Assembly (NCBI RefSeq): GCF_025685645.1
Contig: NZ_JAGSYF010000001.1
Location: 496,001 to 560,000 of the forward strand
Length of the DNA stretch: 64,000 nucleotides
From: Edaphobacter bradus
GTDB taxonomy: Bacteria; Acidobacteriota; Terriglobia; Terriglobales; Acidobacteriaceae
Direction: 5' to 3'
The notes under the pieces were generated by a model that saw nothing but the letters and a program-made list of their open reading frames with translations, was not told where the DNA came from and did not search any database. A program made the translations under genes and the position numbers. Within the stretch, counting starts at the first letter, position 1, and every line of letters begins with the position of its first letter. Shown one piece after another: positions 1 to 64,000 of this stretch.

Positions 1-1087
1 TGGCAGCTCCACCTGCCCGCTCATTCTCGCCGATTGCAAGATCCCCGCGTCTAACCTGCTCGGCGAAGTAGGCAAGGGCCACCACATCGCGTTCAACATC
101 CTCAACGTCGGCCGCTACAAGCTCGGCAACGCCGCCGTTGGAGCCGCGCGCATGTGCCTTGGCAACGGCATCCGCTACGCCAAGGAGCGCAAGGCCTTCG
201 GCAAGTCCATCTCCGAGTTTGGCCTTATCCAGGAGAAGCTCGCCGACTGCGCCGTGGGGGTCTTTGTCGGAGAAGCGCTCTCGTACCGCGCCGTAGGGAT
301 GATTGACGCCGCGCTGGCGAAGGTCGATAAGCACGACACCGCCGCCATCCAGAAGGCCATCGAGGACTACGCCGTCGAGTGCTCTATCTGTAAGGTGTGG
401 GACTCGGAGATGCTCGACCGCGTCGTCGACGAGGTGCTGCAGATCTACGCCGGCTACGGCTACGTCGAGGAGTATCCGGCGGAGCGCGCTTATCGCGACT
501 CGCGCATCAACCGCATCTTTGAAGGCACCAACGAGATCAACCGGCTGATCATCACCGGCTGGCTGATGAAGTCGGCGATGAACGGCAAGCTCGCCCTGAT
601 GCCTGCCATCAAGCAGCTGATGGACGAGGTCATGTCCGGCCCCGTCGCGAAGGAAGACCGCGAGGGCCCGCTGGCCGAGGAGTACAACCTGCTAGCCAGC
701 GCCAAAAAGCTCGCTCTGTTCGCCGCCGGTTCGGCGACGCAGAAGTATATGCAGAAGCTCGCCGACGAGCAGGAGGTGATGTCCGCCATCGCCGACATGA
801 TCATCGAGGTCTTCGCCATGGAATCGGCCATCCTGCGTGCGGAGAAGCTCTCCGGCAAGGGGACGGCCGAGATCCCCGTCGCCCTGGCGCGTATCTATGC
901 TTCGGGCGCGATGGAGAGAGTCGAACTCGCGGCGCGCAAGGTGATTGCGACGGTGGCTGAGGGCGACATGCTGCGCACGCAGCTCGCCATCCTTCGCCGC
1001 CTCGCCAAGCACGATCCGGCTGACACCATCGCGCTGCGCCGCCAGGTGGCACAGCACGTCATCCGGGCAGGGAAGTACGCCTTCTAA
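1..1087 (+). CDS. acyl-CoA dehydrogenase, C-terminal part (5' end outside window)
   Basis: FAD-dependent acyl-CoA dehydrogenase of fatty acid beta-oxidation. The reading frame is open from base 2, so the gene begins upstream of the window. The visible part starts in the middle domain and continues through the helical C-terminal domain. The stretch R-I-F-E-G-T-N-E-I carries the family's usual FAD-binding and active-site signature. About 180 residues follow that signature, which is longer than in short-chain enzymes and resembles the very-long-chain (ACADVL/ACAD9-like) class. The class is an inference from length and tail. A hairpin terminator follows directly. Confidence 0.93.
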   Translation, partial: GSSTCPLILADCKIPASNLLGEVGKGHHIAFNILNVGRYKLGNAAVGAARMCLGNGIRYAKERKAFGKSISEFGLIQEKLADCAVGVFVGEALSYRAVGMIDAALAKVDKHDTAAIQKAIEDYAVECSICKVWDSEMLDRVVDEVLQIYAGYGYVEEYPAERAYRDSRINRIFEGTNEINRLIITGWLMKSAMNGKLALMPAIKQLMDEVMSGPVAKEDREGPLAEEYNLLASAKKLALFAAGSATQKYMQKLADEQEVMSAIADMIIEVFAMESAILRAEKLSGKGTAEIPVALARIYASGAMERVELAARKVIATVAEGDMLRTQLAILRRLAKHDPADTIALRRQVAQHVIRAGKYAF

Positions 1088-1134
1088 GCAGCAACCCTTA
1101 CCTGCTACCTAAGCTGTAGAACATCCCACAAAAG

Positions 1135-1168
1135 CACCAGCCGAGATACCCTCTCCGCTGGTGTTTTT
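1135..1168 (+). terminator. rho-independent terminator after the acyl-CoA dehydrogenase
   Basis: Arms CACCAGC (1135-1141) and GCTGGTG (1157-1163) pair perfectly and are followed by five T. The hairpin lies 47 bases after the acyl-CoA dehydrogenase stop codon and before the next gene, as expected for a plus-strand terminator. Confidence 0.75.
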
Positions 1169-1213
1169 CGTTGTCTTTTGAAGGTCGCTTTGTAACCATC
1201 GAAGCGATACCTT

Positions 1214-4201
1214 ATGTTGACTCCCCATTCTCTGCGCGGCAGACTCCGCATAGCTTCGCCGTTCGTCTTTGCGTCGGTCTGTCTCCTTGCGCTCTCTGTG
1301 CCTGCTGCCTCGCAGACACCGCGTGTCGTTGTTGCGGCACCGGAGATCAGGCTTTCGGCGGCTGATTCCGCCGTCGATGCCGGCCCCGTTCCGGTCTCGC
1401 AGCCGTTGCGGTTGACTCTCCGGCTGAATCCTTCGGCGGATCGCACCGCCGCGCTCGACCAGCTTCTTGCCGCGCAGATTACGTCGTCCTCGCCGTCGTA
1501 TCACCAGTGGCTTACTCCACAGCAGTTCGCCGCCAGCTATGGAGCCACCGAAGACCAGATTGCCACCGCCACATCATGGTTCCAGTCGCAGGGCCTCACG
1601 GTTGAGTCTGTCTCGCCCGCAAAGACCTGGCTCGTCCTCAGCGGCACCGCGGCGCAGGTCCAGCGTGCCTTTGCTGTGTCCCTGCGCAACTACGCCATCT
1701 CTGGAGCGTCGTACTACGCAAACTCAGACACCCCCACGATGCCCCGTGCAGTGGCTTCGCTGGTTGCTGGAGTCTCCGGGTTGAGCAGCATCCCATCGGT
1801 GGCGACGACATCTGTCTCCTCGGTCGGCGTCATGGGGAAGGCGACGGTACTTGCTGTTGGAGCGTCCAGCGCCGATGCGCTCTCCGCGGCGGCCTCGGCC
1901 ATCGACGATAACTCCTCGCCGATCCTTGCCATCTCTACAAGCGCCTGTTCGATCGATCTCACCCAGGCGGACTACGACAACTATCGCGCGCTCTTTCGGC
2001 AGGCGAGTGCACAGGGCATCACTGTGCTGGCGACCAGTTCCTGCGGAGCACGTGGCTCGGGCAGCTTTCCTGCGAGCCTCAGCGAGGTGACTGCGCTGAC
2101 GATCGCTCCCACGACCGCAACCTTTGCGGCTATCGACCCCCGCCCATCCTGGCAGAGCGCCGCAGGCCTGCCAACGGACGGATCGCGTGACGAGCCCGAC
2201 CTCACCACAAGCTCGCTGGCCGACTTCGCCAATGCGATGGTGACCATCCTGCAGCAGAGTGGAGGCCGTCAGGGCAACATCAACAGCACGCTCTACGCAC
2301 TGGCTAAGACGCCTGATCTCTACACGCAGCCTGACGATGCGCCTGCAGGTACGTGGGAGCCTGCCACCGGGCTCGGCACGGTCAACCTGCAGACGCTCAT
2401 CAAGGTCTACCCGCGCGGCGTGAATGGTACGACGACCACGCTGACTTCCAGCAGCAACGGTAGCTCCGTCGGTTATGGGACGTCGGTCACGCTGACCGCG
2501 ACCGTCTCTGCCTCAACCTCAGCCAGCACGGGACCGACCGGCACTGTCACCTTCAGCACTGCCTCCCAGGGAACGATCGGCACAGCGGCGCTCACCAACG
2601 GTACAGCAACGCTGACGGTAGGCAATCTCAACGTTGGGACCTACCTCATCACGGCAGGTTATTCCGGCGATAGCAACTATGCCGCCAGCTCTGGAACAAC
2701 CAGCGTTACAGTCACTACTGTAACCGCCACAGTGGCGGCGACCATCTCTCCCGCTTCCAACGTTCCCTACGGCAGCACTGCGACTGTAACGGCTACGGTC
2801 TCTTTGCCCAACTCGGGAGCAGCTCCTAGTGGAACGGTATCCGCCCAGATCGAAGGCATTACTGGTGCTCTTTACACTGCTACTCTTTCGCCGAATCCGG
2901 GTGGCAACACGGCTACAGCAAATATCAACGTCAACGCACCCACTCCCAGCACGACACCCTATACTGTTCAAGTCACCTGCGCCGGCAATCAGAACTTCCA
3001 GTGCCAAGCTCCTCAAAATCTTACCTTCACGACCGCGAAGGGCAACACCACTACAACCATCAGTCTTTCTCCCGCCGCTCCCCAGGCCGGACAGCCCGTC
3101 ACCATTACGGCGACGGTCAACAACAACGGCAACGGCACCGGGACATACACCTTCTCCGGCAGCATCACGTTTGTCGACACCTCCACTGGAAAGACACTCG
3201 CCACGGTCCCCGTCGGAACGAACCAGGCGGCCACCTCCCAGACACTCTCAGGCAACGTTCAGCACAACATTGTCGCGACTTACAGCGGTGATGCCAACTG
3301 GAAGGGCAGTACCTCGACTCCTCAGGCTGTCACTCCCACGCTTCTGCCCGCGACGGTCTCTTTGACTGCGAACTCCTCCAAGACACTCGCCGGCGTCAAT
3401 GTAGTCTTCACCGCAACGGTCTACACCACGGTCACCAATACGGTCGGCCCCACCGGCACGGTCACGTTCTACGATACCTTCAACGGGTCGGTCGTTCAGC
3501 TCGGAGTGCCATCGGCAGTTACACCTAACGGCCCCAATCAGTCGATCGCCATCTTCTCAACGACTGGGCTCCAGGCGGGCACGCATAGCGTCTACGCCAT
3601 CTACAACGGGGACGCGAACTTTTCGAGCGCAACCGCCCTGCCGTACTCGTTGATGCTCTCCGACTTCACTCTTTCCATGGTTCCGCAGACCCTGACGCTG
3701 CAGCCCGGTCAGACTGGCCAGGCCGTCATTCTCGCCGGACTTGTGGGTGGCTTCAATGGGAGCGTCAGCCTTGGATGCACACCGCCCTCAAGCTCTGAGA
3801 CGACGTGCTCCTTCAACCCGGTCATCCTGACGGGCGGGGGCAGTACAACCCTGACGATCGTCACGACGGCTCCGGTCGTCCAGACGTCGCACAGGGGGCC
3901 GGGGCACTCCGGGCCGTTTGGCGGATGGAACGCGTTCGCCGGCTCGACCCTGGCTGTTCTGGTCTGGTTTGTGACGCCTCGCCGCCGCCGAATGCTTCCC
4001 GGAGTCATGCTGCTTCTTGCGACGGTGTGCCTCTCCAGTTCGATCGGCTGCGGCCGCGTGAAGTCAAGCGGTTCCGGCGGCACCACGATAACCGACCCGG
4101 GGACTCCGCTCGGCACGCAGATCTACACCATTACGGCTGCGGGGAGCGACGGCGTCAATACGGTTCGACACACCTACCAATATCAAGTGACAATCCAGTG
4201 A
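1214..4201 (+). CDS. secreted S53-like (sedolisin) protein with decayed catalytic domain and Ig-like repeats
   Basis: The 995-residue product begins with a Sec signal peptide ending near AASQT. A pro-kumamolisin activation domain follows (residues about 45-190, with the typical SYHQWLTPQQFAASYG). The next part aligns by eye with the S53 catalytic domain but is much shortened. I cannot find the Glu-x3-Asp pair or the Gly-Thr-Ser nucleophile motif, both clear in the neighbouring paralogue at 4400. From about residue 400 there are several Ig-like beta-sandwich repeats (GTVTF..., YSGDSNY type). Near the C terminus come a hydrophobic segment, a Pro-Arg-Arg-Arg-Arg cluster, a second hydrophobic segment ending Ile-Gly-Cys-Gly, and a short beta-rich tail. 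It is probably exported and non-proteolytic; its function is unknown. Confidence 0.85.
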   Translation: MLTPHSLRGRLRIASPFVFASVCLLALSVPAASQTPRVVVAAPEIRLSAADSAVDAGPVPVSQPLRLTLRLNPSADRTAALDQLLAAQITSSSPSYHQWLTPQQFAASYGATEDQIATATSWFQSQGLTVESVSPAKTWLVLSGTAAQVQRAFAVSLRNYAISGASYYANSDTPTMPRAVASLVAGVSGLSSIPSVATTSVSSVGVMGKATVLAVGASSADALSAAASAIDDNSSPILAISTSACSIDLTQADYDNYRALFRQASAQGITVLATSSCGARGSGSFPASLSEVTALTIAPTTATFAAIDPRPSWQSAAGLPTDGSRDEPDLTTSSLADFANAMVTILQQSGGRQGNINSTLYALAKTPDLYTQPDDAPAGTWEPATGLGTVNLQTLIKVYPRGVNGTTTTLTSSSNGSSVGYGTSVTLTATVSASTSASTGPTGTVTFSTASQGTIGTAALTNGTATLTVGNLNVGTYLITAGYSGDSNYAASSGTTSVTVTTVTATVAATISPASNVPYGSTATVTATVSLPNSGAAPSGTVSAQIEGITGALYTATLSPNPGGNTATANINVNAPTPSTTPYTVQVTCAGNQNFQCQAPQNLTFTTAKGNTTTTISLSPAAPQAGQPVTITATVNNNGNGTGTYTFSGSITFVDTSTGKTLATVPVGTNQAATSQTLSGNVQHNIVATYSGDANWKGSTSTPQAVTPTLLPATVSLTANSSKTLAGVNVVFTATVYTTVTNTVGPTGTVTFYDTFNGSVVQLGVPSAVTPNGPNQSIAIFSTTGLQAGTHSVYAIYNGDANFSSATALPYSLMLSDFTLSMVPQTLTLQPGQTGQAVILAGLVGGFNGSVSLGCTPPSSSETTCSFNPVILTGGGSTTLTIVTTAPVVQTSHRGPGHSGPFGGWNAFAGSTLAVLVWFVTPRRRRMLPGVMLLLATVCLSSSIGCGRVKSSGSGGTTITDPGTPLGTQIYTITAAGSDGVNTVRHTYQYQVTIQ

Positions 4202-4399
4202 CGGTGGATTGAGCAAGTCCAGCAAAATCGGAGATACTTACGGTCGGGACTGCGAATCAGTTGGTTCGCATGCTCCGGCCGCAACCTTTTTTCCCGTGTG
4301 CCGTCTATACCGGTGGAATTCAACCTCGCAGCGGACGCCTGGAGGCTGGTGCCGTTCCCCCGGAAGACAATCCTCGTTGGGCACAGGTATAAAGGCAAA

Positions 4400-7144
4400 A
4401 TGTTCATGCGAAGCCCTTTCGTAGTCAGGCTTATCCTCCCCGCTCTCTTCGCTATTGGTCTTTCGGCCTTTCCGCTTGAAGCGGCCGTCAATAACCGTAT
4501 CGCGACAGTCAATGACAACAGCCGTCGCACGATTGAGCACACAATCCCTGCCCGGGCGCGGCTGGCAACCGATCTTGGCGAGGCTCCCGCGGATCGCAGG
4601 CTCGACTCAGTCACGCTGCACTTCAACATGACCGACGCGCAGCAGGCCGAGCTCAACCAGCTTCTCATCGACCAGCAGAATCCCAGCTCGCCACACTACC
4701 ACCAGTGGCTCTCGCCGGAGCAGTTCGCCGCGCGCTTTGGGCTGTCTAGCTCCGACCTCGCCAAGATTTCCTCGTGGCTCACTGGCAAGGGCCTTACCAT
4801 CACCAGCGTTGGGCGCACCGGGACGATGATCACGTTCTCCGGCACAGTCGGGCAGATCGAGCAGGCCCTCGGCACCCGCATTCACGCGTACTCTCTCAAC
4901 GGCGAGCAACACATTGCCAATGTCGCCGACCCGTCGCTGCCGGCCGCTATCTCAGACGTCGTGATGGGCGTCACTGGGCTGCACGACTTCAAGCTCAAGC
5001 CGCGTGCGCATGTGCGCCCAAATTACACGTCATCCATTACTGGCAACCACTACATAGCTCCCGGTGACTTCTACACGATCTACGACATAAATCCGAACTC
5101 GATCAACGGAGCTGGAGTGTCAATCGCAGTCGTGGGACAGACTGACATCAGTACCTCTGATGTTGATGCCTTTCGCGCTGCGTCTGGTCTCTCCTCCAAC
5201 TCGCCGACGATTGTTAAGGCTACGGGATACGTTGCCGGTACCGTCGCGAGCGACATCGACGAGGCTCAACTCGACGTTGAGTGGTCTGGCGCAGTTGCTC
5301 CGAATGCCTCGATTAGTTTTGTGACTGTAGGGGCGAGCCAAAGTGCCTCCGTTATTGACGCGCTTCTCTATGCCATTTCAAACAAGGTCGCTCCCATCAT
5401 CAGCATCAGCTATGGCAGCTGCGAGGCTTCGTGGGGGCAGTCCACTCTTGCTTCAATCAACAAATCCCTTCAAATGGCCAACACCATGGGCATCACAGTT
5501 GTAGGGCCCGGAGGAGACTCCGGCGCGACAGACTGCGACTCTGCCCTTTCGACAGCGACGCAGGGACTGGCAGTCGACTTTCCCGCCAGCTCTCCGTTTG
5601 TGACCGGTATTGGCGGCACCATGTTCAACGAGGGAACAGGCACCTACTGGAACAGCAGCAACGGCAGCTACTCTGGCTCTGCAACCGGTTACATCCCGGA
5701 GACAGTCTGGAACGAGTCGAATTCCTCCGGTCTTGGCGCCGGTGGTGGAGGAGCCAGCGCTTACTTCAGCAAGCCCGCGTGGCAGGTCGGTACCGGTGTT
5801 CCGTCCGACCTCTCCCGTGACGTGCCGGATATCTCCCTTGATTCAGCGGCCAGCCACGATGGTTATCTCTTCTGCTCGAAGGGATCGTGCACCAACGGCT
5901 TCCGCAACTCTTCCAGCAACCTCAATGTCGTAGGCGGCACGTCGGTCGCCACGCCCGCATTTGCCGGTATCCTCGCTCTGCTTGAGCAGAAGCTCAACGC
6001 AACGACTGGCCTGGGCAATGTAAATCCTCAGATCTACGGCCTTGCCAACAGCACCTACTACAACAATGCCTTTCACGACATCAATAGCGGCAACAATGAC
6101 AGCCCCTGCACAGCCGGCACGCCCGATTGTCCCAACGGCGGCAGCATCGGTTACAACGCGACGACAGGCTACGATCTTGCTACAGGATGGGGAAGCCTTG
6201 ACGTAGCCAACTTCGTCAATAAGTGGAGTCTTGCCTCGCCGACGGGCGTCAACGGCTCCATCGGGACAGCAATCTCGACCACGACTGTCTCGACCACCAG
6301 CGCGTCATGCGGCCTTCAGGGCAAGATCGCTCTGACCATCACTGTCGCCGGCAGTGGCAGCACTCCCACTGGTACTGTTCAGATCGTCGATCTTGGCCCG
6401 AGCGGCACCGCCTCGACCGTCCTGGGTTCTGCTACTCTCTCTGGCGGCACTGCTACCTATACGCTCGATACCTCGACGCTTAGCTCCGGCGGCAACACCA
6501 TCAACGCGGTCTACTCCGGCGACTCGAACTACGCGGGCTCGAAGGGACCGCTCTCTCTCGATATAGTCTCTTCCAGCCAAAAGGACTTCGCCCTCACCCC
6601 CTGCACCGCTTCTGCTTCGGCCAGGTCAGGTTCGACGGCAAACGGAGTCACGTTTACCCTGACGCCTGCCAACGGCTTCACCGGCACCATCACCCTCAGC
6701 GCCAGCGCAGACAGCCCGCTCTCTGGGACCTACACCTTCACTCCCTCATCTGTAACCATCGGCTCTACATCTGCGGTGACCACGAGTTTCGTCCTTACGG
6801 CATTTGTGAGCCAGGCCAGGACGGGCAGTACGCTTAGCTCTTCCAATGGGCCTCCGCTCCGTGGTCGGGCTCCGTGGTACGTCGCAGGTTCGGGAGCCAC
6901 CCTCGCTTGCGCACTCCTCCTCATCGCGCCGCGCCGCAGGCGTTGGGGAGCACTGCTTGCAGTACTACTTTCCGTAGCTGCAATCAGCGTCTCTGGTTGC
7001 GGATCGAGCAGTAGCAGCTCTACGGGCTCGGGCTCTGGTGGAGGCACTGTCACTAATGCAACTCCGGGGACTTACACCGTCAATGTCACGGCCACCTCTG
7101 GCAATCTCGTGCATACCTCAACCGTCACCTTCACCGTGCAATAG
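4400..7144 (+). CDS. secreted S53 family (kumamolisin-like) serine-carboxyl peptidase with Ig-like domains
   Basis: Predicted acid-active secreted peptidase of 914 residues. I start at ATG 4400, because the longer frame from 4298 adds 34 residues ahead of a clear signal peptide (MFMRSPFVVRLILPALFAIG). The prodomain (about residues 50-200) contains HYHQWLSPEQFAARFG. Catalytic residues are visible: Glu288 and Asp292 in EAQLDVEW, the oxyanion Asp373 in GGDSG, and Ser515 in GGTSVATP. The calcium-site pattern FHDI...GYDLATGWGS closes the domain. Ig-like repeats follow, then the same hydrophobic-RRRR-hydrophobic-SGCG module and beta-rich tail as the neighbour at 1214. The two genes are probably tandem duplicates. 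Confidence 0.92.
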   Translation: MFMRSPFVVRLILPALFAIGLSAFPLEAAVNNRIATVNDNSRRTIEHTIPARARLATDLGEAPADRRLDSVTLHFNMTDAQQAELNQLLIDQQNPSSPHYHQWLSPEQFAARFGLSSSDLAKISSWLTGKGLTITSVGRTGTMITFSGTVGQIEQALGTRIHAYSLNGEQHIANVADPSLPAAISDVVMGVTGLHDFKLKPRAHVRPNYTSSITGNHYIAPGDFYTIYDINPNSINGAGVSIAVVGQTDISTSDVDAFRAASGLSSNSPTIVKATGYVAGTVASDIDEAQLDVEWSGAVAPNASISFVTVGASQSASVIDALLYAISNKVAPIISISYGSCEASWGQSTLASINKSLQMANTMGITVVGPGGDSGATDCDSALSTATQGLAVDFPASSPFVTGIGGTMFNEGTGTYWNSSNGSYSGSATGYIPETVWNESNSSGLGAGGGGASAYFSKPAWQVGTGVPSDLSRDVPDISLDSAASHDGYLFCSKGSCTNGFRNSSSNLNVVGGTSVATPAFAGILALLEQKLNATTGLGNVNPQIYGLANSTYYNNAFHDINSGNNDSPCTAGTPDCPNGGSIGYNATTGYDLATGWGSLDVANFVNKWSLASPTGVNGSIGTAISTTTVSTTSASCGLQGKIALTITVAGSGSTPTGTVQIVDLGPSGTASTVLGSATLSGGTATYTLDTSTLSSGGNTINAVYSGDSNYAGSKGPLSLDIVSSSQKDFALTPCTASASARSGSTANGVTFTLTPANGFTGTITLSASADSPLSGTYTFTPSSVTIGSTSAVTTSFVLTAFVSQARTGSTLSSSNGPPLRGRAPWYVAGSGATLACALLLIAPRRRRWGALLAVLLSVAAISVSGCGSSSSSSTGSGSGGGTVTNATPGTYTVNVTATSGNLVHTSTVTFTVQ

Positions 7145-7162
7145 TTCCTGCGCCACAAAACC

Positions 7163-7178
7163 AGAGGCCGCGGCCTCT
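7163..7178. terminator. palindrome between convergent genes, likely bidirectional terminator
   Basis: A perfect 16-base palindrome, AGAGGCCGCGGCCTCT, lies between the stop codons of the S53 peptidase (plus) and ppk1 (minus). It can fold as a hairpin in both transcripts. T-tracts are weak, so termination is inferred from its position. Confidence 0.45.
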
Positions 7179-7203
7179 TGCATGTTCGCGAAACGGCGCC
7201 AAG

Positions 7204-9369
7204 CTAAACGGTCGCCGGCATGACCTCAGGAATCTTTTCGTTGCAACCCTCGGCGATGCGCATCAGATATTCCTGAGCGTTAAAGGGCTCGCCTGACTGC
7301 GGAGCCCGCACATAGCTGCCATCAGGCTGCAACAACCGCGCCTTGGTATTGTCCGCGAGGTACGCCGCGAGGATCTCCTCGCGTAGCCGCCTCTTCAGGT
7401 CAGGCTGAGTAACAGGGAAGACCGCCTCGCACCGCTCCAGCAGGTTACGTGGCATCCAGTCGGCGCTACCGCAGTAGATGTCCTCATGGCCGCCATTGGC
7501 GAAGCAGAAGATGCGACTGTGCTCAAGGAACCTTCCGACGATGCTGCGCACTCGGATCCTTTCGCTGAGACCAGGGACTCCGGGACGCAGCAGGCACATG
7601 CCTCGCACGATGAGGTCGATCTCCACGCCCGCCTGTGAGGCGGCGTACAGCGCCTCCACCGTCTTCGGGTCGATGAGTCCGTTCACCTTCGCAATGATCG
7701 CTGCCGGCCGTCCTGCGCGGGCGTGTGCTGTCTCACGCTCAATCATCGCCAGCGTCTCCTTCGCCAGAGTCAGCGGAGCCACCAGCAGTGGCTTGAGCGA
7801 CTCCGCCTCGGTCTCTGCTGTCAGGTAGTTGAAGACTTTCTGCACGGCGGCAGTCATATCCGGTCGCGAGGTCAGCAGGCTCACGTCCGTGTAAAAGCGC
7901 GCCGTCACGGGGTTATAGTTACCCGTCCCCAGATGGGCGTAGCGCCGTACGACGCCATCGGGATCGCGTCGCACCAGCAGAGACAGTTTGCAGTGCGTCT
8001 TGAAGCCAAAGATACCGTGATAGACACCCACGCCCGCTTCTTCCAACTCGCGCGCCCAGCGGATGTTCGAGTCTTCGTCAAAACGCGCCATCAGCTCTAC
8101 AACGACCGTCACATCCTTGCTCTGGCCTGCTTCAATCAGCGCGCGGAAGATCGGCGAGTCCTTGCTTGTGCGGTAGAGCGTCTGCTTCATCGAGATGACA
8201 TTAGGGTCCTGCGCGCCCGCCTCAATGAAACCCTCCACTGCAGCGTACGAATCGAAGGGATGATGTAATAGAACGTCTCTTTGCCGCAGTTCATGAAAGA
8301 TATCAGTAGACTTCGCGCTCAGCCTGAACTCGCGTGCTCCAAATGGCGGATACTTCAGCGCGGGCCGCTTTACCTCGGCATACAGGTTCATCAGCCGCGA
8401 CAGATTCACTGGCCCATCGGTACGAAAGACCTGCTTTGGCTCGAGTTCGAAGTTCGTCCGCAGCCGCTCAACGATCTCATCGGTCGCAGAACTCTCAACC
8501 TCCAGCCGCACGGCGTCGCCCTTGCGGCGGTTGTAGAGCTCCGAACGCACGCTTTCCAGCACTGAACGTGACTCTTCCTCCTGCATGTACAGGTTGCTGT
8601 TGCGCGTTACGCGGAAGGCCGACCGCGAGAGCACCTCATAGCCCCGGAACATCCTCTCGACCTGAGACTCGATCAGCTCGTGCAGCAGGATAAAGTCACT
8701 ATACCCATCGTCGGCGCATAGCGGAATCAGCCTTGGCAGCGCGCGCGGTATCGTCACGACGCCCAGAATCGAAGCCACTTGCTTGCCATTGGTCCGGCGT
8801 TTCCGCTTGAGTAGCAGAGCAATGCACAGCGCCTTGTTCAAGACATGCGGAAACGGATGGGAAGGATCGATTGTTACGGGCGTCAACAGGGGATCGACCT
8901 CGGAGGCATAGAACTCCAGGGCCTGATGGCGAGCCTGCTCGCTCAACTCGCTCCAGCGCAGCACTCGAATCTTCTCTGCCGCCATCGCAGGAAGCAGACT
9001 CTCATTCCAGCATCGGTACTGGGCCTCAACAAAGCTCGCTATCTGCTGGCTCAACCGGTCGAGCCTCTGTTGCGCGGTCAGGCCTCCCTCATCGAGTTGA
9101 TGTGGCTGGCTGTAGCTGTCTTCGATCCGCTGCAGAATGCCAGCCACACGAATCTCGACAAACTCGTCGAGATTGCTCGCCGTAATAGCCAGAAACTTGA
9201 CCCGCTCCATCAGCGGATTTGTGGGATCATTCGCCTCTTCGAGCACCCTCTCGTTGAACTTCAGCCATGACTCATCCCGGTTAAAAAACAGGTTCTCAGC
9301 ATGTTCCGGAGACTTTCCAGTCGCAACGCGCTTCGAGGTTTTTGTAGCGGTCTTCTTCGTCACAGTCAT
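7204..9369 (-). CDS. ppk1: polyphosphate kinase 1
   Basis: Makes inorganic polyphosphate from ATP, reversibly. At 721 residues it has the family's usual length (E. coli enzyme about 690) plus a short Lys/Thr-rich N-terminal extension. The N domain contains RDESWLKFNERVLEEA (31-46) and the TASNLDEF motif. The C-terminal catalytic part has KTHCK, with His459 matching the autophosphorylated histidine of the family, and HLGTGNYN with a second conserved His479. The ATG at 9369 is used although its upstream ribosome-binding site is weak, because homology begins shortly after it. It stands alone: no exopolyphosphatase or phosphate transport gene is adjacent. Confidence 0.96.
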   Translation of the reverse strand: MTVTKKTATKTSKRVATGKSPEHAENLFFNRDESWLKFNERVLEEANDPTNPLMERVKFLAITASNLDEFVEIRVAGILQRIEDSYSQPHQLDEGGLTAQQRLDRLSQQIASFVEAQYRCWNESLLPAMAAEKIRVLRWSELSEQARHQALEFYASEVDPLLTPVTIDPSHPFPHVLNKALCIALLLKRKRRTNGKQVASILGVVTIPRALPRLIPLCADDGYSDFILLHELIESQVERMFRGYEVLSRSAFRVTRNSNLYMQEEESRSVLESVRSELYNRRKGDAVRLEVESSATDEIVERLRTNFELEPKQVFRTDGPVNLSRLMNLYAEVKRPALKYPPFGAREFRLSAKSTDIFHELRQRDVLLHHPFDSYAAVEGFIEAGAQDPNVISMKQTLYRTSKDSPIFRALIEAGQSKDVTVVVELMARFDEDSNIRWARELEEAGVGVYHGIFGFKTHCKLSLLVRRDPDGVVRRYAHLGTGNYNPVTARFYTDVSLLTSRPDMTAAVQKVFNYLTAETEAESLKPLLVAPLTLAKETLAMIERETAHARAGRPAAIIAKVNGLIDPKTVEALYAASQAGVEIDLIVRGMCLLRPGVPGLSERIRVRSIVGRFLEHSRIFCFANGGHEDIYCGSADWMPRNLLERCEAVFPVTQPDLKRRLREEILAAYLADNTKARLLQPDGSYVRAPQSGEPFNAQEYLMRIAEGCNEKIPEVMPATV

Positions 9370-9508
9370 ACAGGTCTATGAGATTACAGCAGTTCCTGGT
9401 CTTTGCCGAGATGAACACCTGCCAAATCCCCACTCACAGACAGCAGGAAATCTCCACCGCCAAGGATAAGTAGTCTTACGTCCGCAGGGCAGGGAACAGC
9501 CATTTTCC

Positions 9509-10339
9509 CTACTCTGGCGGAAAGAGAAACCTCAGCATCGGAGCCACACGTTGAGCCCAGGCCAGTTCATTGTGCTCCGCGCCTTGCGCCTCGGTGTAAG
9601 CAAGGTCCTGACCGAGCTGCCATCCCTTTCTGATCAATCCTCGTTCAAGAGCGCGCGCGTTCGGAACAGCTCGCCTACTCTCGCATGTGCCCACATCCAG
9701 CCAGATTCGAAGGTCCGGCTTCCTATCGATTCCGGCTACCGACTTCAGAATGGCGCGATTCTGCCACCATACCGAGGGCGACATCACAGCGAGCCTGCCA
9801 AAGATCGTGGGATAGCGCAACCCAAGGTAGAGCGAAACCAGCCCTCCCAGCGACGACCCGCCAATCCCATAGTTGCCGGCTCCAGGTCGTGTGCGATAAG
9901 TCCTTTCGATAAAAGGCCTTAGCTCCTCGGTCAGCATTCGGCCGTAAGCATCTGCCTGTCCACCCCCAAGCCGTGTGTCTTCCGTAGGCGTGTACTCGTC
10001 AATGCGGCGCTTGCCAGTGTTATAAATGCCCACAATGATCAGAGGCTCGATGGCGTCCGCGGCAATCAACTCGTCGGCGGTCTCTCCCATGCGCCAGTGG
10101 TTTCCCGGGATAAACGCGGTCTTCGGGTCGAACAGATTCTGGCCATCCTGCATAAATAGAACAGGATAGCGGCGTTCTTGCTCGGCTTCATACATTGGAG
10201 GCAGATAGGCGATCAGGTCATGCTTCTCCTCCATATACTGCGAGGCAAACTGCAGATGCTTTTGCAGGCGCGACTCAAGGATTACTGTTGTGGCCGCGAG
10301 CGCGTTCTGATCTTCAGGTCTGACCGAATCCGTATTCAT
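9509..10339 (-). CDS. alpha/beta hydrolase, esterase D/enterochelin esterase-like
   Basis: Predicted cytoplasmic serine esterase of 276 residues. The frame is open to 10504, but that would run across the divergent gene at 10405, and conserved sequence starts after the ATG at 10339, so I use that start. The PF00756-type features are YPVLFMQDGQNLFD, the nucleophile elbow GGSSLGG, and a late GAEHNE that supplies the acid/histidine end of the triad. No signal peptide is seen. It is divergent, across about 65 bases, from the second esterase at 10405 that heads the ligase cluster, so the two may share a control region. The substrate is unknown. Confidence 0.85.
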   Translation of the reverse strand: MNTDSVRPEDQNALAATTVILESRLQKHLQFASQYMEEKHDLIAYLPPMYEAEQERRYPVLFMQDGQNLFDPKTAFIPGNHWRMGETADELIAADAIEPLIIVGIYNTGKRRIDEYTPTEDTRLGGGQADAYGRMLTEELRPFIERTYRTRPGAGNYGIGGSSLGGLVSLYLGLRYPTIFGRLAVMSPSVWWQNRAILKSVAGIDRKPDLRIWLDVGTCESRRAVPNARALERGLIRKGWQLGQDLAYTEAQGAEHNELAWAQRVAPMLRFLFPPE

Positions 10340-10404
10340 TCTGTAATAATGTCTGATCTTTAGAGTACCAAGCCCCCACCCTGCAATGGAAAGGCGCGAC
10401 AATA

Positions 10405-11109
10405 TTGAACCGCGAATATCATCGCTGGTGGTCAAATGATCTTCAGCGCGACATGGAGATGCTCGTCTTCGGCCATGGCGGCGCAAAAGTTCTTGTCTTT
10501 CCAACGTCTCAGGGGCGCTTCTTCGAATATGAAGACAACCAGATGATCGCCTCCGTCGCCGACCGCATCGACGCCGGGCATCTCCAATTCTTTTGCGTCG
10601 ACAGCGTGGACAGCGAGAGCTGGTACAACAAAGGCGCGCACCCCTATTGGCGAGTACAGCGCCACCTCCAGTACGAGCGCTACCTTCTCAACGATGTCCT
10701 GCCGTTGACGTGGCGCATGAACTCCTCACCCCGCACCATCACGACTGGCTGCAGCTTTGGTGGCTACCATGCGCTCAACCTCGCCTTCCGCCATCCTGAC
10801 AAGGTCAACGGCTGCGTCACGATGGGAGGCGCGTACGACATCAAACAGTTTCTCGATGGCTGGTATAGCGATGACGCTTACTTCAATAATCCACCCGACT
10901 ATCTATCGAACTGCACCGACGGCTGGCGCTACAACCACATGCGCACCATTCTGGCTACGGGCGAATGGGACATATGCCTTGGCGATAATCAGCGGATGGC
11001 CGAGGTCCTGGGGAGCCGAGGCATTCCTCATGAGCTCTATGTCTGGGGCGATCATGCCGACCACGATTGGCCGTGGTGGCGTTCAATGATAAGGGTTTAT
11101 CTGGAATGA
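10405..11109 (+). CDS. esterase-family alpha/beta hydrolase at head of ligase cluster
   Basis: A 234-residue PF00756-like hydrolase. Translation appears to start at TTG 10405, preceded by GGAAAGG at a good distance; no ATG fits better. The nucleophile Ser117 sits in TTGCSFGGYHAL and a C-terminal GDHADHDWPWW holds the likely catalytic His. There is no signal peptide. The protein has many Trp and Tyr residues for its size. It precedes the ATP-grasp gene by 161 bases on the same strand, and I infer that it hydrolyses or transfers an ester or peptide intermediate of that pathway. It shows little similarity to the divergent esterase at 9509 beyond the fold motifs. Confidence 0.85.
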   Translation: MNREYHRWWSNDLQRDMEMLVFGHGGAKVLVFPTSQGRFFEYEDNQMIASVADRIDAGHLQFFCVDSVDSESWYNKGAHPYWRVQRHLQYERYLLNDVLPLTWRMNSSPRTITTGCSFGGYHALNLAFRHPDKVNGCVTMGGAYDIKQFLDGWYSDDAYFNNPPDYLSNCTDGWRYNHMRTILATGEWDICLGDNQRMAEVLGSRGIPHELYVWGDHADHDWPWWRSMIRVYLE

Positions 11110-11151
11110 GCTACCGGTTCATCCGGAGCGAATGAGAACTCGATCCAGGTT

Positions 11152-11183
11152 TTTCTGCAAATTCTGCCTCCTTCACCTACAAT
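11152..11183 (+). promoter_or_regulatory. possible promoter ahead of the ATP-grasp gene
   Basis: A TACAAT box at 11178-11183 lies about 90 bases before the GTG start of the ATP-grasp gene. A poor -35-like TTCTGC lies 19 bases further upstream. Only the -10 element is convincing. If real, the ligase genes could be transcribed separately from the esterase at 10405. Confidence 0.22.
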
Positions 11184-11270
11184 GCAGTTCCGGTCACAAG
11201 AGCCGCGCTGTTTTCTCGCAAAATGCCCGGGGGACGGATACGTGTCACTCTTGCGGACAAAGGAGTAGCC

Positions 11271-12278
11271 GTGAAAAAGATCGGGGTCATCTTCGGGATG
11301 GAGAGTACGTTCCCTCCAGCGTTGGTCGACAAGATCAACTCCATGGGGGAGCCAGGAATCCACGCAGAGCTTGCGTCCATTGGAGAGGTCCGTATGGCGG
11401 AGCCTTCTCCCTACGATGTCATCGTCGACCGCATCTCCCATGACATCCCCTTCTATCGCGGCTATCTCAAGAACGCGGCGTTGTCGGGCACGACGATCAT
11501 CAACAATCCGTTCTGGTGGAGCGCGGACGACAAGTTCTTCAACTTCGCGCTTGGTACCAAACTGGGAGTCGCGATCCCCAAAACGGTGCTCTTGCCGCAC
11601 AAGCAGCATCCGGCGGGGACTACTGATCAGTCCATGCGCAATCTGCAATTTCCATTGCCGTGGGAGAGCATCTTCAGCTATGTAGGTTTCCCCGCATTTC
11701 TGAAACCCTTCGACGGCGGCGGCTGGCGGGACGTTTACAAGGTGGACTCGCCTGAAGAGTTCTTCCACGCCTATGACCAGACCCGCGATCTCTGTATGAC
11801 GTTGCAGCGCGCCGTGAAGTTTAAGGAGTACTTTCGCTGCTACGTTGTCGGCCAGGAGAAGGTGCACATCATGCACTACGATCCGTCGGCTCCCTTCCAC
11901 GAGCGCTATGTGAAGAATCCGCCGCCGGTCGATGCCAAGCTGCTGCAGCGCGTGGAGCGGGATGCGCTGATCCTCTGCCGCGCCCTTGGTTACGACCTCA
12001 ACACCGTCGAGTTCGCCTGCGAAGGCGGCATCCCCTATGCCATCGACTTCATGAATCCCGCGCCGGACGCGGATGTCAATTCCGTTGGACAGAAGAACTT
12101 TGACTGGATCGTAAATGCAGTGGCAGAACTCGCCGTTCGCAAAGCGAAGGAGCACGCAGGTCAGCCTTATACGTATCGCTGGAGTACATTTCTGAGCGGT
12201 CAATCCGATGAATCGGCGGGCGCCACGCAGACTAGCTCTACAAATATCTCAGAACCAAAGAAGAAGACCAGGGGGTGA
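11271..12278 (+). CDS. ATP-grasp domain ligase (RimK-like)
   Basis: A 335-residue ATP-grasp protein that would activate a carboxylate as acyl phosphate and join it to an amine. I choose GTG 11271 because AAAGGAG sits ideally upstream; a longer frame from ATG 11223 lacks that support. The N-terminal segment KKIGVIFGMESTFPPALV resembles a pre-ATP-grasp fold. FPAFLKPFDGGG is the central ATP-binding strand and loop. Glu in NTVEFA and the later IDFMNPAPD supply the metal ligands typical of the superfamily. The C-terminal 30 residues are Ser/Thr/Lys-rich and probably disordered. It is followed after four bases by the GCS2 gene, so the two are surely co-transcribed. The substrate is not predictable from sequence. 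Confidence 0.88.
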   Translation: MKKIGVIFGMESTFPPALVDKINSMGEPGIHAELASIGEVRMAEPSPYDVIVDRISHDIPFYRGYLKNAALSGTTIINNPFWWSADDKFFNFALGTKLGVAIPKTVLLPHKQHPAGTTDQSMRNLQFPLPWESIFSYVGFPAFLKPFDGGGWRDVYKVDSPEEFFHAYDQTRDLCMTLQRAVKFKEYFRCYVVGQEKVHIMHYDPSAPFHERYVKNPPPVDAKLLQRVERDALILCRALGYDLNTVEFACEGGIPYAIDFMNPAPDADVNSVGQKNFDWIVNAVAELAVRKAKEHAGQPYTYRWSTFLSGQSDESAGATQTSSTNISEPKKKTRG

Positions 12279-12282
12279 ACGG

Positions 12283-13413
12283 ATGAACCGGCCAAGCCTC
12301 AGCATCGGAATTGAAGAGGAGTACCAGACGATCGATCCGGAGACACGTGATCTCCGGTCGCACATTCAATCGGAGATTCTTCCCAAGGCCAAGCGCGTGT
12401 TGCACGAATCGGTCAAGCCAGAAATGCACCAGTCCGTTATCGAAGTGGGAACCAGGGTCTGCTGCGGCATCAAGGAGGCGCGCGAGGACATCCGCAACCT
12501 GCGGCGCGCGATGATTACGCTCGCCAGTCAGAACGGCCTGCTGCTTGCCGCCGGCAGTACGCATCCCTTCGCCGACTGGAAGGTCCAGGAGATCTACCCG
12601 GACGAGCGCTACCATAAGGTGCTCCAGGAGCTTCAGATGGTTGCCCGTGCCAATCTTGTGTTCGGGCTCCATGTGCACGTCGGCATCGAGGACCGGAACA
12701 CCGCGATCCACATCATGAATTCGATGCGGTACTTTCTGCCTCACATTCTTGCTCTCTCCACAAACTCACCATTCTGGGAGGGCCAGCCGACGGGATTCAA
12801 GTCATATCGCTCCAAGGTCTTTGAGCGCTTTCCGCGCACGGGCATCCCCGACGTCTTCGCCAACTGGGCTGACTATGAGACGTTCGTGAACCTGCTGGTC
12901 AAGACAGGCTGCATCGACAACGGCAAGAAGATATGGTGGGACATCCGTCCTCATCCACACTTCAACACGCTTGAAGTGCGTGTGTGCGATATCCCCATGC
13001 GGCTCGACGAGACGATGGCCATCGCGGCCCTCATTCAGGCAACAGTTGCGATGCTGTACAAGCTGCACGCGTCCAACAAGAGCTACCGTATCTACGGACG
13101 CGCATTGCTGATGGAAAACAAGTTCCGCGCAGCCCGCTACGGCCTCGACGGTAAGCTCATCGATTTCGGAAAAGAAGAAGAGGTTCCGTTACGCGATTTG
13201 ATGCCGGAATACCTGAACTTAATCGACGATGTCGTTGATGAGCTCGGCTCTCGCGAAGAAATTGACTACATACACGAAATGCTTAAGATGGGTACCGGAG
13301 CCGACCGCCAACTCAAGGTGTATGAAGAAACTGGCGACTTGAAGAAGGTTGTGGATTACATGGTCTCCGAGACTCGGGTCGGGGTCTGCGAGCCTACTCC
13401 TGCACTCGCATAG
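12283..13413 (+). CDS. carboxylate-amine ligase, glutamate-cysteine ligase family 2 (GCS2/YbdK-like)
   Basis: A 376-residue member of the GCS2 family, which forms gamma-glutamyl or related amides using ATP. The start is ATG 12283, with AGGGGG overlapping the end of the previous gene; a longer frame from 12208 overlaps that gene and is rejected. The GIEEEY metal-binding motif is at residues 9-14, LHVHVG is in the centre, and RPHPHFNTLEVRVCD carries the later conserved residues. Family members such as E. coli YbdK have weak glutamate-cysteine ligase activity, but the genomic setting between two ATP-grasp-type proteins and a metallohydrolase suggests a dedicated biosynthetic role here. That role is an inference. 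Confidence 0.92.
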   Translation: MNRPSLSIGIEEEYQTIDPETRDLRSHIQSEILPKAKRVLHESVKPEMHQSVIEVGTRVCCGIKEAREDIRNLRRAMITLASQNGLLLAAGSTHPFADWKVQEIYPDERYHKVLQELQMVARANLVFGLHVHVGIEDRNTAIHIMNSMRYFLPHILALSTNSPFWEGQPTGFKSYRSKVFERFPRTGIPDVFANWADYETFVNLLVKTGCIDNGKKIWWDIRPHPHFNTLEVRVCDIPMRLDETMAIAALIQATVAMLYKLHASNKSYRIYGRALLMENKFRAARYGLDGKLIDFGKEEEVPLRDLMPEYLNLIDDVVDELGSREEIDYIHEMLKMGTGADRQLKVYEETGDLKKVVDYMVSETRVGVCEPTPALA

Positions 13414-13439
13414 TAGTCTTAGCTAAGAAGGGACTGTAC

Positions 13440-14477
13440 TTGAATCAACCTGTTCTCACCGATCTCACGAAGACCGCATTTGATCCTGAACTCTCCCCCG
13501 GCGCATATAACGCGGTTAACACTTGCCTGCGCATTCAGCCGTCTGAGAAGGTCACGCTCATTACCGACCAAGAGTGCCTTGAGATCGCAGCCAGCCTTGC
13601 ACACGAACTCGCCAAGGTTGGCTCCCAATTCAAAGCGTTTGTTCTGGAAGACCTTGCGCCTCGCCCTCTCACCGGGTTGCCGGAAGAGATCGCAAGCGAT
13701 ATGGAAACCAGTCAGGTCAGCATCTTCGCCGTCCGCGTGCAGCAAAGGGAACTGAAGTCGCGCATGCAGATGACCGACATCGTCAACCGGCGCAGGATTC
13801 GCCACGCCCATATGGTTAACATCAATCGCCAGATCATGCTGGAAGGCATGCGCGCGGACTACAACCGTGTCGACGCGCTCAGCCGGAATGTCATCGACAT
13901 CGTCAGCCGGGCGAAAGAGATCAGGGCAACGAACCCCGCGGGTAGCGATTTCACGGCACGGCTGAACCCGAACTACCGCTGGCTCAAGACCAGCGGCATC
14001 ATCAGCCCGGACAAGTGGGGCAATCTTCCCGGGGGCGAGGTCTTCACGACTCCCGGAGAAGTCAACGGGATCTGCGTCGTCGACGGCGTCGTCGGAGACT
14101 ATCTGTGTGAAAAGTATCAGGACCTCGCAAGCCATCCCCTGACCATCCACATCAAGAACAACCGCATCACCGAAGTCTTCAGCGACAACAAGGAGTTGGA
14201 GGCGGAGTTCTGGCAGTACACCCACACCGATGAGAACAGTGACCGCGTTGGCGAGTTCGCCATCGGCACGAACATCGAGCTGACCCACCTCGTCGGGAAG
14301 ATTCTGCAGGACGAGAAGTTCCCCGGCGTGCACATCGCCTTCGGAAATCCATATGGCGCGCACACCGGCGCGGACTGGTACTCCAGTACGCACATCGACG
14401 TCGTGGGGACGCGGTTTAATATCTGGGTGGACGGCCGGCAGATCATGGCAGACGGTCGCTTCCTTATCGAGGCCTGA
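13440..14477 (+). CDS. M29 aminopeptidase-like metallohydrolase
   Basis: A 345-residue protein resembling leucyl aminopeptidase T (family M29, AmpS/AmpT). Translation starts at TTG 13440, with AAGGGA upstream. Candidate metal ligands in the family order are Glu200 (PGGEVF), Glu272 (GEFAIG), His298 (HIAFG), and His318 and Asp320 (SSTHIDVV). The N-terminal half (LRIQPSEKVTLITDQE) matches the family's nucleotide-fold-like domain, but the central part is shorter than in the roughly 410-residue peptidases. It lies between the GCS2 ligase and the second ATP-grasp-like gene, three bases from the latter. It may trim or transfer an aminoacyl group rather than degrade peptides generally. Confidence 0.85.
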   Translation: MNQPVLTDLTKTAFDPELSPGAYNAVNTCLRIQPSEKVTLITDQECLEIAASLAHELAKVGSQFKAFVLEDLAPRPLTGLPEEIASDMETSQVSIFAVRVQQRELKSRMQMTDIVNRRRIRHAHMVNINRQIMLEGMRADYNRVDALSRNVIDIVSRAKEIRATNPAGSDFTARLNPNYRWLKTSGIISPDKWGNLPGGEVFTTPGEVNGICVVDGVVGDYLCEKYQDLASHPLTIHIKNNRITEVFSDNKELEAEFWQYTHTDENSDRVGEFAIGTNIELTHLVGKILQDEKFPGVHIAFGNPYGAHTGADWYSSTHIDVVGTRFNIWVDGRQIMADGRFLIEA

Positions 14478-14479
14478 GC

Positions 14480-15670
14480 ATGATTCCGGCCCTGCGTGAG
14501 GAGTTCAACCGCAACTACACGCCGGAGAAGTATCGGCACTTCCTCGACGCGCTCGACAAGCGCTGTGGCAGTCACGTCGGCTTTCGTGTCTGCGAAACTC
14601 CGTGCTTTCTTCCGAAGACGCTCCTGGATCAGATGGCGCAGTATGGCCGTGAACTTGTCTTGCAGCTCGTTGACGATCCGCAGTATCTTCGCGCCTCGGA
14701 TGCCTCCATCCCTCCGCAATATAAGGTCGCGAACGAGTCGAGGCTTCCAATGTTCCTGCAAGTCGACTTCGGCCTCGTCCGCAGCACGAGCGGCGAACTC
14801 GAGCCGAAGCTCGTGGAGTTGCAGGCCTTTCCCTCGGTCTACGGCTATCAGCCTTTGGCCGCGCAACAGTACGTCGAGTCCTACGCTCTTCCAGAAGATC
14901 TAGGGATATATCTCAACGGCTTCAACGGCGAATCGTACTGGAAGCTGCTTCGCAACTCGATTGTTGCCGAACACGACGCGGAGAACGTCATCCTTCTGGA
15001 GATCGATCCAATACACCAGAAGACGTTGCCCGATTTTCTGGTGACGCAGCGAGAGTTGGGCATCGCGGTGGTCGATATCCTCTCGCTGATTAAGCGCGGC
15101 AGAAAGCTCTTCTATCGCAACGGAGGGCGCGAGATCGAGGTCCATCGCATCTATAACCGCTGCATCGTCGATGAACTCGAACGTAAGAGTGTGACCCTGC
15201 CGTTCGATCTGCGAGACGATCTCGACGCCGAATGGGCCGGCCATCCCAACTGGTACTTCCGGATCAGCAAGTTCTCTATCCCTCATCTCAGGCATCGCAG
15301 CGTGCCCAGGACGTGGTTTCTCGACGAGGTCAGCAAGTTGCCCGAGGATGCCGAGAACTATCTGCTCAAGCCGCTCTACTCATTTGCCGGGCTCGGAATC
15401 AAGTTCGACCCCACGCAGGCCGACGTCGACGCTATCCCGCACGACCAGCGGCATAATTACATTCTCCAGGAGCGCGTTTACTTCGAGCCCGTCATCCACA
15501 CGCCGCACGGAGCAACGCAGATGGAGATTCGTCTGATGTACGTCTGGCCCGAGGGCGGGGAACTGACACCTGTGCTGCCGCTCATCCGCATGGGCCGCGG
15601 CAAGATGATGGGCGTGGACCACAATCGCAACTTGGAATGGGTCGGTGGCTCTGCCGCGCTATGGGCGTGA
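14480..15670 (+). CDS. ATP-grasp-like protein, last gene of the ligase cluster
   Basis: A 396-residue protein without a well-known name. An ATP-grasp reading is supported by LLKPLYSFAGLGIKF (about residues 295-310), which matches the central nucleotide-binding strand and glycine loop, and by QMEIRLMYVW (about 347-356), which could supply the metal-binding Glu and Arg. VELQAFPSVYGYQP (about 114-127) may bind substrate. The arrangement recalls ATP-grasp enzymes acting on peptide-like substrates, but the fold is an inference. It begins three bases after the M29-like gene and ends facing the isomerase-like gene at 15715. Confidence 0.7.
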   Translation: MIPALREEFNRNYTPEKYRHFLDALDKRCGSHVGFRVCETPCFLPKTLLDQMAQYGRELVLQLVDDPQYLRASDASIPPQYKVANESRLPMFLQVDFGLVRSTSGELEPKLVELQAFPSVYGYQPLAAQQYVESYALPEDLGIYLNGFNGESYWKLLRNSIVAEHDAENVILLEIDPIHQKTLPDFLVTQRELGIAVVDILSLIKRGRKLFYRNGGREIEVHRIYNRCIVDELERKSVTLPFDLRDDLDAEWAGHPNWYFRISKFSIPHLRHRSVPRTWFLDEVSKLPEDAENYLLKPLYSFAGLGIKFDPTQADVDAIPHDQRHNYILQERVYFEPVIHTPHGATQMEIRLMYVWPEGGELTPVLPLIRMGRGKMMGVDHNRNLEWVGGSAALWA

Positions 15671-15714
15671 CATCCACTGCGCCGCAGAGCCACTGAGCTT
15701 ACATCCCGTGCGAG

Positions 15715-17127
15715 CTACCTGTGCCAGTGCATCTTCCAGCCAAGGTACTTACTCGCAGCCTCATACACGGGAGCCGCAGTCGCTGAGAAGTTCGCCGCCA
15801 CATGGTGCTCAAAGCCGTTCTCGCAGATGTACCGCAGCAACTCCTGCATCTTCGGAATCTCAACGACACCCGCACCGCCAAAGGTGTTCAGCGGATCATC
15901 CGTAAATGCGCCCTCGCCAACGTATCCGGCGATCTGCCCGGTGAAGTCGTTGGTCGAGAATCGTGCGAAGCTCATCGGCCCGGCCTTCACTGTGCCATCG
16001 AGCGTACCGAAGGTATTGTCCTTGCCGACCGTCCCGGCGATGATCTGCTGAAAGTCCATCTTCACGCCTTGCTTGAAGAAGTGCTTCGGCAGGTTGGAGC
16101 AGTGGAAGCACACGGCCTTGTCCGGGTTGTCGCCGTAGTTGTTGTTCCAGTCCAGCAGCGCCGAAGGGGTCTCACTCGCCAGAGTCAGCGCATACATGCT
16201 CAGCGTGCCCAGCACGTCGACCTCGCAGGCTGACGGAATCAGGCTCTCGCTCATCATGCTCATCACGGTGCAGGGAACAATTCCGAGATACTCTTCGATG
16301 GAGGTCCAGCACTGGACAGCGCTGATGGTCAGTGCGCTGGCGGCCATCCAGTGGTCAATGACCGCGCCCAGCTTAGCCATCTTCATCAGCGCAGCCTCAG
16401 GAGTCTCGCCAATCGGAATGTACTTCTTGATCGCCGCGAGCTTGGCCTGCGCTGCGTCGTCGTGGTCCTTCATGCGCTCGATGCGGCCCATGACCTCGCT
16501 GAGGTCCAGCGTCTCCACGGTGATGCCCGACTTCTCCAGCAGCTTCTCCGAGTAGCGAACCGTGTTGAACGCAGTCGGGCGGGCTCCAATCGCCCCAATC
16601 CGAAGGTTCTTCAGGCCCTTCACCACGCGGCAAACCGCAGTGAACCACGCAAGATCCGCCTTGAACTCCTCCGACTCCGGGGCCTCCGTGTGCAGCTGCG
16701 TCAGCGAGTAAGGAATCCCGTACTGCTTCAGGTTGTTGCAGATCGACATCTTCCCGCAGAAGCTGTCGCGCCGGAATGCAATCGACATCTTGCCTGCAGA
16801 ATCCGGCGTCGCCTGGATCAGCACCGGAACCCTCAGATCCGCAAGACGCAAAGCATCGGCCAAGCCGCGCTCCTCGCCGAAGTTCGGTAAAGTGATGATG
16901 ATGCCGTCGATCTCATCCGCGTGCTTTTTGAACAGGGCCGCGCATTTCTTGGCATCCTCATAGGTTTCTACCGCTCCATGTGCCGTCTCTTCCGGGGACA
17001 GCACAATGGGCTTTATCCCCGCCGCTTCCAATACCGCGATCATCTCCAGCCGCCCGCTCGTCGCCAGGTGGCTGGGGAAGAATCCACGGTTGCCAACGAT
17101 TACGCCTAACGTCATCTGCTTCGCCAT
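15715..17127 (-). CDS. L-fucose/L-arabinose isomerase-family protein
   Basis: A 470-residue protein of the COG2407-type family (L-fucose isomerase and related proteins), expected to interconvert a keto- and aldo-sugar with a divalent metal. The start is ATG 17127; the frame extends to 17214 but family sequence begins at MTLGVIVGNRGFF. Features include GIIITLPNFGEERG (about 86-100), SLIPSACEVDVLG with a candidate metal-binding Glu and Asp, and CFHCSNLP. It lacks the length of true FucI (about 590). It is the last gene of a minus-strand group with a small membrane protein and a sodium symporter, so I infer that it processes the imported sugar. The sugar is not identifiable. Confidence 0.85.
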   Translation of the reverse strand: MAKQMTLGVIVGNRGFFPSHLATSGRLEMIAVLEAAGIKPIVLSPEETAHGAVETYEDAKKCAALFKKHADEIDGIIITLPNFGEERGLADALRLADLRVPVLIQATPDSAGKMSIAFRRDSFCGKMSICNNLKQYGIPYSLTQLHTEAPESEEFKADLAWFTAVCRVVKGLKNLRIGAIGARPTAFNTVRYSEKLLEKSGITVETLDLSEVMGRIERMKDHDDAAQAKLAAIKKYIPIGETPEAALMKMAKLGAVIDHWMAASALTISAVQCWTSIEEYLGIVPCTVMSMMSESLIPSACEVDVLGTLSMYALTLASETPSALLDWNNNYGDNPDKAVCFHCSNLPKHFFKQGVKMDFQQIIAGTVGKDNTFGTLDGTVKAGPMSFARFSTNDFTGQIAGYVGEGAFTDDPLNTFGGAGVVEIPKMQELLRYICENGFEHHVAANFSATAAPVYEAASKYLGWKMHWHR

Positions 17128-17226
17128 CTCTCTTACCAAAACCTCTCTGTGCCCCTCGAGGGCAGTTGTTGATGCAAGTTTCGCGCCTGCCACGTTATCG
17201 GAGCAGCGACGCATTGTCTTCGCCGT

Positions 17227-17457
17227 TTAGAACAGCTTATGTTTCGGCCAGAACCGAATCGAGTAAAACGCGCCAAGCACCGTCATCAGGGCACCCCACC
17301 ACAGCGTGGGGTGCAGCTCAGCCAGCGCGGTAGCAGGAGGATCGTGCAGCTCCAGGACGCCTGTAATCACCAGGACCACGCCGTAAGCAAGCAGCAGAAT
17401 CCCGCAGAAGAACCAGATCGACAACTCAGCCGCTTCAATGTCACGCTTCTCCGCCAT
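17227..17457 (-). CDS. small two-helix membrane protein
   Basis: A 76-residue protein with two predicted membrane segments (about residues 14-33 and 49-66) and a basic end (FWPKHKLF). The start is ATG 17457, preceded by TAGGAG, which overlaps the end of the symporter gene; a longer frame to 17514 is less likely. The gene lies between the symporter and the isomerase-like enzyme on the same strand. No named family was recognised. A partner or stabiliser of the symporter is a reasonable guess from position only. Confidence 0.72.
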   Translation of the reverse strand: MAEKRDIEAAELSIWFFCGILLLAYGVVLVITGVLELHDPPATALAELHPTLWWGALMTVLGAFYSIRFWPKHKLF

Positions 17458-17465
17458 GCTCACTC

Positions 17466-19190
17466 CTACCAGAACATCAGGTTCAAAATAAAGAACACAA
17501 CAATCACCACGCATGCCCAGAAGATCGGCTTCTCCCAGAGCGTCTTCGATCCATCGTGCGGAATCGGGGTCACTCCGTAGACCAAGCCCGAAAGCTGCTC
17601 CTGTGGCACAGGCTTCGTCATCACGCTCACCGTCACCGTCACCACAACGCAGATAATCCAGCTCCAGAGCGCGCGGTACAGGTTCTCAGCCATGCTCTGC
17701 GCATTCGGGCTCAGCGCGATGTACCGCAGAGCTCCAGGGTCGCTCTGTACCCAGCCCCACATGCCAATCGACGAGGCCGTGCCCGCAAGCAGTCCCCAGA
17801 AGCCTCCCGCATGCGTCGCACGCTTCCACAGCATCCCCAGGACCACCGTTCCGAAGAGCGGAGCGATGAAGAAGCTGAACAACGCCTGCACGTAGTCCAT
17901 GATGCTCGCCGCGTTCATTACCAGGTAAGCGGTCGCGATGCTGACCAGCATGCCTATCACCGTCGACAAGCGGCCCATCTGAACGTAATGCTTATCGTCC
18001 GCCTTCTTGTTGATGAATGCGCCGTAGATGTCGTACGTCCACACGGTCGAGAATGCGCTTACATTACCGGCCATGCCGCTCATGAAGCCTGCCACCAGGG
18101 CCGTAATGCCGAGCCCGAGCAGTCCCGGTCCGCAGTACCGGATCAACATGAGTGGAAGCACCTCGTTGTAGCTGTGCTGTCCCGTCGCCGCCGCCATGCT
18201 CTCGGGTACCAGGTGCATCAGGCTGCCGTCGGGGTTCTTCAGCACTGACAATGCCAGCAGCCCGGGAAAGATCACGATGAACGGCACGGCCATCTTGAAC
18301 GCCGCACCGATCACAGGTGCCATCTTCGCCGCCCGCAGGTTATGCGCGCTCAGTACACGCTGGACTACAAGGAAGTCAGTGGTCCAATAGCCGAAGCTGA
18401 TGATGAATCCTAGCCCAAAGACGATGCCTGTCCAGTGCACGCCCATTGGGTTGTCCTTAAAGCTTCCTAGCGTGCTCCACATATGCGTGTAATTGTTTCC
18501 GACGTTGGTTGCGATCTGCGCCTTCAGCTTCCCCCATCCGCCTGCTTCGATCAGGCCAAGAATCGGGATCATCGCCGCGCCCGCCCAGATCAGCACAAAC
18601 TGCAGCACCTCGTTGATGATGGCCGACCGCAACCCTCCCAGCATTACGTACAGCGCGACTGTCGCCGCGCCCACCCAGATGCTGAAGCTGATGTTCCACC
18701 CCAGTACGGTCTTCATCACCAGCGCCATGGCGTACATGTTCACGCCGCTCATCAGGATCGTCATCAGCGCGAACGAGATGGCCGAAAGCCCGCGCGCTCC
18801 CTCACCGAACCGGAGTTGCAGATATCCAGGTACCGAGTGCGTCTTCGAGATGTAGTAGAACGGCATCATCACGATGCCGAGGAAGAGCATCGCGGGGATT
18901 GCGCCGATCCAGTACCAGTGAGCCGCCAGAATCCCGTACTGATAGGCCGACCCAGCCCAGCCCATAAGCTCTAGCGATCCAAGGTTGGCCGAGACAAAGC
19001 TCAGCCCGGCGATCCACGCCGTCATCTCGCGCCCGGCGAGGAAGAAGTCCTCGCTGGTATTCGCCTTACCCTTCGCGTAGAAGCCGATGAACACGACCAG
19101 CGCGAAGTACAGAAGCAGAATCACAACATCGACCGACGACAGGCGGGTCAGCTGCCTGTTCATCAGGTAAAGCGCAGAGAGAAGCTGCAT
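17466..19190 (-). CDS. sodium:solute symporter (SSS family)
   Basis: An integral membrane symporter of about 574 residues with 13-14 hydrophobic segments, of the SSS/SGLT family. The N terminus (SSVDVVILLLYFALVVFIG) and FFLAGREMTAWIAGLSFVSANLGSLE are typical of sugar-type members. The ATG at 19190 is preferred, with ATG 19163 possible; the open frame to 19307 is rejected because it runs through the operator-like repeat upstream. The ribosome-binding site is weak for either start. It heads the minus-strand module with the small membrane protein and the isomerase-like enzyme, which argues for a sugar or sugar-acid substrate. Confidence 0.88.
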   Translation of the reverse strand: MQLLSALYLMNRQLTRLSSVDVVILLLYFALVVFIGFYAKGKANTSEDFFLAGREMTAWIAGLSFVSANLGSLELMGWAGSAYQYGILAAHWYWIGAIPAMLFLGIVMMPFYYISKTHSVPGYLQLRFGEGARGLSAISFALMTILMSGVNMYAMALVMKTVLGWNISFSIWVGAATVALYVMLGGLRSAIINEVLQFVLIWAGAAMIPILGLIEAGGWGKLKAQIATNVGNNYTHMWSTLGSFKDNPMGVHWTGIVFGLGFIISFGYWTTDFLVVQRVLSAHNLRAAKMAPVIGAAFKMAVPFIVIFPGLLALSVLKNPDGSLMHLVPESMAAATGQHSYNEVLPLMLIRYCGPGLLGLGITALVAGFMSGMAGNVSAFSTVWTYDIYGAFINKKADDKHYVQMGRLSTVIGMLVSIATAYLVMNAASIMDYVQALFSFFIAPLFGTVVLGMLWKRATHAGGFWGLLAGTASSIGMWGWVQSDPGALRYIALSPNAQSMAENLYRALWSWIICVVVTVTVSVMTKPVPQEQLSGLVYGVTPIPHDGSKTLWEKPIFWACVVIVVFFILNLMFW

Positions 19191-19204
19191 TCGTCCATGA
19201 CCTT

Positions 19205-19218
19205 GGTAAACGTTATCC
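19205..19218. promoter_or_regulatory. operator-like palindrome 1 (LacI/GalR style)
   Basis: GGTAAACGTTATCC is a near-palindrome around a central CG, the usual layout of LacI/GalR-family operators. It lies about 15 bases upstream of the symporter start and is identical to the copy at 19387. No LacI-type regulator is encoded in the window. Confidence 0.5.
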
Positions 19219-19386
19219 GTCCTCGTCGACGGAGTGCCGTCACACCCTTCGGTTGAGATTGTCTGTTTCGCCACCGTGCCAGGAAGCGAATTTGCGAACG
19301 TTGCCAATATACATCAATGAATTCCTTGCGTCAGCTGTTCTGTTGAATCAAGAAGGATCAGAAAGAAGCTGCGGCCATCCAAGCCA

Positions 19387-19400
19387 GGTAAACGTTATCC
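19387..19400. promoter_or_regulatory. operator-like palindrome 2, identical to copy 1
   Basis: This is the same 14 bases as at 19205-19218, 182 bases further from the symporter gene. Identity inside an otherwise diverged duplication suggests selection on this site. Two such sites would allow cooperative binding or looping. Confidence 0.5.
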
Positions 19401-19613
19401 GGAATGTGGCTGTCGAGCTGCCGCCGCACCCTTTGATTTGAGGTCGCCTGTGTCGCTAACGCGTCAGGCGGAGGCAATCTCCCGAAAGCTTCGCCAATAT
19501 ACATCAGCGAACTCGCTGGAGAAGCCGCTCAAGATCTGGTTAGGCGCCCGTCTAAGTCCATCTACGATAAACTGGCATGCAGCACAACCAGTTTTCAGGA
19601 GGAAATTTAGACA

Positions 19614-19910
19614 ATGCGTATTCTGAAGCCAGCTGTTCTTGTATTGACCGTGTCTCTGATGGCCGGGGCCTCCAGCCTTGCATTTGCACAAAGCACCGTT
19701 GGGAAGGACGCCAAGCAGGCAGGAACTGATACCAAAGAGGTCGTCAAAGACACCGGGAAGGACGTGGAGAAGGGGACGAAGAGCGCCTATCACGCGACCA
19801 CGAAGGGAACAAAGAAGGCCTATCACAAGACCACAAGCGCCACAAAGAAGGCGGCTGACGCGACCGTGGATACCACTAAGAAGACTGCGGACAAGGTCGA
19901 AGGGAAATAG
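19614..19910 (+). CDS. small secreted Lys/Thr/Ala-rich protein
   Basis: A 98-residue protein with a strong ribosome-binding site (CAGGAGG) and a clear Sec signal peptide cleaved after SSLAFA. The mature part, about 72 residues, is made of short alternating Lys, Thr, Ala and Asp stretches (KGTKKAYHKTTSATKKAADA) with no Cys and almost no bulky hydrophobics. It resembles histone-H1-like or amphipathic tails, but no family is assigned. It is likely periplasmic and basic. A role in binding nucleic acid, acid surfaces or phosphates is speculation. Confidence 0.75.
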   Translation: MRILKPAVLVLTVSLMAGASSLAFAQSTVGKDAKQAGTDTKEVVKDTGKDVEKGTKSAYHATTKGTKKAYHKTTSATKKAADATVDTTKKTADKVEGK

Positions 19911-19961
19911 ACGGCCCGCCTCGGTAGACGGTCGTTTACTGGTTCCCAACTGAGGTTATGA

Positions 19962-20939
19962 TCAGGCTCGCCGAAGGGTTTCGATAGCGCCGCTCTGCGG
20001 CGTGCCTGGTACCTCCGCCTTAGCTGGCCACACGATCTGCGCCACAAGGGCCACAAGCGCTAACCAGTAGAGGTCTGCTCCGAGCAGGTGCAGAATCTGC
20101 ATCCACGCAGGCGCCAACACCAGGACGTCTCCCACTCCAAGCACAAACTGCAGTCCCAGCAGACCTGCCACAATCCGGCTCAGCGGTGATCGTACTCGCG
20201 CCACGAGCCACAAGACGCAGCACAAGCCAATGACCGCAGCCGTCGGGTGCATCCACCGCATCCGCACCAGAAGGGGGGAGTCCGCCGCAAAGTCGGACGC
20301 CAAAGCAGCCTGTAGAGACGGAGAAGGGAAAAGCGTGTCAGCGAGCGCCGCGACCGCACCCGTGGCTCCCACAACAACGGTCGCCACCACGGATGTCCAC
20401 GCAGGCCAGGTAAGGTTCCGACCGACAGACAGTGACGATCCTTCTCGGCGGCCTGCATCGCTCAGCCACCACGCCGTCAGGCCCAGGGCCGCCAGCAACA
20501 GCATCGTATTCGTGAAGTGTACCGACTGCATGACTACGCGTGCCGTGGAGATGTTGTGCTCAACATAACCTCCAAGCACGAGCACAGCACCCAGCAGAGC
20601 CTCCGTCACCAGAAAGAACGCCGTGGCCATCACGGCTCGCCGAGCCCTGTCCCCGCGCTTCGTCTCGTAAAAGGTCCAGACAGCGAGAGCAATTACCAGA
20701 AACGTGCAGACCCCGGTCATCGATCGGTGCGCAAATTCGATGACCGTAGCCAGCCGAGGATGATGCGGGAAAAAATCCCCATTGCACAGCGGCCACCTGT
20801 CCCCGCAGCCTGCGCCCGAGCCCGTCGCCCGTACCACCGCGCCCCACAGAATCACCAGGATGTTGTAACCCACCACGCCCCAGGCAAAGCCGCCCAGCGC
20901 CCGCGAAGGACGCTTCACCGCAACCGCACTCGTAGACAT
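19962..20939 (-). CDS. ctaA: heme A synthase (COX15/CtaA family)
   Basis: A 325-residue membrane protein that oxidises heme O to heme A for aa3-type oxidases. The first loop has VVRATGSGAGCGDRWPLCNG, including the conserved Cys pair. Heme-ligand histidines are in IEFAHRSMTG, SVHFTNTMLL and MRWMHPTAA. About eight hydrophobic segments are visible. No ctaB or cytochrome c oxidase structural genes are nearby, although a decayed SCO1-like gene is at 45082. It follows proC on the same strand, with a hairpin between them. Confidence 0.93.
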   Translation of the reverse strand: MSTSAVAVKRPSRALGGFAWGVVGYNILVILWGAVVRATGSGAGCGDRWPLCNGDFFPHHPRLATVIEFAHRSMTGVCTFLVIALAVWTFYETKRGDRARRAVMATAFFLVTEALLGAVLVLGGYVEHNISTARVVMQSVHFTNTMLLLAALGLTAWWLSDAGRREGSSLSVGRNLTWPAWTSVVATVVVGATGAVAALADTLFPSPSLQAALASDFAADSPLLVRMRWMHPTAAVIGLCCVLWLVARVRSPLSRIVAGLLGLQFVLGVGDVLVLAPAWMQILHLLGADLYWLALVALVAQIVWPAKAEVPGTPQSGAIETLRRA

Positions 20940-20965
20940 AGCATCATTTTACTTCCAGACATCCA

Positions 20966-20990
20966 AAGGCCCTCCGTGCTGGAGGGCCTT
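20966..20990 (-). terminator. hairpin between proC and ctaA
   Basis: Arms AAGGCCCTCC (20966-20975) and GGAGGGCCTT (20981-20990) pair perfectly around a 5-base loop. The hairpin lies just after the proC stop, and only a short T run follows on the minus strand. It probably ends or attenuates transcription before ctaA. Confidence 0.65.
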
Positions 20991-21016
20991 CACTCCACTC
21001 CGAAGTATGCACGGGC

Positions 21017-21871
21017 CTAACCGCTGGCCAATTCTTTCGCCCGCTGCGTCGCTCGCTTCACAGCCTTGATCAGCGTCACACGCAGTCCACCTTCCTCAAG
21101 CTCCAGAATTCCATCAACCGTGCAGCCCGCCGGAGTTGTCACCGCGTCCTTCAGCAGCGCCGGGTGATATCCCGTCTCCAGCACCATCCGCGCCGAACCC
21201 AACGTTGTCTGTGCCGCCAACAGCGTCGCTACGTCACGCGGCAGTCCCACATTCACTCCTGCCTCGGCCAGTGCCTCGATGATGATGTAAAGAAACGCCG
21301 GCCCCGAGCCGGAGAGCCCTGTCACCGCGTCCATGTGCTTCTCGTCGACGACGACCGTGCGTCCGACCGTCTGGAAGATCTTCTGCGCCACGGCCATCTG
21401 ATCAGCCGAGACGAACCTGCCTGCGCATAGCGCCGTAATGCCCGCCGCCAGCATCGCCGGTGTATTCGGCATCGCCCGAACCACCGCCAGGTCACACTTG
21501 GCTGCATCCTCGATGCTCCGCGTCTTCACCGAAGCCGCGAATGATAGCACCATCTTCTTCGGCGACAGCGCCGGCCGGATATGTTCGATCAGCGTCGGGA
21601 CCTGCACCGGCTTCACGCCGACCAGAATCACGTCGGCCTCGCGCGCCGCAGCAAGGTTGTCCGTCGTCACCTCGATGCCGAACTGCGCTGAGAGCGCCTG
21701 CGCGCGCTCAGCATGATGCACCGTAGCAAAGAGTTGCTCCGAAGAAAACAGGTTGTTCTTCAAAAACGCCTGTAGCAGGATGCCGCCCATCTTGCCTGTG
21801 CCAAGAATGGCGACCCGCAGCCCCGGCATCGTTGGCGCGGAAGCCATCACCTCATATGTTTCTTCGCTCAT
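21017..21871 (-). CDS. proC: pyrroline-5-carboxylate reductase
   Basis: The last step of proline synthesis: NAD(P)H reduction of pyrroline-5-carboxylate. The 284 residues fit the family. The N-terminal Rossmann motif is VAILGTGKMGGILLQAFL; VVRAMPNTPAMLAAGIT and the C-terminal TGLSGSGPAFLYIIIEAL and AVTTPAGCTVDGILELE are diagnostic. About 15 residues precede the Rossmann strand, so one of the internal Met residues could be the true start. It lies 28 bases after the DUF885 gene and may share its transcript. Confidence 0.95.
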   Translation of the reverse strand: MSEETYEVMASAPTMPGLRVAILGTGKMGGILLQAFLKNNLFSSEQLFATVHHAERAQALSAQFGIEVTTDNLAAAREADVILVGVKPVQVPTLIEHIRPALSPKKMVLSFAASVKTRSIEDAAKCDLAVVRAMPNTPAMLAAGITALCAGRFVSADQMAVAQKIFQTVGRTVVVDEKHMDAVTGLSGSGPAFLYIIIEALAEAGVNVGLPRDVATLLAAQTTLGSARMVLETGYHPALLKDAVTTPAGCTVDGILELEEGGLRVTLIKAVKRATQRAKELASG

Positions 21872-21899
21872 GCAAAGAGGCTACCAGACTCGCACACAC

Positions 21900-23699
21900 T
21901 TACTGCTTCCGAGAAGCAATCCACCGATCGACCTGCTGCTCCAGCACTTCCATCGGCAGTGCGCCCGAATCCAGCACCACGTCGTGAAACGCCCTCAGGT
22001 CGAACTTCGGTCCAAGTGCCGTCTCTGCTTTCTGCCGCAGCTCCAGAATCTTCAACTGCCCCATCTTGTACCCCAGCGCCTGCCCTGGCCACGCAACGTA
22101 GCGGTCCACCTCAGCCTGAATATTTGTCTCATCGATCGTCGAGTGCTCGTGGAAGTAATCCACCATCTGCTGCCGGGTCCAGTGCTGCGAGTGCACGCCT
22201 GTATCGACCACAAGCCGGATCGCCCGCCAGATGTCTGCCTCAAGCCTCCCGTAGTCGCTGTAAGGGTCCTGGTAGAAGCCCATCTCCTTACCCAGCCGCT
22301 CACTGTAGAGCCCCCAGCCCTCGGTGTAGGCCGTGTAGTACTCGTGCTTGCGAAACTCCGGCAGACCGGTCAACTCCTGCGCAGTCGAGATCTGCAGGTG
22401 GTGACCTGGAATCCCTTCGTGATACGCCACAGCCTCCACCGAAGTCAGCGAGCGCTCCGTTGCGTTGTACGTATTCACATACACGCGCCCGGGACGCTTG
22501 CCATCCGCGCTCCCCTGGTTGTAGTACGCCGCCGCTTGGTCCTTTGCGATGAACTCCGGTACCGGTAGAACCTCCAGCTTCGCCTTGGGAAGGGTACCGA
22601 AAAGTTGCGGCAGCTTCGGTTGCATCTGAGCGATGTAGTTCTTGTAGGTGTAGAGCAGCGCCTCCCCCGACGTCGGATGATACTTCGCATTCGTCTTCAA
22701 AGCCGCGTTGAAACTCTTTAGATCCGAAAAGCCAAGCTTCTTCGCGATCGCCAACATCTCCGCCTCGTCGCGCTTCACCTCGTCAAGTCCGACCTGGTGA
22801 ATTTCCGCAGCCGACTTGTTCAGCGTCGTGCTCTGCCGTATGCGAAACGCGTAGTAGGCATCGCCGTCCGACAGCTCCCACACCCCCGGGTCCTTCCGTC
22901 CCGCTGGAATGTACTGCGCCTTCAGGAACCGCGCGAACCGCTGATACGCCGGCAGCACATCCGTGCCGATCTCCTCGATCACATCGGCGGTGATTCTCTT
23001 CTGGTCCGCCGCGCTCACCGTCTTTGGAAACTTCTTCAGCGGCTGCGCAAACGGGCTGTCCGCAGGTTTCTGATTGGCAAGCGTCTCCGTCTGCGCCAGC
23101 ACCTTCTCCAGCAGATACTCCGGCGGCACTCGCCCATCGTCCACGCCGAGCCGCATATTCGTCATGTTCTGCGAGAAGACCCTTGGAATCTGCTTCAGCC
23201 TGGCGACATAATCGTCATAGTCCTTCACCGAGTCGAACGGCAGTTCGTTCACCAGCCGCGGCAGCTCCGTATGGAAGCCGCTGAACTGGTTCACCGGCAT
23301 CTCCCACTCTTTGAACGGTGCGGCCTCCTGCCGATCGGTAAGATCGCGAAGCATCAGGCTCTTCGAGAGATTCTCCTGCTCGGTCAGCCCCGTCGTGTCG
23401 ATTTCGCCCAGCTGCTGAATGAAGACGCGCCCCCGCGCCAGCCTGGCATTCACTTCGGCCACAGAGTAATCCGAGAGCTGATCGTTGTATCGCTTGTCGC
23501 CGAGCGTCGACGCAAACTCCGGCGAGTGCTTCAGCCGGTCCTCCCAAATCTCCGCAAACAACGCCGAAAGGGCCTTGCTCCGCGCCGCAACCGAATCCGG
23601 CCCAGTTGCCGGAGCCTGCGCCCACAGGGCCATCCCGAAACTCAACGCACAACCACCCAGAGCAACAACAGCAAGCTTCTTTCCCGGCATTGTGACCAT
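21900..23699 (-). CDS. exported DUF885 family protein, probable metallopeptidase-like
   Basis: A protein of about 599 residues. The start at ATG 23699 or 23690 gives a signal peptide (KKLAVVALGGCALSFGMALWAQ); the frame is open to 23729. DUF885 hallmarks are present: YHEGIPGHHLQ, a zinc-site-like HExxxGH, followed by YYTAYTEGWGLYSERLGKEMGF and a later RLVVDTGVHSQ. Family members are often secreted and presumed to be metallopeptidases or carboxypeptidases. The gene is directly downstream of the AAA/Fis regulator, so regulation by it is plausible. Confidence 0.88.
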   Translation of the reverse strand: MVTMPGKKLAVVALGGCALSFGMALWAQAPATGPDSVAARSKALSALFAEIWEDRLKHSPEFASTLGDKRYNDQLSDYSVAEVNARLARGRVFIQQLGEIDTTGLTEQENLSKSLMLRDLTDRQEAAPFKEWEMPVNQFSGFHTELPRLVNELPFDSVKDYDDYVARLKQIPRVFSQNMTNMRLGVDDGRVPPEYLLEKVLAQTETLANQKPADSPFAQPLKKFPKTVSAADQKRITADVIEEIGTDVLPAYQRFARFLKAQYIPAGRKDPGVWELSDGDAYYAFRIRQSTTLNKSAAEIHQVGLDEVKRDEAEMLAIAKKLGFSDLKSFNAALKTNAKYHPTSGEALLYTYKNYIAQMQPKLPQLFGTLPKAKLEVLPVPEFIAKDQAAAYYNQGSADGKRPGRVYVNTYNATERSLTSVEAVAYHEGIPGHHLQISTAQELTGLPEFRKHEYYTAYTEGWGLYSERLGKEMGFYQDPYSDYGRLEADIWRAIRLVVDTGVHSQHWTRQQMVDYFHEHSTIDETNIQAEVDRYVAWPGQALGYKMGQLKILELRQKAETALGPKFDLRAFHDVVLDSGALPMEVLEQQVDRWIASRKQ

Positions 23700-23744
23700 G
23701 ACAGCCAGTGTATCGTGCCTCAAAAACATCGCTGCCTATCCGTC

Positions 23745-24686
23745 TTACCCTTGTGACGAACTGCTCTCCAGCATCCTGTAAAGTGTCGACCGGCTGATCC
23801 CAAGAAACTCTGCGGCCCTTACCTTGTTCCCCTCGCATCGCTTCAGCACAAGCTGCACATGCTGCTCCACTACATCCTGCAGACGGGACGGCACCGCAGT
23901 CACCGGCACAGACGCCTCCATCTTCAGCTCCCGTAGCGAGGTCAGATCGTGCTCCTTCAGCACAGTGCCCTCGCTTTGCAGCACCCCATTGCGAATCACA
24001 TTCTCCATCTCGCGCACATTTCCAGGCCACGCATGAGCCATCATGCGCTCCATCGCGTCCTCGGAGATCGCCTCGATACGCCGCCCATACAGCGCCGTAA
24101 ACCGTCGCAAAAAATGCCAGGCCAGCGATGGAATGTCGTCCACGCGCTCGCGCAGCGGAACAAGGGCGACCTCCACCATGGCGATGCGATGATACAGATC
24201 CTGCCGAAACCGCCTCGCCGCCGCCAGGGAGCGCAGGTCTTCGCTCGCAGAGACGATCATCCGCTGCTGCTGCCCCGACCTCTTCCTGAGCACGGCTACC
24301 AATCGCGCCTGGGCCGTAGGCGGCATCTCTTCAATCCCGTCCAGGAACAGCGTGCCCCGTCGTGCAGACCTCATCAGGCTCTGCAGCCAGTCGTTATCGG
24401 CGCTGACCGCCGCGTCTCCGAGCGAGGCCCCATGGCACACGACAAACGGCCCTCCTGCGCCTTTGCTGTGCATCGCCCTTGCGACCATCTCTTTGCCGGT
24501 TCCGATCTCGCCGCGGACCAGCACAGTGCGAAAGTGCGGCCCGATACGTTCCACCTGTGCGCGAAGCTTTCGCATCGCATCGCCGTCGCCAACCATCTCG
24601 AACCGCAGACTCTCCGCTGCAGTAGGCAGCGGTTCGTTGAGGCGTGCGGGCGCAGGAAAGGCGAGGACAGGACGTAGGGTCGGCAT
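23745..24686 (-). CDS. AAA+ Fis-type transcription regulator without the sigma-54 loop
   Basis: A 313-residue protein made of an AAA+ ATPase and a Fis-like helix-turn-helix, with almost no receiver domain. Walker A is GEIGTGKE, Walker B is GTLFLDGIEE, and the sensor region includes FRQDLYHRIAMVEV and AWPGNVREMENV. The C-terminal helix-turn-helix is NKVRAAEFLGISRSTLYRML. The GAFTGA loop that normally contacts sigma-54 is absent: the equivalent segment reads CHGASLGDAAVSADND. It therefore probably does not open sigma-54 promoters and may act at sigma-70 promoters like TyrR. A strong AGGGGG ribosome-binding site precedes ATG 24686. Confidence 0.88.
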   Translation of the reverse strand: MPTLRPVLAFPAPARLNEPLPTAAESLRFEMVGDGDAMRKLRAQVERIGPHFRTVLVRGEIGTGKEMVARAMHSKGAGGPFVVCHGASLGDAAVSADNDWLQSLMRSARRGTLFLDGIEEMPPTAQARLVAVLRKRSGQQQRMIVSASEDLRSLAAARRFRQDLYHRIAMVEVALVPLRERVDDIPSLAWHFLRRFTALYGRRIEAISEDAMERMMAHAWPGNVREMENVIRNGVLQSEGTVLKEHDLTSLRELKMEASVPVTAVPSRLQDVVEQHVQLVLKRCEGNKVRAAEFLGISRSTLYRMLESSSSQG

Positions 24687-24739
24687 GGCTACCCCCTATA
24701 TCGGCAGCCAGCCCTTCAATATGAGTCACTTAAACCGGA

Positions 24740-24774
24740 AAGGCCTGAGATCGCGCCAGGCAATCTCAGGCCTT
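24740..24774 (-). terminator. strong hairpin after the bacilliredoxin gene
   Basis: Arms AAGGCCTGAGAT (24740-24751) and ATCTCAGGCCTT (24763-24774) are perfectly complementary, with an 11-base loop. The hairpin lies 20 bases beyond the stop of the minus-strand bacilliredoxin gene and before the regulator. The T run is short. Confidence 0.7.
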
Positions 24775-24793
24775 CAGTATCTTCGAGGTTCTT

Positions 24794-25219
24794 CTAAGCG
24801 GTTGCCTTCGTGCAGTAGGTATCGAACGCCCGCGCCAACTCCTGCGCGATCGCCGGAGCCGTTGAGGTCTCAATCGCCGACCGCTGCATGAGGTACACCA
24901 GCTGCCCGTCACGCAGAATCGCAATCGCCGGCGAGGTGGGCGGGTGCCCCGCAAAGTAGCTGCGCGCCTTCTCCGTGGCGTCGCGGTCCTGGCCTGCAAA
25001 CACCGTGACCGAGTGGTCCGGTGTATTTGCATGCTGCATTGCCAGCCGCACTCCAGGACGCATCTTGCCCGCCGCGCAACCGCAGATCGAGTTCACCACT
25101 ACCATCGTGGTCCCAGGCTGCGCCAGCGCCGTCTCCACTTCAGCCGCCGTACGAACCTCTTTCAAGCCCGCACGAGTCAGCTCCTCGCGCATCGGAATCA
25201 CCATAATCTCTGGATACAT
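24794..25219 (-). CDS. BrxA/BrxB family bacilliredoxin (YphP-like)
   Basis: A 141-residue thioredoxin-fold protein. The signature Cys46-Gly-Cys48 (NSICGCAAG) and the N-terminal EIMVIPMREELT identify the YphP/YqiW family, which in Bacillus removes bacillithiol from protein thiols. PPTSPAIAIL holds the cis-proline. No bacillithiol synthesis gene is in the window. The start at 25219 is divergent from murB across about 93 bases. Confidence 0.9.
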   Translation of the reverse strand: MYPEIMVIPMREELTRAGLKEVRTAAEVETALAQPGTTMVVVNSICGCAAGKMRPGVRLAMQHANTPDHSVTVFAGQDRDATEKARSYFAGHPPTSPAIAILRDGQLVYLMQRSAIETSTAPAIAQELARAFDTYCTKATA

Positions 25220-25312
25220 AATCTCTCCCCAAACTCTTCAGCCACGGGCCCAATCCCGCGCCTTCTACGATTGTACCGGCCCGTGCGCCTCCACGCCATC
25301 TTCACGTTCCGC

Positions 25313-26389
25313 ATGTTGTACCCTCAACCCGTGGACAGTTCCTCAATCGCCATCCAACAAAGCATCCCGCTGGCCCCCTATACCACCTTCCGCATCGGCG
25401 GCCCGGCCCGCTACTTCGCCGAGATTACCTCCGAGCCTGCCCTCCTTGAGGCCATCGCCTTCGCCCGCGAGCACAACCTCCCCATCTTCGTCCTCGGCGG
25501 TGGCAGCAACCTCCTCGTAAGCGACTCCGGTTTCGACGGCCTCGTTCTACACGTCGCGCTCCAAAGCCCCATCGCTCCATCGCGCAGCGGCTCCCACATC
25601 AATTGCACCGTAGCCGCTGGCGTTGAGTGGAACGCCTTCGTCCTCGCTATCTGTGAGCAGGGAATCAGCGGCATCGAATGCCTCGCCGGCATCCCCGGCT
25701 CCGTCGGCGGAACGCCCGTCCAGAACGTCGGCGCCTATGGCCAGGAGGTCGCCGAGACCATCCTCTCCGTTCGCGCTCTCGACCTCACGACCAACACCTT
25801 CGTCGATCTCCCCAACGCCCAGTGCGGCTTCGCCTATCGCCTGAGCATCTTCAATAGCAGCCACCGCAACCGCTACATCGTCACCGCCGTCACCTTCCGC
25901 TTCGACGCCGCGGCAAAACCCCGCCTCACCTACGCCGACCTCACCCGCCACTTCGGCAACGCACAACCCACGCCCATCGAGGTCTACCACGCCGTTCGCG
26001 AGATCCGTCACCGCAAGGGCATGCTTCTCGTCGAGGGCGAATCCGACTGCCGCGGCGCCGGCTCCTTCTTCAAGAATCCCGTCGTCCCGCAGTCCACCCT
26101 GACCTGCATCGCGACCACGCTGAACATCGCTCCCGAGAAAATTCCCCACTGGCCCACGAGCGACGGCCACATCAAACTCCCTGCCGCGTGGCTTCTCGAG
26201 CACGCGGGCTTCCCTAAGGGCTTCACTCTGGGCAACGCCGGCATCTCCTCACGCCACACTCTCGCGCTCATCAACCGGGGCAACGCTACCGCCGCGGATA
26301 TCGCAACCCTCCGCGACACCATCCGCACCCAGGTCTCGCAACGTTTCGGTATCACCCTAGAGCAGGAACCAGTCCAGGTCGGTCAGTAG
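25313..26389 (+). CDS. murB: UDP-N-acetylenolpyruvoylglucosamine reductase
   Basis: The FAD-dependent reductase that makes UDP-MurNAc for peptidoglycan. I use ATG 25313 (358 residues); the frame is open to 24944 but would overlap the divergent bacilliredoxin gene. The FAD-binding domain shows YTTFRIGGPARYF and FVLGGGSNLLVSD. The substrate domain has GIPGSVGGTPVQNVGAYGQE and the catalytic Ser in GAGSFFKNP. The final AAWLLEHAGFPKG is also typical. It stands apart from other mur genes. It converges on modC with only three bases between stop codons. Confidence 0.95.
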   Translation: MLYPQPVDSSSIAIQQSIPLAPYTTFRIGGPARYFAEITSEPALLEAIAFAREHNLPIFVLGGGSNLLVSDSGFDGLVLHVALQSPIAPSRSGSHINCTVAAGVEWNAFVLAICEQGISGIECLAGIPGSVGGTPVQNVGAYGQEVAETILSVRALDLTTNTFVDLPNAQCGFAYRLSIFNSSHRNRYIVTAVTFRFDAAAKPRLTYADLTRHFGNAQPTPIEVYHAVREIRHRKGMLLVEGESDCRGAGSFFKNPVVPQSTLTCIATTLNIAPEKIPHWPTSDGHIKLPAAWLLEHAGFPKGFTLGNAGISSRHTLALINRGNATAADIATLRDTIRTQVSQRFGITLEQEPVQVGQ

Positions 26390-26392
26390 CCA

Positions 26393-27148
26393 TCAACTGC
26401 CAAGCTGTTCCAGCAACCGCCGCCTCTCCTCGGAGAGGACCGCACCCACTGGCCCCTGCCGTACCACCGCGCCATCGGCGATCTTGATCACCTCGGCCCC
26501 AAGCTGAAATGCTTCGCCCACATCGTGCGTCACCGAGAGCACGGGAATCTTCCATCGAACCAGCCACTCTCGCAAGCTTGAAAGCAGTTCATCTCGCAAC
26601 GCAACATCCAGCCCAGAGAACGGTTCATCCAGCAGTAGCAGTCCATTCCCATGTCCGAGGTACGTCACCGCCGAGACCGCCGCTCGTGCGACCGAAACCC
26701 TTTGTCTTTCGCCCCCGCTCAGCTCGCGCGGCAGTCTCGCCGATAGTCGATCCACCCGAAACAGTGCCAACACCTCTTCCGCGAGCTGCGACTCATCCGC
26801 AGGCTTTGAATTCCAGCCGCTCCCATACAAAACATTCCGCAGCACCGTCATGTGCGGAAACAAGCACGCCGTCTGTGCCGCGCTGCGCACCGGACGCAGA
26901 TGAGCAGGAACAAACACACCAGACGCGGAATCCATTAACACCACGTTATCCTGCGCGACCCGCCCCTCATCCGGACGTACAAATCCAGCAATCGCCCTCA
27001 GCACGGTTGTCTTCCCGCTGCCGGAAGGCCCAAACAGCACCGTCCACGGCTGTGTCAGGGCAAACCCCACATCGAGCCGCACCGTGCCCACCCTGTGATT
27101 GAGCTTCACCATCAGCAGGCTATCGGACAACGTCAACCTGCCTTCCAT
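26393..27148 (-). CDS. modC: molybdate ABC transporter ATP-binding protein
   Basis: A 251-residue ATPase that powers molybdate uptake. Walker A is FGPSGSGKTT, the signature is ELSGGERQR, Walker B is GLLLLDEPFSGLD, and the switch histidine is in SVTHDVGEA. The C-terminal molybdate-binding TOBE domain of E. coli ModC (352 residues) is missing, as in many short homologues. ATG 27148 is chosen for its strong GAGGAAGG site, although it overlaps the modB end by 29 bases; ATG 27112 is the alternative. It is the third gene of the minus-strand modABC group. Confidence 0.9.
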   Translation of the reverse strand: MEGRLTLSDSLLMVKLNHRVGTVRLDVGFALTQPWTVLFGPSGSGKTTVLRAIAGFVRPDEGRVAQDNVVLMDSASGVFVPAHLRPVRSAAQTACLFPHMTVLRNVLYGSGWNSKPADESQLAEEVLALFRVDRLSARLPRELSGGERQRVSVARAAVSAVTYLGHGNGLLLLDEPFSGLDVALRDELLSSLREWLVRWKIPVLSVTHDVGEAFQLGAEVIKIADGAVVRQGPVGAVLSEERRRLLEQLGS

Positions 27149-27806
27149 CTACCTTCCTCACGCTCGGCAGAAGATAGATCGCCAGCAGTGCCGCCGTCGC
27201 AAACCCCACCAGCACCAGCGCCGTCCGGTTTGCCGCGGCATAATTGCCGTCCTGCACCAGGTCGTACAGCGAGATCGAAAGCGTCCGCGTCAGCCCCGGT
27301 ATGTTCCCGCCCAGCATCAGCACCACGCCGAACTCACCCACAGTATGGGTAAACGTCAGCACCGCGCTTGTCAGCAGAGAAGCGCCCGCCGTCGGCAGCA
27401 CCACCGACACAAAAACCCGCATCGGCGACGCACCCAGCCCCGCCGCCGCCTCGATATAGCCCTTTTCTACCGCACCAAACCCTGCCACCAGAGGCTGCAC
27501 AGCAAACGGCAGACTGTAGAGCACCGACCCCACCAGCAATCCACCAAAGCTGAATGCCAGCGGATGTCCGAAGACGTGGATCAGCACCCTTCCCGGCCAC
27601 GTCAGCGGCCCCAGCATCACCAGCAGGTAGAAGCCCAACACCGTCGGCGGCAGCACCAACGGCAGCGCCACTACTGCCTGCACTACCGCACGCGCCATCC
27701 CTCTGCCTGACGCGATCCACCACGCCAGCGGCAGCCCCACGAGCAGCAGAATCGCGGTCGTGCTCGCAGCCAGTCGCAGCGTCAACCACAGCGCCTCAAG
27801 ATCCAT
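27120..27806 (-). CDS. modB: molybdate ABC transporter permease
   Basis: A 228-residue membrane permease with five to six hydrophobic segments. The EAA loop that docks onto ModC is YIEAAAGLGASPMRVFVSVVLP. FTHTVGEFGVVLMLGGNIPG is strongly conserved in ModB proteins. It lies 53 bases after modA and overlaps modC, so the three genes form one transcript. Confidence 0.93.
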   Translation of the reverse strand: MDLEALWLTLRLAASTTAILLLVGLPLAWWIASGRGMARAVVQAVVALPLVLPPTVLGFYLLVMLGPLTWPGRVLIHVFGHPLAFSFGGLLVGSVLYSLPFAVQPLVAGFGAVEKGYIEAAAGLGASPMRVFVSVVLPTAGASLLTSAVLTFTHTVGEFGVVLMLGGNIPGLTRTLSISLYDLVQDGNYAAANRTALVLVGFATAALLAIYLLPSVRKVDGRQVDVVR

Positions 27807-27859
27807 ATTGCGCCAGTCTATACACTCGTTGGCCCGCGTGCGCAGTGTTCGACGTGCGC

Positions 27860-28678
27860 TTACTTCACCGCGCCCAGTCCAAGCTTCTCAAATTGGCCCT
27901 GCACCTCCGAGGAGAGCAGCCAGTTGAGAAACGAGTGTGCCGCCGCCTTCTTTTCTGATTTCGCCATCACCACCGCGCACTGCAGAATCGGCGGGTACAC
28001 CGTTGGCACACGAACGAAGCTTCCCACCTCCTTGAAGTGCGCGGAGCTCGCTCCGGTCAGCGAGATCAGCCCAAGTTGCGCGTTCCCCGACTCCACAAAC
28101 TGTGCTGCCTGCGCGATGTTTTCTGCCACCACAAGATGGGGAGCCACCGTCTCGTACATCTTCATGCTCTTCAAAGCCCTCTCGGCGGCCAGACCATACG
28201 GCGCATGCAGCGGATTGGCGATCGCAATTCTTGTCACCCGCTTGTCTGTCAGGCTGTCGATCGACAGAGGCTGCAGCGGCGAGTCCTTGCGAGCCCACAG
28301 CACCAGGGTCCCCTTCGCATATTGTGTCGGAGCCTGCCCATCCGCCAGCCCCGCCGCAACGATCTTCTCCGGATTTGAAAAGTCCGCGCTCAGGAAGATG
28401 TCCACCGGGGCCCCATTCAGAATCTGCTCGGCCAGCGTGGACGACGACCCGAAGCTCACCACCAGCTTCACCCCTGTGGCCTTTTCGTACTGGCTGGCCA
28501 GCACCGGCATGACCGGCTGCAGATCGGCCGCCGCAGCTACACGAATCTCCTTCTGCTGTCCCCAGTCCACACCTGCGCTCCCCAGCCACGTCAATCCAAG
28601 CCAAAGCACAATCCATGCGACTTTGGGCCTGCGCCGCGCTTTACGATACCCTAGCTGAAACCATGAAAGTCGCGACAC
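27860..28678 (-). CDS. modA: molybdate ABC transporter substrate-binding protein
   Basis: The periplasmic molybdate receptor, 272 residues by the longest frame. The N terminus has a basic stretch and a hydrophobic core (VAWIVLWLGLTWLGSAG) suited to export. The mature domain begins with EIRVAAAADLQPVM and contains SFGSSSTLAEQI, VDIFLSADF and the C-terminal SFLNWLLSSEVQGQFEKLG, all ModA-like. The start at 28678 overlaps the divergent thrC start by 16 bases; a GTG a few codons inside is an alternative that removes the overlap but trims the signal peptide. Confidence 0.9.
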   Translation of the reverse strand: MSRLSWFQLGYRKARRRPKVAWIVLWLGLTWLGSAGVDWGQQKEIRVAAAADLQPVMPVLASQYEKATGVKLVVSFGSSSTLAEQILNGAPVDIFLSADFSNPEKIVAAGLADGQAPTQYAKGTLVLWARKDSPLQPLSIDSLTDKRVTRIAIANPLHAPYGLAAERALKSMKMYETVAPHLVVAENIAQAAQFVESGNAQLGLISLTGASSAHFKEVGSFVRVPTVYPPILQCAVVMAKSEKKAAAHSFLNWLLSSEVQGQFEKLGLGAVK

Positions 28679-30063
28679 ATCAGCTCCGATGCATTGATTG
28701 CGGTGCCAGGATTGACGGCAGCGCTGTAAACAGCATATTCCGCTGCCCCGCCTGCAATGGTCTGTACGACGTCATTTACCCCTGGTCCTCCATTCCCAAC
28801 GGAGACACTCCTGCGTCCGACAGCAAGCTTCCCAACGCGAGCGCGCTCCGCTGGCTCTGGCAGGAGCGCCGCACCTCCACCCTGCCCGAGGACCAGTCCG
28901 GCGTCTGGCGCTTCCGCGACCTTCTCCCCATCGTCGACAACCCGGAAAGGGTCGTCACCCTTCGCGAGGGCAACACTCCGCTTTACGATCTTCCTCGCTG
29001 CGCCAAAGCCATCAGCATCGACTGGATCCTCGCCAAGCACCAGGGCATGAACCCCACCGGCTCCTTCAAAGACACCGGCATGACCGCCGCCCTCTCCGTC
29101 GCCGCCGAGCGCGGCTTCGAGTGGGTCGCCTGCGCGTCTACCGGAAATACTTCAGCCGCCATGGCCGCCTACGCCGCCCGCGCCGGCCTGCGCAGTATTG
29201 TCTTCATCCCCGAGGGAAAGATCGCCTGGGGCAAGCTCTCCCAGTCTATGGACTACGGAGCCCTCACCATCCAGCTCAAGACCGACTTCGACGGCTGCGT
29301 TCAGGTGCTCACCGACCTCGTCACTCGCTTCCCCATCTACCTGCTCAACTCCGTAAACCCCTACCGTCTCGAAGGCCAGAAGACCCCTGCCTTCGAGCTC
29401 CTCGAACAGCTTGAGTGGCAGGTCCCTGAGCACATCATCGTCCCCGGCGGCAACCTCGCCAACAGTTCCGCGCTTGCCAAGGGCTTCACCGAGATTCACC
29501 ACCTCGGCCTCATTCATCGCCTTCCGAAAATCAGCATCATTCAAGCCGAGGGCGCCAACCCGCTTTACCGCACCATCGAAGAGAACGGCGGCAAGGAGCT
29601 GATTCCCGTCAAGGCCAACACGCGCGCCTCCGCCATCCGCATCGGGAACCCTGCCTCCTGGAAGAAGGCCCTCCGCGCCCTTCGCACTACCGGCGGCTGG
29701 TGCGAGCAGGTCTCCGAGCAGGAGATCGCACTCGCCAAGGCCGAGATTGGAGCCGAAGGCGTTGGCTGTGAGCCCGCCAGCGCGGTCACACTTGCCGGCC
29801 TCAAGAAGCTGGTCGCCCAGGGCAAGGTGGGCAGGGAAGAGCGCGCCGTCCTCATCCTCACCGGCCACACCCTCAAAGACTCCGACTACACCATCCATTA
29901 CCACCGCAACGAGCTCTTCACTGAAGCCGAACAGACCCAACTCACCGCTGCCCAGCAGGCCCAACATGCCGCTCTGCGCAAGCCTCCCATCGTCCTCGAA
30001 GCCGACACGAACGTCGTCTTCCGCGAACTCGAGTCCCACATGAAGGCACCCCAGCTCGCATGA
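28663..30063 (+). CDS. thrC: threonine synthase
   Basis: A PLP enzyme converting O-phosphohomoserine to threonine. The start is ATG 28663 (466 residues); the frame upstream to 28615 would run deeper into modA. A small Cys4 zinc-ribbon-like segment is at the N terminus (CIDCG and CPACN). The PLP lysine is Lys136 in NPTGSFKDTGMTAAL, and CASTGNTSAAMAAYAA binds the phosphate of PLP. GCEPASAVTLAG is near the C terminus. The stop overlaps the thrB start (ATGA), so the two genes are translationally coupled. Confidence 0.95.
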   Translation: MKVATHQLRCIDCGARIDGSAVNSIFRCPACNGLYDVIYPWSSIPNGDTPASDSKLPNASALRWLWQERRTSTLPEDQSGVWRFRDLLPIVDNPERVVTLREGNTPLYDLPRCAKAISIDWILAKHQGMNPTGSFKDTGMTAALSVAAERGFEWVACASTGNTSAAMAAYAARAGLRSIVFIPEGKIAWGKLSQSMDYGALTIQLKTDFDGCVQVLTDLVTRFPIYLLNSVNPYRLEGQKTPAFELLEQLEWQVPEHIIVPGGNLANSSALAKGFTEIHHLGLIHRLPKISIIQAEGANPLYRTIEENGGKELIPVKANTRASAIRIGNPASWKKALRALRTTGGWCEQVSEQEIALAKAEIGAEGVGCEPASAVTLAGLKKLVAQGKVGREERAVLILTGHTLKDSDYTIHYHRNELFTEAEQTQLTAAQQAQHAALRKPPIVLEADTNVVFRELESHMKAPQLA

Positions 30064-30992
30064 CGACCCAACCTGCGCCTCTGCACCTTCGTCTGCCGGC
30101 GACCTCCGCCAATCTGGGTCCTGGCTTTGACTCCCTCGGCCTTGCCCTTGCCCTCTACCTCACCATCGACGCAGTTATCTCCACCGAGAACGCCTTCTTG
30201 ATCGATGCCACCGGGCGGGACGCTGCGCAATGCTCTGTCGTCGAGAACAACCTCATCCTAACCACCTACGTCGACGTCCTCGCCTGCGCCGGCAAGCTCG
30301 CTCCACGCCTCCATCTCAGCCTCCACAACGAGATCCCCCTCGGCATGGGCTGTGGCTCGAGCGCAGCCGCTCTCCTCGCGGGAGTTTTCCTGGCCAATCA
30401 CTTTGGCAACCTTGACTGGACAGGCCGGCAGATCCTCGAAGAGGCCTGCCGCCGCGAGGGCCACCCTGACAACGTCGCCGCATGCTTCCACGGTGGCATG
30501 ACAGTATCGTCGTCAAGCGAAAATAAAGTATATACAGCAACATACGGGAATAACCTCAACTGGAGCCTTCTGCTTGCGCTCCCTTCGACAAGCCTCTCCA
30601 CCCACAAGGCCCGCGCTCTACTCCCGGAGCACTACTCCCGCGCTGACGCCGTCGCCAACATTCAGGCGACGGCGCTGCTCGTCTCTGCCTTCGCTCTCAA
30701 CCGCGGCGATCTCCTCCACGTAGCCATGCAGGACCGCATCCACCAGCCCTACCGGATGCATGCCTGTCCACTTCTACCGCGACTTCTGCCGCTTTCCACC
30801 GCCCCCGGTGTTCTCGGGGTCGCCCTCAGCGGAGCCGGTCCCTCCGTCCTCGTCATCGCAGCCGACGGACCATCGGCCGCCGCTGTGCCTGATCTGATTC
30901 GCGCCGCCGCCGGAGATTTCACCCTGGAGATACTGGAGACGGCAATCTCTACAGGAGCACTTCAGGACCCTGCCTTACCTGCCACACCCTAA
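30060..30992 (+). CDS. thrB: homoserine kinase
   Basis: A GHMP kinase that phosphorylates homoserine, giving the substrate of the preceding thrC product. Residues about 9-25 hold LPATSANLGPGFDSLGL, and the ATP loop is PLGMGCGSSAAALLAG. The third motif is near LGVALSGAGPSVLVIA. At 310 residues it is the normal size. A local stretch near 30505-30560 is more AT-rich than the rest of the gene. Confidence 0.95.
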   Translation: MTTQPAPLHLRLPATSANLGPGFDSLGLALALYLTIDAVISTENAFLIDATGRDAAQCSVVENNLILTTYVDVLACAGKLAPRLHLSLHNEIPLGMGCGSSAAALLAGVFLANHFGNLDWTGRQILEEACRREGHPDNVAACFHGGMTVSSSSENKVYTATYGNNLNWSLLLALPSTSLSTHKARALLPEHYSRADAVANIQATALLVSAFALNRGDLLHVAMQDRIHQPYRMHACPLLPRLLPLSTAPGVLGVALSGAGPSVLVIAADGPSAAAVPDLIRAAAGDFTLEILETAISTGALQDPALPATP

Positions 30993-31317
30993 AGCACTTA
31001 GATACAAACCTGCAAACATGGTAACCGTCCTGTAAAGTTACCTAAGATTTCTTTACGTTTTCCATTTTCCTCAGTAACTTAGCCCATGTGGGCAGTTCTG
31101 GGGAGGGCTGCTACGCCGCCCGTTGACCTCTCGCTATAGAGAGGTCCGGGCGTTTCCTCTTTTGGGCGCCACTTTCGACCCCCTCGATTCTGCTTCTTTT
31201 CAACAGCATTCGACAGGCATGAAACTATCAAATCCTCCGTGCATCTATTATTGTGAAGATTGCCCTGCACCGATTCGCGTGGCAAGACAGAGAGCATTCT
31301 GGGAGGGAAGGTAAAAA
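30993..31317. other. intergenic region between thrB and trxA with several foldable elements
   Basis: No coding sequence is recognisable in these 325 bases. The left part is AT-rich and contains an imperfect hairpin (GTAAAG...CTTTAC around 31032-31056) and GCCCATGTGGGC at 31082-31093. A strong terminator follows at 31117-31163. The remaining 150 bases should hold the trxA promoter, but I see no convincing -35/-10 pair. The segment before the terminator could be the thrB trailer or a small RNA. Confidence 0.5.
31117..31163 (+). terminator. strong rho-independent terminator downstream of thrCB
   Basis: Outer arms CGCCCG (31117-31122) and CGGGCG (31147-31152) enclose GACCTCTC (31125-31132) paired with GAGAGGTC (31139-31146). 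A T-rich run (TTTCCTCTTTT) follows at 31153-31163. It lies about 125 bases after the thrB stop. Confidence 0.78.
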
Positions 31318-31650
31318 ATGGCAGGTCAGTTCGTCACGGAAGTCAACGACGCCAACTTTGAAAAGAACGTCCTACAGTCGGAGCAACCCGTACTCGTGGA
31401 TTTTTGGGCAGCATGGTGCGGCCCCTGTCGCGCTCTCGCGCCGGTAGTCGATGAGGTTGCTAGCCACTATCAGGGCAAGCTCAAGGTCATGAAGATGGAC
31501 GTTGACGCCAACACGGCAACCCCCATGCGCTATGGCATCCGCGGCATCCCTGCTTTGCTGATCTTCAAGGAGGGCAAAGTCGCCGAGCAGATCGTCGGCT
31601 ACGTCCCCAAGGACACCATCGACAAGTCCGTCATCAAGGTCCTCGCGTAA
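31318..31650 (+). CDS. trxA: thioredoxin
   Basis: A general disulfide reductase of 110 residues. The active site is WCGPC (Cys34, Cys37) in [15 protein letters not shown]. The conserved cis-proline segment is [14 protein letters not shown] good ribosome-binding site (GGGAGGGAAGG) precedes ATG 31318. No signal peptide is present. It is flanked by terminators and is probably a single-gene transcript. Confidence 0.96.
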
Positions 31651-31668
31651 GTAGATCTTTTGCAGACA

Positions 31669-31701
31669 AACGGCCCGGCGATCTCTATTCGCCGGGCCGT
31701 T
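31669..31701 (+). terminator. terminator after trxA
   Basis: A 13-base perfect stem, AACGGCCCGGCGA (31669-31681) with TCGCCGGGCCGTT (31689-31701), has a 7-base loop and is followed by GTCTTTGCTT. It is 19 bases after the trxA stop. Confidence 0.85.
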
Positions 31702-31729
31702 GTCTTTGCTTAGTAAACGTAGGTGCACC

Positions 31730-31746
31730 GGTCGATGAAATCGACC
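31730..31746. promoter_or_regulatory. inverted repeat ahead of the TetR-type regulator, possible autoregulatory operator
   Basis: GGTCGAT and ATCGACC face each other across three bases, ending 20 bases before the regulator start. The repeat is followed by CAGTCTAATCG. GGTC/GACC half-sites with a flanking CTA recall NemR-type operators. Binding is inferred from position and shape. Confidence 0.45.
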
Positions 31747-31766
31747 AGTCTAATCGAAACTCATCC

Positions 31767-32369
31767 ATGACGACACAACATTCCCGGACGAAACCAAATA
31801 CGCGCGAACATCTGATCGACGTCGGGCTACAGCGCATCTACGCCACTGGATACGCTAGCACCGGGGTCAAGGAGATCCTTGACCTAGCCGGAGTCCCCAA
31901 GGGCTCTTTCTACCACTATTTCCGCAGTAAAGAAGCCTTCGCCGAAGAAGTCCTTCAGCGCTACGTCGCCGAGGAGAGTCGCCGGACCGAAAGCATCTTC
32001 AGCGACACTAAGTTTCCACCCCTCACACGCCTCCGCAGCTACTTTGAGGAGATGAAGTGCCTCTGCGGATACACAGGCCCCAACAATGGCTGCCTGCTCG
32101 GAAATCTAAGCATCGAAATCGCCGGCCAGAGTGATTTGCTTCAAACTCTTCTCAGCAGGTCCTTCAACTCCTGGCAGCAGTCGATCGCAGATCTACTCCG
32201 CTCGGCTATTGATCGCGGCGATCTGGCACAAACAGCAAACCCCGACGAACTCGCATCCTTCCTTCTCAACAGTTGGGAGGGCGCTCTCGTCCGCACCAAG
32301 GCCGAAAAGAGCAACCAGCCGCTCGAAACCTTCTTTCACTTCGCGTTCGACGTCCTGCTGAAGAAATAG
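31767..32369 (+). CDS. TetR family regulator, NemR/AcuR-like
   Basis: A 200-residue repressor. The helix-turn-helix is STGVKEILDLAGVPKGSFYHYFRSKEAF (residues 31-58), and the ligand domain follows. Cys98, Cys100 and Cys109 in KCLCGYTGPNNGCLLGNLS match by eye the Cys region of E. coli NemR (FCQHG...SGCL), which senses electrophiles and reactive chlorine through cysteine. The next gene is a short-chain dehydrogenase with a related half-site in front, consistent with local regulation of a detoxifying oxidoreductase. The sensing role is an inference from the cysteines. Confidence 0.88.
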   Translation: MTTQHSRTKPNTREHLIDVGLQRIYATGYASTGVKEILDLAGVPKGSFYHYFRSKEAFAEEVLQRYVAEESRRTESIFSDTKFPPLTRLRSYFEEMKCLCGYTGPNNGCLLGNLSIEIAGQSDLLQTLLSRSFNSWQQSIADLLRSAIDRGDLAQTANPDELASFLLNSWEGALVRTKAEKSNQPLETFFHFAFDVLLKK

Positions 32370-32420
32370 CCCTGACTGGGAGCCAAAAATCCCACAAAGC
32401 ATTTTCTGAATCCGATAACC

Positions 32421-32430
32421 AACCGGTCTA
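32421..32430. promoter_or_regulatory. candidate regulator half-site ahead of the short-chain dehydrogenase
   Basis: AACCGGTCTA (32421-32430) contains the palindrome ACCGGT and shares the GGTC core with the repeat at 31730. It lies in the 117-base gap between the regulator and the dehydrogenase, about 57 bases before the latter's start. It is a short motif and could occur by chance. Confidence 0.33.
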
Positions 32431-32486
32431 CTCTAACTGAGCGAACCACCTTTTGGGTTCAAAAATTCGCTCCAGTGAGGTCTCAC

Positions 32487-33290
32487 ATGAACACTCAGCT
32501 CTCCAAAGGCACAGCACTCATCACCGGCGCCTCCACAGGTATCGGCGCAGTCTACGCCGATCGTCTCGCCAGTCGCGGTTATGACCTGCTACTCGTCGCT
32601 CGTGATCAGAAGCGCCTGTCCGAGCTCGCCGCCCGCCTCACGTCGAAGACCGGCCGAAAGGTTGACATCCTTCCCGCGGATCTGACCCTCAAGTCCGACG
32701 TCCTTCGCGTAGAGGAGCGTCTACGCTCCGACAAGACCATCACCGCTCTCGTCAACAACGCAGGCTTCGGAGCCACCTCGAAACTCATCGACTCGAAGAT
32801 CGACGAGCTCGAGAACATGATCCAACTCAACGTGACTGCGCTTACCCGCCTCACCGCAGCCGCTCTTCCAGGCTTTATCGAGCGCTCCAACGGCCTCATC
32901 ATCAACATCGCCTCCATCGTCGCCCTCGCACCGGAGCTGCTCAACGGCACCTACAGCGGCACCAAGGCATACGTCGTCAATCTCACCCAATCTCTCCACA
33001 AGGAGGTAGGCGACAAGGGCATACAGGTCCAGGCTGTCCTCCCCGGAGCCACCAGCACCGAGTTCTGGGACCGTGCCGGTCTTCCCGTGCAACATCTTCC
33101 CGGAGAGATTGTCATGACCGCCGAAGAGATGGTCGACGCCTCGCTCGCAGGCCTCGATCAGCACGAGCTCATCACCATCCCAGCGCTGCCCGACATCGCT
33201 GACTGGCAGAAGTTCGACGCCGCTCGTGTCGCCCTCGGACCGAACCTCTCCCGCAGGCACGCCGCCGATCGCTACGGTCTCCAGAAGTAA
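32487..33290 (+). CDS. short-chain dehydrogenase/reductase (classical SDR)
   Basis: An NAD(P)H-dependent oxidoreductase of 267 residues. The start is ATG 32487, after GTGAGG; an ATG-less extension to 32475 is rejected. Cofactor motif TGASTGIGAVYA is near residue 14, VNNAGFG is in the middle, and the catalytic Ser and YSGTK (Tyr-x3-Lys) are in INIASIVALAPELLNG. Family resemblance is to the DltE/YqjQ type of cytosolic reductases. The substrate is unknown. It is probably controlled by the TetR-type neighbour. Confidence 0.9.
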   Translation: MNTQLSKGTALITGASTGIGAVYADRLASRGYDLLLVARDQKRLSELAARLTSKTGRKVDILPADLTLKSDVLRVEERLRSDKTITALVNNAGFGATSKLIDSKIDELENMIQLNVTALTRLTAAALPGFIERSNGLIINIASIVALAPELLNGTYSGTKAYVVNLTQSLHKEVGDKGIQVQAVLPGATSTEFWDRAGLPVQHLPGEIVMTAEEMVDASLAGLDQHELITIPALPDIADWQKFDAARVALGPNLSRRHAADRYGLQK

Positions 33291-33310
33291 TCGTGGAAAC
33301 CACTCGCGCC

Positions 33311-33347
33311 CGCTGATGCTTCTATCCTTTGGCCAGAAGCATCAGCG
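33311..33347. terminator. hairpin after the short-chain dehydrogenase
   Basis: Thirteen-base arms CGCTGATGCTTCT (33311-33323) and AGAAGCATCAGCG (33335-33347) pair perfectly with an 11-base loop. They start 20 bases after the stop codon. No real T-tract follows, so termination is inferred. Confidence 0.55.
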
Positions 33348-33383
33348 CACCTCTTCACGCGCGCACCCATTACACTGGCTGTA

Positions 33384-34783
33384 ATGCTCGAGTGGGTTCT
33401 CTTCCGCGTCATTATGGTGGCCTTTTTCATTCTGGCCAACAGTTTCTTTGTCGCGGCGGAGTTCGCCATCGTCAGTGTCCGCGAGACGCGCATCCAGCAG
33501 CTCATCTCCCTCGGCCGTCCCGGAGCCCGCACGGCCCTTAAGCTCAAGCACACCATTGACGAGTTTCTTCCCGCCGTACAGCTCGGCGTCACCCTCGCCG
33601 CCCTCGCCCTCGGCTGGGTCGGCGAGCCTGCTGTCGCCGACGTCATTCTCCGCGTCGCTACCTCCTGGTTCCGAGTACTGCCGGAGCACGGGGTCCTTTA
33701 CGCCCACACCCTCGCTGTCATCCTCGCGTTCGGGCTCATCACCTACTTCGAGGTTCTTCTCGGGGAACTCGTTCCCAAGTCACTGGCCCTCCAGCGCGCC
33801 GAGCGCATAGCTCTCGCCGTCGCCGGACCCATGGACGTCTTTATCCGCATCACCCGCCCCGTCGTCAAGCTCATGAACGCCTCTGCCGCCGTGGTTCTGC
33901 ACCTCTTCCGTGCGCCGCTGCGGGGCGAAGGGGCCGTCCACTCGCCCGAGGAGCTCAAGCTCATCGCCACTGCAACCCGTCGCATGGGCCTCCTGCCTGC
34001 CTTTCAGGAGGAGATCATCCACCGCGCCATCGAGCTCAACCACCTCGTCGTGCGCGAGATCATGACTCCCCGCGGCAAGATATTCTCTCTCCCCGCCGAC
34101 ATGGACATCGAACAGGCCAGCGCCCGTATCGTCGAGGAGCAGCACTCCCGCGTCCCCGTCTACGATCCCTCGGGAAACGGTCCCAGCACCGGCCGCGACA
34201 ACATCATCGGCGTCGTCTACTCCAAGGACATCTCCCGCCTTATGCACCTCCGCTCCGTCGCGCTCTCGCTCGGCGGTAAAGGATCCTCCGGCCTTACGCT
34301 TCGCCAGGTCATGCGCTCCGTGACCCTCGTTCCTGAGACGAAGCTGGCCATGGAGCTCTTGCAGGAGTTCCAGCAGTACCGCCGCCAGGTCGCCATCGTC
34401 GTCGACGAGTTTGGCTCCACAACGGGCCTCATCACCGCCGAAGACATCCTTGAGCAGATCGTCGGAGAGCTCGATGACGAGTTCGACGTCCGCTCTGCAC
34501 TCCCGACTGCCACCGGAGTCATGACGCTCGACGGCAGTACGTCCCTTCGCGATCTCACCACGCAGCTTCACTGGGCCTTCCCGCGCGAAGCTGGCGTCGA
34601 GACCCTCGCCGGCTTCCTCCTCGCCCATCTCGGCCACATTCCCTCCTCGGGCGAGAGCGTCATCTACGACGGCCGCCGCTACACCGTCGTCGAGATGACA
34701 GGCCACCGCATCAGCCGCGTCAAAGTAGAACCCGTCACTACGCCGCCGAACACCGCCGAGGCGGCAAGCAGGGAAGCGGCCAT

Positions 34784-34787
<4 letters not shown>
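33384..34787 (+). CDS. HlyC/CorC (CNNM-type) membrane protein with CBS domains
   Basis: A 467-residue inner-membrane protein. Residues about 1-190 hold a CNNM transmembrane domain (FILANSFFVAAEFAIVSVRETRIQQL). Two CBS motifs follow (about 215-345, starting at VREIMTPRGKIFSLP), and a CorC_HlyC domain (about 365-450, including AEDILEQIVGELDDEFD before it) closes the protein. Relatives are implicated in magnesium/cobalt export or resistance. The hemolysin name is historical. The stop overlaps the next permease start (ATGA), but a functional link is doubtful. Confidence 0.92.
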
Positions 34788-35740
<953 letters not shown>

Positions 35741-35761
35741 CTACAATCAAAAGCCAAGAGC

Positions 35762-36400
35762 ATGAACTTTTCCCTCGTCCGAATCGCGTCTCTCCTGCTG
35801 GCCTCTCTCGCAGCTCCACTCGTACATGCGCAGACTAAAGCCGCCATTCCTCTCTCTGCCCCCGAGCCAACCTCCCCGCCCGCCAGCACCTTCCACGATT
35901 CCCGCTACGGAGTCACCTTCCAGAGCCCCGTCGGCTGGACCCTCACTCGCCGCGACGCCGAGGTCAGCACATTCGCCAACGACGCCCACACTGCAGCGAG
36001 TAACACCCGCATGCGCGGAGTCGCCACCATCTCCTTCAATCCTCACCCCACCTCCACCTTTTCCGGAGCGCTCTTCTATTTCAGCGTCACCCCACGCTCC
36101 AACGACCACGACTGCCGCCTCCAGGCCTCTGGACAAACCCCGCGCACTGTCACCACACAGCAGATAGGCAGTCTCACCTTCAACCATGGCTACGACGAGC
36201 ACGGCAAGATCTGCGTCGAGGCCCGCGACGAGATCTACACCACACTTCGCAACAATACCTGCTACCGCTTCGACCTCGTCATCAACACCTTCTGCGGAGG
36301 CGAAGTCAGCGGAGTCCGCGAGATATCAAAGGCCGAGCTCGACGCCGTCCGCCAGCGCCTGGAATCCATCCTCTCCACCGTCCACTTCGACACGAAGTAG
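35762..36400 (+). CDS. secreted protein of unknown function
   Basis: A 212-residue protein with a signal peptide (VRIASLLLASLAAPLVHAQ). The mature part begins with a Pro/Ser/Thr-rich linker and a segment YGVTFQSPVGWTLTRRDAEVSTF, a pattern seen in exported proteins with a PsbP/DUF1795-like fold. I do not assign a family. It contains four Cys residues that could form disulfides in the periplasm. It follows the permease by 21 bases on the same strand, but is not a substrate-binding protein by size or sequence. Confidence 0.78.
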   Translation: MNFSLVRIASLLLASLAAPLVHAQTKAAIPLSAPEPTSPPASTFHDSRYGVTFQSPVGWTLTRRDAEVSTFANDAHTAASNTRMRGVATISFNPHPTSTFSGALFYFSVTPRSNDHDCRLQASGQTPRTVTTQQIGSLTFNHGYDEHGKICVEARDEIYTTLRNNTCYRFDLVINTFCGGEVSGVREISKAELDAVRQRLESILSTVHFDTK

Positions 36401-36423
36401 CAGTTCGGGGTCAAAAAAGCACA

Positions 36424-37617
36424 TCACGGAGCACTCGCGATAATTCTTCCGCCACGGATCGCATAGAGAACACGCGTAAATGCCAGCGGATCTGAGGCAG
36501 GATCAGCCGACAACACCGTCACGTCACCCGCCATCCCAACTACGATGCGGCCCTTCTGATCGCTGACATGAAATCTCTCAGCCGGAGCCGTTGTCAGCAT
36601 CGCGAGAACATCCCGGTAGTTCAACCCGGCAAGCGCAAGCTGCCGATATTCCTCCTTCACGTCATAGTCAGTCAGAAAGCCCGTGTCGGTGCTAAACATA
36701 AGCTTTCCTCCGAGTTGATGAAACCTGGCGACAATCGTCCTGATACGAGCAATATCTGAATCGCCCGAAAAAAGTTTGAGAGTGGGAATCATCGCCATGT
36801 GATGAGCGACAATCTGGCCAATGAAAACGTCGTCGATCCCGTCGACGGCCTCCGGAGCATGAGCTAGGAGGTCAACTCCGCTTTGCATTGCTACGCGAGT
36901 TCCCTCGAGATTCGAAGGGTGGGCGAAGACGAGCTGCCCGTGTTCATGACCTGCTGCGACTGCCGCCTCAGCGATAGGAAGCGGCATGGGGACGATATGG
37001 GTGTTGGAAACAATGGAGCCGGCAAAAAGTTTGACAATATCCGTACCGGCCGCAATGTTTTTCTGGACCTCCGTTACAGCTTCGGCCGGCGTATTTGGCT
37101 GAGGCAGATGAGCCAGAACTGCTGGCGGCATATCCTTCACGTAGTACGGAAGGGCATGCGGCGGAAATAGTCCGGCTCCTGCCGTGTAAATGTGCGGCCC
37201 CAGCACCTCGCCGGCTTCGATTCGATGACGCAGAGCAATCGTATTATCCGGGATCGAAGCGGTATCGACCACGGTCGTGAAACCCGAAAGCGTGAGCATC
37301 TGTTGCAACTGTTGCGTGAGTTTTTCAGCCGGCTGACTGGAAGCGTCCACCCACTTCTGTTCGGTAAAGTGGACGTGAGTGTTCCAGAAGCCTGCAAAAA
37401 CGATGCACGTTGCGCACGATATCTTGGTTATCGCTGCCGGAATCGGGGCGTGTTCGCCAACCGCGGCGATTCTTCCATTGCGGATGATGATGGTTGTGTT
37501 GCTGGTCGGTTGCGCTTCGGGTGAGGTATAAACCTTAGCTCCCACAATCGCCATATCCTGCGCTTGCACCTGCCAGGACGCGAGAAGCAGCGGCATAAGA
37601 AGAAGTTTCTTTAACAT
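36424..37617 (-). CDS. exported amidohydrolase family protein
   Basis: A 397-residue metal-dependent hydrolase with a signal peptide (KKLLLMPLLLASWQVQAQ). Features of the TIM-barrel amidohydrolases are IIIRNGRIAAVGEHAPIPA, the metal-binding FWNTHVHF (His-x-His), FAHPSNLEG in the middle, FSTDTGF with the catalytic Asp, and GRIVVGMAGDVTVLSADP at the C terminus. It is closer to imidazolonepropionase-like exported members than to cytosolic deaminases. The substrate is unknown. Its 3' end meets the unknown secreted protein head to head. Confidence 0.9.
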   Translation of the reverse strand: MLKKLLLMPLLLASWQVQAQDMAIVGAKVYTSPEAQPTSNTTIIIRNGRIAAVGEHAPIPAAITKISCATCIVFAGFWNTHVHFTEQKWVDASSQPAEKLTQQLQQMLTLSGFTTVVDTASIPDNTIALRHRIEAGEVLGPHIYTAGAGLFPPHALPYYVKDMPPAVLAHLPQPNTPAEAVTEVQKNIAAGTDIVKLFAGSIVSNTHIVPMPLPIAEAAVAAGHEHGQLVFAHPSNLEGTRVAMQSGVDLLAHAPEAVDGIDDVFIGQIVAHHMAMIPTLKLFSGDSDIARIRTIVARFHQLGGKLMFSTDTGFLTDYDVKEEYRQLALAGLNYRDVLAMLTTAPAERFHVSDQKGRIVVGMAGDVTVLSADPASDPLAFTRVLYAIRGGRIIASAP

Positions 37618-37634
37618 GCCGGGATTCTACGGAC

Positions 37635-38093
37635 TCAGCCGACCGAGAGTTCAATCACTCTTGCTTGCACTTCATCTCCCAACGTCACCAACGCCACAGA
37701 AACCGGCAACCTAAACCGCCGAGGCCCCGCACTCCCCGGATTCAAATAAACCACCCCGCCCTTCCCGCTCACCGAAGGCCTGTGCGAGTGCCCGCTCACG
37801 ACCACCTGCACTCCCGCCGCCACCGGATCAAGATCCAGCCAATCCACCGAGTGGACCAAATAGAACACAACCCCACCCAACGAAACCATCTCTGTAGCCG
37901 GTAGCTCCCTACAAGCCCCAGACACGTCCACATTCCCGCGAATCGCCGTCACCGGAGCGATCTCCCGCAACGCGTCCAGAATCGCGGCATCCCCCACGTC
38001 CCCCGCATGCAGGATATGCTCGCACTCCGCCAGCGCCACGCGGGCCTCGGGCCGAAGCAGCCCATGCGTGTCCGAGATCACTCCGATCAACAT
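37635..38093 (-). CDS. metallophosphoesterase, YfcE/MJ0936-like
   Basis: A 152-residue calcineurin-like phosphodiesterase. The start is ATG 38093, because the motif MLIGVISDTHG must be the N terminus; the longer frame to 38198 runs into the next gene. Metal motifs are SDTHG, HAGDVGD, RGNVD and VSGHSHRP, followed by LNPGSAGPRR. It is four bases downstream of the 170-residue gene, on the same strand. Confidence 0.93.
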   Translation of the reverse strand: MLIGVISDTHGLLRPEARVALAECEHILHAGDVGDAAILDALREIAPVTAIRGNVDVSGACRELPATEMVSLGGVVFYLVHSVDWLDLDPVAAGVQVVVSGHSHRPSVSGKGGVVYLNPGSAGPRRFRLPVSVALVTLGDEVQARVIELSVG

Positions 38094-38097
38094 AGCG

Positions 38098-38610
38098 TCA
38101 AGCCAGACGAAGCCGCTGCAGCGAAGCCACATGCTGGCCCAGCTTAGGATCATGACTTCTGTCTGGATCGATCCTGAGCTCCAGCGCAGTAACACCATCG
38201 AGTTCCACCTTGTAATCTTCTAGTTCCTCGGTCGCCCCATGCGGCGAAAAGTTCCACTGCTGCCGCTTCACTTCGCGCAGCGCATCGCCCGTCTGAGCAA
38301 AGACCGCAAACTCCTGTGTCCGCTCCGCGACCCGGTCCACAAAGTGAACCTGAATTCGCCGAACCGCCTGCGGCTTGTCAAATAGCACCCGAATCACCTG
38401 CGGCCCGGTCCCCGCCGCTCTCCACCCAGTCGTCACCGTCTTGCCCAGCGCATGCTCAATTGGAAACGCGGCGTCCTCCGACGTTAGCTCCACCTGTGCG
38501 ATCTTCTCGAGATCAAGCCAATCACCACCAGCCGCTACACTCGCGTCGTCCTTCACCTCAAGCAGCCTCTTGCGCACAGTCACCCCCGTCGAAACACCAG
38601 CGCCAAGCAT
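38098..38610 (-). CDS. unknown protein, possible discoidin-like beta-sandwich
   Basis: A 170-residue cytosolic protein with no recognised name. FDKPQAVRRIQVHFVDRVAERTQEFAVF and the final LRLA give the beta-strand pattern of F5/8 type C (discoidin-like) or XRCC1-N-like domains. WNFSPHGATEELEDYKVEL is a further striking segment. Assignment to such a fold is an inference. It is sandwiched on the minus strand between an Opp-type permease and a phosphoesterase with gaps of 12 and 4 bases. Confidence 0.72.
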   Translation of the reverse strand: MLGAGVSTGVTVRKRLLEVKDDASVAAGGDWLDLEKIAQVELTSEDAAFPIEHALGKTVTTGWRAAGTGPQVIRVLFDKPQAVRRIQVHFVDRVAERTQEFAVFAQTGDALREVKRQQWNFSPHGATEELEDYKVELDGVTALELRIDPDRSHDPKLGQHVASLQRLRLA

Positions 38611-38622
38611 ACTCCAGTCACA

Positions 38623-39465
38623 CTAAAGCCCGGCTCGCAACCGCGTCCTTGGGTCCAGATAATCCCGCAGTGCATCACCAATAAAGTTGAACGACAGCAC
38701 GCAGAGCATCACCGCCATCGCCGGAAAGAACACAAGGTGTGGCGAGTCGAACAGGTGCGACCTGGCATCATTCAGCATCGCCCCCCAACTCGCGGCAGGC
38801 GGAGGAACCCCCAGCCCCAGAAAGCTCAGAGTAGCCTCCGCGAGAACCGCCGCGGCCATCCCAATCGCCGCCTGCACAATCAGCGGTTGCACAATGTTCG
38901 GCAGAATATGCCGCACGATAACCCGCATATCCGACGCCCCCAGCGCCCGTGCCGCCTCGACGAACTCCCGCTCCTTCACCGCCATCACCTGTCCGCGCAC
39001 CAGCCTCGCATATCCCACCCACCCCGAGATCGCGAGCGCCACAATCACATTCCCCAGCCCAGGCCCCATGAACGCGACAAATGCAATCGCCAGCAGAATT
39101 CCCGGCAGCGCCAGAAACGCATTCATCACGTACACATTGATCACCGTATCGACCCACCCGCCATAGAACCCAGCCGCACACCCCGCCACCAGCCCGACCG
39201 CCAGCGACAGCCCTACCACACTCACTGCCACCACCAGCGAGATCCTGGCCCCGTACACCACACGCGAGAGAATGTCCCTCCCCAGTTCATCGGTTCCAAA
39301 CCAGTGCGCCGCACTCGGTCCCATCAACCTGGCCTTCAAAGCAATCTGCGCCGGATCGTGCGGAGCTAGCCACGGCGCAAACACCGCACAAACCGCAAAC
39401 ACCACCAGCAATCCCACACCAATCGCCGCCAGAGGCTGCTGCTTTATCCGCACAACGAAATCCAT
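38623..39465 (-). CDS. ABC transporter permease, DppC/OppC-like
   Basis: A 280-residue inner-membrane permease. ATG 39465 is used (MDFVVRIKQQPLAAIG); the open frame to 39612 has no support. Typical segments are FAPWLAPHDPAQ, GTDELGRDILSRVVYGARISL, the loop EFVEAARALGASDMRVIVRHILPN and SFLGLGVPPPAASWG. The expected DppB-like partner is the plus-strand gene at 34784. No ATPase or binding protein is adjacent, so a full transporter would need distant genes. Confidence 0.92.
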   Translation of the reverse strand: MDFVVRIKQQPLAAIGVGLLVVFAVCAVFAPWLAPHDPAQIALKARLMGPSAAHWFGTDELGRDILSRVVYGARISLVVAVSVVGLSLAVGLVAGCAAGFYGGWVDTVINVYVMNAFLALPGILLAIAFVAFMGPGLGNVIVALAISGWVGYARLVRGQVMAVKEREFVEAARALGASDMRVIVRHILPNIVQPLIVQAAIGMAAAVLAEATLSFLGLGVPPPAASWGAMLNDARSHLFDSPHLVFFPAMAVMLCVLSFNFIGDALRDYLDPRTRLRAGL

Positions 39466-39738
39466 TCCATCAACGCCTGTTCTTGCAGGTTTGCACCGAC
39501 ACGGACTCAAACTACTCAGAATCCCTACATCATATCTGGCGTTTGCCATCCCGTATCCAGTGCGCACTCCCTGCCGTGATCCTTTCTGGATGTTGCATCT
39601 GATTGCTACCACTTTACCGCCACTCCCAACGGACTCTGCCCGCGGCTATACTTACCCAAGACCTTCCCAGAACACCGTCGAAGGATGACGGGCAATGCGC
39701 GCCATCTCGACGGAAGCAAAGCAAAAGGAGCCCAATTC

Positions 39739-40728
39739 GTGGAACTCAGAAAAGAGAAAGCGGTAGTCTGCGGTGCAGGTGGTTTTATCGGGGGCCATCT
39801 CGTTAAGCAATTGCTGGCGAACGGAGTCGATGTCGTTCGGGCAGTTGATATCAAGCCCCTTGATGATTGGTATCAGGTCACCACAGACGTAGAAAATCTC
39901 GTCCTCGACCTCAAGGACAAGGACAATTGCCACAAGGCCGCTGAGGGAGTCACCGCAGTCTTTCAGCTCGCCGCCGACATGGGCGGAATGGGCTTCATCG
40001 AAAACAACAAGGCCCTCTGCATGTTGAGCGTTCTCACCAACACCCACATGCTCATGGCCGCGCGCGACAAGGGCGTCGAGCGCTTCTTCTACTCCTCCTC
40101 CGCCTGCGTCTACAACGGCGAGAAGCAGACCAACCCCGACGTGGTGGCCCTCAAGGAAGAAGACGCCTACCCCGCGCTCCCCGAAGATGGCTACGGCTGG
40201 GAGAAGCTCTTCAGCGAACGCATGTGCCGCCACTTCGAAGAGGACTACGGCGTTCAGACCCGCGTCGCACGTTATCACAATGTCTACGGCCCCCTCGGCA
40301 CCTGGACTGGCGGTCGCGAGAAGGCCCCTGCCGCCATCTGCCGCAAAGTCATCGAGGCCAAGCACTCAGGGAAGCATGAGATCGAGATCTGGGGTGATGG
40401 CAAACAGACGCGCTCCTTCATGTATATCGACGACTGCACCAAGGGCACGCAGATGATCTTTGAGAGCGACATCCACGAGCCTCTCAATCTCGGTTCCGAC
40501 GAACTCGTCACAATCAATCAACTTGTCGACATCGCCGAGGAGATCGCCGGCATCAAGCTCAAGCGCAACTACAACCTCGGCGCTCCCAAGGGAGTCAATG
40601 GCCGCAACAGCGATAACACCCTCATCCAGCAGAAGCTTGACTGGGCACCTTCCATCAGCCTTCGCGAAGGTCTCGCCAAGACCTACGCCTGGATCGAGAG
40701 CGAGATGCTTGTCGGAGCCAGCAAGTAG
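39739..40728 (+). CDS. NAD-dependent epimerase, GDP-mannose 3,5-epimerase-like
   Basis: A 329-residue extended short-chain epimerase. GTG 39739 is preferred since AAAGGAG precedes it; ATG 39685 is the alternative. The Rossmann motif is CGAGGFIGGHLVKQLL. LAADMGGMGFIENN, FFYSSSACVYN, DGYGWEKL (Tyr-x3-Lys), RYHNVYGPLGTWTGGREKAPAA and WGDGKQTRSF follow closely the sequence of plant GDP-mannose 3,5-epimerase, which makes GDP-L-galactose. I infer that it makes an unusual hexose for a surface glycan, given the glycosyltransferase next to it (two bases away). Activity on GDP-mannose itself is unproven. Confidence 0.86.
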   Translation: MELRKEKAVVCGAGGFIGGHLVKQLLANGVDVVRAVDIKPLDDWYQVTTDVENLVLDLKDKDNCHKAAEGVTAVFQLAADMGGMGFIENNKALCMLSVLTNTHMLMAARDKGVERFFYSSSACVYNGEKQTNPDVVALKEEDAYPALPEDGYGWEKLFSERMCRHFEEDYGVQTRVARYHNVYGPLGTWTGGREKAPAAICRKVIEAKHSGKHEIEIWGDGKQTRSFMYIDDCTKGTQMIFESDIHEPLNLGSDELVTINQLVDIAEEIAGIKLKRNYNLGAPKGVNGRNSDNTLIQQKLDWAPSISLREGLAKTYAWIESEMLVGASK

Positions 40729-40730
40729 CG

Positions 40731-41492
40731 ATGCCCGACAACGCCGGAGCCACTGGCTACCACCGCATTCTCGGCGTCGATTTTTTTGACGGATCGGCTC
40801 AGGCCGCCATTGCGAAGTTGCGTGATGGCGGTCTCCTCGTCGTTCCGGCGGCTCCCGCTCTCAAGGACATCGAGCACAACCCCGGCTACCGCGAGGCCTT
40901 GCTCAACGCCGACCTCGCCATCACCGACTCTGCCTTCATGGTTCTCATCTGGAACCGCCTGCAGGCCGAAAGCATCTGCCGTCTCTCCGGCCTCGAGTAT
41001 CTTCGCGAACTCCTCCTCCAGCCCGACGTCCGCCAGCCCGGCAACACGCTGTGGATCATGGCCAGCCCAGCCAGCGCCAGGCGCAATCTCGACTGGCTCG
41101 CGGAGCAGGGAATCGTCATCCCGGAAGACAACATATACATGGCTCCTATGTACGGGCCAGAGATTGAAGATACTGCTCTGCTCGACCGGATCAACCGCAT
41201 TCGCCCGCAACACGTCATCGTCACTGTTGGCGGAGGCACGCAGGAGCGGCTAGGCCTATATCTCAAGCGCAACCTGTCCTATCTCCCCGCGATCCATTGC
41301 ATCGGCGCTGCCATTGCCTTCCTGAGCGGCGATCAGGTCCACATCCCTGTCTGGGCTGACAGACTTTACCTTGGTTGGCTCTTCCGCTCTCTATCTGAGC
41401 CCGCTCGATACATCCCCCGCTATTGGGCTGCGCGCAAGCTCTTTTCGCTCATCCTCCGATATCGCAGCAACCTGCCGGCTCTCAAAACCTAG
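40731..41492 (+). CDS. WecG/TagA/CpsF family glycosyltransferase
   Basis: A 253-residue GT26-type enzyme that adds a sugar to a lipid-linked intermediate. The family signature is present: the N-terminal ILGVDFFDGSAQAAI, NADLAITDSAFMVLIW, and the later HVIVTVGGGTQERLGLYLKRNL, HCIGAAIAFLSG and WLFRSLSEPARYIPRYW. It starts two bases after the epimerase and should be co-transcribed with it. No membrane segments are evident. The acceptor and sugar are not predictable. Confidence 0.93.
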   Translation: MPDNAGATGYHRILGVDFFDGSAQAAIAKLRDGGLLVVPAAPALKDIEHNPGYREALLNADLAITDSAFMVLIWNRLQAESICRLSGLEYLRELLLQPDVRQPGNTLWIMASPASARRNLDWLAEQGIVIPEDNIYMAPMYGPEIEDTALLDRINRIRPQHVIVTVGGGTQERLGLYLKRNLSYLPAIHCIGAAIAFLSGDQVHIPVWADRLYLGWLFRSLSEPARYIPRYWAARKLFSLILRYRSNLPALKT

Positions 41493-41634
41493 CTACAAAC
41501 TCCAGAACCTGCTGTTCCTCTGCCTGATTCCCGACTCCCCCAAACGTGGGATTAACCGCGGCTGTACTGCTGCCTAACATCGCAGGTAGCTGTCGCCGAT
41601 GTACCCCCTGTGGGAAACCGGGGAAAAGATTTCT

Positions 41635-42438
41635 ATGGGCCACAACAAGATATTCAGAACCACTCTTGGATTCATGACTTTCCTGGCCGCCTTTATGACG
41701 CCAGGGCTCGCGGTCAAGACCACCGGCAACCCCACCAACGTGGCCGAGCAGTTCCTCCTTGCCTCGGCAAATCAGGACCGCGTCGCCCGCGGCCTGCATC
41801 AGCTACAGTTTGATCCCGTCCTCGCCCAGGCAGCACTCTTTCACGCTAACGAGATGGCCGACCACGACGGCATCTCCCACCAGTTTCCCGGCGAGCCCGA
41901 CCTCGCCGAGCGCGGAGCCGCAGCCGGCGCGCACTTCTCTCTCATCACCGAGAACGTAGCCGAAGCCGCCGACTCCTCCATCATCCACGATCTCTGGATG
42001 CACTCCCCCGGCCACCGCGCGAACCTCCTTGATCCCGAAGTCGAGGTTGTAGGCATCGCTGTCGTCGTCCGCAACCACCAGTTCTACGCCGTCGAGGACT
42101 TCGCCAACACGGTCGAATCCCTCTCTTTCACCGAGCAGGAGTCCTCCGTAGCCGACCTCCTCGCCCACACCGGCCTTCAAGTCATCAATGAAACCGACAG
42201 TAAGACAGTCAGTGTCGACGACGCCCGCAAGACCTGCAGCATGTCCTCCGGATACGCCGGTCAGCGCAAGCCCTGGTTCATCATGCGCTTCACCGCCGAT
42301 AAGCTTGATCGTCTCCCAGACGAACTAGAATCCCGAATCGGCACCGGGAAATATCATCAGGCTCTGATAGGAGCATGCGCCGACGACGACACAGGTTCCT
42401 TCACCGGCTACAACATCGCAGTGCTGCTGTACCCGTAG
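41635..42438 (+). CDS. secreted CAP (SCP/PR1) domain protein
   Basis: A 267-residue protein with signal peptide TTLGFMTFLAAFMTPGLAVK. ATG 41635 is chosen because of GGGGAAAAG upstream. The CAP domain (about residues 35-160) contains FHANEMADHDGISHQFPG and HDLWMHSPGHRANLLDPEVE, with the two conserved His and Glu of the putative active cleft. The C-terminal third (MSSGYAGQRKPWFIMRFTADKLDRLP) is a less-known extension with Cys residues. Bacterial CAP proteins have unclear roles at the surface. Confidence 0.9.
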   Translation: MGHNKIFRTTLGFMTFLAAFMTPGLAVKTTGNPTNVAEQFLLASANQDRVARGLHQLQFDPVLAQAALFHANEMADHDGISHQFPGEPDLAERGAAAGAHFSLITENVAEAADSSIIHDLWMHSPGHRANLLDPEVEVVGIAVVVRNHQFYAVEDFANTVESLSFTEQESSVADLLAHTGLQVINETDSKTVSVDDARKTCSMSSGYAGQRKPWFIMRFTADKLDRLPDELESRIGTGKYHQALIGACADDDTGSFTGYNIAVLLYP

Positions 42439-42582
42439 CGGGAGTCTTCCTTTCAAGCTGACTCTTCCGCAACATATCGCTGTATCGGGCCCCTGCACCC
42501 TCCCGCAGCCCCTTTGACCGGGCCAAGCGCATTTGTTATAAATAATGCAGCGCAGCGCGTTTCCAAACGTGCTCCACGACAC

Positions 42583-42657
<75 letters not shown>

Positions 42658-42756
42658 TAAATTAAAGCACTTACAAGCTCCCTCCAAAAACTCAACCCCA
42701 CAGAACCCCACACTAAGCGGAGACCCGTTTCTTTGAAAGTCGCGGATTCCGCGTTT

Positions 42757-42921
42757 TGGGCAGGACCGCACTCCTCGTTGGGCTATCGACCACCAGCACC
42801 GGAGGCATGGATGACCTCAACAAGCAAGGGGCATGGAGAAGTGGAAACCGCTACGCGCTTCCCACTTCTCCACACCCCCGACGGCGGCTATCTGAACTCA
42901 GAGAGAATCACGCTACACTAA
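42757..42921 (+). pseudogene. C-terminal remnant of an IS3-family transposase
   Basis: In frame with 42733, [16 protein letters not shown] (42763-42810) matches the end of the IS3-family integrase domain. The rest of the transposase is missing upstream. What follows ([10 protein letters not shown] to a stop at 42921) looks like read-through of the element's tail. It lies 100 bases after tRNA-Asn. No matching inverted repeats or left end were found, so the element is dead. Confidence 0.72.
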
Positions 42922-43067
42922 CTTCTCACTGGCACAAAACATCGGGCAATCCAAACGTAAATTGGGAGTTCGATAAGGATGGGATCATGCATCATCGGTA
43001 CGCCTCGATCAATGATCTGCCCATCAAGGAGAACGGCAGGAAGTTTCATTGGCCTGAGTGTACCGGA

Positions 43068-43104
43068 ACATCCGTTACACTTTGGACCGGGGACATCCGT
43101 TACA
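43068..43104. repeat. short direct repeat of IS-end type
   Basis: ACATCCGTTACA occurs at 43068-43079 and again at 43093-43104, within CCGGAACATCCGTTACAC and GGGGACATCCGTTACAAG. Such GGGGACAT-type sequences are common near insertion-sequence ends. It may mark the edge of a lost element. Confidence 0.45.
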
Positions 43105-43221
43105 AGTCCCTTGCGGAGTCGAGGGTTTAATTTGAGGGTTTTGGATAGTTTTTGTCTCTGTTTCTAAACACATCTCTCGCCGTCGAGGCCGTGGTAATGT
43201 GGTAATCCCGAAGGGATTTCC

Positions 43222-43280
43222 ACAGAGTGTGGGAAGGGTGGGAAGCCGGCTTTATGGCTTCCCACCCTTTCCATACTCTG
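43222..43280. repeat. long palindromic element (REP-like or bidirectional terminator)
   Basis: AAGGGTGGGAAGCC (43234-43247) pairs perfectly with GGCTTCCCACCCTT (43256-43269). Flanking GGG/CC and CAGAGT/ACTCTG extend the stem with few mismatches over nearly 60 bases, with an 8-base loop. It is in a gene-free region and not obviously at the end of any gene, which favours a dispersed palindromic repeat. Confidence 0.65.
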
Positions 43281-43461
43281 TCATTTCCATGGTCTGCTTC
43301 TGGCGTTGAAGGACATTGCTCTGGCGTCAGGTTCAAGCGCGACCTTTCGCCATAAGCCTGCAGCACGCCTAAGACCAGCAGCCAACCTTTTGCTCACAGG
43401 CTAACTTACCCTGTCGGGTCGATGGATAGGATTCAAGGGCTCTTGCCGTAGACTTTTCCGA

Positions 43462-44652
43462 GTGAGACAAACCTTCAGATCTTCGATCATGGCGTGTATT
43501 TGGATTGCCACTGTGTTCCACGCTAACGATGCGGCGGCAAGGCAACGACAGTCAGTAGCAGTGAGAGACAACAAAACCGATTTCCAACGGCGTTCAGGAA
43601 TCCAGATCGTCAGAAGGCCTGATCGACCCTTTATCGAGCGGCGCAACGGCCAGCAACTCATCAACTTCGATTTGTTTATTAAGAATGTTGGGACAAAGAC
43701 ATACAACCTTGTCTCAATCAAACTCCAGGTATTCGACAGTGGCGACCATCTCGAACTCGAGCGTGAACTTAATGAGAATGGAAGGCCTCCTGCTCTCGAT
43801 ATGATTGGAGAACGCCTATTGCAGCCGGGCAATGTTTTGGACGTATTCCAGCCGTTTTACGCCTTCGATGCGGCAGTTGATGTCAGCCGAATGCACTTTG
43901 AATTGTTGTTTATGGAGCAAGGACATGCTGCTCCACCTGCAGCGATCACGACGGATGAACTGGTCTCCGTGGATGTGCGACCCAGGTCATACAATCCGGT
44001 TGCATTTTCGCTTCCACTCCACGGTTTGGTCCTGGTTCACGATGGTCACGATTTTTATTCCCACCATCGGCGCTACAACCTGGTGGCAAGATACGCGGTC
44101 GATCCCGGCTCGGCAGTATCCGCGAATCTCTACGCGTACGATTTCATGACGACCACGAGCGCAGGCCTACTGTTCAAGGGTGATCCAAATCGTAAGGAGA
44201 ACTGGCTTTCCTACGGAGAACCGATATTTGCACCGGCGGACGGTTTGGTGATCGAGATGGTCTCCGATCTTCCGGAAAATACATTCACCAGCACTGGAGA
44301 TGCTCAATCTCCTTCACTAGAAGAGGCGAAGGATCCAATGGGGTTCGGCAATCACGTGAAAATACAGCATGCTGACGGACGAGTCAGTTGGCTACTCCAC
44401 ATGCAGCCAAATTCGATTCGAGTCAGGGTTGGAGATCATGTGCGTGCCGAACAGCTCATCGGCAAGGTCGGCTTTTCTGGTGATTCACTCTTCCCTCACT
44501 TGCATTACAATGTAACCGACGGTCCCAACTATCCATCTCAGGGCGTGCCCTCCTACTTCAAACAGTTTGTCCGTGTCTTGGGTGAGCGCAGGACACCCAT
44601 GTCCAAGGGCCAGATCGATACCGGCGATATAGTCGAGGATGGGACGAACTGA
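43462..44652 (+). CDS. secreted M23-like (LytM) peptidase domain protein
   Basis: A 396-residue protein starting at GTG 43462, with a signal peptide (SSIMACIWIATVFHANDAAA). The N-terminal half (about 30-190) is an unassigned beta-rich domain. The C-terminal half is M23-like: GEPIFAPADGLVIEMV, GNHVKIQHADGRVSWLLHMQ, VGDHVRAEQLIGKVGFSGDSLFPHLHYNV. His of LLHMQ and HLHY are present, but the first zinc motif (H-x3-D in typical LytM) is not clear, so it may be inactive or use other ligands. The gene is visibly more AT-rich than its surroundings, which suggests horizontal origin. Confidence 0.82.
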   Translation: MRQTFRSSIMACIWIATVFHANDAAARQRQSVAVRDNKTDFQRRSGIQIVRRPDRPFIERRNGQQLINFDLFIKNVGTKTYNLVSIKLQVFDSGDHLELERELNENGRPPALDMIGERLLQPGNVLDVFQPFYAFDAAVDVSRMHFELLFMEQGHAAPPAAITTDELVSVDVRPRSYNPVAFSLPLHGLVLVHDGHDFYSHHRRYNLVARYAVDPGSAVSANLYAYDFMTTTSAGLLFKGDPNRKENWLSYGEPIFAPADGLVIEMVSDLPENTFTSTGDAQSPSLEEAKDPMGFGNHVKIQHADGRVSWLLHMQPNSIRVRVGDHVRAEQLIGKVGFSGDSLFPHLHYNVTDGPNYPSQGVPSYFKQFVRVLGERRTPMSKGQIDTGDIVEDGTN

Positions 44653-45081
44653 TCAGATATGGGAGCTATAGGACAAGTTGCCAGATGAGGGGTGAGATGG
44701 AGCTTCATAGCTCCGAAATACCGCATGGTCAGTAGTCATTTCTCAGGCGCACTTGACATTCATCAGCTCGACGGAACCTCCGATTGCTTAGCGCGAGAAT
44801 TTAATAGCAAGAAATGCATAGCCGATCGCGATTCTACGTTATCTCATAGACATGGACACGATCGGTCCCCAGGCGAGAACGAGCATCTAAAAGTCGGCCG
44901 AGGAGTCGTTGGTTCCATTTTCGATATAGATCCCAACCAACGAGAGGATTGCCACAATGAACGGTTCTACTGAACTGGCAGAAAGTCTCATTACCTCTTC
45001 CCCAATTCTCCCGGAGAGCTTGCGGAACCTCGAGAAGTACCAGAGCGAGCGGCCGATCGGCAATCAGGAGACCGAGAGGCC
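44653..45081. other. region without a recognisable intact gene
   Basis: Short open frames exist (a 93-codon frame at 44692-44973 and a 45-codon frame from ATG 44957), but neither resembles a known family. The base composition is mixed. It is likely decayed sequence upstream of the SCO1-like remnant, in which the N-terminal half of that gene could once have been encoded. Confidence 0.5.
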
Positions 45082-45484
45082 ACACATTTCCTGACCGGCT
45101 CGCCGGCCAGCATCGAAGCCATATCCGTATCAACGGGATTCCAATACGTCCGGGTACCTGGTCCGGACGGAAAGCTTGATCAGTTCGCACATTCGAGTGT
45201 CATCATGTTTGCCACGCCAGACGGCCGACTTTCGAAATACATATCCGGGATCGAGTACACGCCTCGCGATCTGCGTTTTGCACTGCTGGATGCGTCACAG
45301 AAGAAGATCAGCAATGCTGTGGATCTGCTTTTGATTTACTGCTGCAGCTATAACCCTGTTGTTGGAAAGTACTCTGTCGGAATCCTTTCGCGTCGTGAGT
45401 ATCGCAGGAATGGTAACCCTTGTGGTTGTAGGAGGGCTCCTGATGTTGATGATGCGCCGAACAGGAAACCATCGTACGATCTGA
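45082..45484 (+). pseudogene. frameshifted C-terminal part of a SCO1/SenC family gene
   Basis: The frame through 45085-45390 reads HFLTGSPASIEAISVSTGF, HSSVIMFATPDGRLSKYISG and EYTPRDLRFALLDAS, then NPVVGKYSVGI, the C-terminal half of the SCO1/SenC copper-chaperone family as found beside cytochrome oxidase genes. The expected C-terminal membrane helix appears only in another frame (VVSIAGMVTLVVVGGLLML, then MRRTG, stop at 45482-45484), so a frameshift lies near 45385-45400. The N-terminal CxxxC copper site is missing. An open frame that reaches 45576 without the shift is not a real product. Confidence 0.78.
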
Positions 45485-45622
45485 TCGATCATTTCTCCAG
45501 GACGCAAATTAGCTTAGCGGACGAGCTCTCACTGTTACCGGATGACGAGCGCTCCGCAAGCTGTCTGATCAATTGAAATCGCCTCAAACAGAACTTCCTG
45601 CAAATGGGTTCGAGCAAGTCGC

Positions 45623-47338
45623 TTAGCGTGGAAAGAGTGCCTCGCAAGCGGAGCGCAGCCAGATGGTGATCGCCTTCGCTCCTGGATCGGGATAGCCGAG
45701 CACCCGGTCCCCGAGATAACTAGACCGCCCTAGACGTGGTTTCATTTGGGCCGTCGCCTCGACCCCGCGCTCCGCCGCTTCGACCGCGGCCAAAACTGAT
45801 TCGCGCGACGCCTTCCGATCCGGACTCTTCTTTAGTGCCTTCACGAATGGATCGAGCGCATCCAGCATGGTTCGATCGCCTGGCTTCGCGCCGCCCAGTT
45901 CGCTGATGGCCCGGCAGCCCTGATCGAGCGCTTCGGTCCATGGCGCCAATCTGGTCGCGCCGGAGCTCTCCAGAACGCTGCCGCAACGCAGGAAAAGCAC
46001 CCCATAGAGCGGTCCTGATGATCCGCCCAACTCGCGCCGGAGGGTATGACCGAGCGCTTTGAGCGTAGCGGGAACATCGTCCAAAGGGTACGACCCCACC
46101 GAGCCTTGCACGGCTTTGGCCGCACGCTCCATGCTGGCGCCTAGGTCGCCGTCGCCCGTAACGCGGTCCATCTCAGTAAGCTCACTTTCGCCGTTGATCA
46201 GCGCCTTGCATGCGGCCTCGATGGCCTGCTTTGCTTTTTTGCCTGCCTCCGATTGCGCGCCCTTGCCGGTCGACGAGCTCACGTTCGCGCTGACCTCCCC
46301 TGCGATTCTCGATTCCGGTTTGCCTGGCCGTTGTTTCAACACGTTTGGCCATGCAGGAGCCGTTGTAGCTGCGTCGAGCCAGCGCAGCCACTCATCGTTG
46401 ACACCGAGAACGGAGATCGAGACCCCCGCCATATCAAGGGATGAGAGGAATGTTCCGGCATATATTCGCTCCACCGTAAGCCCGTTGCTCTCAAGAAAGG
46501 GCACTGCGTGGCAGGCCACAATCGCCAGCTCCATCTCAGTGACTGCCCCCAGATTGTTCACCATCACAGCCACGCGCTTCTCGTCGCCAAACTTCCCGTG
46601 CTTCAGAATTTCGGTCAGCAACTTCTCTGTTAGCGTATCCGCGGGCTGCAGCTCCGTCCGCTTCACTCCGGGTTCTCCGTGAATACCGAGGCCAAGCTCC
46701 ATCTCACGCTCGCCGAGTTCGAAGCTGGGCTTTCCAACTGCGGGCGAAGTTCCCGCCGAAAACGAAACGCCCATGGTCGCCAGAGACTCGACCGCCGCTT
46801 TGCCCGTTGCCGCTACGTCGGCCAGGCTCTTGCCTTCGGCCGCGGCAGCCCCCACCAGCTTGTGAATGAAAACAGTGCCGGCGAGACCGCGCGCACCCGT
46901 GGCCTGCCCCGTTCCTTTCAGGGCAACGTCATCATCCACGACGACCATTTCGACCGAAATGCCTTCAGAACGCGCCATTTCGGCCGCCAGACCGAAGTTC
47001 AGCCGGTCGCCGGTATAGTTCTTGACCACCAGCAGCACGCCGGACTTTCCCGAAACCGCCTTGATGGCGGCAAAGATGGAGTCGCTGCTTGGCGAGGTGA
47101 AGACGTCTCCGACCACAGCGGCACTCAGCATGCCCACACCGATGTAGCCTGCATGTGCCGGCTCATGGCCGCTCCCCCCGCCAGAGACTATCGCAACCTG
47201 TTGGTTACGAATTAGCCCCACATCCCCGCGGACCATGGCCTTATGTCCCGGCAAGCGGGCCGCACCTGGTTGTAGCACGGCCAGCCCTTGCAGCATTTCT
47301 TCCACGACGTCTTCCGGACGGTTAATGAACTTTTTCAT
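45623..47338 (-). CDS. dihydroxyacetone kinase (DhaK-DhaL fusion, ATP-dependent)
   Basis: Phosphorylates dihydroxyacetone using ATP. ATG 47338 is chosen (MKKFINRPEDVVEEMLQGL), giving 571 residues; the frame to 47428 overlaps the divergent gene. The DhaK domain (about 1-330) has VSGGGSGHEPAHAGYIG and VKNYTGDRLNFGLA. A linker rich in Ser/Lys leads to the DhaL nucleotide domain (about 370-565) with GDGDLGASM for Mg-ADP and SSGPLYGVLF. This is the single-chain type known from Citrobacter and eukaryotes, not the PTS type. It shares a promoter region of about 76 bases with the divergent acyl-activating gene. Confidence 0.93.
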   Translation of the reverse strand: MKKFINRPEDVVEEMLQGLAVLQPGAARLPGHKAMVRGDVGLIRNQQVAIVSGGGSGHEPAHAGYIGVGMLSAAVVGDVFTSPSSDSIFAAIKAVSGKSGVLLVVKNYTGDRLNFGLAAEMARSEGISVEMVVVDDDVALKGTGQATGARGLAGTVFIHKLVGAAAAEGKSLADVAATGKAAVESLATMGVSFSAGTSPAVGKPSFELGEREMELGLGIHGEPGVKRTELQPADTLTEKLLTEILKHGKFGDEKRVAVMVNNLGAVTEMELAIVACHAVPFLESNGLTVERIYAGTFLSSLDMAGVSISVLGVNDEWLRWLDAATTAPAWPNVLKQRPGKPESRIAGEVSANVSSSTGKGAQSEAGKKAKQAIEAACKALINGESELTEMDRVTGDGDLGASMERAAKAVQGSVGSYPLDDVPATLKALGHTLRRELGGSSGPLYGVLFLRCGSVLESSGATRLAPWTEALDQGCRAISELGGAKPGDRTMLDALDPFVKALKKSPDRKASRESVLAAVEAAERGVEATAQMKPRLGRSSYLGDRVLGYPDPGAKAITIWLRSACEALFPR

Positions 47339-47414
47339 GGCGAAGCCAATGTACAGCGTCGAGTCACTTTCTGGGCCGGAGGTAGTTGGTCGCCGTAGTA
47401 TAAGCAAATAACGC

Positions 47415-49985
47415 ATGCGGCCCCACATTGCCAGCCTTGTTGACGATTGGCGCGCCAGCGGTTCTCAGACGGCCGTCGTCCGCTACTCTGGCAATCGCGC
47501 GACAAGAACAAGCTACCGCCAGCTCCTCGACCTCGCGGAACGATTCGCCACCGAACTCGACCGCCGCACGATAGGCAGCGGTGAGCGAGTCGTCCTCTGG
47601 GGACAAAACTCCGCCGAGTGGATCGCTGTGTTCTTCGGCTGCATCCTGCGCGGAGTCATCGTCGTCCCACTCGATGCAGCCGGCTCACCTGAGTTCGCCC
47701 AGCGAGTCATCGCCGAAACAAATCCAAGCCTCATCACCGGCGACACTGATCTACTCAGACAACTCATCACCAGTTCGCCAACGCTCAGCCTCGAAGGCCT
47801 CGCCTCCAACATCCCGCCAAAACCCCTCCCGCCCACTACCGCCGTAATCCTTACCCGCGAAACCCCATTGCAGATCGTCTTCACCTCTGGCACAACCTCC
47901 GAACCTAAGGGAGTCGTCCACACCCACGGCAACGTCCTCGCCAGCGTTGAGCCCATCGAGAGCGAGATCGCAAAATACCGCCGCTACGAGCGCCCATTCC
48001 ATCCGCTCCGCTTCCTGCATACGCTTCCGCTCAGCCACGTCTTCGGTCAGTTCATGGGACTCTGGCTACCGCCGCTGCTCGCCGCGGGAGTGCACTTCGA
48101 ATCACGCCTCGAGGCCGAGCGTCTCATCCGTGCCATCCAGCGCGAGCGCATCAGCGTCCTCGCCGCCGTCCCACGCATGCTGGAACTCCTGCGTGCGCAC
48201 CTGCTTCTGCTGCAGCCCGACCTGGACCAGCAACTCACCTCCTCACAAGACCTTCCCATCTGGAAGCGCCTCCTGCGCTTCCGCAGAGTTCACCGCCTCT
48301 TCGGTTGGAAGTTCTGGGCCTGCATCTGCGGCGGAGCCTCGCTCCCACCCGACCTCGAGCGTTTCTGGAGCACCCTCGGCTTCGCCGTCATTCAGGGCTA
48401 CGGCATGACTGAGACCACCGCGCTCATCACGCTCAACCACCCCTTCAAGATCGGCAAGGGCACCCTCGGCAAGCCTCTCCCCGGCCGCGAGGTTCGCATC
48501 GGCTCCGACGGCGAGGTCTCTGTCCGCGGTGAGGTGGTCGCCACCTCCACGTGGCAGCAAGGCGCCATCCAGCAGCGCAGTGACCCGTGGCTCGCCACCG
48601 GCGACCTCGCCTCTCTCGATGAAGAGGGCCAGCTCCGTTTCGTCGGCCGAAAAAGCGAGACCATCGTCACCCCCGCAGGCCTCAACATCCATCCCGAAGA
48701 CCTTGAGACGGCACTCCTCCGCCAGCCGCAGATCTCTGCCTGCGCCGTAGTGCCCGCGGCACAGCAACCCGTAGCGGTCCTCGTCGTCCCCCAGGGCCAC
48801 GCCGCAGCCGAACAGGCCGTAGCCTCTGCCAACCGCGATCTCGCCGACTTTCAACGAATCCGCCACTGGTATCTCTGGCCAGCCGCCGATCTCCCCCGCA
48901 CCTCCACCGGCAAGGTTCGCCGCAGAGCCGTCGCAGACTGGACTGCCCGCCAGATCGCCTCACAGACTTCGCTCACCGAAAACCCAACAACAGCCGATCC
49001 ACTCCTCGCTCTCGTCGCCTCCATTGCCTCCGCTCCAGCCACAAAGACAGACGACACCGCCACGCTCGCCGAAGACCTCCACCTCGACAGCCTCGGCCGC
49101 CTGCAGCTCCAAACCGCCATTGAGCAGCGCTTCGGCATCGCCCTCAGCGACGAAGCATTCCTTAGCATCGAAACTCTCGGCCAGCTCCGCGCTGCAACAA
49201 CCGTACCCTCAACTCCGCAAATCCAGGAAGCAATCGCCACAGGCGCCACACCAAAACCATCTCAGATCCCGCAGCCCCCACAGCCCAGCGAATTCCTCTA
49301 CCCACGCTGGCCCTGGTCGCGCGCCATCGCCGCCATCCGCATCCTCTTTCTCGAACTAATCATCCGGCCGCTGGTCTGGCTACTCCTCAATCCCGGTGTT
49401 GAGCGTCCGCAAACCGCAAGCCTCCCCACGCAACCAATGCTGTTGATCTCTAACCACGTCACATTCTTCGACGCTGCGCTCGTCCTTTATGGCCTCCCGC
49501 TCAAAATTCGTCAACGCGTAGCGATCGCTGCAGCGGGCGAGATGCTCGAAGACTGGCGTCATGCGCGCAACCAGCCGCACTGGTGGCAGAACGTCCTCGC
49601 CCCGCTGCAATACCTGGCCCTCACCGCGCTCTTCAACATCTTCCCTATACCGCGTCAGGCCGGCTTTCGCCGCAGCTTCGCGCACATGGGCGAAGCCCTC
49701 GACTGTGGTTACCATGTCCTGATCTTTCCTGAAGGTCGTCAATCCCTCAACGCAACCCTGCTACCATTCCGCTCCGGCATCGGCCTGCTCGCGTACGAAT
49801 CCAACACCGCCGTCCTTCCCATAGCCATTAAAGGTCTCGACGACCTCGTCTCCCGCAAACGCCGCTGGTTCCACGCCGGTCTCAACACCGTTCGCATCGG
49901 AGCGCCCATTCGCCTCGACCCTTCACTCAGCGCCGAAGAGGCCACAGTGGCACTTCACGAGATCATGCAAAAGCTGCTCCAATAG
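47415..49985 (+). CDS. three-domain AMP-ligase / acyl carrier / PlsC acyltransferase protein
   Basis: An 856-residue protein. Residues 1-520 are an acyl-CoA/acyl-ACP synthetase-type AMP-binding domain: FTSGTTSEPKG (157-167), GYGMTETT and ATGDLASLDEEGQLRFVGR. An acyl-carrier domain follows with the phosphopantetheine Ser559 in DLHLDSLGRL. The last 200 residues are a PlsC-type acyltransferase: NHVTFFD (Asn680, His681, Asp686) and FPEGR (771-775), after a hydrophobic segment near 640-660. It could load a fatty acid on its own carrier and pass it to a glycerol-phosphate-type lipid. The order is the reverse of E. coli Aas, with an extra carrier domain. It is divergent from dihydroxyacetone kinase. 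Confidence 0.9.
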   Translation: MRPHIASLVDDWRASGSQTAVVRYSGNRATRTSYRQLLDLAERFATELDRRTIGSGERVVLWGQNSAEWIAVFFGCILRGVIVVPLDAAGSPEFAQRVIAETNPSLITGDTDLLRQLITSSPTLSLEGLASNIPPKPLPPTTAVILTRETPLQIVFTSGTTSEPKGVVHTHGNVLASVEPIESEIAKYRRYERPFHPLRFLHTLPLSHVFGQFMGLWLPPLLAAGVHFESRLEAERLIRAIQRERISVLAAVPRMLELLRAHLLLLQPDLDQQLTSSQDLPIWKRLLRFRRVHRLFGWKFWACICGGASLPPDLERFWSTLGFAVIQGYGMTETTALITLNHPFKIGKGTLGKPLPGREVRIGSDGEVSVRGEVVATSTWQQGAIQQRSDPWLATGDLASLDEEGQLRFVGRKSETIVTPAGLNIHPEDLETALLRQPQISACAVVPAAQQPVAVLVVPQGHAAAEQAVASANRDLADFQRIRHWYLWPAADLPRTSTGKVRRRAVADWTARQIASQTSLTENPTTADPLLALVASIASAPATKTDDTATLAEDLHLDSLGRLQLQTAIEQRFGIALSDEAFLSIETLGQLRAATTVPSTPQIQEAIATGATPKPSQIPQPPQPSEFLYPRWPWSRAIAAIRILFLELIIRPLVWLLLNPGVERPQTASLPTQPMLLISNHVTFFDAALVLYGLPLKIRQRVAIAAAGEMLEDWRHARNQPHWWQNVLAPLQYLALTALFNIFPIPRQAGFRRSFAHMGEALDCGYHVLIFPEGRQSLNATLLPFRSGIGLLAYESNTAVLPIAIKGLDDLVSRKRRWFHAGLNTVRIGAPIRLDPSLSAEEATVALHEIMQKLLQ

Positions 49986-50007
49986 CTGCGTAGCCGAGAG
50001 GGAAGCG

Positions 50008-50658
50008 ATGCTCTTCGAAGATCGCAGAGACGCCGGCCGCCAGTTAGCCCACAAGCTCGCGCACCTCCGTGGCCAGCCCAACACGCTCCTCCTCGCGCTC
50101 CCACGTGGCGGTGTCCCCGTAGCCTATGAGGTCGCCCGCGAACTCAACCTTCCCCTCGACATCTTTCTCGTCCGCAAACTCGGGGCTCCCGGCCACGAAG
50201 AACTCGCCATGGGCGCGCTCACTGGTGACGGAACCTGCGTCTTCAATCACGACGTCATTCACGAGCTCAACATCCCCGCCTCCGCAATCGACGAGGCCAT
50301 CGAGCGCGAGCGTCTTGAACTCCAGCGCCGCGAGCAGCAATACCGCGCCGGCCAGCCTCCTCGCGCCATCGAAGGCAAAACCGTCGTCCTCATCGACGAC
50401 GGCCTTGCCACCGGAGCCACCATGCGCGCCGCCGTCCGCGCTCTTCGACCCGTCGCGAGTCAGGTCATCATCGCCGTCCCTGTCGCCGCAGCGTCCACTT
50501 GCGACGATCTCCGGAGCGAAGGCAACCAGGTTCTCTGCATCCATACCCCCGAGCCCTTCGCTGCCGTCGGCCTCTTCTACCAGGACTTTCGCCAGACCAC
50601 CGACGACGAGGTCCGCACCCTCCTCGCCCAATCCTGCCAGCCGCCGCATTCGAACTAA
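50008..50658 (+). CDS. phosphoribosyltransferase family protein
   Basis: A 216-residue type I phosphoribosyltransferase fold. The PRPP loop is VVLIDDGLATGATM, and LALPRGGVPVAYEVA and VRKLGAPGHEELAMGA near the N terminus are typical of the COG1926 group. That group is often annotated only as predicted phosphoribosyltransferase. It begins 22 bases after the acyl-activating gene and could be co-transcribed. The nucleobase or other substrate is unknown. Confidence 0.9.
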   Translation: MLFEDRRDAGRQLAHKLAHLRGQPNTLLLALPRGGVPVAYEVARELNLPLDIFLVRKLGAPGHEELAMGALTGDGTCVFNHDVIHELNIPASAIDEAIERERLELQRREQQYRAGQPPRAIEGKTVVLIDDGLATGATMRAAVRALRPVASQVIIAVPVAAASTCDDLRSEGNQVLCIHTPEPFAAVGLFYQDFRQTTDDEVRTLLAQSCQPPHSN

Positions 50659-50747
50659 AGATCCGTCAGCCGTATTGCAGATAAAATAACTAACGGCTCG
50701 CGCGAAATGCTGATCTCGACACCGCGCAAGCCGGAAAGGCACTCCCC

Positions 50748-51782
50748 TTGAAGGCACTTGTAAAAAGCCGCACCGAGCGCGGCCTCTGGCTCGAGGACGT
50801 ACCCGAGCCCGAAATCGGAATCAACGACGTCAAAATCCGTGTCCTCTACACCGGCATCTGCGGCACCGACCTCCACATCTACGACTGGGACGCCTGGGCC
50901 CGCTCCACCATCCGCCAGGGCCTCGTCATCGGCCACGAGTTCGTCGGTGAGGTAGTAGCCTTCGGCTCCAACGTCACCGATCTCGCCATCGGCCAGCTCG
51001 TCAGCGGAGAAGGCCACGTCGTCTGCGGACGCTGCCGCAACTGCCTCGCCGGCCGCCGCCACCTCTGCGCCCACACTCTCGGCGTCGGAGTCAACCGCGA
51101 CGGTGCCTTCGCCGAGTACATCGTCATCCCTGTCACAAACATCTGGAGCCACGCCCCCGGCATCAACCTCGAGATCGCCGCCATCTTCGACCCCCTCGGC
51201 AACGCCGTCCACACCGCGCTCGCCTTCCCCGTCCTCGGCGAAGACGTCCTCACCACCGGAGCCGGCCCCATCGGCATCATGGCCGCTGCCGTCGCCCGCC
51301 ACGCCGGCGCGCGCTTCGTCGTAATCTCCGACCCTAACCAGTACCGCCGCGACCTCGCCACCAAAGTCGGCGTCACCCTCGCCGTCGATCCCCGCGCCAC
51401 CCCGCTCAAAGAGATCCAGAAGCAACTCAACATGCAGGAAGGCTTCGACGTCGGCCTCGAGATGTCCGGCAACCCCGCCGCCTTCCGCGAGATGCTCGCC
51501 AACATGAGCCACGGCGCCAAGATCGCCATGCTCGGCATCCCCTCCGAAGACATCTCCATCAACTGGAACCAGGTCGTCTTCAACCAGCTCACCATCCGCG
51601 GAATCTACGGCCGCGAGATGTACGAGACCTGGTACAAGATGACGGTCATGCTACAAAGTGGCCTCGACATCTCCGGAGTCATCACCCACCGCCTGAACTG
51701 GCGCGACTACGAAGCGGGCTTCGACGCCATGCGCTCCGGAAACTCTGGCAAAGTCATCCTGGACTGGCGCGACGTAGCCTGA
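50748..51782 (+). CDS. tdh: L-threonine 3-dehydrogenase
   Basis: A zinc- and NAD-dependent enzyme that oxidises threonine to 2-amino-3-ketobutyrate. The start is TTG 50748 with GGAAAGG upstream. Cys38 in [14 protein letters not shown] is the catalytic zinc ligand; GHEFVGEV and the structural-zinc cysteines in [15 protein letters not shown] follow. The nucleotide fold has [15 protein letters not shown]. At 344 residues it matches E. coli Tdh (341). No kbl (2-amino-3-ketobutyrate CoA ligase) gene is adjacent. Confidence 0.95.
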
Positions 51783-51871
51783 AGTCCGGCACTCAGATAG
51801 ACCCAATGGTCGGGCGCCCCATCCTTCGCGCACTTTGGCGAACGGTGGGCGCCTCCATGTTTTTGCACGGG

Positions 51872-53443
51872 TCACTTGCGGGAGGTGCCATTGACACTCG
51901 TCATCATCGCGCTGTCGGTGCAACTTGCGCTCGGCTGCTCTTGTCCCAGGTGAAGTACTGATCCCGCACACGACGAAGCGTTAAGCTCCGGGTTGGAGAA
52001 CCCTCCAGCCTGGCCGGTGGCATCGATCATCACTTCAGAATCAAGCAGCCCCCGAGCAAAGTTGAAAGGGGATACCGTATACCCATGATCGTTATAGATT
52101 TGAACGTTCCTGATCTGCCAATTCCAGGCCGGAGCTTTTATATCGATGGCCTTGCAGTTCTGGCATTTTCCCGTTTCGACATAAACCTGATCCAACTCAA
52201 TATGGCGCAGTGCCCCAACACCTGTATCGGAGAGAAACGTCCCGCCGTCAGAAATGTTTGCATAGGCATCCCGGATAGCGATCGTGTAGTTCGATTCCGT
52301 TGCGCCCTGATCGAAGACCACCGCTTTCCCGGAGCCGGAAAACGCGCTCCGAGCGCCATTAACGCTCAGCTTCGTCATCGAAGTCGGAGCGGGGACTGCA
52401 ACCGCATACGGAGATTTCAACCCCGGCGTATTCGCTGCCGACAAATATAGCAGGCCTAGATTCCCCGGACCCTGACTCTCGAATTGGCAATCCTTGAAGT
52501 CGGTCTGTTCGTACCCGTAGAGCGCCACGTCATAGGCGCCAAAGCTCAGAAAGAAGTCGTTGTCGAAGATGTGAGCGATCGCAAACGCGGCGTCTGTGGC
52601 GCCCACGCGCGCGCCCAGCACGTTCACCACGGGAGCCATGTCAACAAAACCGCTATACCCTCCAACAAAACCAAGATCCGACACCTGGTTGTAACCGGAG
52701 CCCGAGAGATCTATACCTGTCGTCTGCGCTCCGATGGTCGTGGCTCCGGGATTCGTTACATCAATGGCATAAAGCATCGTCGCACCGTAGCCTTCTCCGT
52801 AGATCTTGATGGAGTTGTTTGTCCAGTTCAGGCCATGATGCAGATATTTGCCGGGAGGGATGTAGAGCGACTTCCCGGATCTTACGGCAGCCGCATAGGC
52901 GTTCTGCAACGCGCGCGTATCGTCATGTGCCCAAATGATCATCGCGCTGGAAGTGTTCGTCGCCGCAGGTCTCGAAAGAACAATATGTTTTGAGTCGATG
53001 AAGGTCGCAATAGAAGCTGTTAGTGTCGCGCGAGACGGGCCCGTACGCTGAACGTAGATCTCTTTGCCAACATCTGTAGCCTTGAAACTCTCTCCGGAGC
53101 AGGAAAGCATCGTTGAATCAGCCGTGGTAGAGCATCCACCGCTGGAAGCCAGGTCGCCATAAGCGCCATAGCACGACCTCGCATCCACCGCTCCTGCCTG
53201 ATTGCATACAAGACTTGCCGCGAAGGCGCCAGTGACGTTGAGGCTTGTTCCCGCTGGTTGCGTAACCGTCTGACTTCCGGATGGAGATTGCAGCACCTGG
53301 CCGCTTTGCGGGCATGCGCTCTTGCCGAGAAGCAACACACAGAAAAAGAAGCAACCCAACCTAAGATAAGTCTTCGAGACTTTCACGTCGAAGCGCCAGT
53401 GGCATAAGGTTCGATACCGGAAGACGACTGGAAAGGCCATCAC
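51872..53443 (-). CDS. secreted protein, right-handed beta-helix (pectate lyase-like) type
   Basis: A protein of up to 523 residues; GTG 53386 (VKVSKTYLRLGCFFFCVLLLG) is an equally good start and places the signal peptide first. The sequence GAYGDLASSGGCSTTADSTML and DDTRALQNAYAAAVRSGKSLYIPPGKYL is the typical opening of parallel beta-helix proteins (Pectate_lyase_3 type). Further turns rich in Gly, Asn and Asp follow. The stretch KCQNCKAIDIKAP and other Cys pairs suggest disulfides. No catalytic motif was identified. It may bind or cleave polysaccharide; substrate unknown. The codon use is less GC-biased than in its neighbours. Confidence 0.78.
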   Translation of the reverse strand: MMAFPVVFRYRTLCHWRFDVKVSKTYLRLGCFFFCVLLLGKSACPQSGQVLQSPSGSQTVTQPAGTSLNVTGAFAASLVCNQAGAVDARSCYGAYGDLASSGGCSTTADSTMLSCSGESFKATDVGKEIYVQRTGPSRATLTASIATFIDSKHIVLSRPAATNTSSAMIIWAHDDTRALQNAYAAAVRSGKSLYIPPGKYLHHGLNWTNNSIKIYGEGYGATMLYAIDVTNPGATTIGAQTTGIDLSGSGYNQVSDLGFVGGYSGFVDMAPVVNVLGARVGATDAAFAIAHIFDNDFFLSFGAYDVALYGYEQTDFKDCQFESQGPGNLGLLYLSAANTPGLKSPYAVAVPAPTSMTKLSVNGARSAFSGSGKAVVFDQGATESNYTIAIRDAYANISDGGTFLSDTGVGALRHIELDQVYVETGKCQNCKAIDIKAPAWNWQIRNVQIYNDHGYTVSPFNFARGLLDSEVMIDATGQAGGFSNPELNASSCAGSVLHLGQEQPSASCTDSAMMTSVNGTSRK

Positions 53444-53776
53444 TAATGATAATTAGGGCATTCGCACGTTAATATGAGGCGCCAAATCCCGACTTGCCCG
53501 AAATGGATCCAAAGCCACCGGATTATGGGTACCCGCCATTGCAGCGCTCGCACTAGAGGAGCGCGTGGCCGCCGAATCCGATGCGGCTGCACGATATGAA
53601 GACGCAATCGCGTTTGCCAAAGCGACATGGCCTTGCAAAAAACATCCCATGAATTGCAAGAAAGCAAGTTCAGACAAATAGAACTTTCTCTGGCTCACGA
53701 GGTGACACAAGCGCACCTGATTTCCACACGCCAGTCTTGACACCCCTGATAACCTTAAATCAGGAGCAACCTTAGA

Positions 53777-53803
53777 AGCCCGGCGACCAGCCGGGCTTTT
53801 TGC
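53777..53803 (+). terminator. rho-independent terminator with no gene upstream
   Basis: AGCCCGGC (53777-53784) pairs perfectly with GCCGGGCT (53790-53797) around GACCA and is followed by five T. The T-tract gives plus-strand direction. The closest upstream plus-strand gene (tdh) ends 2 kb away, so an unannotated transcript should end here. Confidence 0.72.
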
Positions 53804-53940
53804 TTCTACAATGAATGCACGAAAAGTGCGCGAGGAGGTTAGGAATTAAGCCATTTGCTTGGAAGACTTTGCACGCCACCGTGCCCGATTTCCTTGACTT
53901 TTAAGATTTGGCAATGGAATTGCGCGCGAAGTCCAGACCT

Positions 53941-53963
53941 AAAGTATCTACTTTGAATACTTT
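53941..53963. promoter_or_regulatory. dyad near the AIM24 promoter
   Basis: AAAGTAT (53941-53947) and ATACTTT (53957-53963) form a 7-base inverted repeat with a 9-base spacer, 62 bases ahead of the AIM24 start. A weak TTTGAA / TAGAGT promoter with 17-base spacing overlaps it. This could be an operator or chance. Confidence 0.3.
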
Positions 53964-54025
53964 GCGCAGAAAGATAGAGTGGGGGAGTCCACGCTATACT
54001 GCCTTCGTCGCACTAAGGGGAGAAC

Positions 54026-54781
54026 ATGCAACATCGCATCGTCGGCACCACCATGCCCGTCCTTGAGTTTGCCCTCGACCACAACGACGCCATCATCTCC
54101 GAGGCCGGCGAACTCTCCTGGATGAGCCAGTCCATCCAGATGACCACCCACACCCAGCACGCCGGCGGCGGAGGCTTCCTCGGAGCCCTCAAGCGGGTCG
54201 CCGGCGGAGGCTCGCTCTTCATGACCGAGTACCGAGCCTACGGAGCACCCGGCGAGGTCGCCTTCGCCACCCGCGTCCCCGGCCACATCGTCCCGGTCGA
54301 AGTCGCACAGGGGCACGAGTACCTCGTCCACCGCCACGGCTTCCTCTGCGCCACCGCAGACATCGAGCTCGGCCTCGGCTTCCAGCAGTCCCTCGGCGCG
54401 GGTATCTTCGGCGGCGACGGCTTTCGCCTCCAGAAAATCTCCGGGCAGGGGATGGCCTGGCTCGAACTCTCCGGCGAAGTCATCGTCAAAGACCTCGCCC
54501 CCGGCGAGACCCTCCGCGTCCATCCCGGCCACGTCGGAGCCTTCCACGCCAACGTCACATTTCAGATTCAGCGCGTCCCCGGCATCCGCAACATGATCTT
54601 CGGCGGCGACGGCATCTTCCTCGCCGCACTCACCGGCCCAGGTCGCGTCTGGCTCCAGACCCTTCCCATCCAGCGACTCGCCCATCAACTCCAGGAGTAC
54701 CTGAAGGTTGAGCGCGTCGAGCAAAATACTGAAGCCGGAGTCGTAGGCGGCATCGTAGGCTCCATCCTCAAGGGTATGTAG
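54026..54781 (+). CDS. AIM24 family protein
   Basis: A 251-residue protein of the AIM24/TIGR00266 family, a Gly-rich beta-helix fold. AGGGGAG lies just upstream of ATG 54026. The family markers are GGGGFLGALKRVAGGGSLFMTEY, the FGGDGFRLQKISGQGMAWLELSGEV region and GVVGGIVGSILKGM at the end. In yeast the relative is a mitochondrial protein; bacterial roles are unclear. It converges on the ABC ATPase gene. Confidence 0.93.
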   Translation: MQHRIVGTTMPVLEFALDHNDAIISEAGELSWMSQSIQMTTHTQHAGGGGFLGALKRVAGGGSLFMTEYRAYGAPGEVAFATRVPGHIVPVEVAQGHEYLVHRHGFLCATADIELGLGFQQSLGAGIFGGDGFRLQKISGQGMAWLELSGEVIVKDLAPGETLRVHPGHVGAFHANVTFQIQRVPGIRNMIFGGDGIFLAALTGPGRVWLQTLPIQRLAHQLQEYLKVERVEQNTEAGVVGGIVGSILKGM

Positions 54782-54786
54782 CCCCG

Positions 54787-55599
54787 CTACCAGGCGTGAT
54801 GGAAGCCGTCTCTGTGAGTCAGTTGAACCTCAGTTGCGAAGAGATCACTCAGCCGCGAAGCAGTCAGCAACTCGGACTTGGGGCCGTCGGCAACGATGCG
54901 CCCCTCCTTCATCATCAGGATGCGGTCGATCTCAGGGATGATGTCGGAGACGTGATGCGTGATAAGCAGGATGCCGGTTCCTTGTCGCGCAAGGCTCCGG
55001 AGCAGATCGCGAAGATCTTGCTGCGCTGCAAGGTCGAGTGCGTTCGAAGGCTCGTCAAGCAACAGCATCTGCCGGTCGCTCCCAAAGGCACTCGATGAGC
55101 CGACAAGGGCGCGGCCGATCATGATGCGGCGCTGCTGCCCGGCGGACATCTGGCCGACCGGCTTGTCGCGCAGCGGAACGGCATCGATAAGCTCAAGCAC
55201 CTCGTCGGCGCGTGCCTGCATCGCGTCGGTGACCGTAAGGTTGGGCCAGAGCGTGGAACTGGAGAAGAATCCAGTAAGAACGGCGTCACGCCCGGTAGTA
55301 GCTAAGGTGTGACGGCCCGGCAGCTCCGGAGAGACGACGCCGAGCCGCTTCTTCAGCTCGGTGAGATCCCAGCGCTCGCGGCCGAAGATGCTCACTCTCG
55401 TCTCAGACTGGACGATCGGATAACACTCGCAGGTGATGGTTTTGATGAGAGTCGACTTGCCGCAGCCGTTAGGGCCGAGGATGGCGATATGCTCGCCGGC
55501 GTTGACCGAGAGGTTGATGTCATGCAGAACGATGTTGTCGCCTCGGGTAACGTTGACGTTGGAGAGATGCAGAAACGGAGCAGAAGACAGAGAGGCCAT
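54787..55599 (-). CDS. orphan ABC transporter ATP-binding protein
   Basis: A 270-residue ATPase. Walker A is LGPNGCGKST, the signature is MSAGQQRRIMIGRAL, Walker B is MLLLDEPSNALD and the switch His is in LLITHHVSD. It resembles the YlmA/ModF-like group of free-standing ATPases. No permease or binding protein is adjacent. It is divergent from the DoxX gene. Confidence 0.9.
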   Translation of the reverse strand: MASLSSAPFLHLSNVNVTRGDNIVLHDINLSVNAGEHIAILGPNGCGKSTLIKTITCECYPIVQSETRVSIFGRERWDLTELKKRLGVVSPELPGRHTLATTGRDAVLTGFFSSSTLWPNLTVTDAMQARADEVLELIDAVPLRDKPVGQMSAGQQRRIMIGRALVGSSSAFGSDRQMLLLDEPSNALDLAAQQDLRDLLRSLARQGTGILLITHHVSDIIPEIDRILMMKEGRIVADGPKSELLTASRLSDLFATEVQLTHRDGFHHAW

Positions 55600-55682
55600 A
55601 GAGAGAGGATAGCGTGACGTTGAACAACAGTTTCTGTGTAGCGTCGCAGAGTGAGAGCACGTCTAACCTGCAGGAGATGAGG

Positions 55683-56111
55683 ATGCCATTCGAGAGGGAG
55701 AACAGCGACCAGAGGCTCGCTTATGCGTTACTGCGCGCCGTGGCAGGCATGAATCTGTTGATGCACGGACTGAGCCGATGGATTGCGGGGCCAGCCGTGT
55801 TTGCCGGAAAGCTGATGGAGCAGTTCGCGAAGACTCCGCTGCCCGAGTGGAGCGTTCGCGCGTTTGGGCTGATTCTGCCTACCGTCGAGGCACTGCTCGG
55901 CCTGCTGCTGTTGATTGGCCTGCGTACGCGGGCGGCACTGGTCGGTGCGAGCCTGCTGATCCTCGTGCTGACGTTCGGTTCGGCGCTGGCGCGGGACTGG
56001 AACGCAGCGGGGATCCAACTTTTTTACGCGTTGGTCTTCTCCGCGCTGCTCTTTCTGCGCCGCCAGAACAGCTGGTCGCTCGATTCGTTCGTCGAGCAGA
56101 AGAGTGAGTGA
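55683..56111 (+). CDS. DoxX family membrane protein
   Basis: A 142-residue protein with four hydrophobic segments (starting at LAYALLRAVAGMNLLMHGLSR, ending at LFYALVFSALLFL). ATG 55683 is preferred over 55677 because GGAG then lies at a better distance. DoxX-like proteins are linked to quinone or thiol metabolism, but their functions vary. It converges with cydB; the stop codons are 16 bases apart. Confidence 0.85.
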   Translation: MPFERENSDQRLAYALLRAVAGMNLLMHGLSRWIAGPAVFAGKLMEQFAKTPLPEWSVRAFGLILPTVEALLGLLLLIGLRTRAALVGASLLILVLTFGSALARDWNAAGIQLFYALVFSALLFLRRQNSWSLDSFVEQKSE

Positions 56112-56127
56112 GGAACGCCGGTTCCCT

Positions 56128-57177
56128 CTAGTGGCCGCCGTATCCCTGTGCGTGCTCCGGCACCTTGCCCCGGAACAGCCAGTACACAATCGCCGTATAC
56201 GTCAGCGCCAGGAGGATTCCGAACGTCCACCACACCAGCCCCACGTGAAGCGTATGTTCCCCTGAGAGAGCGCGCGCGATCGTGATGTCCTTGCCCTCGC
56301 CACCAACTGCAGGAAGCAGCACCGGATACAGCCCTGCCGCGGCTCCTGCCATCATCGCCGCGAGATAGGCGCTCGATCCTATGAACGCACGAAACTCCCA
56401 GTGCTTCGTTATCGATATTGCAACCATCGCCAGACCGGCGATCACAACGAGAGGCGCCAACCATGCCAGTCCATGCTCGCGATAGTTGTTCAACGAATCT
56501 GGCCGCGCCACGACCGTCGCTGGAACACTCAGCAGCGTGATGATTCCGACGACAGGCAACAGAAGCTTCGCCCATCGCTTCGCGTTGCGGTTTAGCTCAC
56601 CCTCCGCCTTCAGAGCCAGGTACAGAAGGCCATGCAGCGCGAGAGCAAGTAACGCCAGCACGCCACCGAGCACGGTATACCAGTCCAGAATTCCCGGATG
56701 CGGACCGGTCCTCCAGTCCGTCCATAGAGGCAGGAAGAAGGAATCGTCGGCGCCGAGAGGCACTCCGCGCACAACGTTCGCCAGGGCTGCTCCGTAGAAG
56801 ATGGCGAGCAGCGCACTGGAAAGGAAGAAGGTTCCGTCGCAGAAGGTCCTGATGACATTGTCATGCGCATGCCCTCGCAACTCGATGCTCAGCCCCCGCA
56901 GCATCAGCAGCCAGAGCACCATCGTCAGCGGCAGATAGAACCCGCTGAACGACGAGGCGTACAAGAGGGGAAAGGAGAAGAAGAGTGTGCCGCCGCCTGC
57001 GATCAGCCACACCTCGTTGCCGTCCCACACCGGCCCGATCGCGTGCATTGCCTTCTGCTTGTCCTGCTCGGTCCGCGCTACCAGTGGATACACGATTCCC
57101 ACCCCGAGGTCGAAGCCGTCGAGCACCACGTACACCGTCAGCATTCCAGCCACAATCCAGAACCACAGTGCTCCCAT
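56128..57177 (-). CDS. cydB: cytochrome bd ubiquinol oxidase subunit II
   Basis: A 349-residue integral membrane subunit of the bd-type terminal oxidase. The N terminus LWFWIVAGMLTVYVVLDGFDLGVGI with the conserved Asp-Gly-Phe-Asp is diagnostic, as is VWDGNEVWLIAGGGTLFFSFP. Seven to eight hydrophobic segments are present. It lies 11 bases after cydA on the same strand. No cydX is seen downstream before the convergent DoxX gene. Confidence 0.95.
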   Translation of the reverse strand: MGALWFWIVAGMLTVYVVLDGFDLGVGIVYPLVARTEQDKQKAMHAIGPVWDGNEVWLIAGGGTLFFSFPLLYASSFSGFYLPLTMVLWLLMLRGLSIELRGHAHDNVIRTFCDGTFFLSSALLAIFYGAALANVVRGVPLGADDSFFLPLWTDWRTGPHPGILDWYTVLGGVLALLALALHGLLYLALKAEGELNRNAKRWAKLLLPVVGIITLLSVPATVVARPDSLNNYREHGLAWLAPLVVIAGLAMVAISITKHWEFRAFIGSSAYLAAMMAGAAAGLYPVLLPAVGGEGKDITIARALSGEHTLHVGLVWWTFGILLALTYTAIVYWLFRGKVPEHAQGYGGH

Positions 57178-57188
57178 CGATTCTCCTT

Positions 57189-58550
57189 TCAGGCAGTCGT
57201 TAGCGTATGTCCATCCGAGCTGGTGTCAGTCGCTGGAGCCTTCGGGCCCTTCTGGATCGCCGTGTACACCATCACGATCCAGAGGATCGACAGCACCGAG
57301 TACATTCCCAGAAATCCGAGCAGAGTAAATAGACTTGTTCCCGCTCCCACGTGCTTCGAGTACCCCTCCGACGTCCGCATCAGCCCGTATACCAGCCAGG
57401 GCTGGCGGCCAAGCTCAGCGGTCATCCAGCCTGCGGTGTTGGCGATGTAGGGCAGCGGAAAACTCAGCAGAATAGGCCACAGCATCCATCGCGCGGTATA
57501 AAGTCTCCCCTTCCACAGCAAGGCTGCAGCCACGACCATCAGCGCAACGAAATAGGTCCCCAGTCCCGCCATGATGTGGTAGCTGTAGAACAAGAGTGGC
57601 AGGGCAGAGGGCCACCGATCGACAGGGAACTGGTCCAGTCCCTTTACCTCCGCCGCAGTCGTGCCGTAGATCAGGAAGCTCAGAACATTGTTGACGGCCA
57701 ATGGATTGTCGATCCGCTGCCGCTCGATATCGGGTTGTCCCATCAGAACAATCGGCGCGCCTTTCACTGTGTGGAACAGACCCTCCATGCCAGCGATGGC
57801 CGCGGGCTGATGCTTCGCCATGTACTTGCCATGCAGATCGCCTGTCGGGAAGATCTGCGCGACGCAGGAGGCAACGCCTGCGATGACACCCACCTTGACG
57901 AAGATGCGGCCGTACTCGACGTTGTGACCCTGCAGCAGGTACAGCGCGCCGGTCGCGGCCATCACGAAGGCTCCTGTAATGACAGCGCCCGACATGTTAT
58001 GCGCGTACTGGATCCACGCCCACGGATTCATCACCAGACCCCAGAAGCTCGATACCTCGAAGGTGCCGTTCGGCAGCAACCGGTACGCCACGGGATGCTG
58101 CATCCAGGCGTCCGTCACGATAATGAAGAAGCCCGAGATCCATGAGCCAAGAAACACCATCACCGCCGCGCCCAGGTGCGCCAGCCGCGAGAGGCGTTTC
58201 TCTCCGAACAGCAGCAGCCCGAGGAACGCCGACTCGAGGAAGAATGAGAAGACCCCCTCCATCGCCAGCGGCTGCCCAATCACTCCACCGGTTCGCCGCG
58301 AGAACTCCGACCAGTTCGTGCCGAACTGAAACTCCATCGGAATCCCGGTGACCACGCCAATGACAAAGTTCAAGGCGAATATCCGCGCCCAGAACCGCGC
58401 CGAGTCGTCATACCGCTCATCGTGCGCGCGAAGAGCCATGATCTTCAGCACCACAATCAGCAGCGCCAGCCCCATCGTCAATTGCGGGAAGAGATAGTGA
58501 TAGGTGATCGTGAAGGCGAAGTGAATCCGATGAAGCGTCAACGCGTCCAT
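57189..58550 (-). CDS. cydA: cytochrome bd ubiquinol oxidase subunit I
   Basis: A 453-residue subunit carrying the b and d hemes and the quinol site. The first helix contains FTITYHYLFPQLTMG, whose His is the heme b595 ligand region. The conserved GRQPWLVYGLMRTSEG is present. The Q loop between is short, as in non-E. coli-type bd oxidases: VKGAPIVLMGQPDIERQR. High-affinity oxygen use at low oxygen is the family role. It is upstream of cydB and follows a 193-base gap containing a terminator of the arginine operon. Confidence 0.95.
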   Translation of the reverse strand: MDALTLHRIHFAFTITYHYLFPQLTMGLALLIVVLKIMALRAHDERYDDSARFWARIFALNFVIGVVTGIPMEFQFGTNWSEFSRRTGGVIGQPLAMEGVFSFFLESAFLGLLLFGEKRLSRLAHLGAAVMVFLGSWISGFFIIVTDAWMQHPVAYRLLPNGTFEVSSFWGLVMNPWAWIQYAHNMSGAVITGAFVMAATGALYLLQGHNVEYGRIFVKVGVIAGVASCVAQIFPTGDLHGKYMAKHQPAAIAGMEGLFHTVKGAPIVLMGQPDIERQRIDNPLAVNNVLSFLIYGTTAAEVKGLDQFPVDRWPSALPLLFYSYHIMAGLGTYFVALMVVAAALLWKGRLYTARWMLWPILLSFPLPYIANTAGWMTAELGRQPWLVYGLMRTSEGYSKHVGAGTSLFTLLGFLGMYSVLSILWIVMVYTAIQKGPKAPATDTSSDGHTLTTA

Positions 58551-58634
58551 CCAACATCTCCTGACTACGAGTATGCGCTGTGGGCGAACTAAAGTCTCAG
58601 ATCTGTCGTGATTTAGGATCGATAACCGGCTGGA

Positions 58635-58673
58635 AAGGCGCCTCTTGTTCTAACATCGGACAAAAGGCGCCTT
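58635..58673 (-). terminator. hairpin ending the arginine operon
   Basis: AAGGCGCCTCTTGT (58635-58648) pairs with ACAAAAGGCGCCTT (58660-58673) with one mismatch. It sits about 70 bases downstream (minus strand) of the acetyltransferase stop and upstream of cydA. The T run is short. Confidence 0.6.
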
Positions 58674-58743
58674 CATGACGCTCTGCTTGGCATCAAGTCT
58701 TGTTAAGGCCTGATTGTGGGTGATTGCAAGTCAGGATCGAACA

Positions 58744-59361
58744 TTATTTTCTGTGCTCATCGGCAGGCGGAACAGGCGCGGCCGCGATTGAGCCTGCCTG
58801 CAGCTTCACCAGTTCGGGCCTGGGAAACTTGCTTGGGCCGAGGACCGCAATCTTGGGGACTGGCCCGCGGGCCATAGCGACCTCATCGCACGCGTACAGC
58901 CGAGGGCAGGTCTGGCAGTCTTTGTAGATCTTGTCGGGCAGCGTTGTCCGATCGACGACGCGAAAGCCGAAATGGAAGAAGAAGTCCGGGATGCGTGTGA
59001 AGAGGCAGACGCAGGTGACACCCTGCTCCTCGGCTTCCTCGATCAGCGCACGCAGCACCCTACCGCCCGCTCCCTGTCCCTTGGCTTCGGGCTTGACGAC
59101 GATGGAGCGAACTTCGGCTAGGTGCGGTCCATACAGATGCAGCGCGCCGCAACCCAGAAAGACGCCGCTCTCACTCTCTGCGATGGTAAAGTCACGGACG
59201 TTCTCGCATATCTCAGCGTAGCTCCGGCGCAGCAGCGTACCGTCGCTTGAGAGCGAGTTGACCAGCTCGAAGATGTTCACCGCATCAGGCAGCCTAGCCT
59301 TGCGAACCGTGGCCCCGCCCACACGCGGCCGCGAGGATGAGGTCGATTCGCTTACAGGCAT
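58744..59361 (-). CDS. N-acetyltransferase (GNAT), likely N-acetylglutamate synthase
   Basis: A 205-residue GNAT enzyme. I start at ATG 59361, 10 bases after argH; the open frame to 59589 would overlap argH. RSIVVKPEAKGQGAGGRVLRAL is the acetyl-CoA loop, and TLLRRSYAEICENVRDF and FFHFGFRVVDRTTLPDKIY resemble short ArgA-type N-acetylglutamate synthases (like Mycobacterium Rv2747). Its position as last gene after argD-F-G-H supports the first step of arginine synthesis. A KDCQTCPRLYACDE Cys cluster is typical of this subgroup. The C-terminal 40 residues are Pro/Ala-rich. Confidence 0.87.
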   Translation of the reverse strand: MPVSESTSSSRPRVGGATVRKARLPDAVNIFELVNSLSSDGTLLRRSYAEICENVRDFTIAESESGVFLGCGALHLYGPHLAEVRSIVVKPEAKGQGAGGRVLRALIEEAEEQGVTCVCLFTRIPDFFFHFGFRVVDRTTLPDKIYKDCQTCPRLYACDEVAMARGPVPKIAVLGPSKFPRPELVKLQAGSIAAAPVPPADEHRK

Positions 59362-59371
59362 CAGGGAAGAG

Positions 59372-60853
59372 TTAGACACTGACAGTACGCTCCACCGGTA
59401 GTTTCGCAGACTTTTTAGATGCAAGCACGGCTGCGTCGGACACAACGCGTCGGGAGGCATCTTCGATGGCACTCTTGACGCGACTGCGCGCCGTGCCGCC
59501 GATAACGTCGTGGCAGTCCAGCGTGGCTTCCAACGTAACGGCGTCGAAGAAGTCCGCTTCGAACTCATCGCCGAAGCCGCGCAGCTCATCGAGCGTCAGT
59601 TCGTTGAGTTCGCGGCCAGACTCAAGCCCCAGACGCACGGCCTGGCCGATCTTCTCGTGCGCCTTGCGGAAGGGAACTCCCTTGTGCGTCAGGTAAGTGG
59701 CGGCAGCCATGGCGTTCAGGTAGCCCTTCTGAGCGGCAGCGTTCATCGCGTCGAGGCGGAAGCGCAGAGCCTGCGTAAAGTCGGGCAGAACCGCGAGGAT
59801 GCCGCTGATCGTATCGGCGGCGTCGAAAACCGGTTCCTGGCCCTCCTGTAGGTCCTTGTTGTAGGCAAGCGGGAGTCCCTTGAGGATCGTGGCCAGCGTG
59901 ATCGCTGTGCCCTGCAGACGACCCGATTTGCCGCGGATCAACTCCGTCAAATCGGGGTTCTTCTTCTGCGGCATGGCGCTCGAGCCCGTCGAGAAGCGCT
60001 CGGGCAGATCGAGGAAGCCGAACTCTGCCGTCGAGTGGAGCGTCAGCTCTTCGGCGAAGCGCGAGATGTGCAGTCCGAGCGTCGCCAGTGCCTGGGTAAA
60101 CTCGATGGCGAAGTCGCGATCGCTGGTCGCGTCCATGCTGTTTGGCGTGGGCGCTTCGAAGCTGAGGGCCTCAGCCGCAATATTGCGATCAAGAGCCAGC
60201 GTCGCTCCGGCAATCGCTCCTGAGCCGAGCGGGCAGAGATTCATGCGCTTGCGGCAATCCAGCAGGCGGCTGAAGTCTCGCTCGAGCATTGAAACGTACG
60301 CCAGTAGCCAGTGCGCGACCAGCACCGGCTCGGCCCGTTGCAGATGCGTGTAGGAAGGCATCACAGAATTGTCCGCAACGCGCGCTTGCTCGATCAGCGC
60401 CTTGCGCCATTCGATCAAGCCGCCAAGCGTTTCGTCGATGGCGTCGCGCACAAAGAGGCGCATGTCGGTCGCAATCTGCTCGTTGCGGCTGCGTCCAGTG
60501 TGCAGCTTCAGAGCGAGATCGCCGATGAGCTTCGTGAGCGTGAGCTCGACGAAGTGGTGGATATCTTCGGCCTGTGGGTTGAGAGCCACAATAGCGGCGT
60601 CAGTAGAGAGAGCCTCGCCGGCAGTGGACCTTGCTGCCTCTGTCGCAGATGGAATCACTCTGTCGAGGCCGTCGAGCATCGCAGCAAGCTCGGCGTCACT
60701 CAGGATGCCCGCCGCGGCGATCATGCGCGCGTGCGCCTTCGAGGCGGCTACCTCCTGGGGGAGGAGCCGCACATCGAAGGGAAACGAACGCTGCCAGGCC
60801 TCAAAGCGAGGGTCGAGCGGTTCGCGGAACCGCCCGGACCACATCTTGCTCAC
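59372..60853 (-). CDS. argH: argininosuccinate lyase
   Basis: The last arginine step: splits argininosuccinate into arginine and fumarate. The N terminus is MSKMWSGRFREPLDP. The signature loop is GSSAMPQKKNPDLTELIRGKSG, with the catalytic Ser. DIHHFVELTLTKLIGD and TGRSRNEQIATDMRL are also typical. At 493 residues it is normal plus a short C-terminal tail. The start codon overlaps the argG stop (ATGA). Confidence 0.96.
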   Translation of the reverse strand: MSKMWSGRFREPLDPRFEAWQRSFPFDVRLLPQEVAASKAHARMIAAAGILSDAELAAMLDGLDRVIPSATEAARSTAGEALSTDAAIVALNPQAEDIHHFVELTLTKLIGDLALKLHTGRSRNEQIATDMRLFVRDAIDETLGGLIEWRKALIEQARVADNSVMPSYTHLQRAEPVLVAHWLLAYVSMLERDFSRLLDCRKRMNLCPLGSGAIAGATLALDRNIAAEALSFEAPTPNSMDATSDRDFAIEFTQALATLGLHISRFAEELTLHSTAEFGFLDLPERFSTGSSAMPQKKNPDLTELIRGKSGRLQGTAITLATILKGLPLAYNKDLQEGQEPVFDAADTISGILAVLPDFTQALRFRLDAMNAAAQKGYLNAMAAATYLTHKGVPFRKAHEKIGQAVRLGLESGRELNELTLDELRGFGDEFEADFFDAVTLEATLDCHDVIGGTARSRVKSAIEDASRRVVSDAAVLASKKSAKLPVERTVSV

Positions 60854-62073
60854 TTGGCAAGCTCCTTGTGCTTCGCCTTCTGCCCAAGCACCTGGGCGCG
60901 GACGCGCGCGGGGAGGCCGAGGATTTTGATGAAGCCCTCGGCGTCCTTCTGGTCGTAGCTCGCGCCCATCGTGAAGGACGAGAGGTCGGCCGAGTATAGC
61001 GAGACGTCGCTCGTGCGGCTGACAACGGAGATGTTGCCTTTGTAGAGAGCCAGCTTCACCGAGCCAGTGACGTTCTCTTCTGTCTTGGCGAAGAACGCGT
61101 CGAGAGCGTCGCGGAGCGGCGTGAACCAGAGACCGAAGTAAACAAGCTCGGCGTACTTGAGGGCGAGGGACTCCTTGAAGTGCTCCGTCTCGCGGTCGAG
61201 TGTCAATGCCTCGAGCTGGCGCAGCGCCTCGAGGATGAGCGTGCCGCCCGGAGTCTCATACGCTCCGCGCGACTTCATGCCGACGAAGCGGTTCTCAACG
61301 ATGTCGATGCGGCCAATCGCGTTGCGTCCGCCGATCTCGTTGAGCAGTTCGACAAGCTGCACCGGGGGCAGCTTCTGGCCATCGACCGAGACCGGAACTC
61401 CCGCCTCGAAGCCGATCTCGACGAATTCCTCGCGGTCGGGAGCGTCCTGTGGGGACTTGCTCATGCGCCACGTCGTCGGATCGACGGGCTTGTCCGTGCC
61501 CTCGAGCTCGCCGCCCTCGTGCGAGACGTGCCATAGGTTGCGGTCACGCGAGTGAATCTTGGTGCGGCTCGCCTCGACCGGGATGCCATGCGCCTCCGCA
61601 TAGTCCAGGCAATCCTCGCGCGACTTCAGCGTCCACTCACGCCACGGAGCGATTACCTTCAGGTGGGGAGCAAGCGCCTGAAACGCATGCTCGAAGCGGA
61701 CCTGGTCGTTGCCCTTGCCGGTGCAGCCGTGTGCGAGCGCCGTTGCTCCCTCAGCGAGCGCGACCTCGACCTGGTGCTTGGCGATCACCGGCCGAGCGAT
61801 CGAGGTGCCGAGCAGGTACTTGTGCTCATACACAGCGCCAGCGCGGACAGTGGGGAAGACATATTCGCGAAGGAACTCCTCGCGCAGGTCCTTGACGATC
61901 GCCTTCTTCGCGCCAGTGGCATAGGCCTTGGCGACGACGGCGTCGATGTCCTCGCCCTGTCCAACATCTGCGATGAAGGCGATGACGTCGTAGCCATAGT
62001 TCTCGTTGAGCCATGGAATGATGATCGAGGTATCGAGTCCACCGGAGTATGCAAGTACAACTTTCTCTGCCAT
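60850..62073 (-). CDS. argG: argininosuccinate synthase
   Basis: Joins citrulline and aspartate using ATP. I use ATG 62073 (MAEKVVLAYSGGLDTSI, 407 residues) with AAAGG upstream; a TTG two codons earlier is an alternative. The PP-loop AYSGGLDTS is at residues 8-16, GCTGKGNDQVRFE is diagnostic, and the C-terminal half has SLYSADLSSFTMGASYDQKDAEGF. It overlaps argH by four bases. Confidence 0.97.
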   Translation of the reverse strand: MAEKVVLAYSGGLDTSIIIPWLNENYGYDVIAFIADVGQGEDIDAVVAKAYATGAKKAIVKDLREEFLREYVFPTVRAGAVYEHKYLLGTSIARPVIAKHQVEVALAEGATALAHGCTGKGNDQVRFEHAFQALAPHLKVIAPWREWTLKSREDCLDYAEAHGIPVEASRTKIHSRDRNLWHVSHEGGELEGTDKPVDPTTWRMSKSPQDAPDREEFVEIGFEAGVPVSVDGQKLPPVQLVELLNEIGGRNAIGRIDIVENRFVGMKSRGAYETPGGTLILEALRQLEALTLDRETEHFKESLALKYAELVYFGLWFTPLRDALDAFFAKTEENVTGSVKLALYKGNISVVSRTSDVSLYSADLSSFTMGASYDQKDAEGFIKILGLPARVRAQVLGQKAKHKELAK

Positions 62074-62117
62074 AATCAATCCTTTTCTTTGTTAGAAGCC
62101 AAAATCGTTAAGGTAGC

Positions 62118-63224
62118 TCAGGCGAGTGACGGACGCTTCTTCGCCTGGGTCCCGCGCTTGCTGTTAGAGATTCGCTTTGCGCCGCCGAGCAGCATCAACA
62201 GCAGAGCCTTCTGTGCATGCAAACGGTTCTCCGCTTGATCGAAGACCACCGACTGCGCGCCATCAAGAACAGCATCGGTGACTTCGGCGTTGCGGTGAGC
62301 CGGAAGGCAGTGCATGAAGACCGCATCAGGCTGAGCGTGCGCCATCAACGCCTCGTTGACCTGATACGGCTTAAATATCGGAGCGCGTTTGGTTGCCTCG
62401 TGCTCGAAGCCCATGCTGGTGCAGACGTCCGTATAGACAGCGTCCGCGCCAGTCACGGCCTTGATCGGATCGTGCAGAAGGGTGATGCTGCCGCCCGTCT
62501 GCTCAGCGATCTCGATCGCCTTGTGGATGATCTCGAGTTTGGGCGCGAAGCCCTTCGGCGAAGCCACGGTGCAGTGAGCGCCAAGCTGCGCTGCCGTCAG
62601 CATCAATGAGTGGCAGACATTGTTGCCGTCGCCCACATAGGCGAAACGCAGCCCTTCAGCCGAGCCGAAGCGTTCCTCTAGGGTGAAGAAGTCGGCGATT
62701 GCCTGACAGGGATGCTCGAAGTCCGACAGGGCATTGATCACGGGAACCTGCGAGCATGCCGCCATCTCCGTGATGGTCTCGTGAGAGTACGTGCGCAGTA
62801 CGATGACGCTCATCCATCGCTCAAGGTTGCGCGCCATGTCCGACAGCGACTCGCGCTCTCCGAGAGGAGACTGCGTCTGGTCAACGAAGATAGCGTTGCC
62901 GCCGAGGGTGTTGATCGCCGCCTCAAACGTCAGACGAGTCCGAAGCGAGGCCTTCTCAAAGAACATCACCATCTGCTTGGCGTCCAGCGCGTGTCTGAAG
63001 TCTTCTGGATGGGTCTTGACGGCGTGCGCCAGCTCCATGATGGCCGCCATCTCCTGCACAGTCAGGTCGGCAATCGAGCAGAAGTCCCGGCCGTTCAGGC
63101 GCTTCGCCGCTTCGTTGAAGGCGGTGTCTGATTGAATCCCCAGAGTCGCGGTAGCCTTTCGAGGCGTCTCTTCGCCGGCGCTCTCGCCAAGCTTTGCGGT
63201 CATCACTACTGTCTTGCTACCCAT
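62118..63224 (-). CDS. argF: ornithine carbamoyltransferase
   Basis: Makes citrulline from ornithine and carbamoyl phosphate. ATG 63224 follows AGGAG; a longer frame to 63257 is rejected. Carbamoyl phosphate binding is in EKASLRTRLTFE, which differs from the common STRTR by Ser-Leu-Arg-Thr-Arg. HPCQAIADF and the late FMHCLPAHRN are the ornithine-side motifs. The first 45 residues are an unusual polar extension (KLGESAGEETPRKATATLG). The 8-base overlap with argD suggests translational coupling. Confidence 0.93.
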   Translation of the reverse strand: MGSKTVVMTAKLGESAGEETPRKATATLGIQSDTAFNEAAKRLNGRDFCSIADLTVQEMAAIMELAHAVKTHPEDFRHALDAKQMVMFFEKASLRTRLTFEAAINTLGGNAIFVDQTQSPLGERESLSDMARNLERWMSVIVLRTYSHETITEMAACSQVPVINALSDFEHPCQAIADFFTLEERFGSAEGLRFAYVGDGNNVCHSLMLTAAQLGAHCTVASPKGFAPKLEIIHKAIEIAEQTGGSITLLHDPIKAVTGADAVYTDVCTSMGFEHEATKRAPIFKPYQVNEALMAHAQPDAVFMHCLPAHRNAEVTDAVLDGAQSVVFDQAENRLHAQKALLLMLLGGAKRISNSKRGTQAKKRPSLA

Positions 63225-64000
63225 GTGAGTTTTCTCCTGCTGGCGATGCGCTAGCATACGCCGTGCGAACTTTTAGAAGCTCATCGAGCGCTCGGACAGC
63301 GATCTCGACGTGCTTATGTTCAACAATGTAAGGAGGCAGAAAACGCAGAACCGTCTCGCTGGTTCTGTTGACAATGATCTTGTTCTCCATCATCTGCGCA
63401 GCGATTTTCTGCGCCAGTTCCGCCGACGATAGTTCGACGCCGATCATAAGACCCATTCCGCGTACACCCACGATGCACTCATGTCGCGAAGCCAGCTTAT
63501 GAAGCTCCGCCATGAAGAAGTCGCCAACCTCGCGAATGTGCGTGAGCATATCCTCGCGCTGCATCGTGTCGAGCACAGCCGTGGCGACTGCGCAGGCAAG
63601 CGGCCCTCCACCAAAGGTAGTCCCGTGGATGCCCGGTGTAAATGCAAGTGCTGCCTCATCCGTGCACATCATCGCCCCCATGGGAATTCCGCCTGCGATG
63701 GGCTTTGCAAGGGTTGTGACGTCCGGCTGCAGGCCGTAGTGTTGGTATGCGAACCACTTTCCTGTGCGTCCGAGGCCGCTTTGAATCTCATCGGCCAGGA
63801 GAAGCGCTCCGGTGGAGTTGCAGAGCTCACGGGCTGCCGCAAAAAACTCCTGCGAGACGGGATGGATGCCGCCCTCTCCCTGGACCGGCTCGATGCAGAT
63901 CGCGCATACGTCCCTGGAAAACTTCTTCCTGAGATCGTCGACGTCGTTGAAGCGGACGAACTCAACATCGGGCATCACTGGAGCAAACGGCACTCGGTAC
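63217..64000 (-). CDS. argD: acetylornithine aminotransferase, C-terminal part (start outside window)
   Basis: A PLP-dependent class III aminotransferase. The frame remains open to the window edge, so the N-terminal part is missing. LLADEIQSGLGRTGKWFAYQ holds the conserved Asp and Gln of the cofactor pocket, and the PLP lysine is in TLAKPIAGGIPMG. GTTFGGGPLACAVA and VRGMGLMIGVEL are further family marks. The setting before argF fits acetylornithine aminotransferase. The stop overlaps the argF start by eight bases. Confidence 0.93.
   Translation of the reverse strand, partial: YRVPFAPVMPDVEFVRFNDVDDLRKKFSRDVCAICIEPVQGEGGIHPVSQEFFAAARELCNSTGALLLADEIQSGLGRTGKWFAYQHYGLQPDVTTLAKPIAGGIPMGAMMCTDEAALAFTPGIHGTTFGGGPLACAVATAVLDTMQREDMLTHIREVGDFFMAELHKLASRHECIVGVRGMGLMIGVELSSAELAQKIAAQMMENKIIVNRTSETVLRFLPPYIVEHKHVEIAVRALDELLKVRTAYASASPAGENSHG

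Follow-up and report, generated by a model that had tools for sequence, protein, structure and literature searches.

A predicted membrane hairpin with a lipoprotein-like signal inserted into the C-terminal Ig-like domain of secreted proteins in Edaphobacter bradus and other Acidobacteriaceae

Introduction

Lipoproteins are taught as N-terminally anchored proteins whose signal comes first in the sequence. The lipobox described in PMC12636315 is N-terminal, and lipidation followed by cleavage has also been proposed for MYXO-CTERM proteins (PMC11980579). The NCBIfam model NF058595, named 'lipo-invert putative C-terminal anchoring domain' (invert_tail) and curated with a cut-off of 37 bits, is drawn as a 113-residue tail without an upstream domain; its profile position 1 corresponds to the last strand of the N-half of the Ig-like domain described below. 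The name conveys neither anatomy nor mechanism. A literature search returned no paper on lipo-invert and nothing on Ig/kumamolisin proteins of Acidobacteriaceae or on split-Ig anchors, and the titles and abstracts found on internal or C-terminal lipoboxes contained nothing resembling the module reported here.

The window analyzed (a stretch of 64,000 nucleotides of the Edaphobacter bradus genome) carries two genes whose C-terminal tails both score above the curated cut-off of NF058595, at 50.2 bits (E 2.8e-13) and 55.6 bits (E 6e-15). The tail therefore already has a curated name and had been noticed by curators. These scores, far beyond chance, bear out the sequence-only reading of this DNA, which had described a tail of hydrophobic stretch, RRRR, hydrophobic stretch and GCG as common to both proteins.

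Results

Two secreted proteins with related tails

The features of the two genes are listed below, in window coordinates.

1214-4201, + strand: gene 1, 995 aa; N-terminal Sec/SPI-like signal, pro-kumamolisin and degenerate S53 region, four Big_3_5 Ig repeats, C-terminal split Ig domain
3659..3871, + strand: gene 1 split Ig-like domain, N-terminal part (strands A-E); intact-domain N-half profile 40.5 bits, AF2 pLDDT 94-97, end set at model position 71
3908..3979, + strand: gene 1 hydrophobic segment 1 (TM1) and flank; from the sequence, with an AF2 helix at region residues 90-105
3980..3991, + strand: gene 1 RRRR basic loop, predicted cytoplasmic side; from the sequence
3992..4048, + strand: gene 1 hydrophobic segment 2, the putative h-region of an internal type II-like signal, ending in SSIG; AF2 helix 113-126
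4049..4051, + strand: gene 1 lipobox Cys 946; sole invariant column of alignment A3 (64 sequences)
4103..4198, + strand: gene 1 tail, predicted strands F and G closing the Ig fold (TPLGTQIYTITAAGSDG..YQVTIQ); AF2 strands 152-163 and 168-179, pLDDT 95-98
4298-7144, + strand: gene 2; secreted S53 (sedolisin/kumamolisin-type) peptidase, one Big_3_5, C-terminal split Ig domain
6584..6802, + strand: gene 2 split Ig-like domain, N-terminal part (strands A-E); N-half profile 33.7 bits, AF2 pLDDT about 90-98
6860..6931, + strand: gene 2 hydrophobic segment 1 (TM1) and flank; AF2 helix 105-116
6932..6943, + strand: gene 2 RRRR basic loop; from the sequence
6944..6997, + strand: gene 2 hydrophobic segment 2 (putative h-region), ending in lipobox SVSG; AF2 helix 119-137
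6998..7000, + strand: gene 2 lipobox Cys 901; sole invariant column of alignment A2 (77 sequences)
7061..7141, + strand: gene 2 tail, predicted strands F and G closing the Ig fold (TPGTYTVNVTATSGNLVHTSTVTFTVQ); intact-domain C-half profile 31.2 bits, AF2 strands 164-174 and 177-187, pLDDT 93-98

Translation of gene 2 likely starts at the ATG at 4400 or 4406, giving a product of 914 or 912 aa. Sec-like N-terminal signals and pro-kumamolisin domains are present in both products. Gene 2 contains the S53 catalytic motifs GGTSVATP (Ser) and EAQLDVE (Glu/Asp) and thus encodes an S53 peptidase. Inspection of the gene 1 sequence revealed neither the Ser nor the Glu/Asp motif; since its pro-kumamolisin domain is kept, gene 1 looks like a pseudo-peptidase adjoining an intact S53 gene. 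The earlier description of both products as S53 proteins consequently holds in full for gene 2 and not for gene 1. Elsewhere in the same genome, another protein (L169) has lost the S53 Ser motif and retained EATLDVE.

The C-terminal order is ...GSTLAVLVWFVTP-RRRR-MLPGVMLLLATVCLSSSIG-C-G... in gene 1 and ...GATLACALLLIAP-RRRR-WGALLAVLLSVAAISVSG-C-G... in gene 2. The lipobox Cys stands in the context SIGCG in gene 1 and VSGCG in gene 2, followed by 49 and 47 residues, respectively, rich in Thr and Val.

The tail completes an interrupted Ig-like domain

A profile of the tail also matched internally in proteins of the same kinds, directly after 'GFSGxVTLSCSGxPxGAxCxFxPxSV...' and with no hairpin in between. 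An alignment of five such intact, hairpin-free domains (A1) was searched against 31 genomes of the family, and the matches were either full length (ending at position 100 of 102) or stopped at position 70-79. The short matches are the tails, and the point at which they stop is the start of the hairpin. Profiles of the N-half and the C-half were trained solely on 42 intact domains and applied to 98 tails. The N-half was found upstream of the hairpin in 96 of these, mostly ending at position 71-73 of 73, and the C-half, placed after the Cys and usually matched from its first position, exceeded the 99th percentile of shuffled sequences in 90. The gap between the halves was bimodal, with 62 domains at -10 to 9, 82 at 60-89 and none at 10-39. 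All split domains among the loci measured were C-terminal; the one row marked as internal (L148) proved to be a run of Ig domains with no hairpin.

The stretch that the sequence-only reading had called a beta-rich tail is present; it is, almost certainly, no separate module but the closing strand pair, F and G, of an Ig-like (NEW3-like) domain begun upstream, with the hairpin inserted in the E-F loop in the order TM1-RRRR-TM2-lipobox Cys-linker (about 73 residues; median insert length 73.5 aa across the 98 tails). That the tail completes an Ig fold interrupted by a membrane hairpin had been missed in that reading. It had also set an ordinary domain without processing against its own proposal; the domain is an ordinary Ig domain, and into it a lipoprotein-like signal has been inserted.

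Structure models yielded further insight into the packing of the two halves, which was judged from whole-length structural alignments of AF2 models. For both window tails, pLDDT was about 90-98 in the A-E and F-G parts and 50-75 in the hairpin. In the model of the last 188 residues of gene 2, the A-E part and the two tail strands were of high confidence, with two hairpin helices and linkers of low confidence. The best structural alignment of this model was with residues 404-502 of the Micromonospora viridifaciens sialidase, at Z 13.0 and 1.8 A over 98 residues (model 2..188), and the gene 1 model aligned with the same sialidase domain at Z 12.1 and 1.7 A over 94 residues (model 1..180) in one alignment. 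Both halves are thus predicted to fold as one beta-sandwich. Since the C-half of gene 1 is weak by sequence profile (1.8 bits), its F-G assignment rests on the AF2 model. The intact domain shows weak sequence kinship to Pfam PF10633 (NEW3), and a sequence search of the PDB with it gave weak matches, the best of which (E 0.045) set the tail against the last strands of an Ig domain from titin, a hint only.

The hairpin carries a lipoprotein-like signal

The Cys is the only invariant column in alignments A2 and A3. Across the 98 tails, position -1 is G, A or S in 96 (G71/A15/S10), position -3 is mostly L, A, M or V, and position +1 holds G, S or A in 92 and Asp in none. The median distance from the basic loop to the Cys is 19 residues. 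Hydrophobicity is high in both segments, with median Kyte-Doolittle values of 1.96 and 2.13 over 17 residues, and the loop between them is basic and acid-free. The positive-inside rule predicts RRRR on the cytoplasmic side, with the two halves of the Ig domain on the opposite side of the membrane. Because the 98 tails had been chosen for having the Cys, its invariance requires an independent set, and loci picked just by the upstream Ig half (L138-L167) were checked. In these, selected without regard to Cys, hairpin or tail, the hairpin and [GAS]-Cys were present in 19 of 19 C-terminal split domains. The lipoprotein-like signal near the C terminus that the sequence-only reading had pointed out is supported.

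The hairpin contains a basic n-region, an h-region and a lipobox with an invariant Cys and a small residue at -1, as in type II signals. The weakest NF058595 matches in the E. bradus genome are plain N-terminal lipoprotein signals, showing the likeness of the two. The location differs, with the Cys at residue 946 of 995 and 901 of 948; because its signal lies near the C terminus instead of the N terminus, the module was not filed as an ordinary lipoprotein.

Recurrence within the family and beyond

The sequence-only reading had named a tail limited to the two window genes as counting against it; the module was found in 29 of the 31 sampled family genomes, at 1-13 copies each, the two without it being G297 and G311. 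The E. bradus genome has 11 NF058595 matches above the cut-off, including one degraded copy, and one genuine copy below it. The degraded or frameshifted tail gene (L176 / L011, G000:C1:892525-892734) has an upstream frame broken by stops, with the end of the hairpin, the Cys and the F-G strands still readable. Besides S53-type proteins, the passengers in this genome include NHL/teneurin-like propellers, ASH-type Ig proteins, a melibiase with CBM35 and Ig-repeat arrays. The N termini of the passengers are Sec-like. With the tail on many unrelated passengers in 28 of the 30 sampled genera of the family, anchoring or processing, previously raised as a possibility, is the best reading of the module.

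In a sample of the phylum, 41 of 297 genomes passed the NF058595 cut-off, 36 inside the family and five outside. A true split module was present in two of these five, both of one genus in another family of the phylum (G200 and G248; loci L027 and L032), as single copies; a relative (G290) carries none, a distribution that would fit horizontal transfer. The other three matches are not true modules: L178 is an ordinary lipoprotein, and L179 and L180 are intact Ig domains (genomes G059, G153 and G121, respectively). With an ordinary lipoprotein and intact Ig domains passing 37 bits, the model yields false positives beyond the family. A tblastn search of plasmids with the tail region of gene 2 gave no match, and a contig scan with gene 2 recovered only three loci, the nearest in a Granulicella MAG (58%).

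Discussion

Proposed mechanism

The favored reading, held with a confidence modestly above even, is that the hairpin acts as an internal type II signal for the usual Lgt and LspA enzymes, and that the lipidated F-G strands stay bound to A-E. The passenger would be exported by its N-terminal Sec signal, and the hairpin would insert with RRRR inside, leaving strands A-E and F-G outside to fold into one Ig domain. The second hairpin helix would serve as the type II signal, with RRRR as cytoplasmic n-region, an h-region and, facing outward, the lipobox [LAVM]-x-[GAS]-Cys. Lgt would then place a diacylglyceryl group on the Cys, a step considered probable, and LspA would cleave before the Cys as in a normal lipoprotein, for which the expectation is moderately favorable. 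The product would be an F-G piece of 35-50 residues with a lipidated N terminus, bound non-covalently to A-E, leaving the passenger lipid-anchored at its C-terminal end; that strand complementation holds the two pieces together is given slightly better than an even chance. The leftover hairpin would either hold the complex at the inner membrane or be clipped, allowing passage to the outer membrane or surface, a final location to which we assign a little less than an even chance.

The weakest step of this proposal is that cleavage by LspA would leave the passenger attached to TM1-RRRR-TM2. In that state the lipid of the small piece seems superfluous, unless TM1 is cut as well, and no conserved site was seen ahead of TM1. 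We know of no precedent for Lgt and LspA acting on a second, internal transmembrane segment preceded by another helix. The full picture has the housekeeping lipoprotein pathway severing a folded Ig domain, with the freed F-G lipopeptide staying inserted and anchoring a large surface protein non-covalently; it is given somewhat less than an even chance.

The same anatomy could instead act as an uncleaved anchor: the hairpin would hold the Ig domain at the inner membrane, both of its halves lying outside, the Cys would be lipidated by Lgt or not, and LspA would never cut the internal signal. Two hydrophobic segments flanking a basic loop suffice for membrane anchoring, and the Ig fold in the AF2 models is complete without cleavage. 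Such an anchor has no need of a lipobox, yet the Cys is invariant and the small -1 residue recurs in 96 of 98 tails, and both are found in all 19 independently selected domains; lipidation without cleavage would account for the Cys but not for the small residue at -1. We regard this alternative as unlikely.

Candidate processing enzymes

The E. bradus genome encodes LspA, Lgt and Lnt. A dedicated LspA paralogue was ruled out, as 34 of 36 family genomes carry just one LspA gene. For Lgt, two or more divergent genes are present in most genomes of the family; a dedicated Lgt shows no strict link to the module, as three genomes (G022, G107 and G194) have one Lgt yet carry tails. The single Lgt of these three scores far higher. 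The two divergent Lgt genes of E. bradus (L184 and L185; G000:C1:837615-838415 and C3:333160-333867) score 111.7 and 67.9 bits.

Exosortase is encoded in 17 of the 31 family genomes and missing in 14, and tails are kept in 12 of these 14, ruling it out as a required enzyme. No MrtX-type CPBP protease (myxosortase) and no rhombosortase (TIGR03902) scored above cut-off in any of the 31, the latter giving weak matches only, likewise in all 14 controls. Rhomboid-like proteins are encoded in all sampled genomes. Exosortase, myxosortase and rhombosortase are thus not needed, and the dedicated, exosortase-like sorting suggested by the sequence-only reading is not supported by these distributions. With exosortase dispensable, MrtX and rhombosortase below cut-off, LspA single copy and Lgt and Lnt present, the housekeeping lipoprotein pathway is the candidate. 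E. bradus itself has two exosortase genes (G000:C2:1357538-1358296 and C3:289891-290694), so a PEP-CTERM-type system probably coexists there with the lipo-invert module.

These results also bear on a two-signal scheme, in which TM1 and RRRR would form a tripartite tag of the PEP-, GlyGly- or MYXO-CTERM style cut by a dedicated protease, TM2 and the tail being a lipoprotein-like by-product or chaperone piece. In shape, TM1 with its arginine cluster does recall the hydrophobic and basic portions of these tags (PMC11980579), and the rhomboid-like proteins and, in part of the family, exosortase could supply the enzyme. Against this, no conserved motif or site was seen before TM1 (at most about 1.2 bits per column), and the exosortase, MrtX and rhombosortase distributions do not follow the tails, making the scheme distinctly improbable. 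An independent C-terminal cassette following various domains, its likeness to an Ig end being convergence of Thr/Val-rich beta sequence, could draw on the ability of low-complexity Thr/Val composition to mimic strands and on the way NF058595 is drawn, but is largely refuted and very improbable given that shuffled and reversed tails fail the C-half profile (median -2.2 and -1.2 bits vs 24.4 for real tails), that the gap between halves is bimodal, and that structural alignment places both halves in one domain.

Implications

Under the favored reading of an internal type II signal, a hairpin signal inside an Ig domain suggests an unusual route to a lipid anchor at the far end of large secreted proteins. 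Type II signal logic seems to have been relocated to a loop within the C-terminal Ig domain across nearly the whole family, on passengers as different as peptidases, beta-propellers, glycosidases and Ig arrays. If true, this would constitute C-terminal anchoring without a dedicated sorting enzyme, in which the link is a strand-complemented domain, and a membrane-anchoring counterpart of domains that are strand-complemented, or self-cleaved but still associated. The curated but unexplained NF058595 gains a testable structure.

Comparison with known systems

By the curated cut-off, the window tails are members of NF058595, and hairpin, Cys and tail are identical in kind. The model differs in covering the tail without the split Ig domain, and its matches, some of them above the cut-off, extend to intact Ig domains and ordinary lipoprotein signals. 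The Ig-like domain of the Micromonospora viridifaciens sialidase has the same fold, and its 99 residues align with the split module from end to end at 1.7-1.9 A; there the aligned stretch is contiguous, with an E-F loop free of hairpin and lipobox.

PEP-CTERM/exosortase and GlyGly-CTERM/rhombosortase resemble the module as C-terminal anchoring tags on many exported passengers. Unlike these, the module has no signature motif before TM1 and does not require the sorting enzyme, and the protein continues past the basic cluster, about 70 residues following RRRR. MYXO-CTERM/myxosortase likewise combines a C-terminal module, an invariant Cys, a transmembrane helix and an Arg cluster. Its order and topology are reversed, the Cys preceding the helix and the Arg cluster ending the protein, with no defined lipobox, and no MrtX reaches its cut-off in the 31 family genomes.

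The type II signal peptides processed by Lgt, LspA and Lnt share with the module the basic n-region, the h-region, the lipobox with G, A or S at -1 and the invariant Cys, and their enzymes are encoded in the genome. In contrast to these peptides, the signal here lies about 50 residues from the C terminus and follows another transmembrane helix, and its cleavage would split a folded Ig domain.
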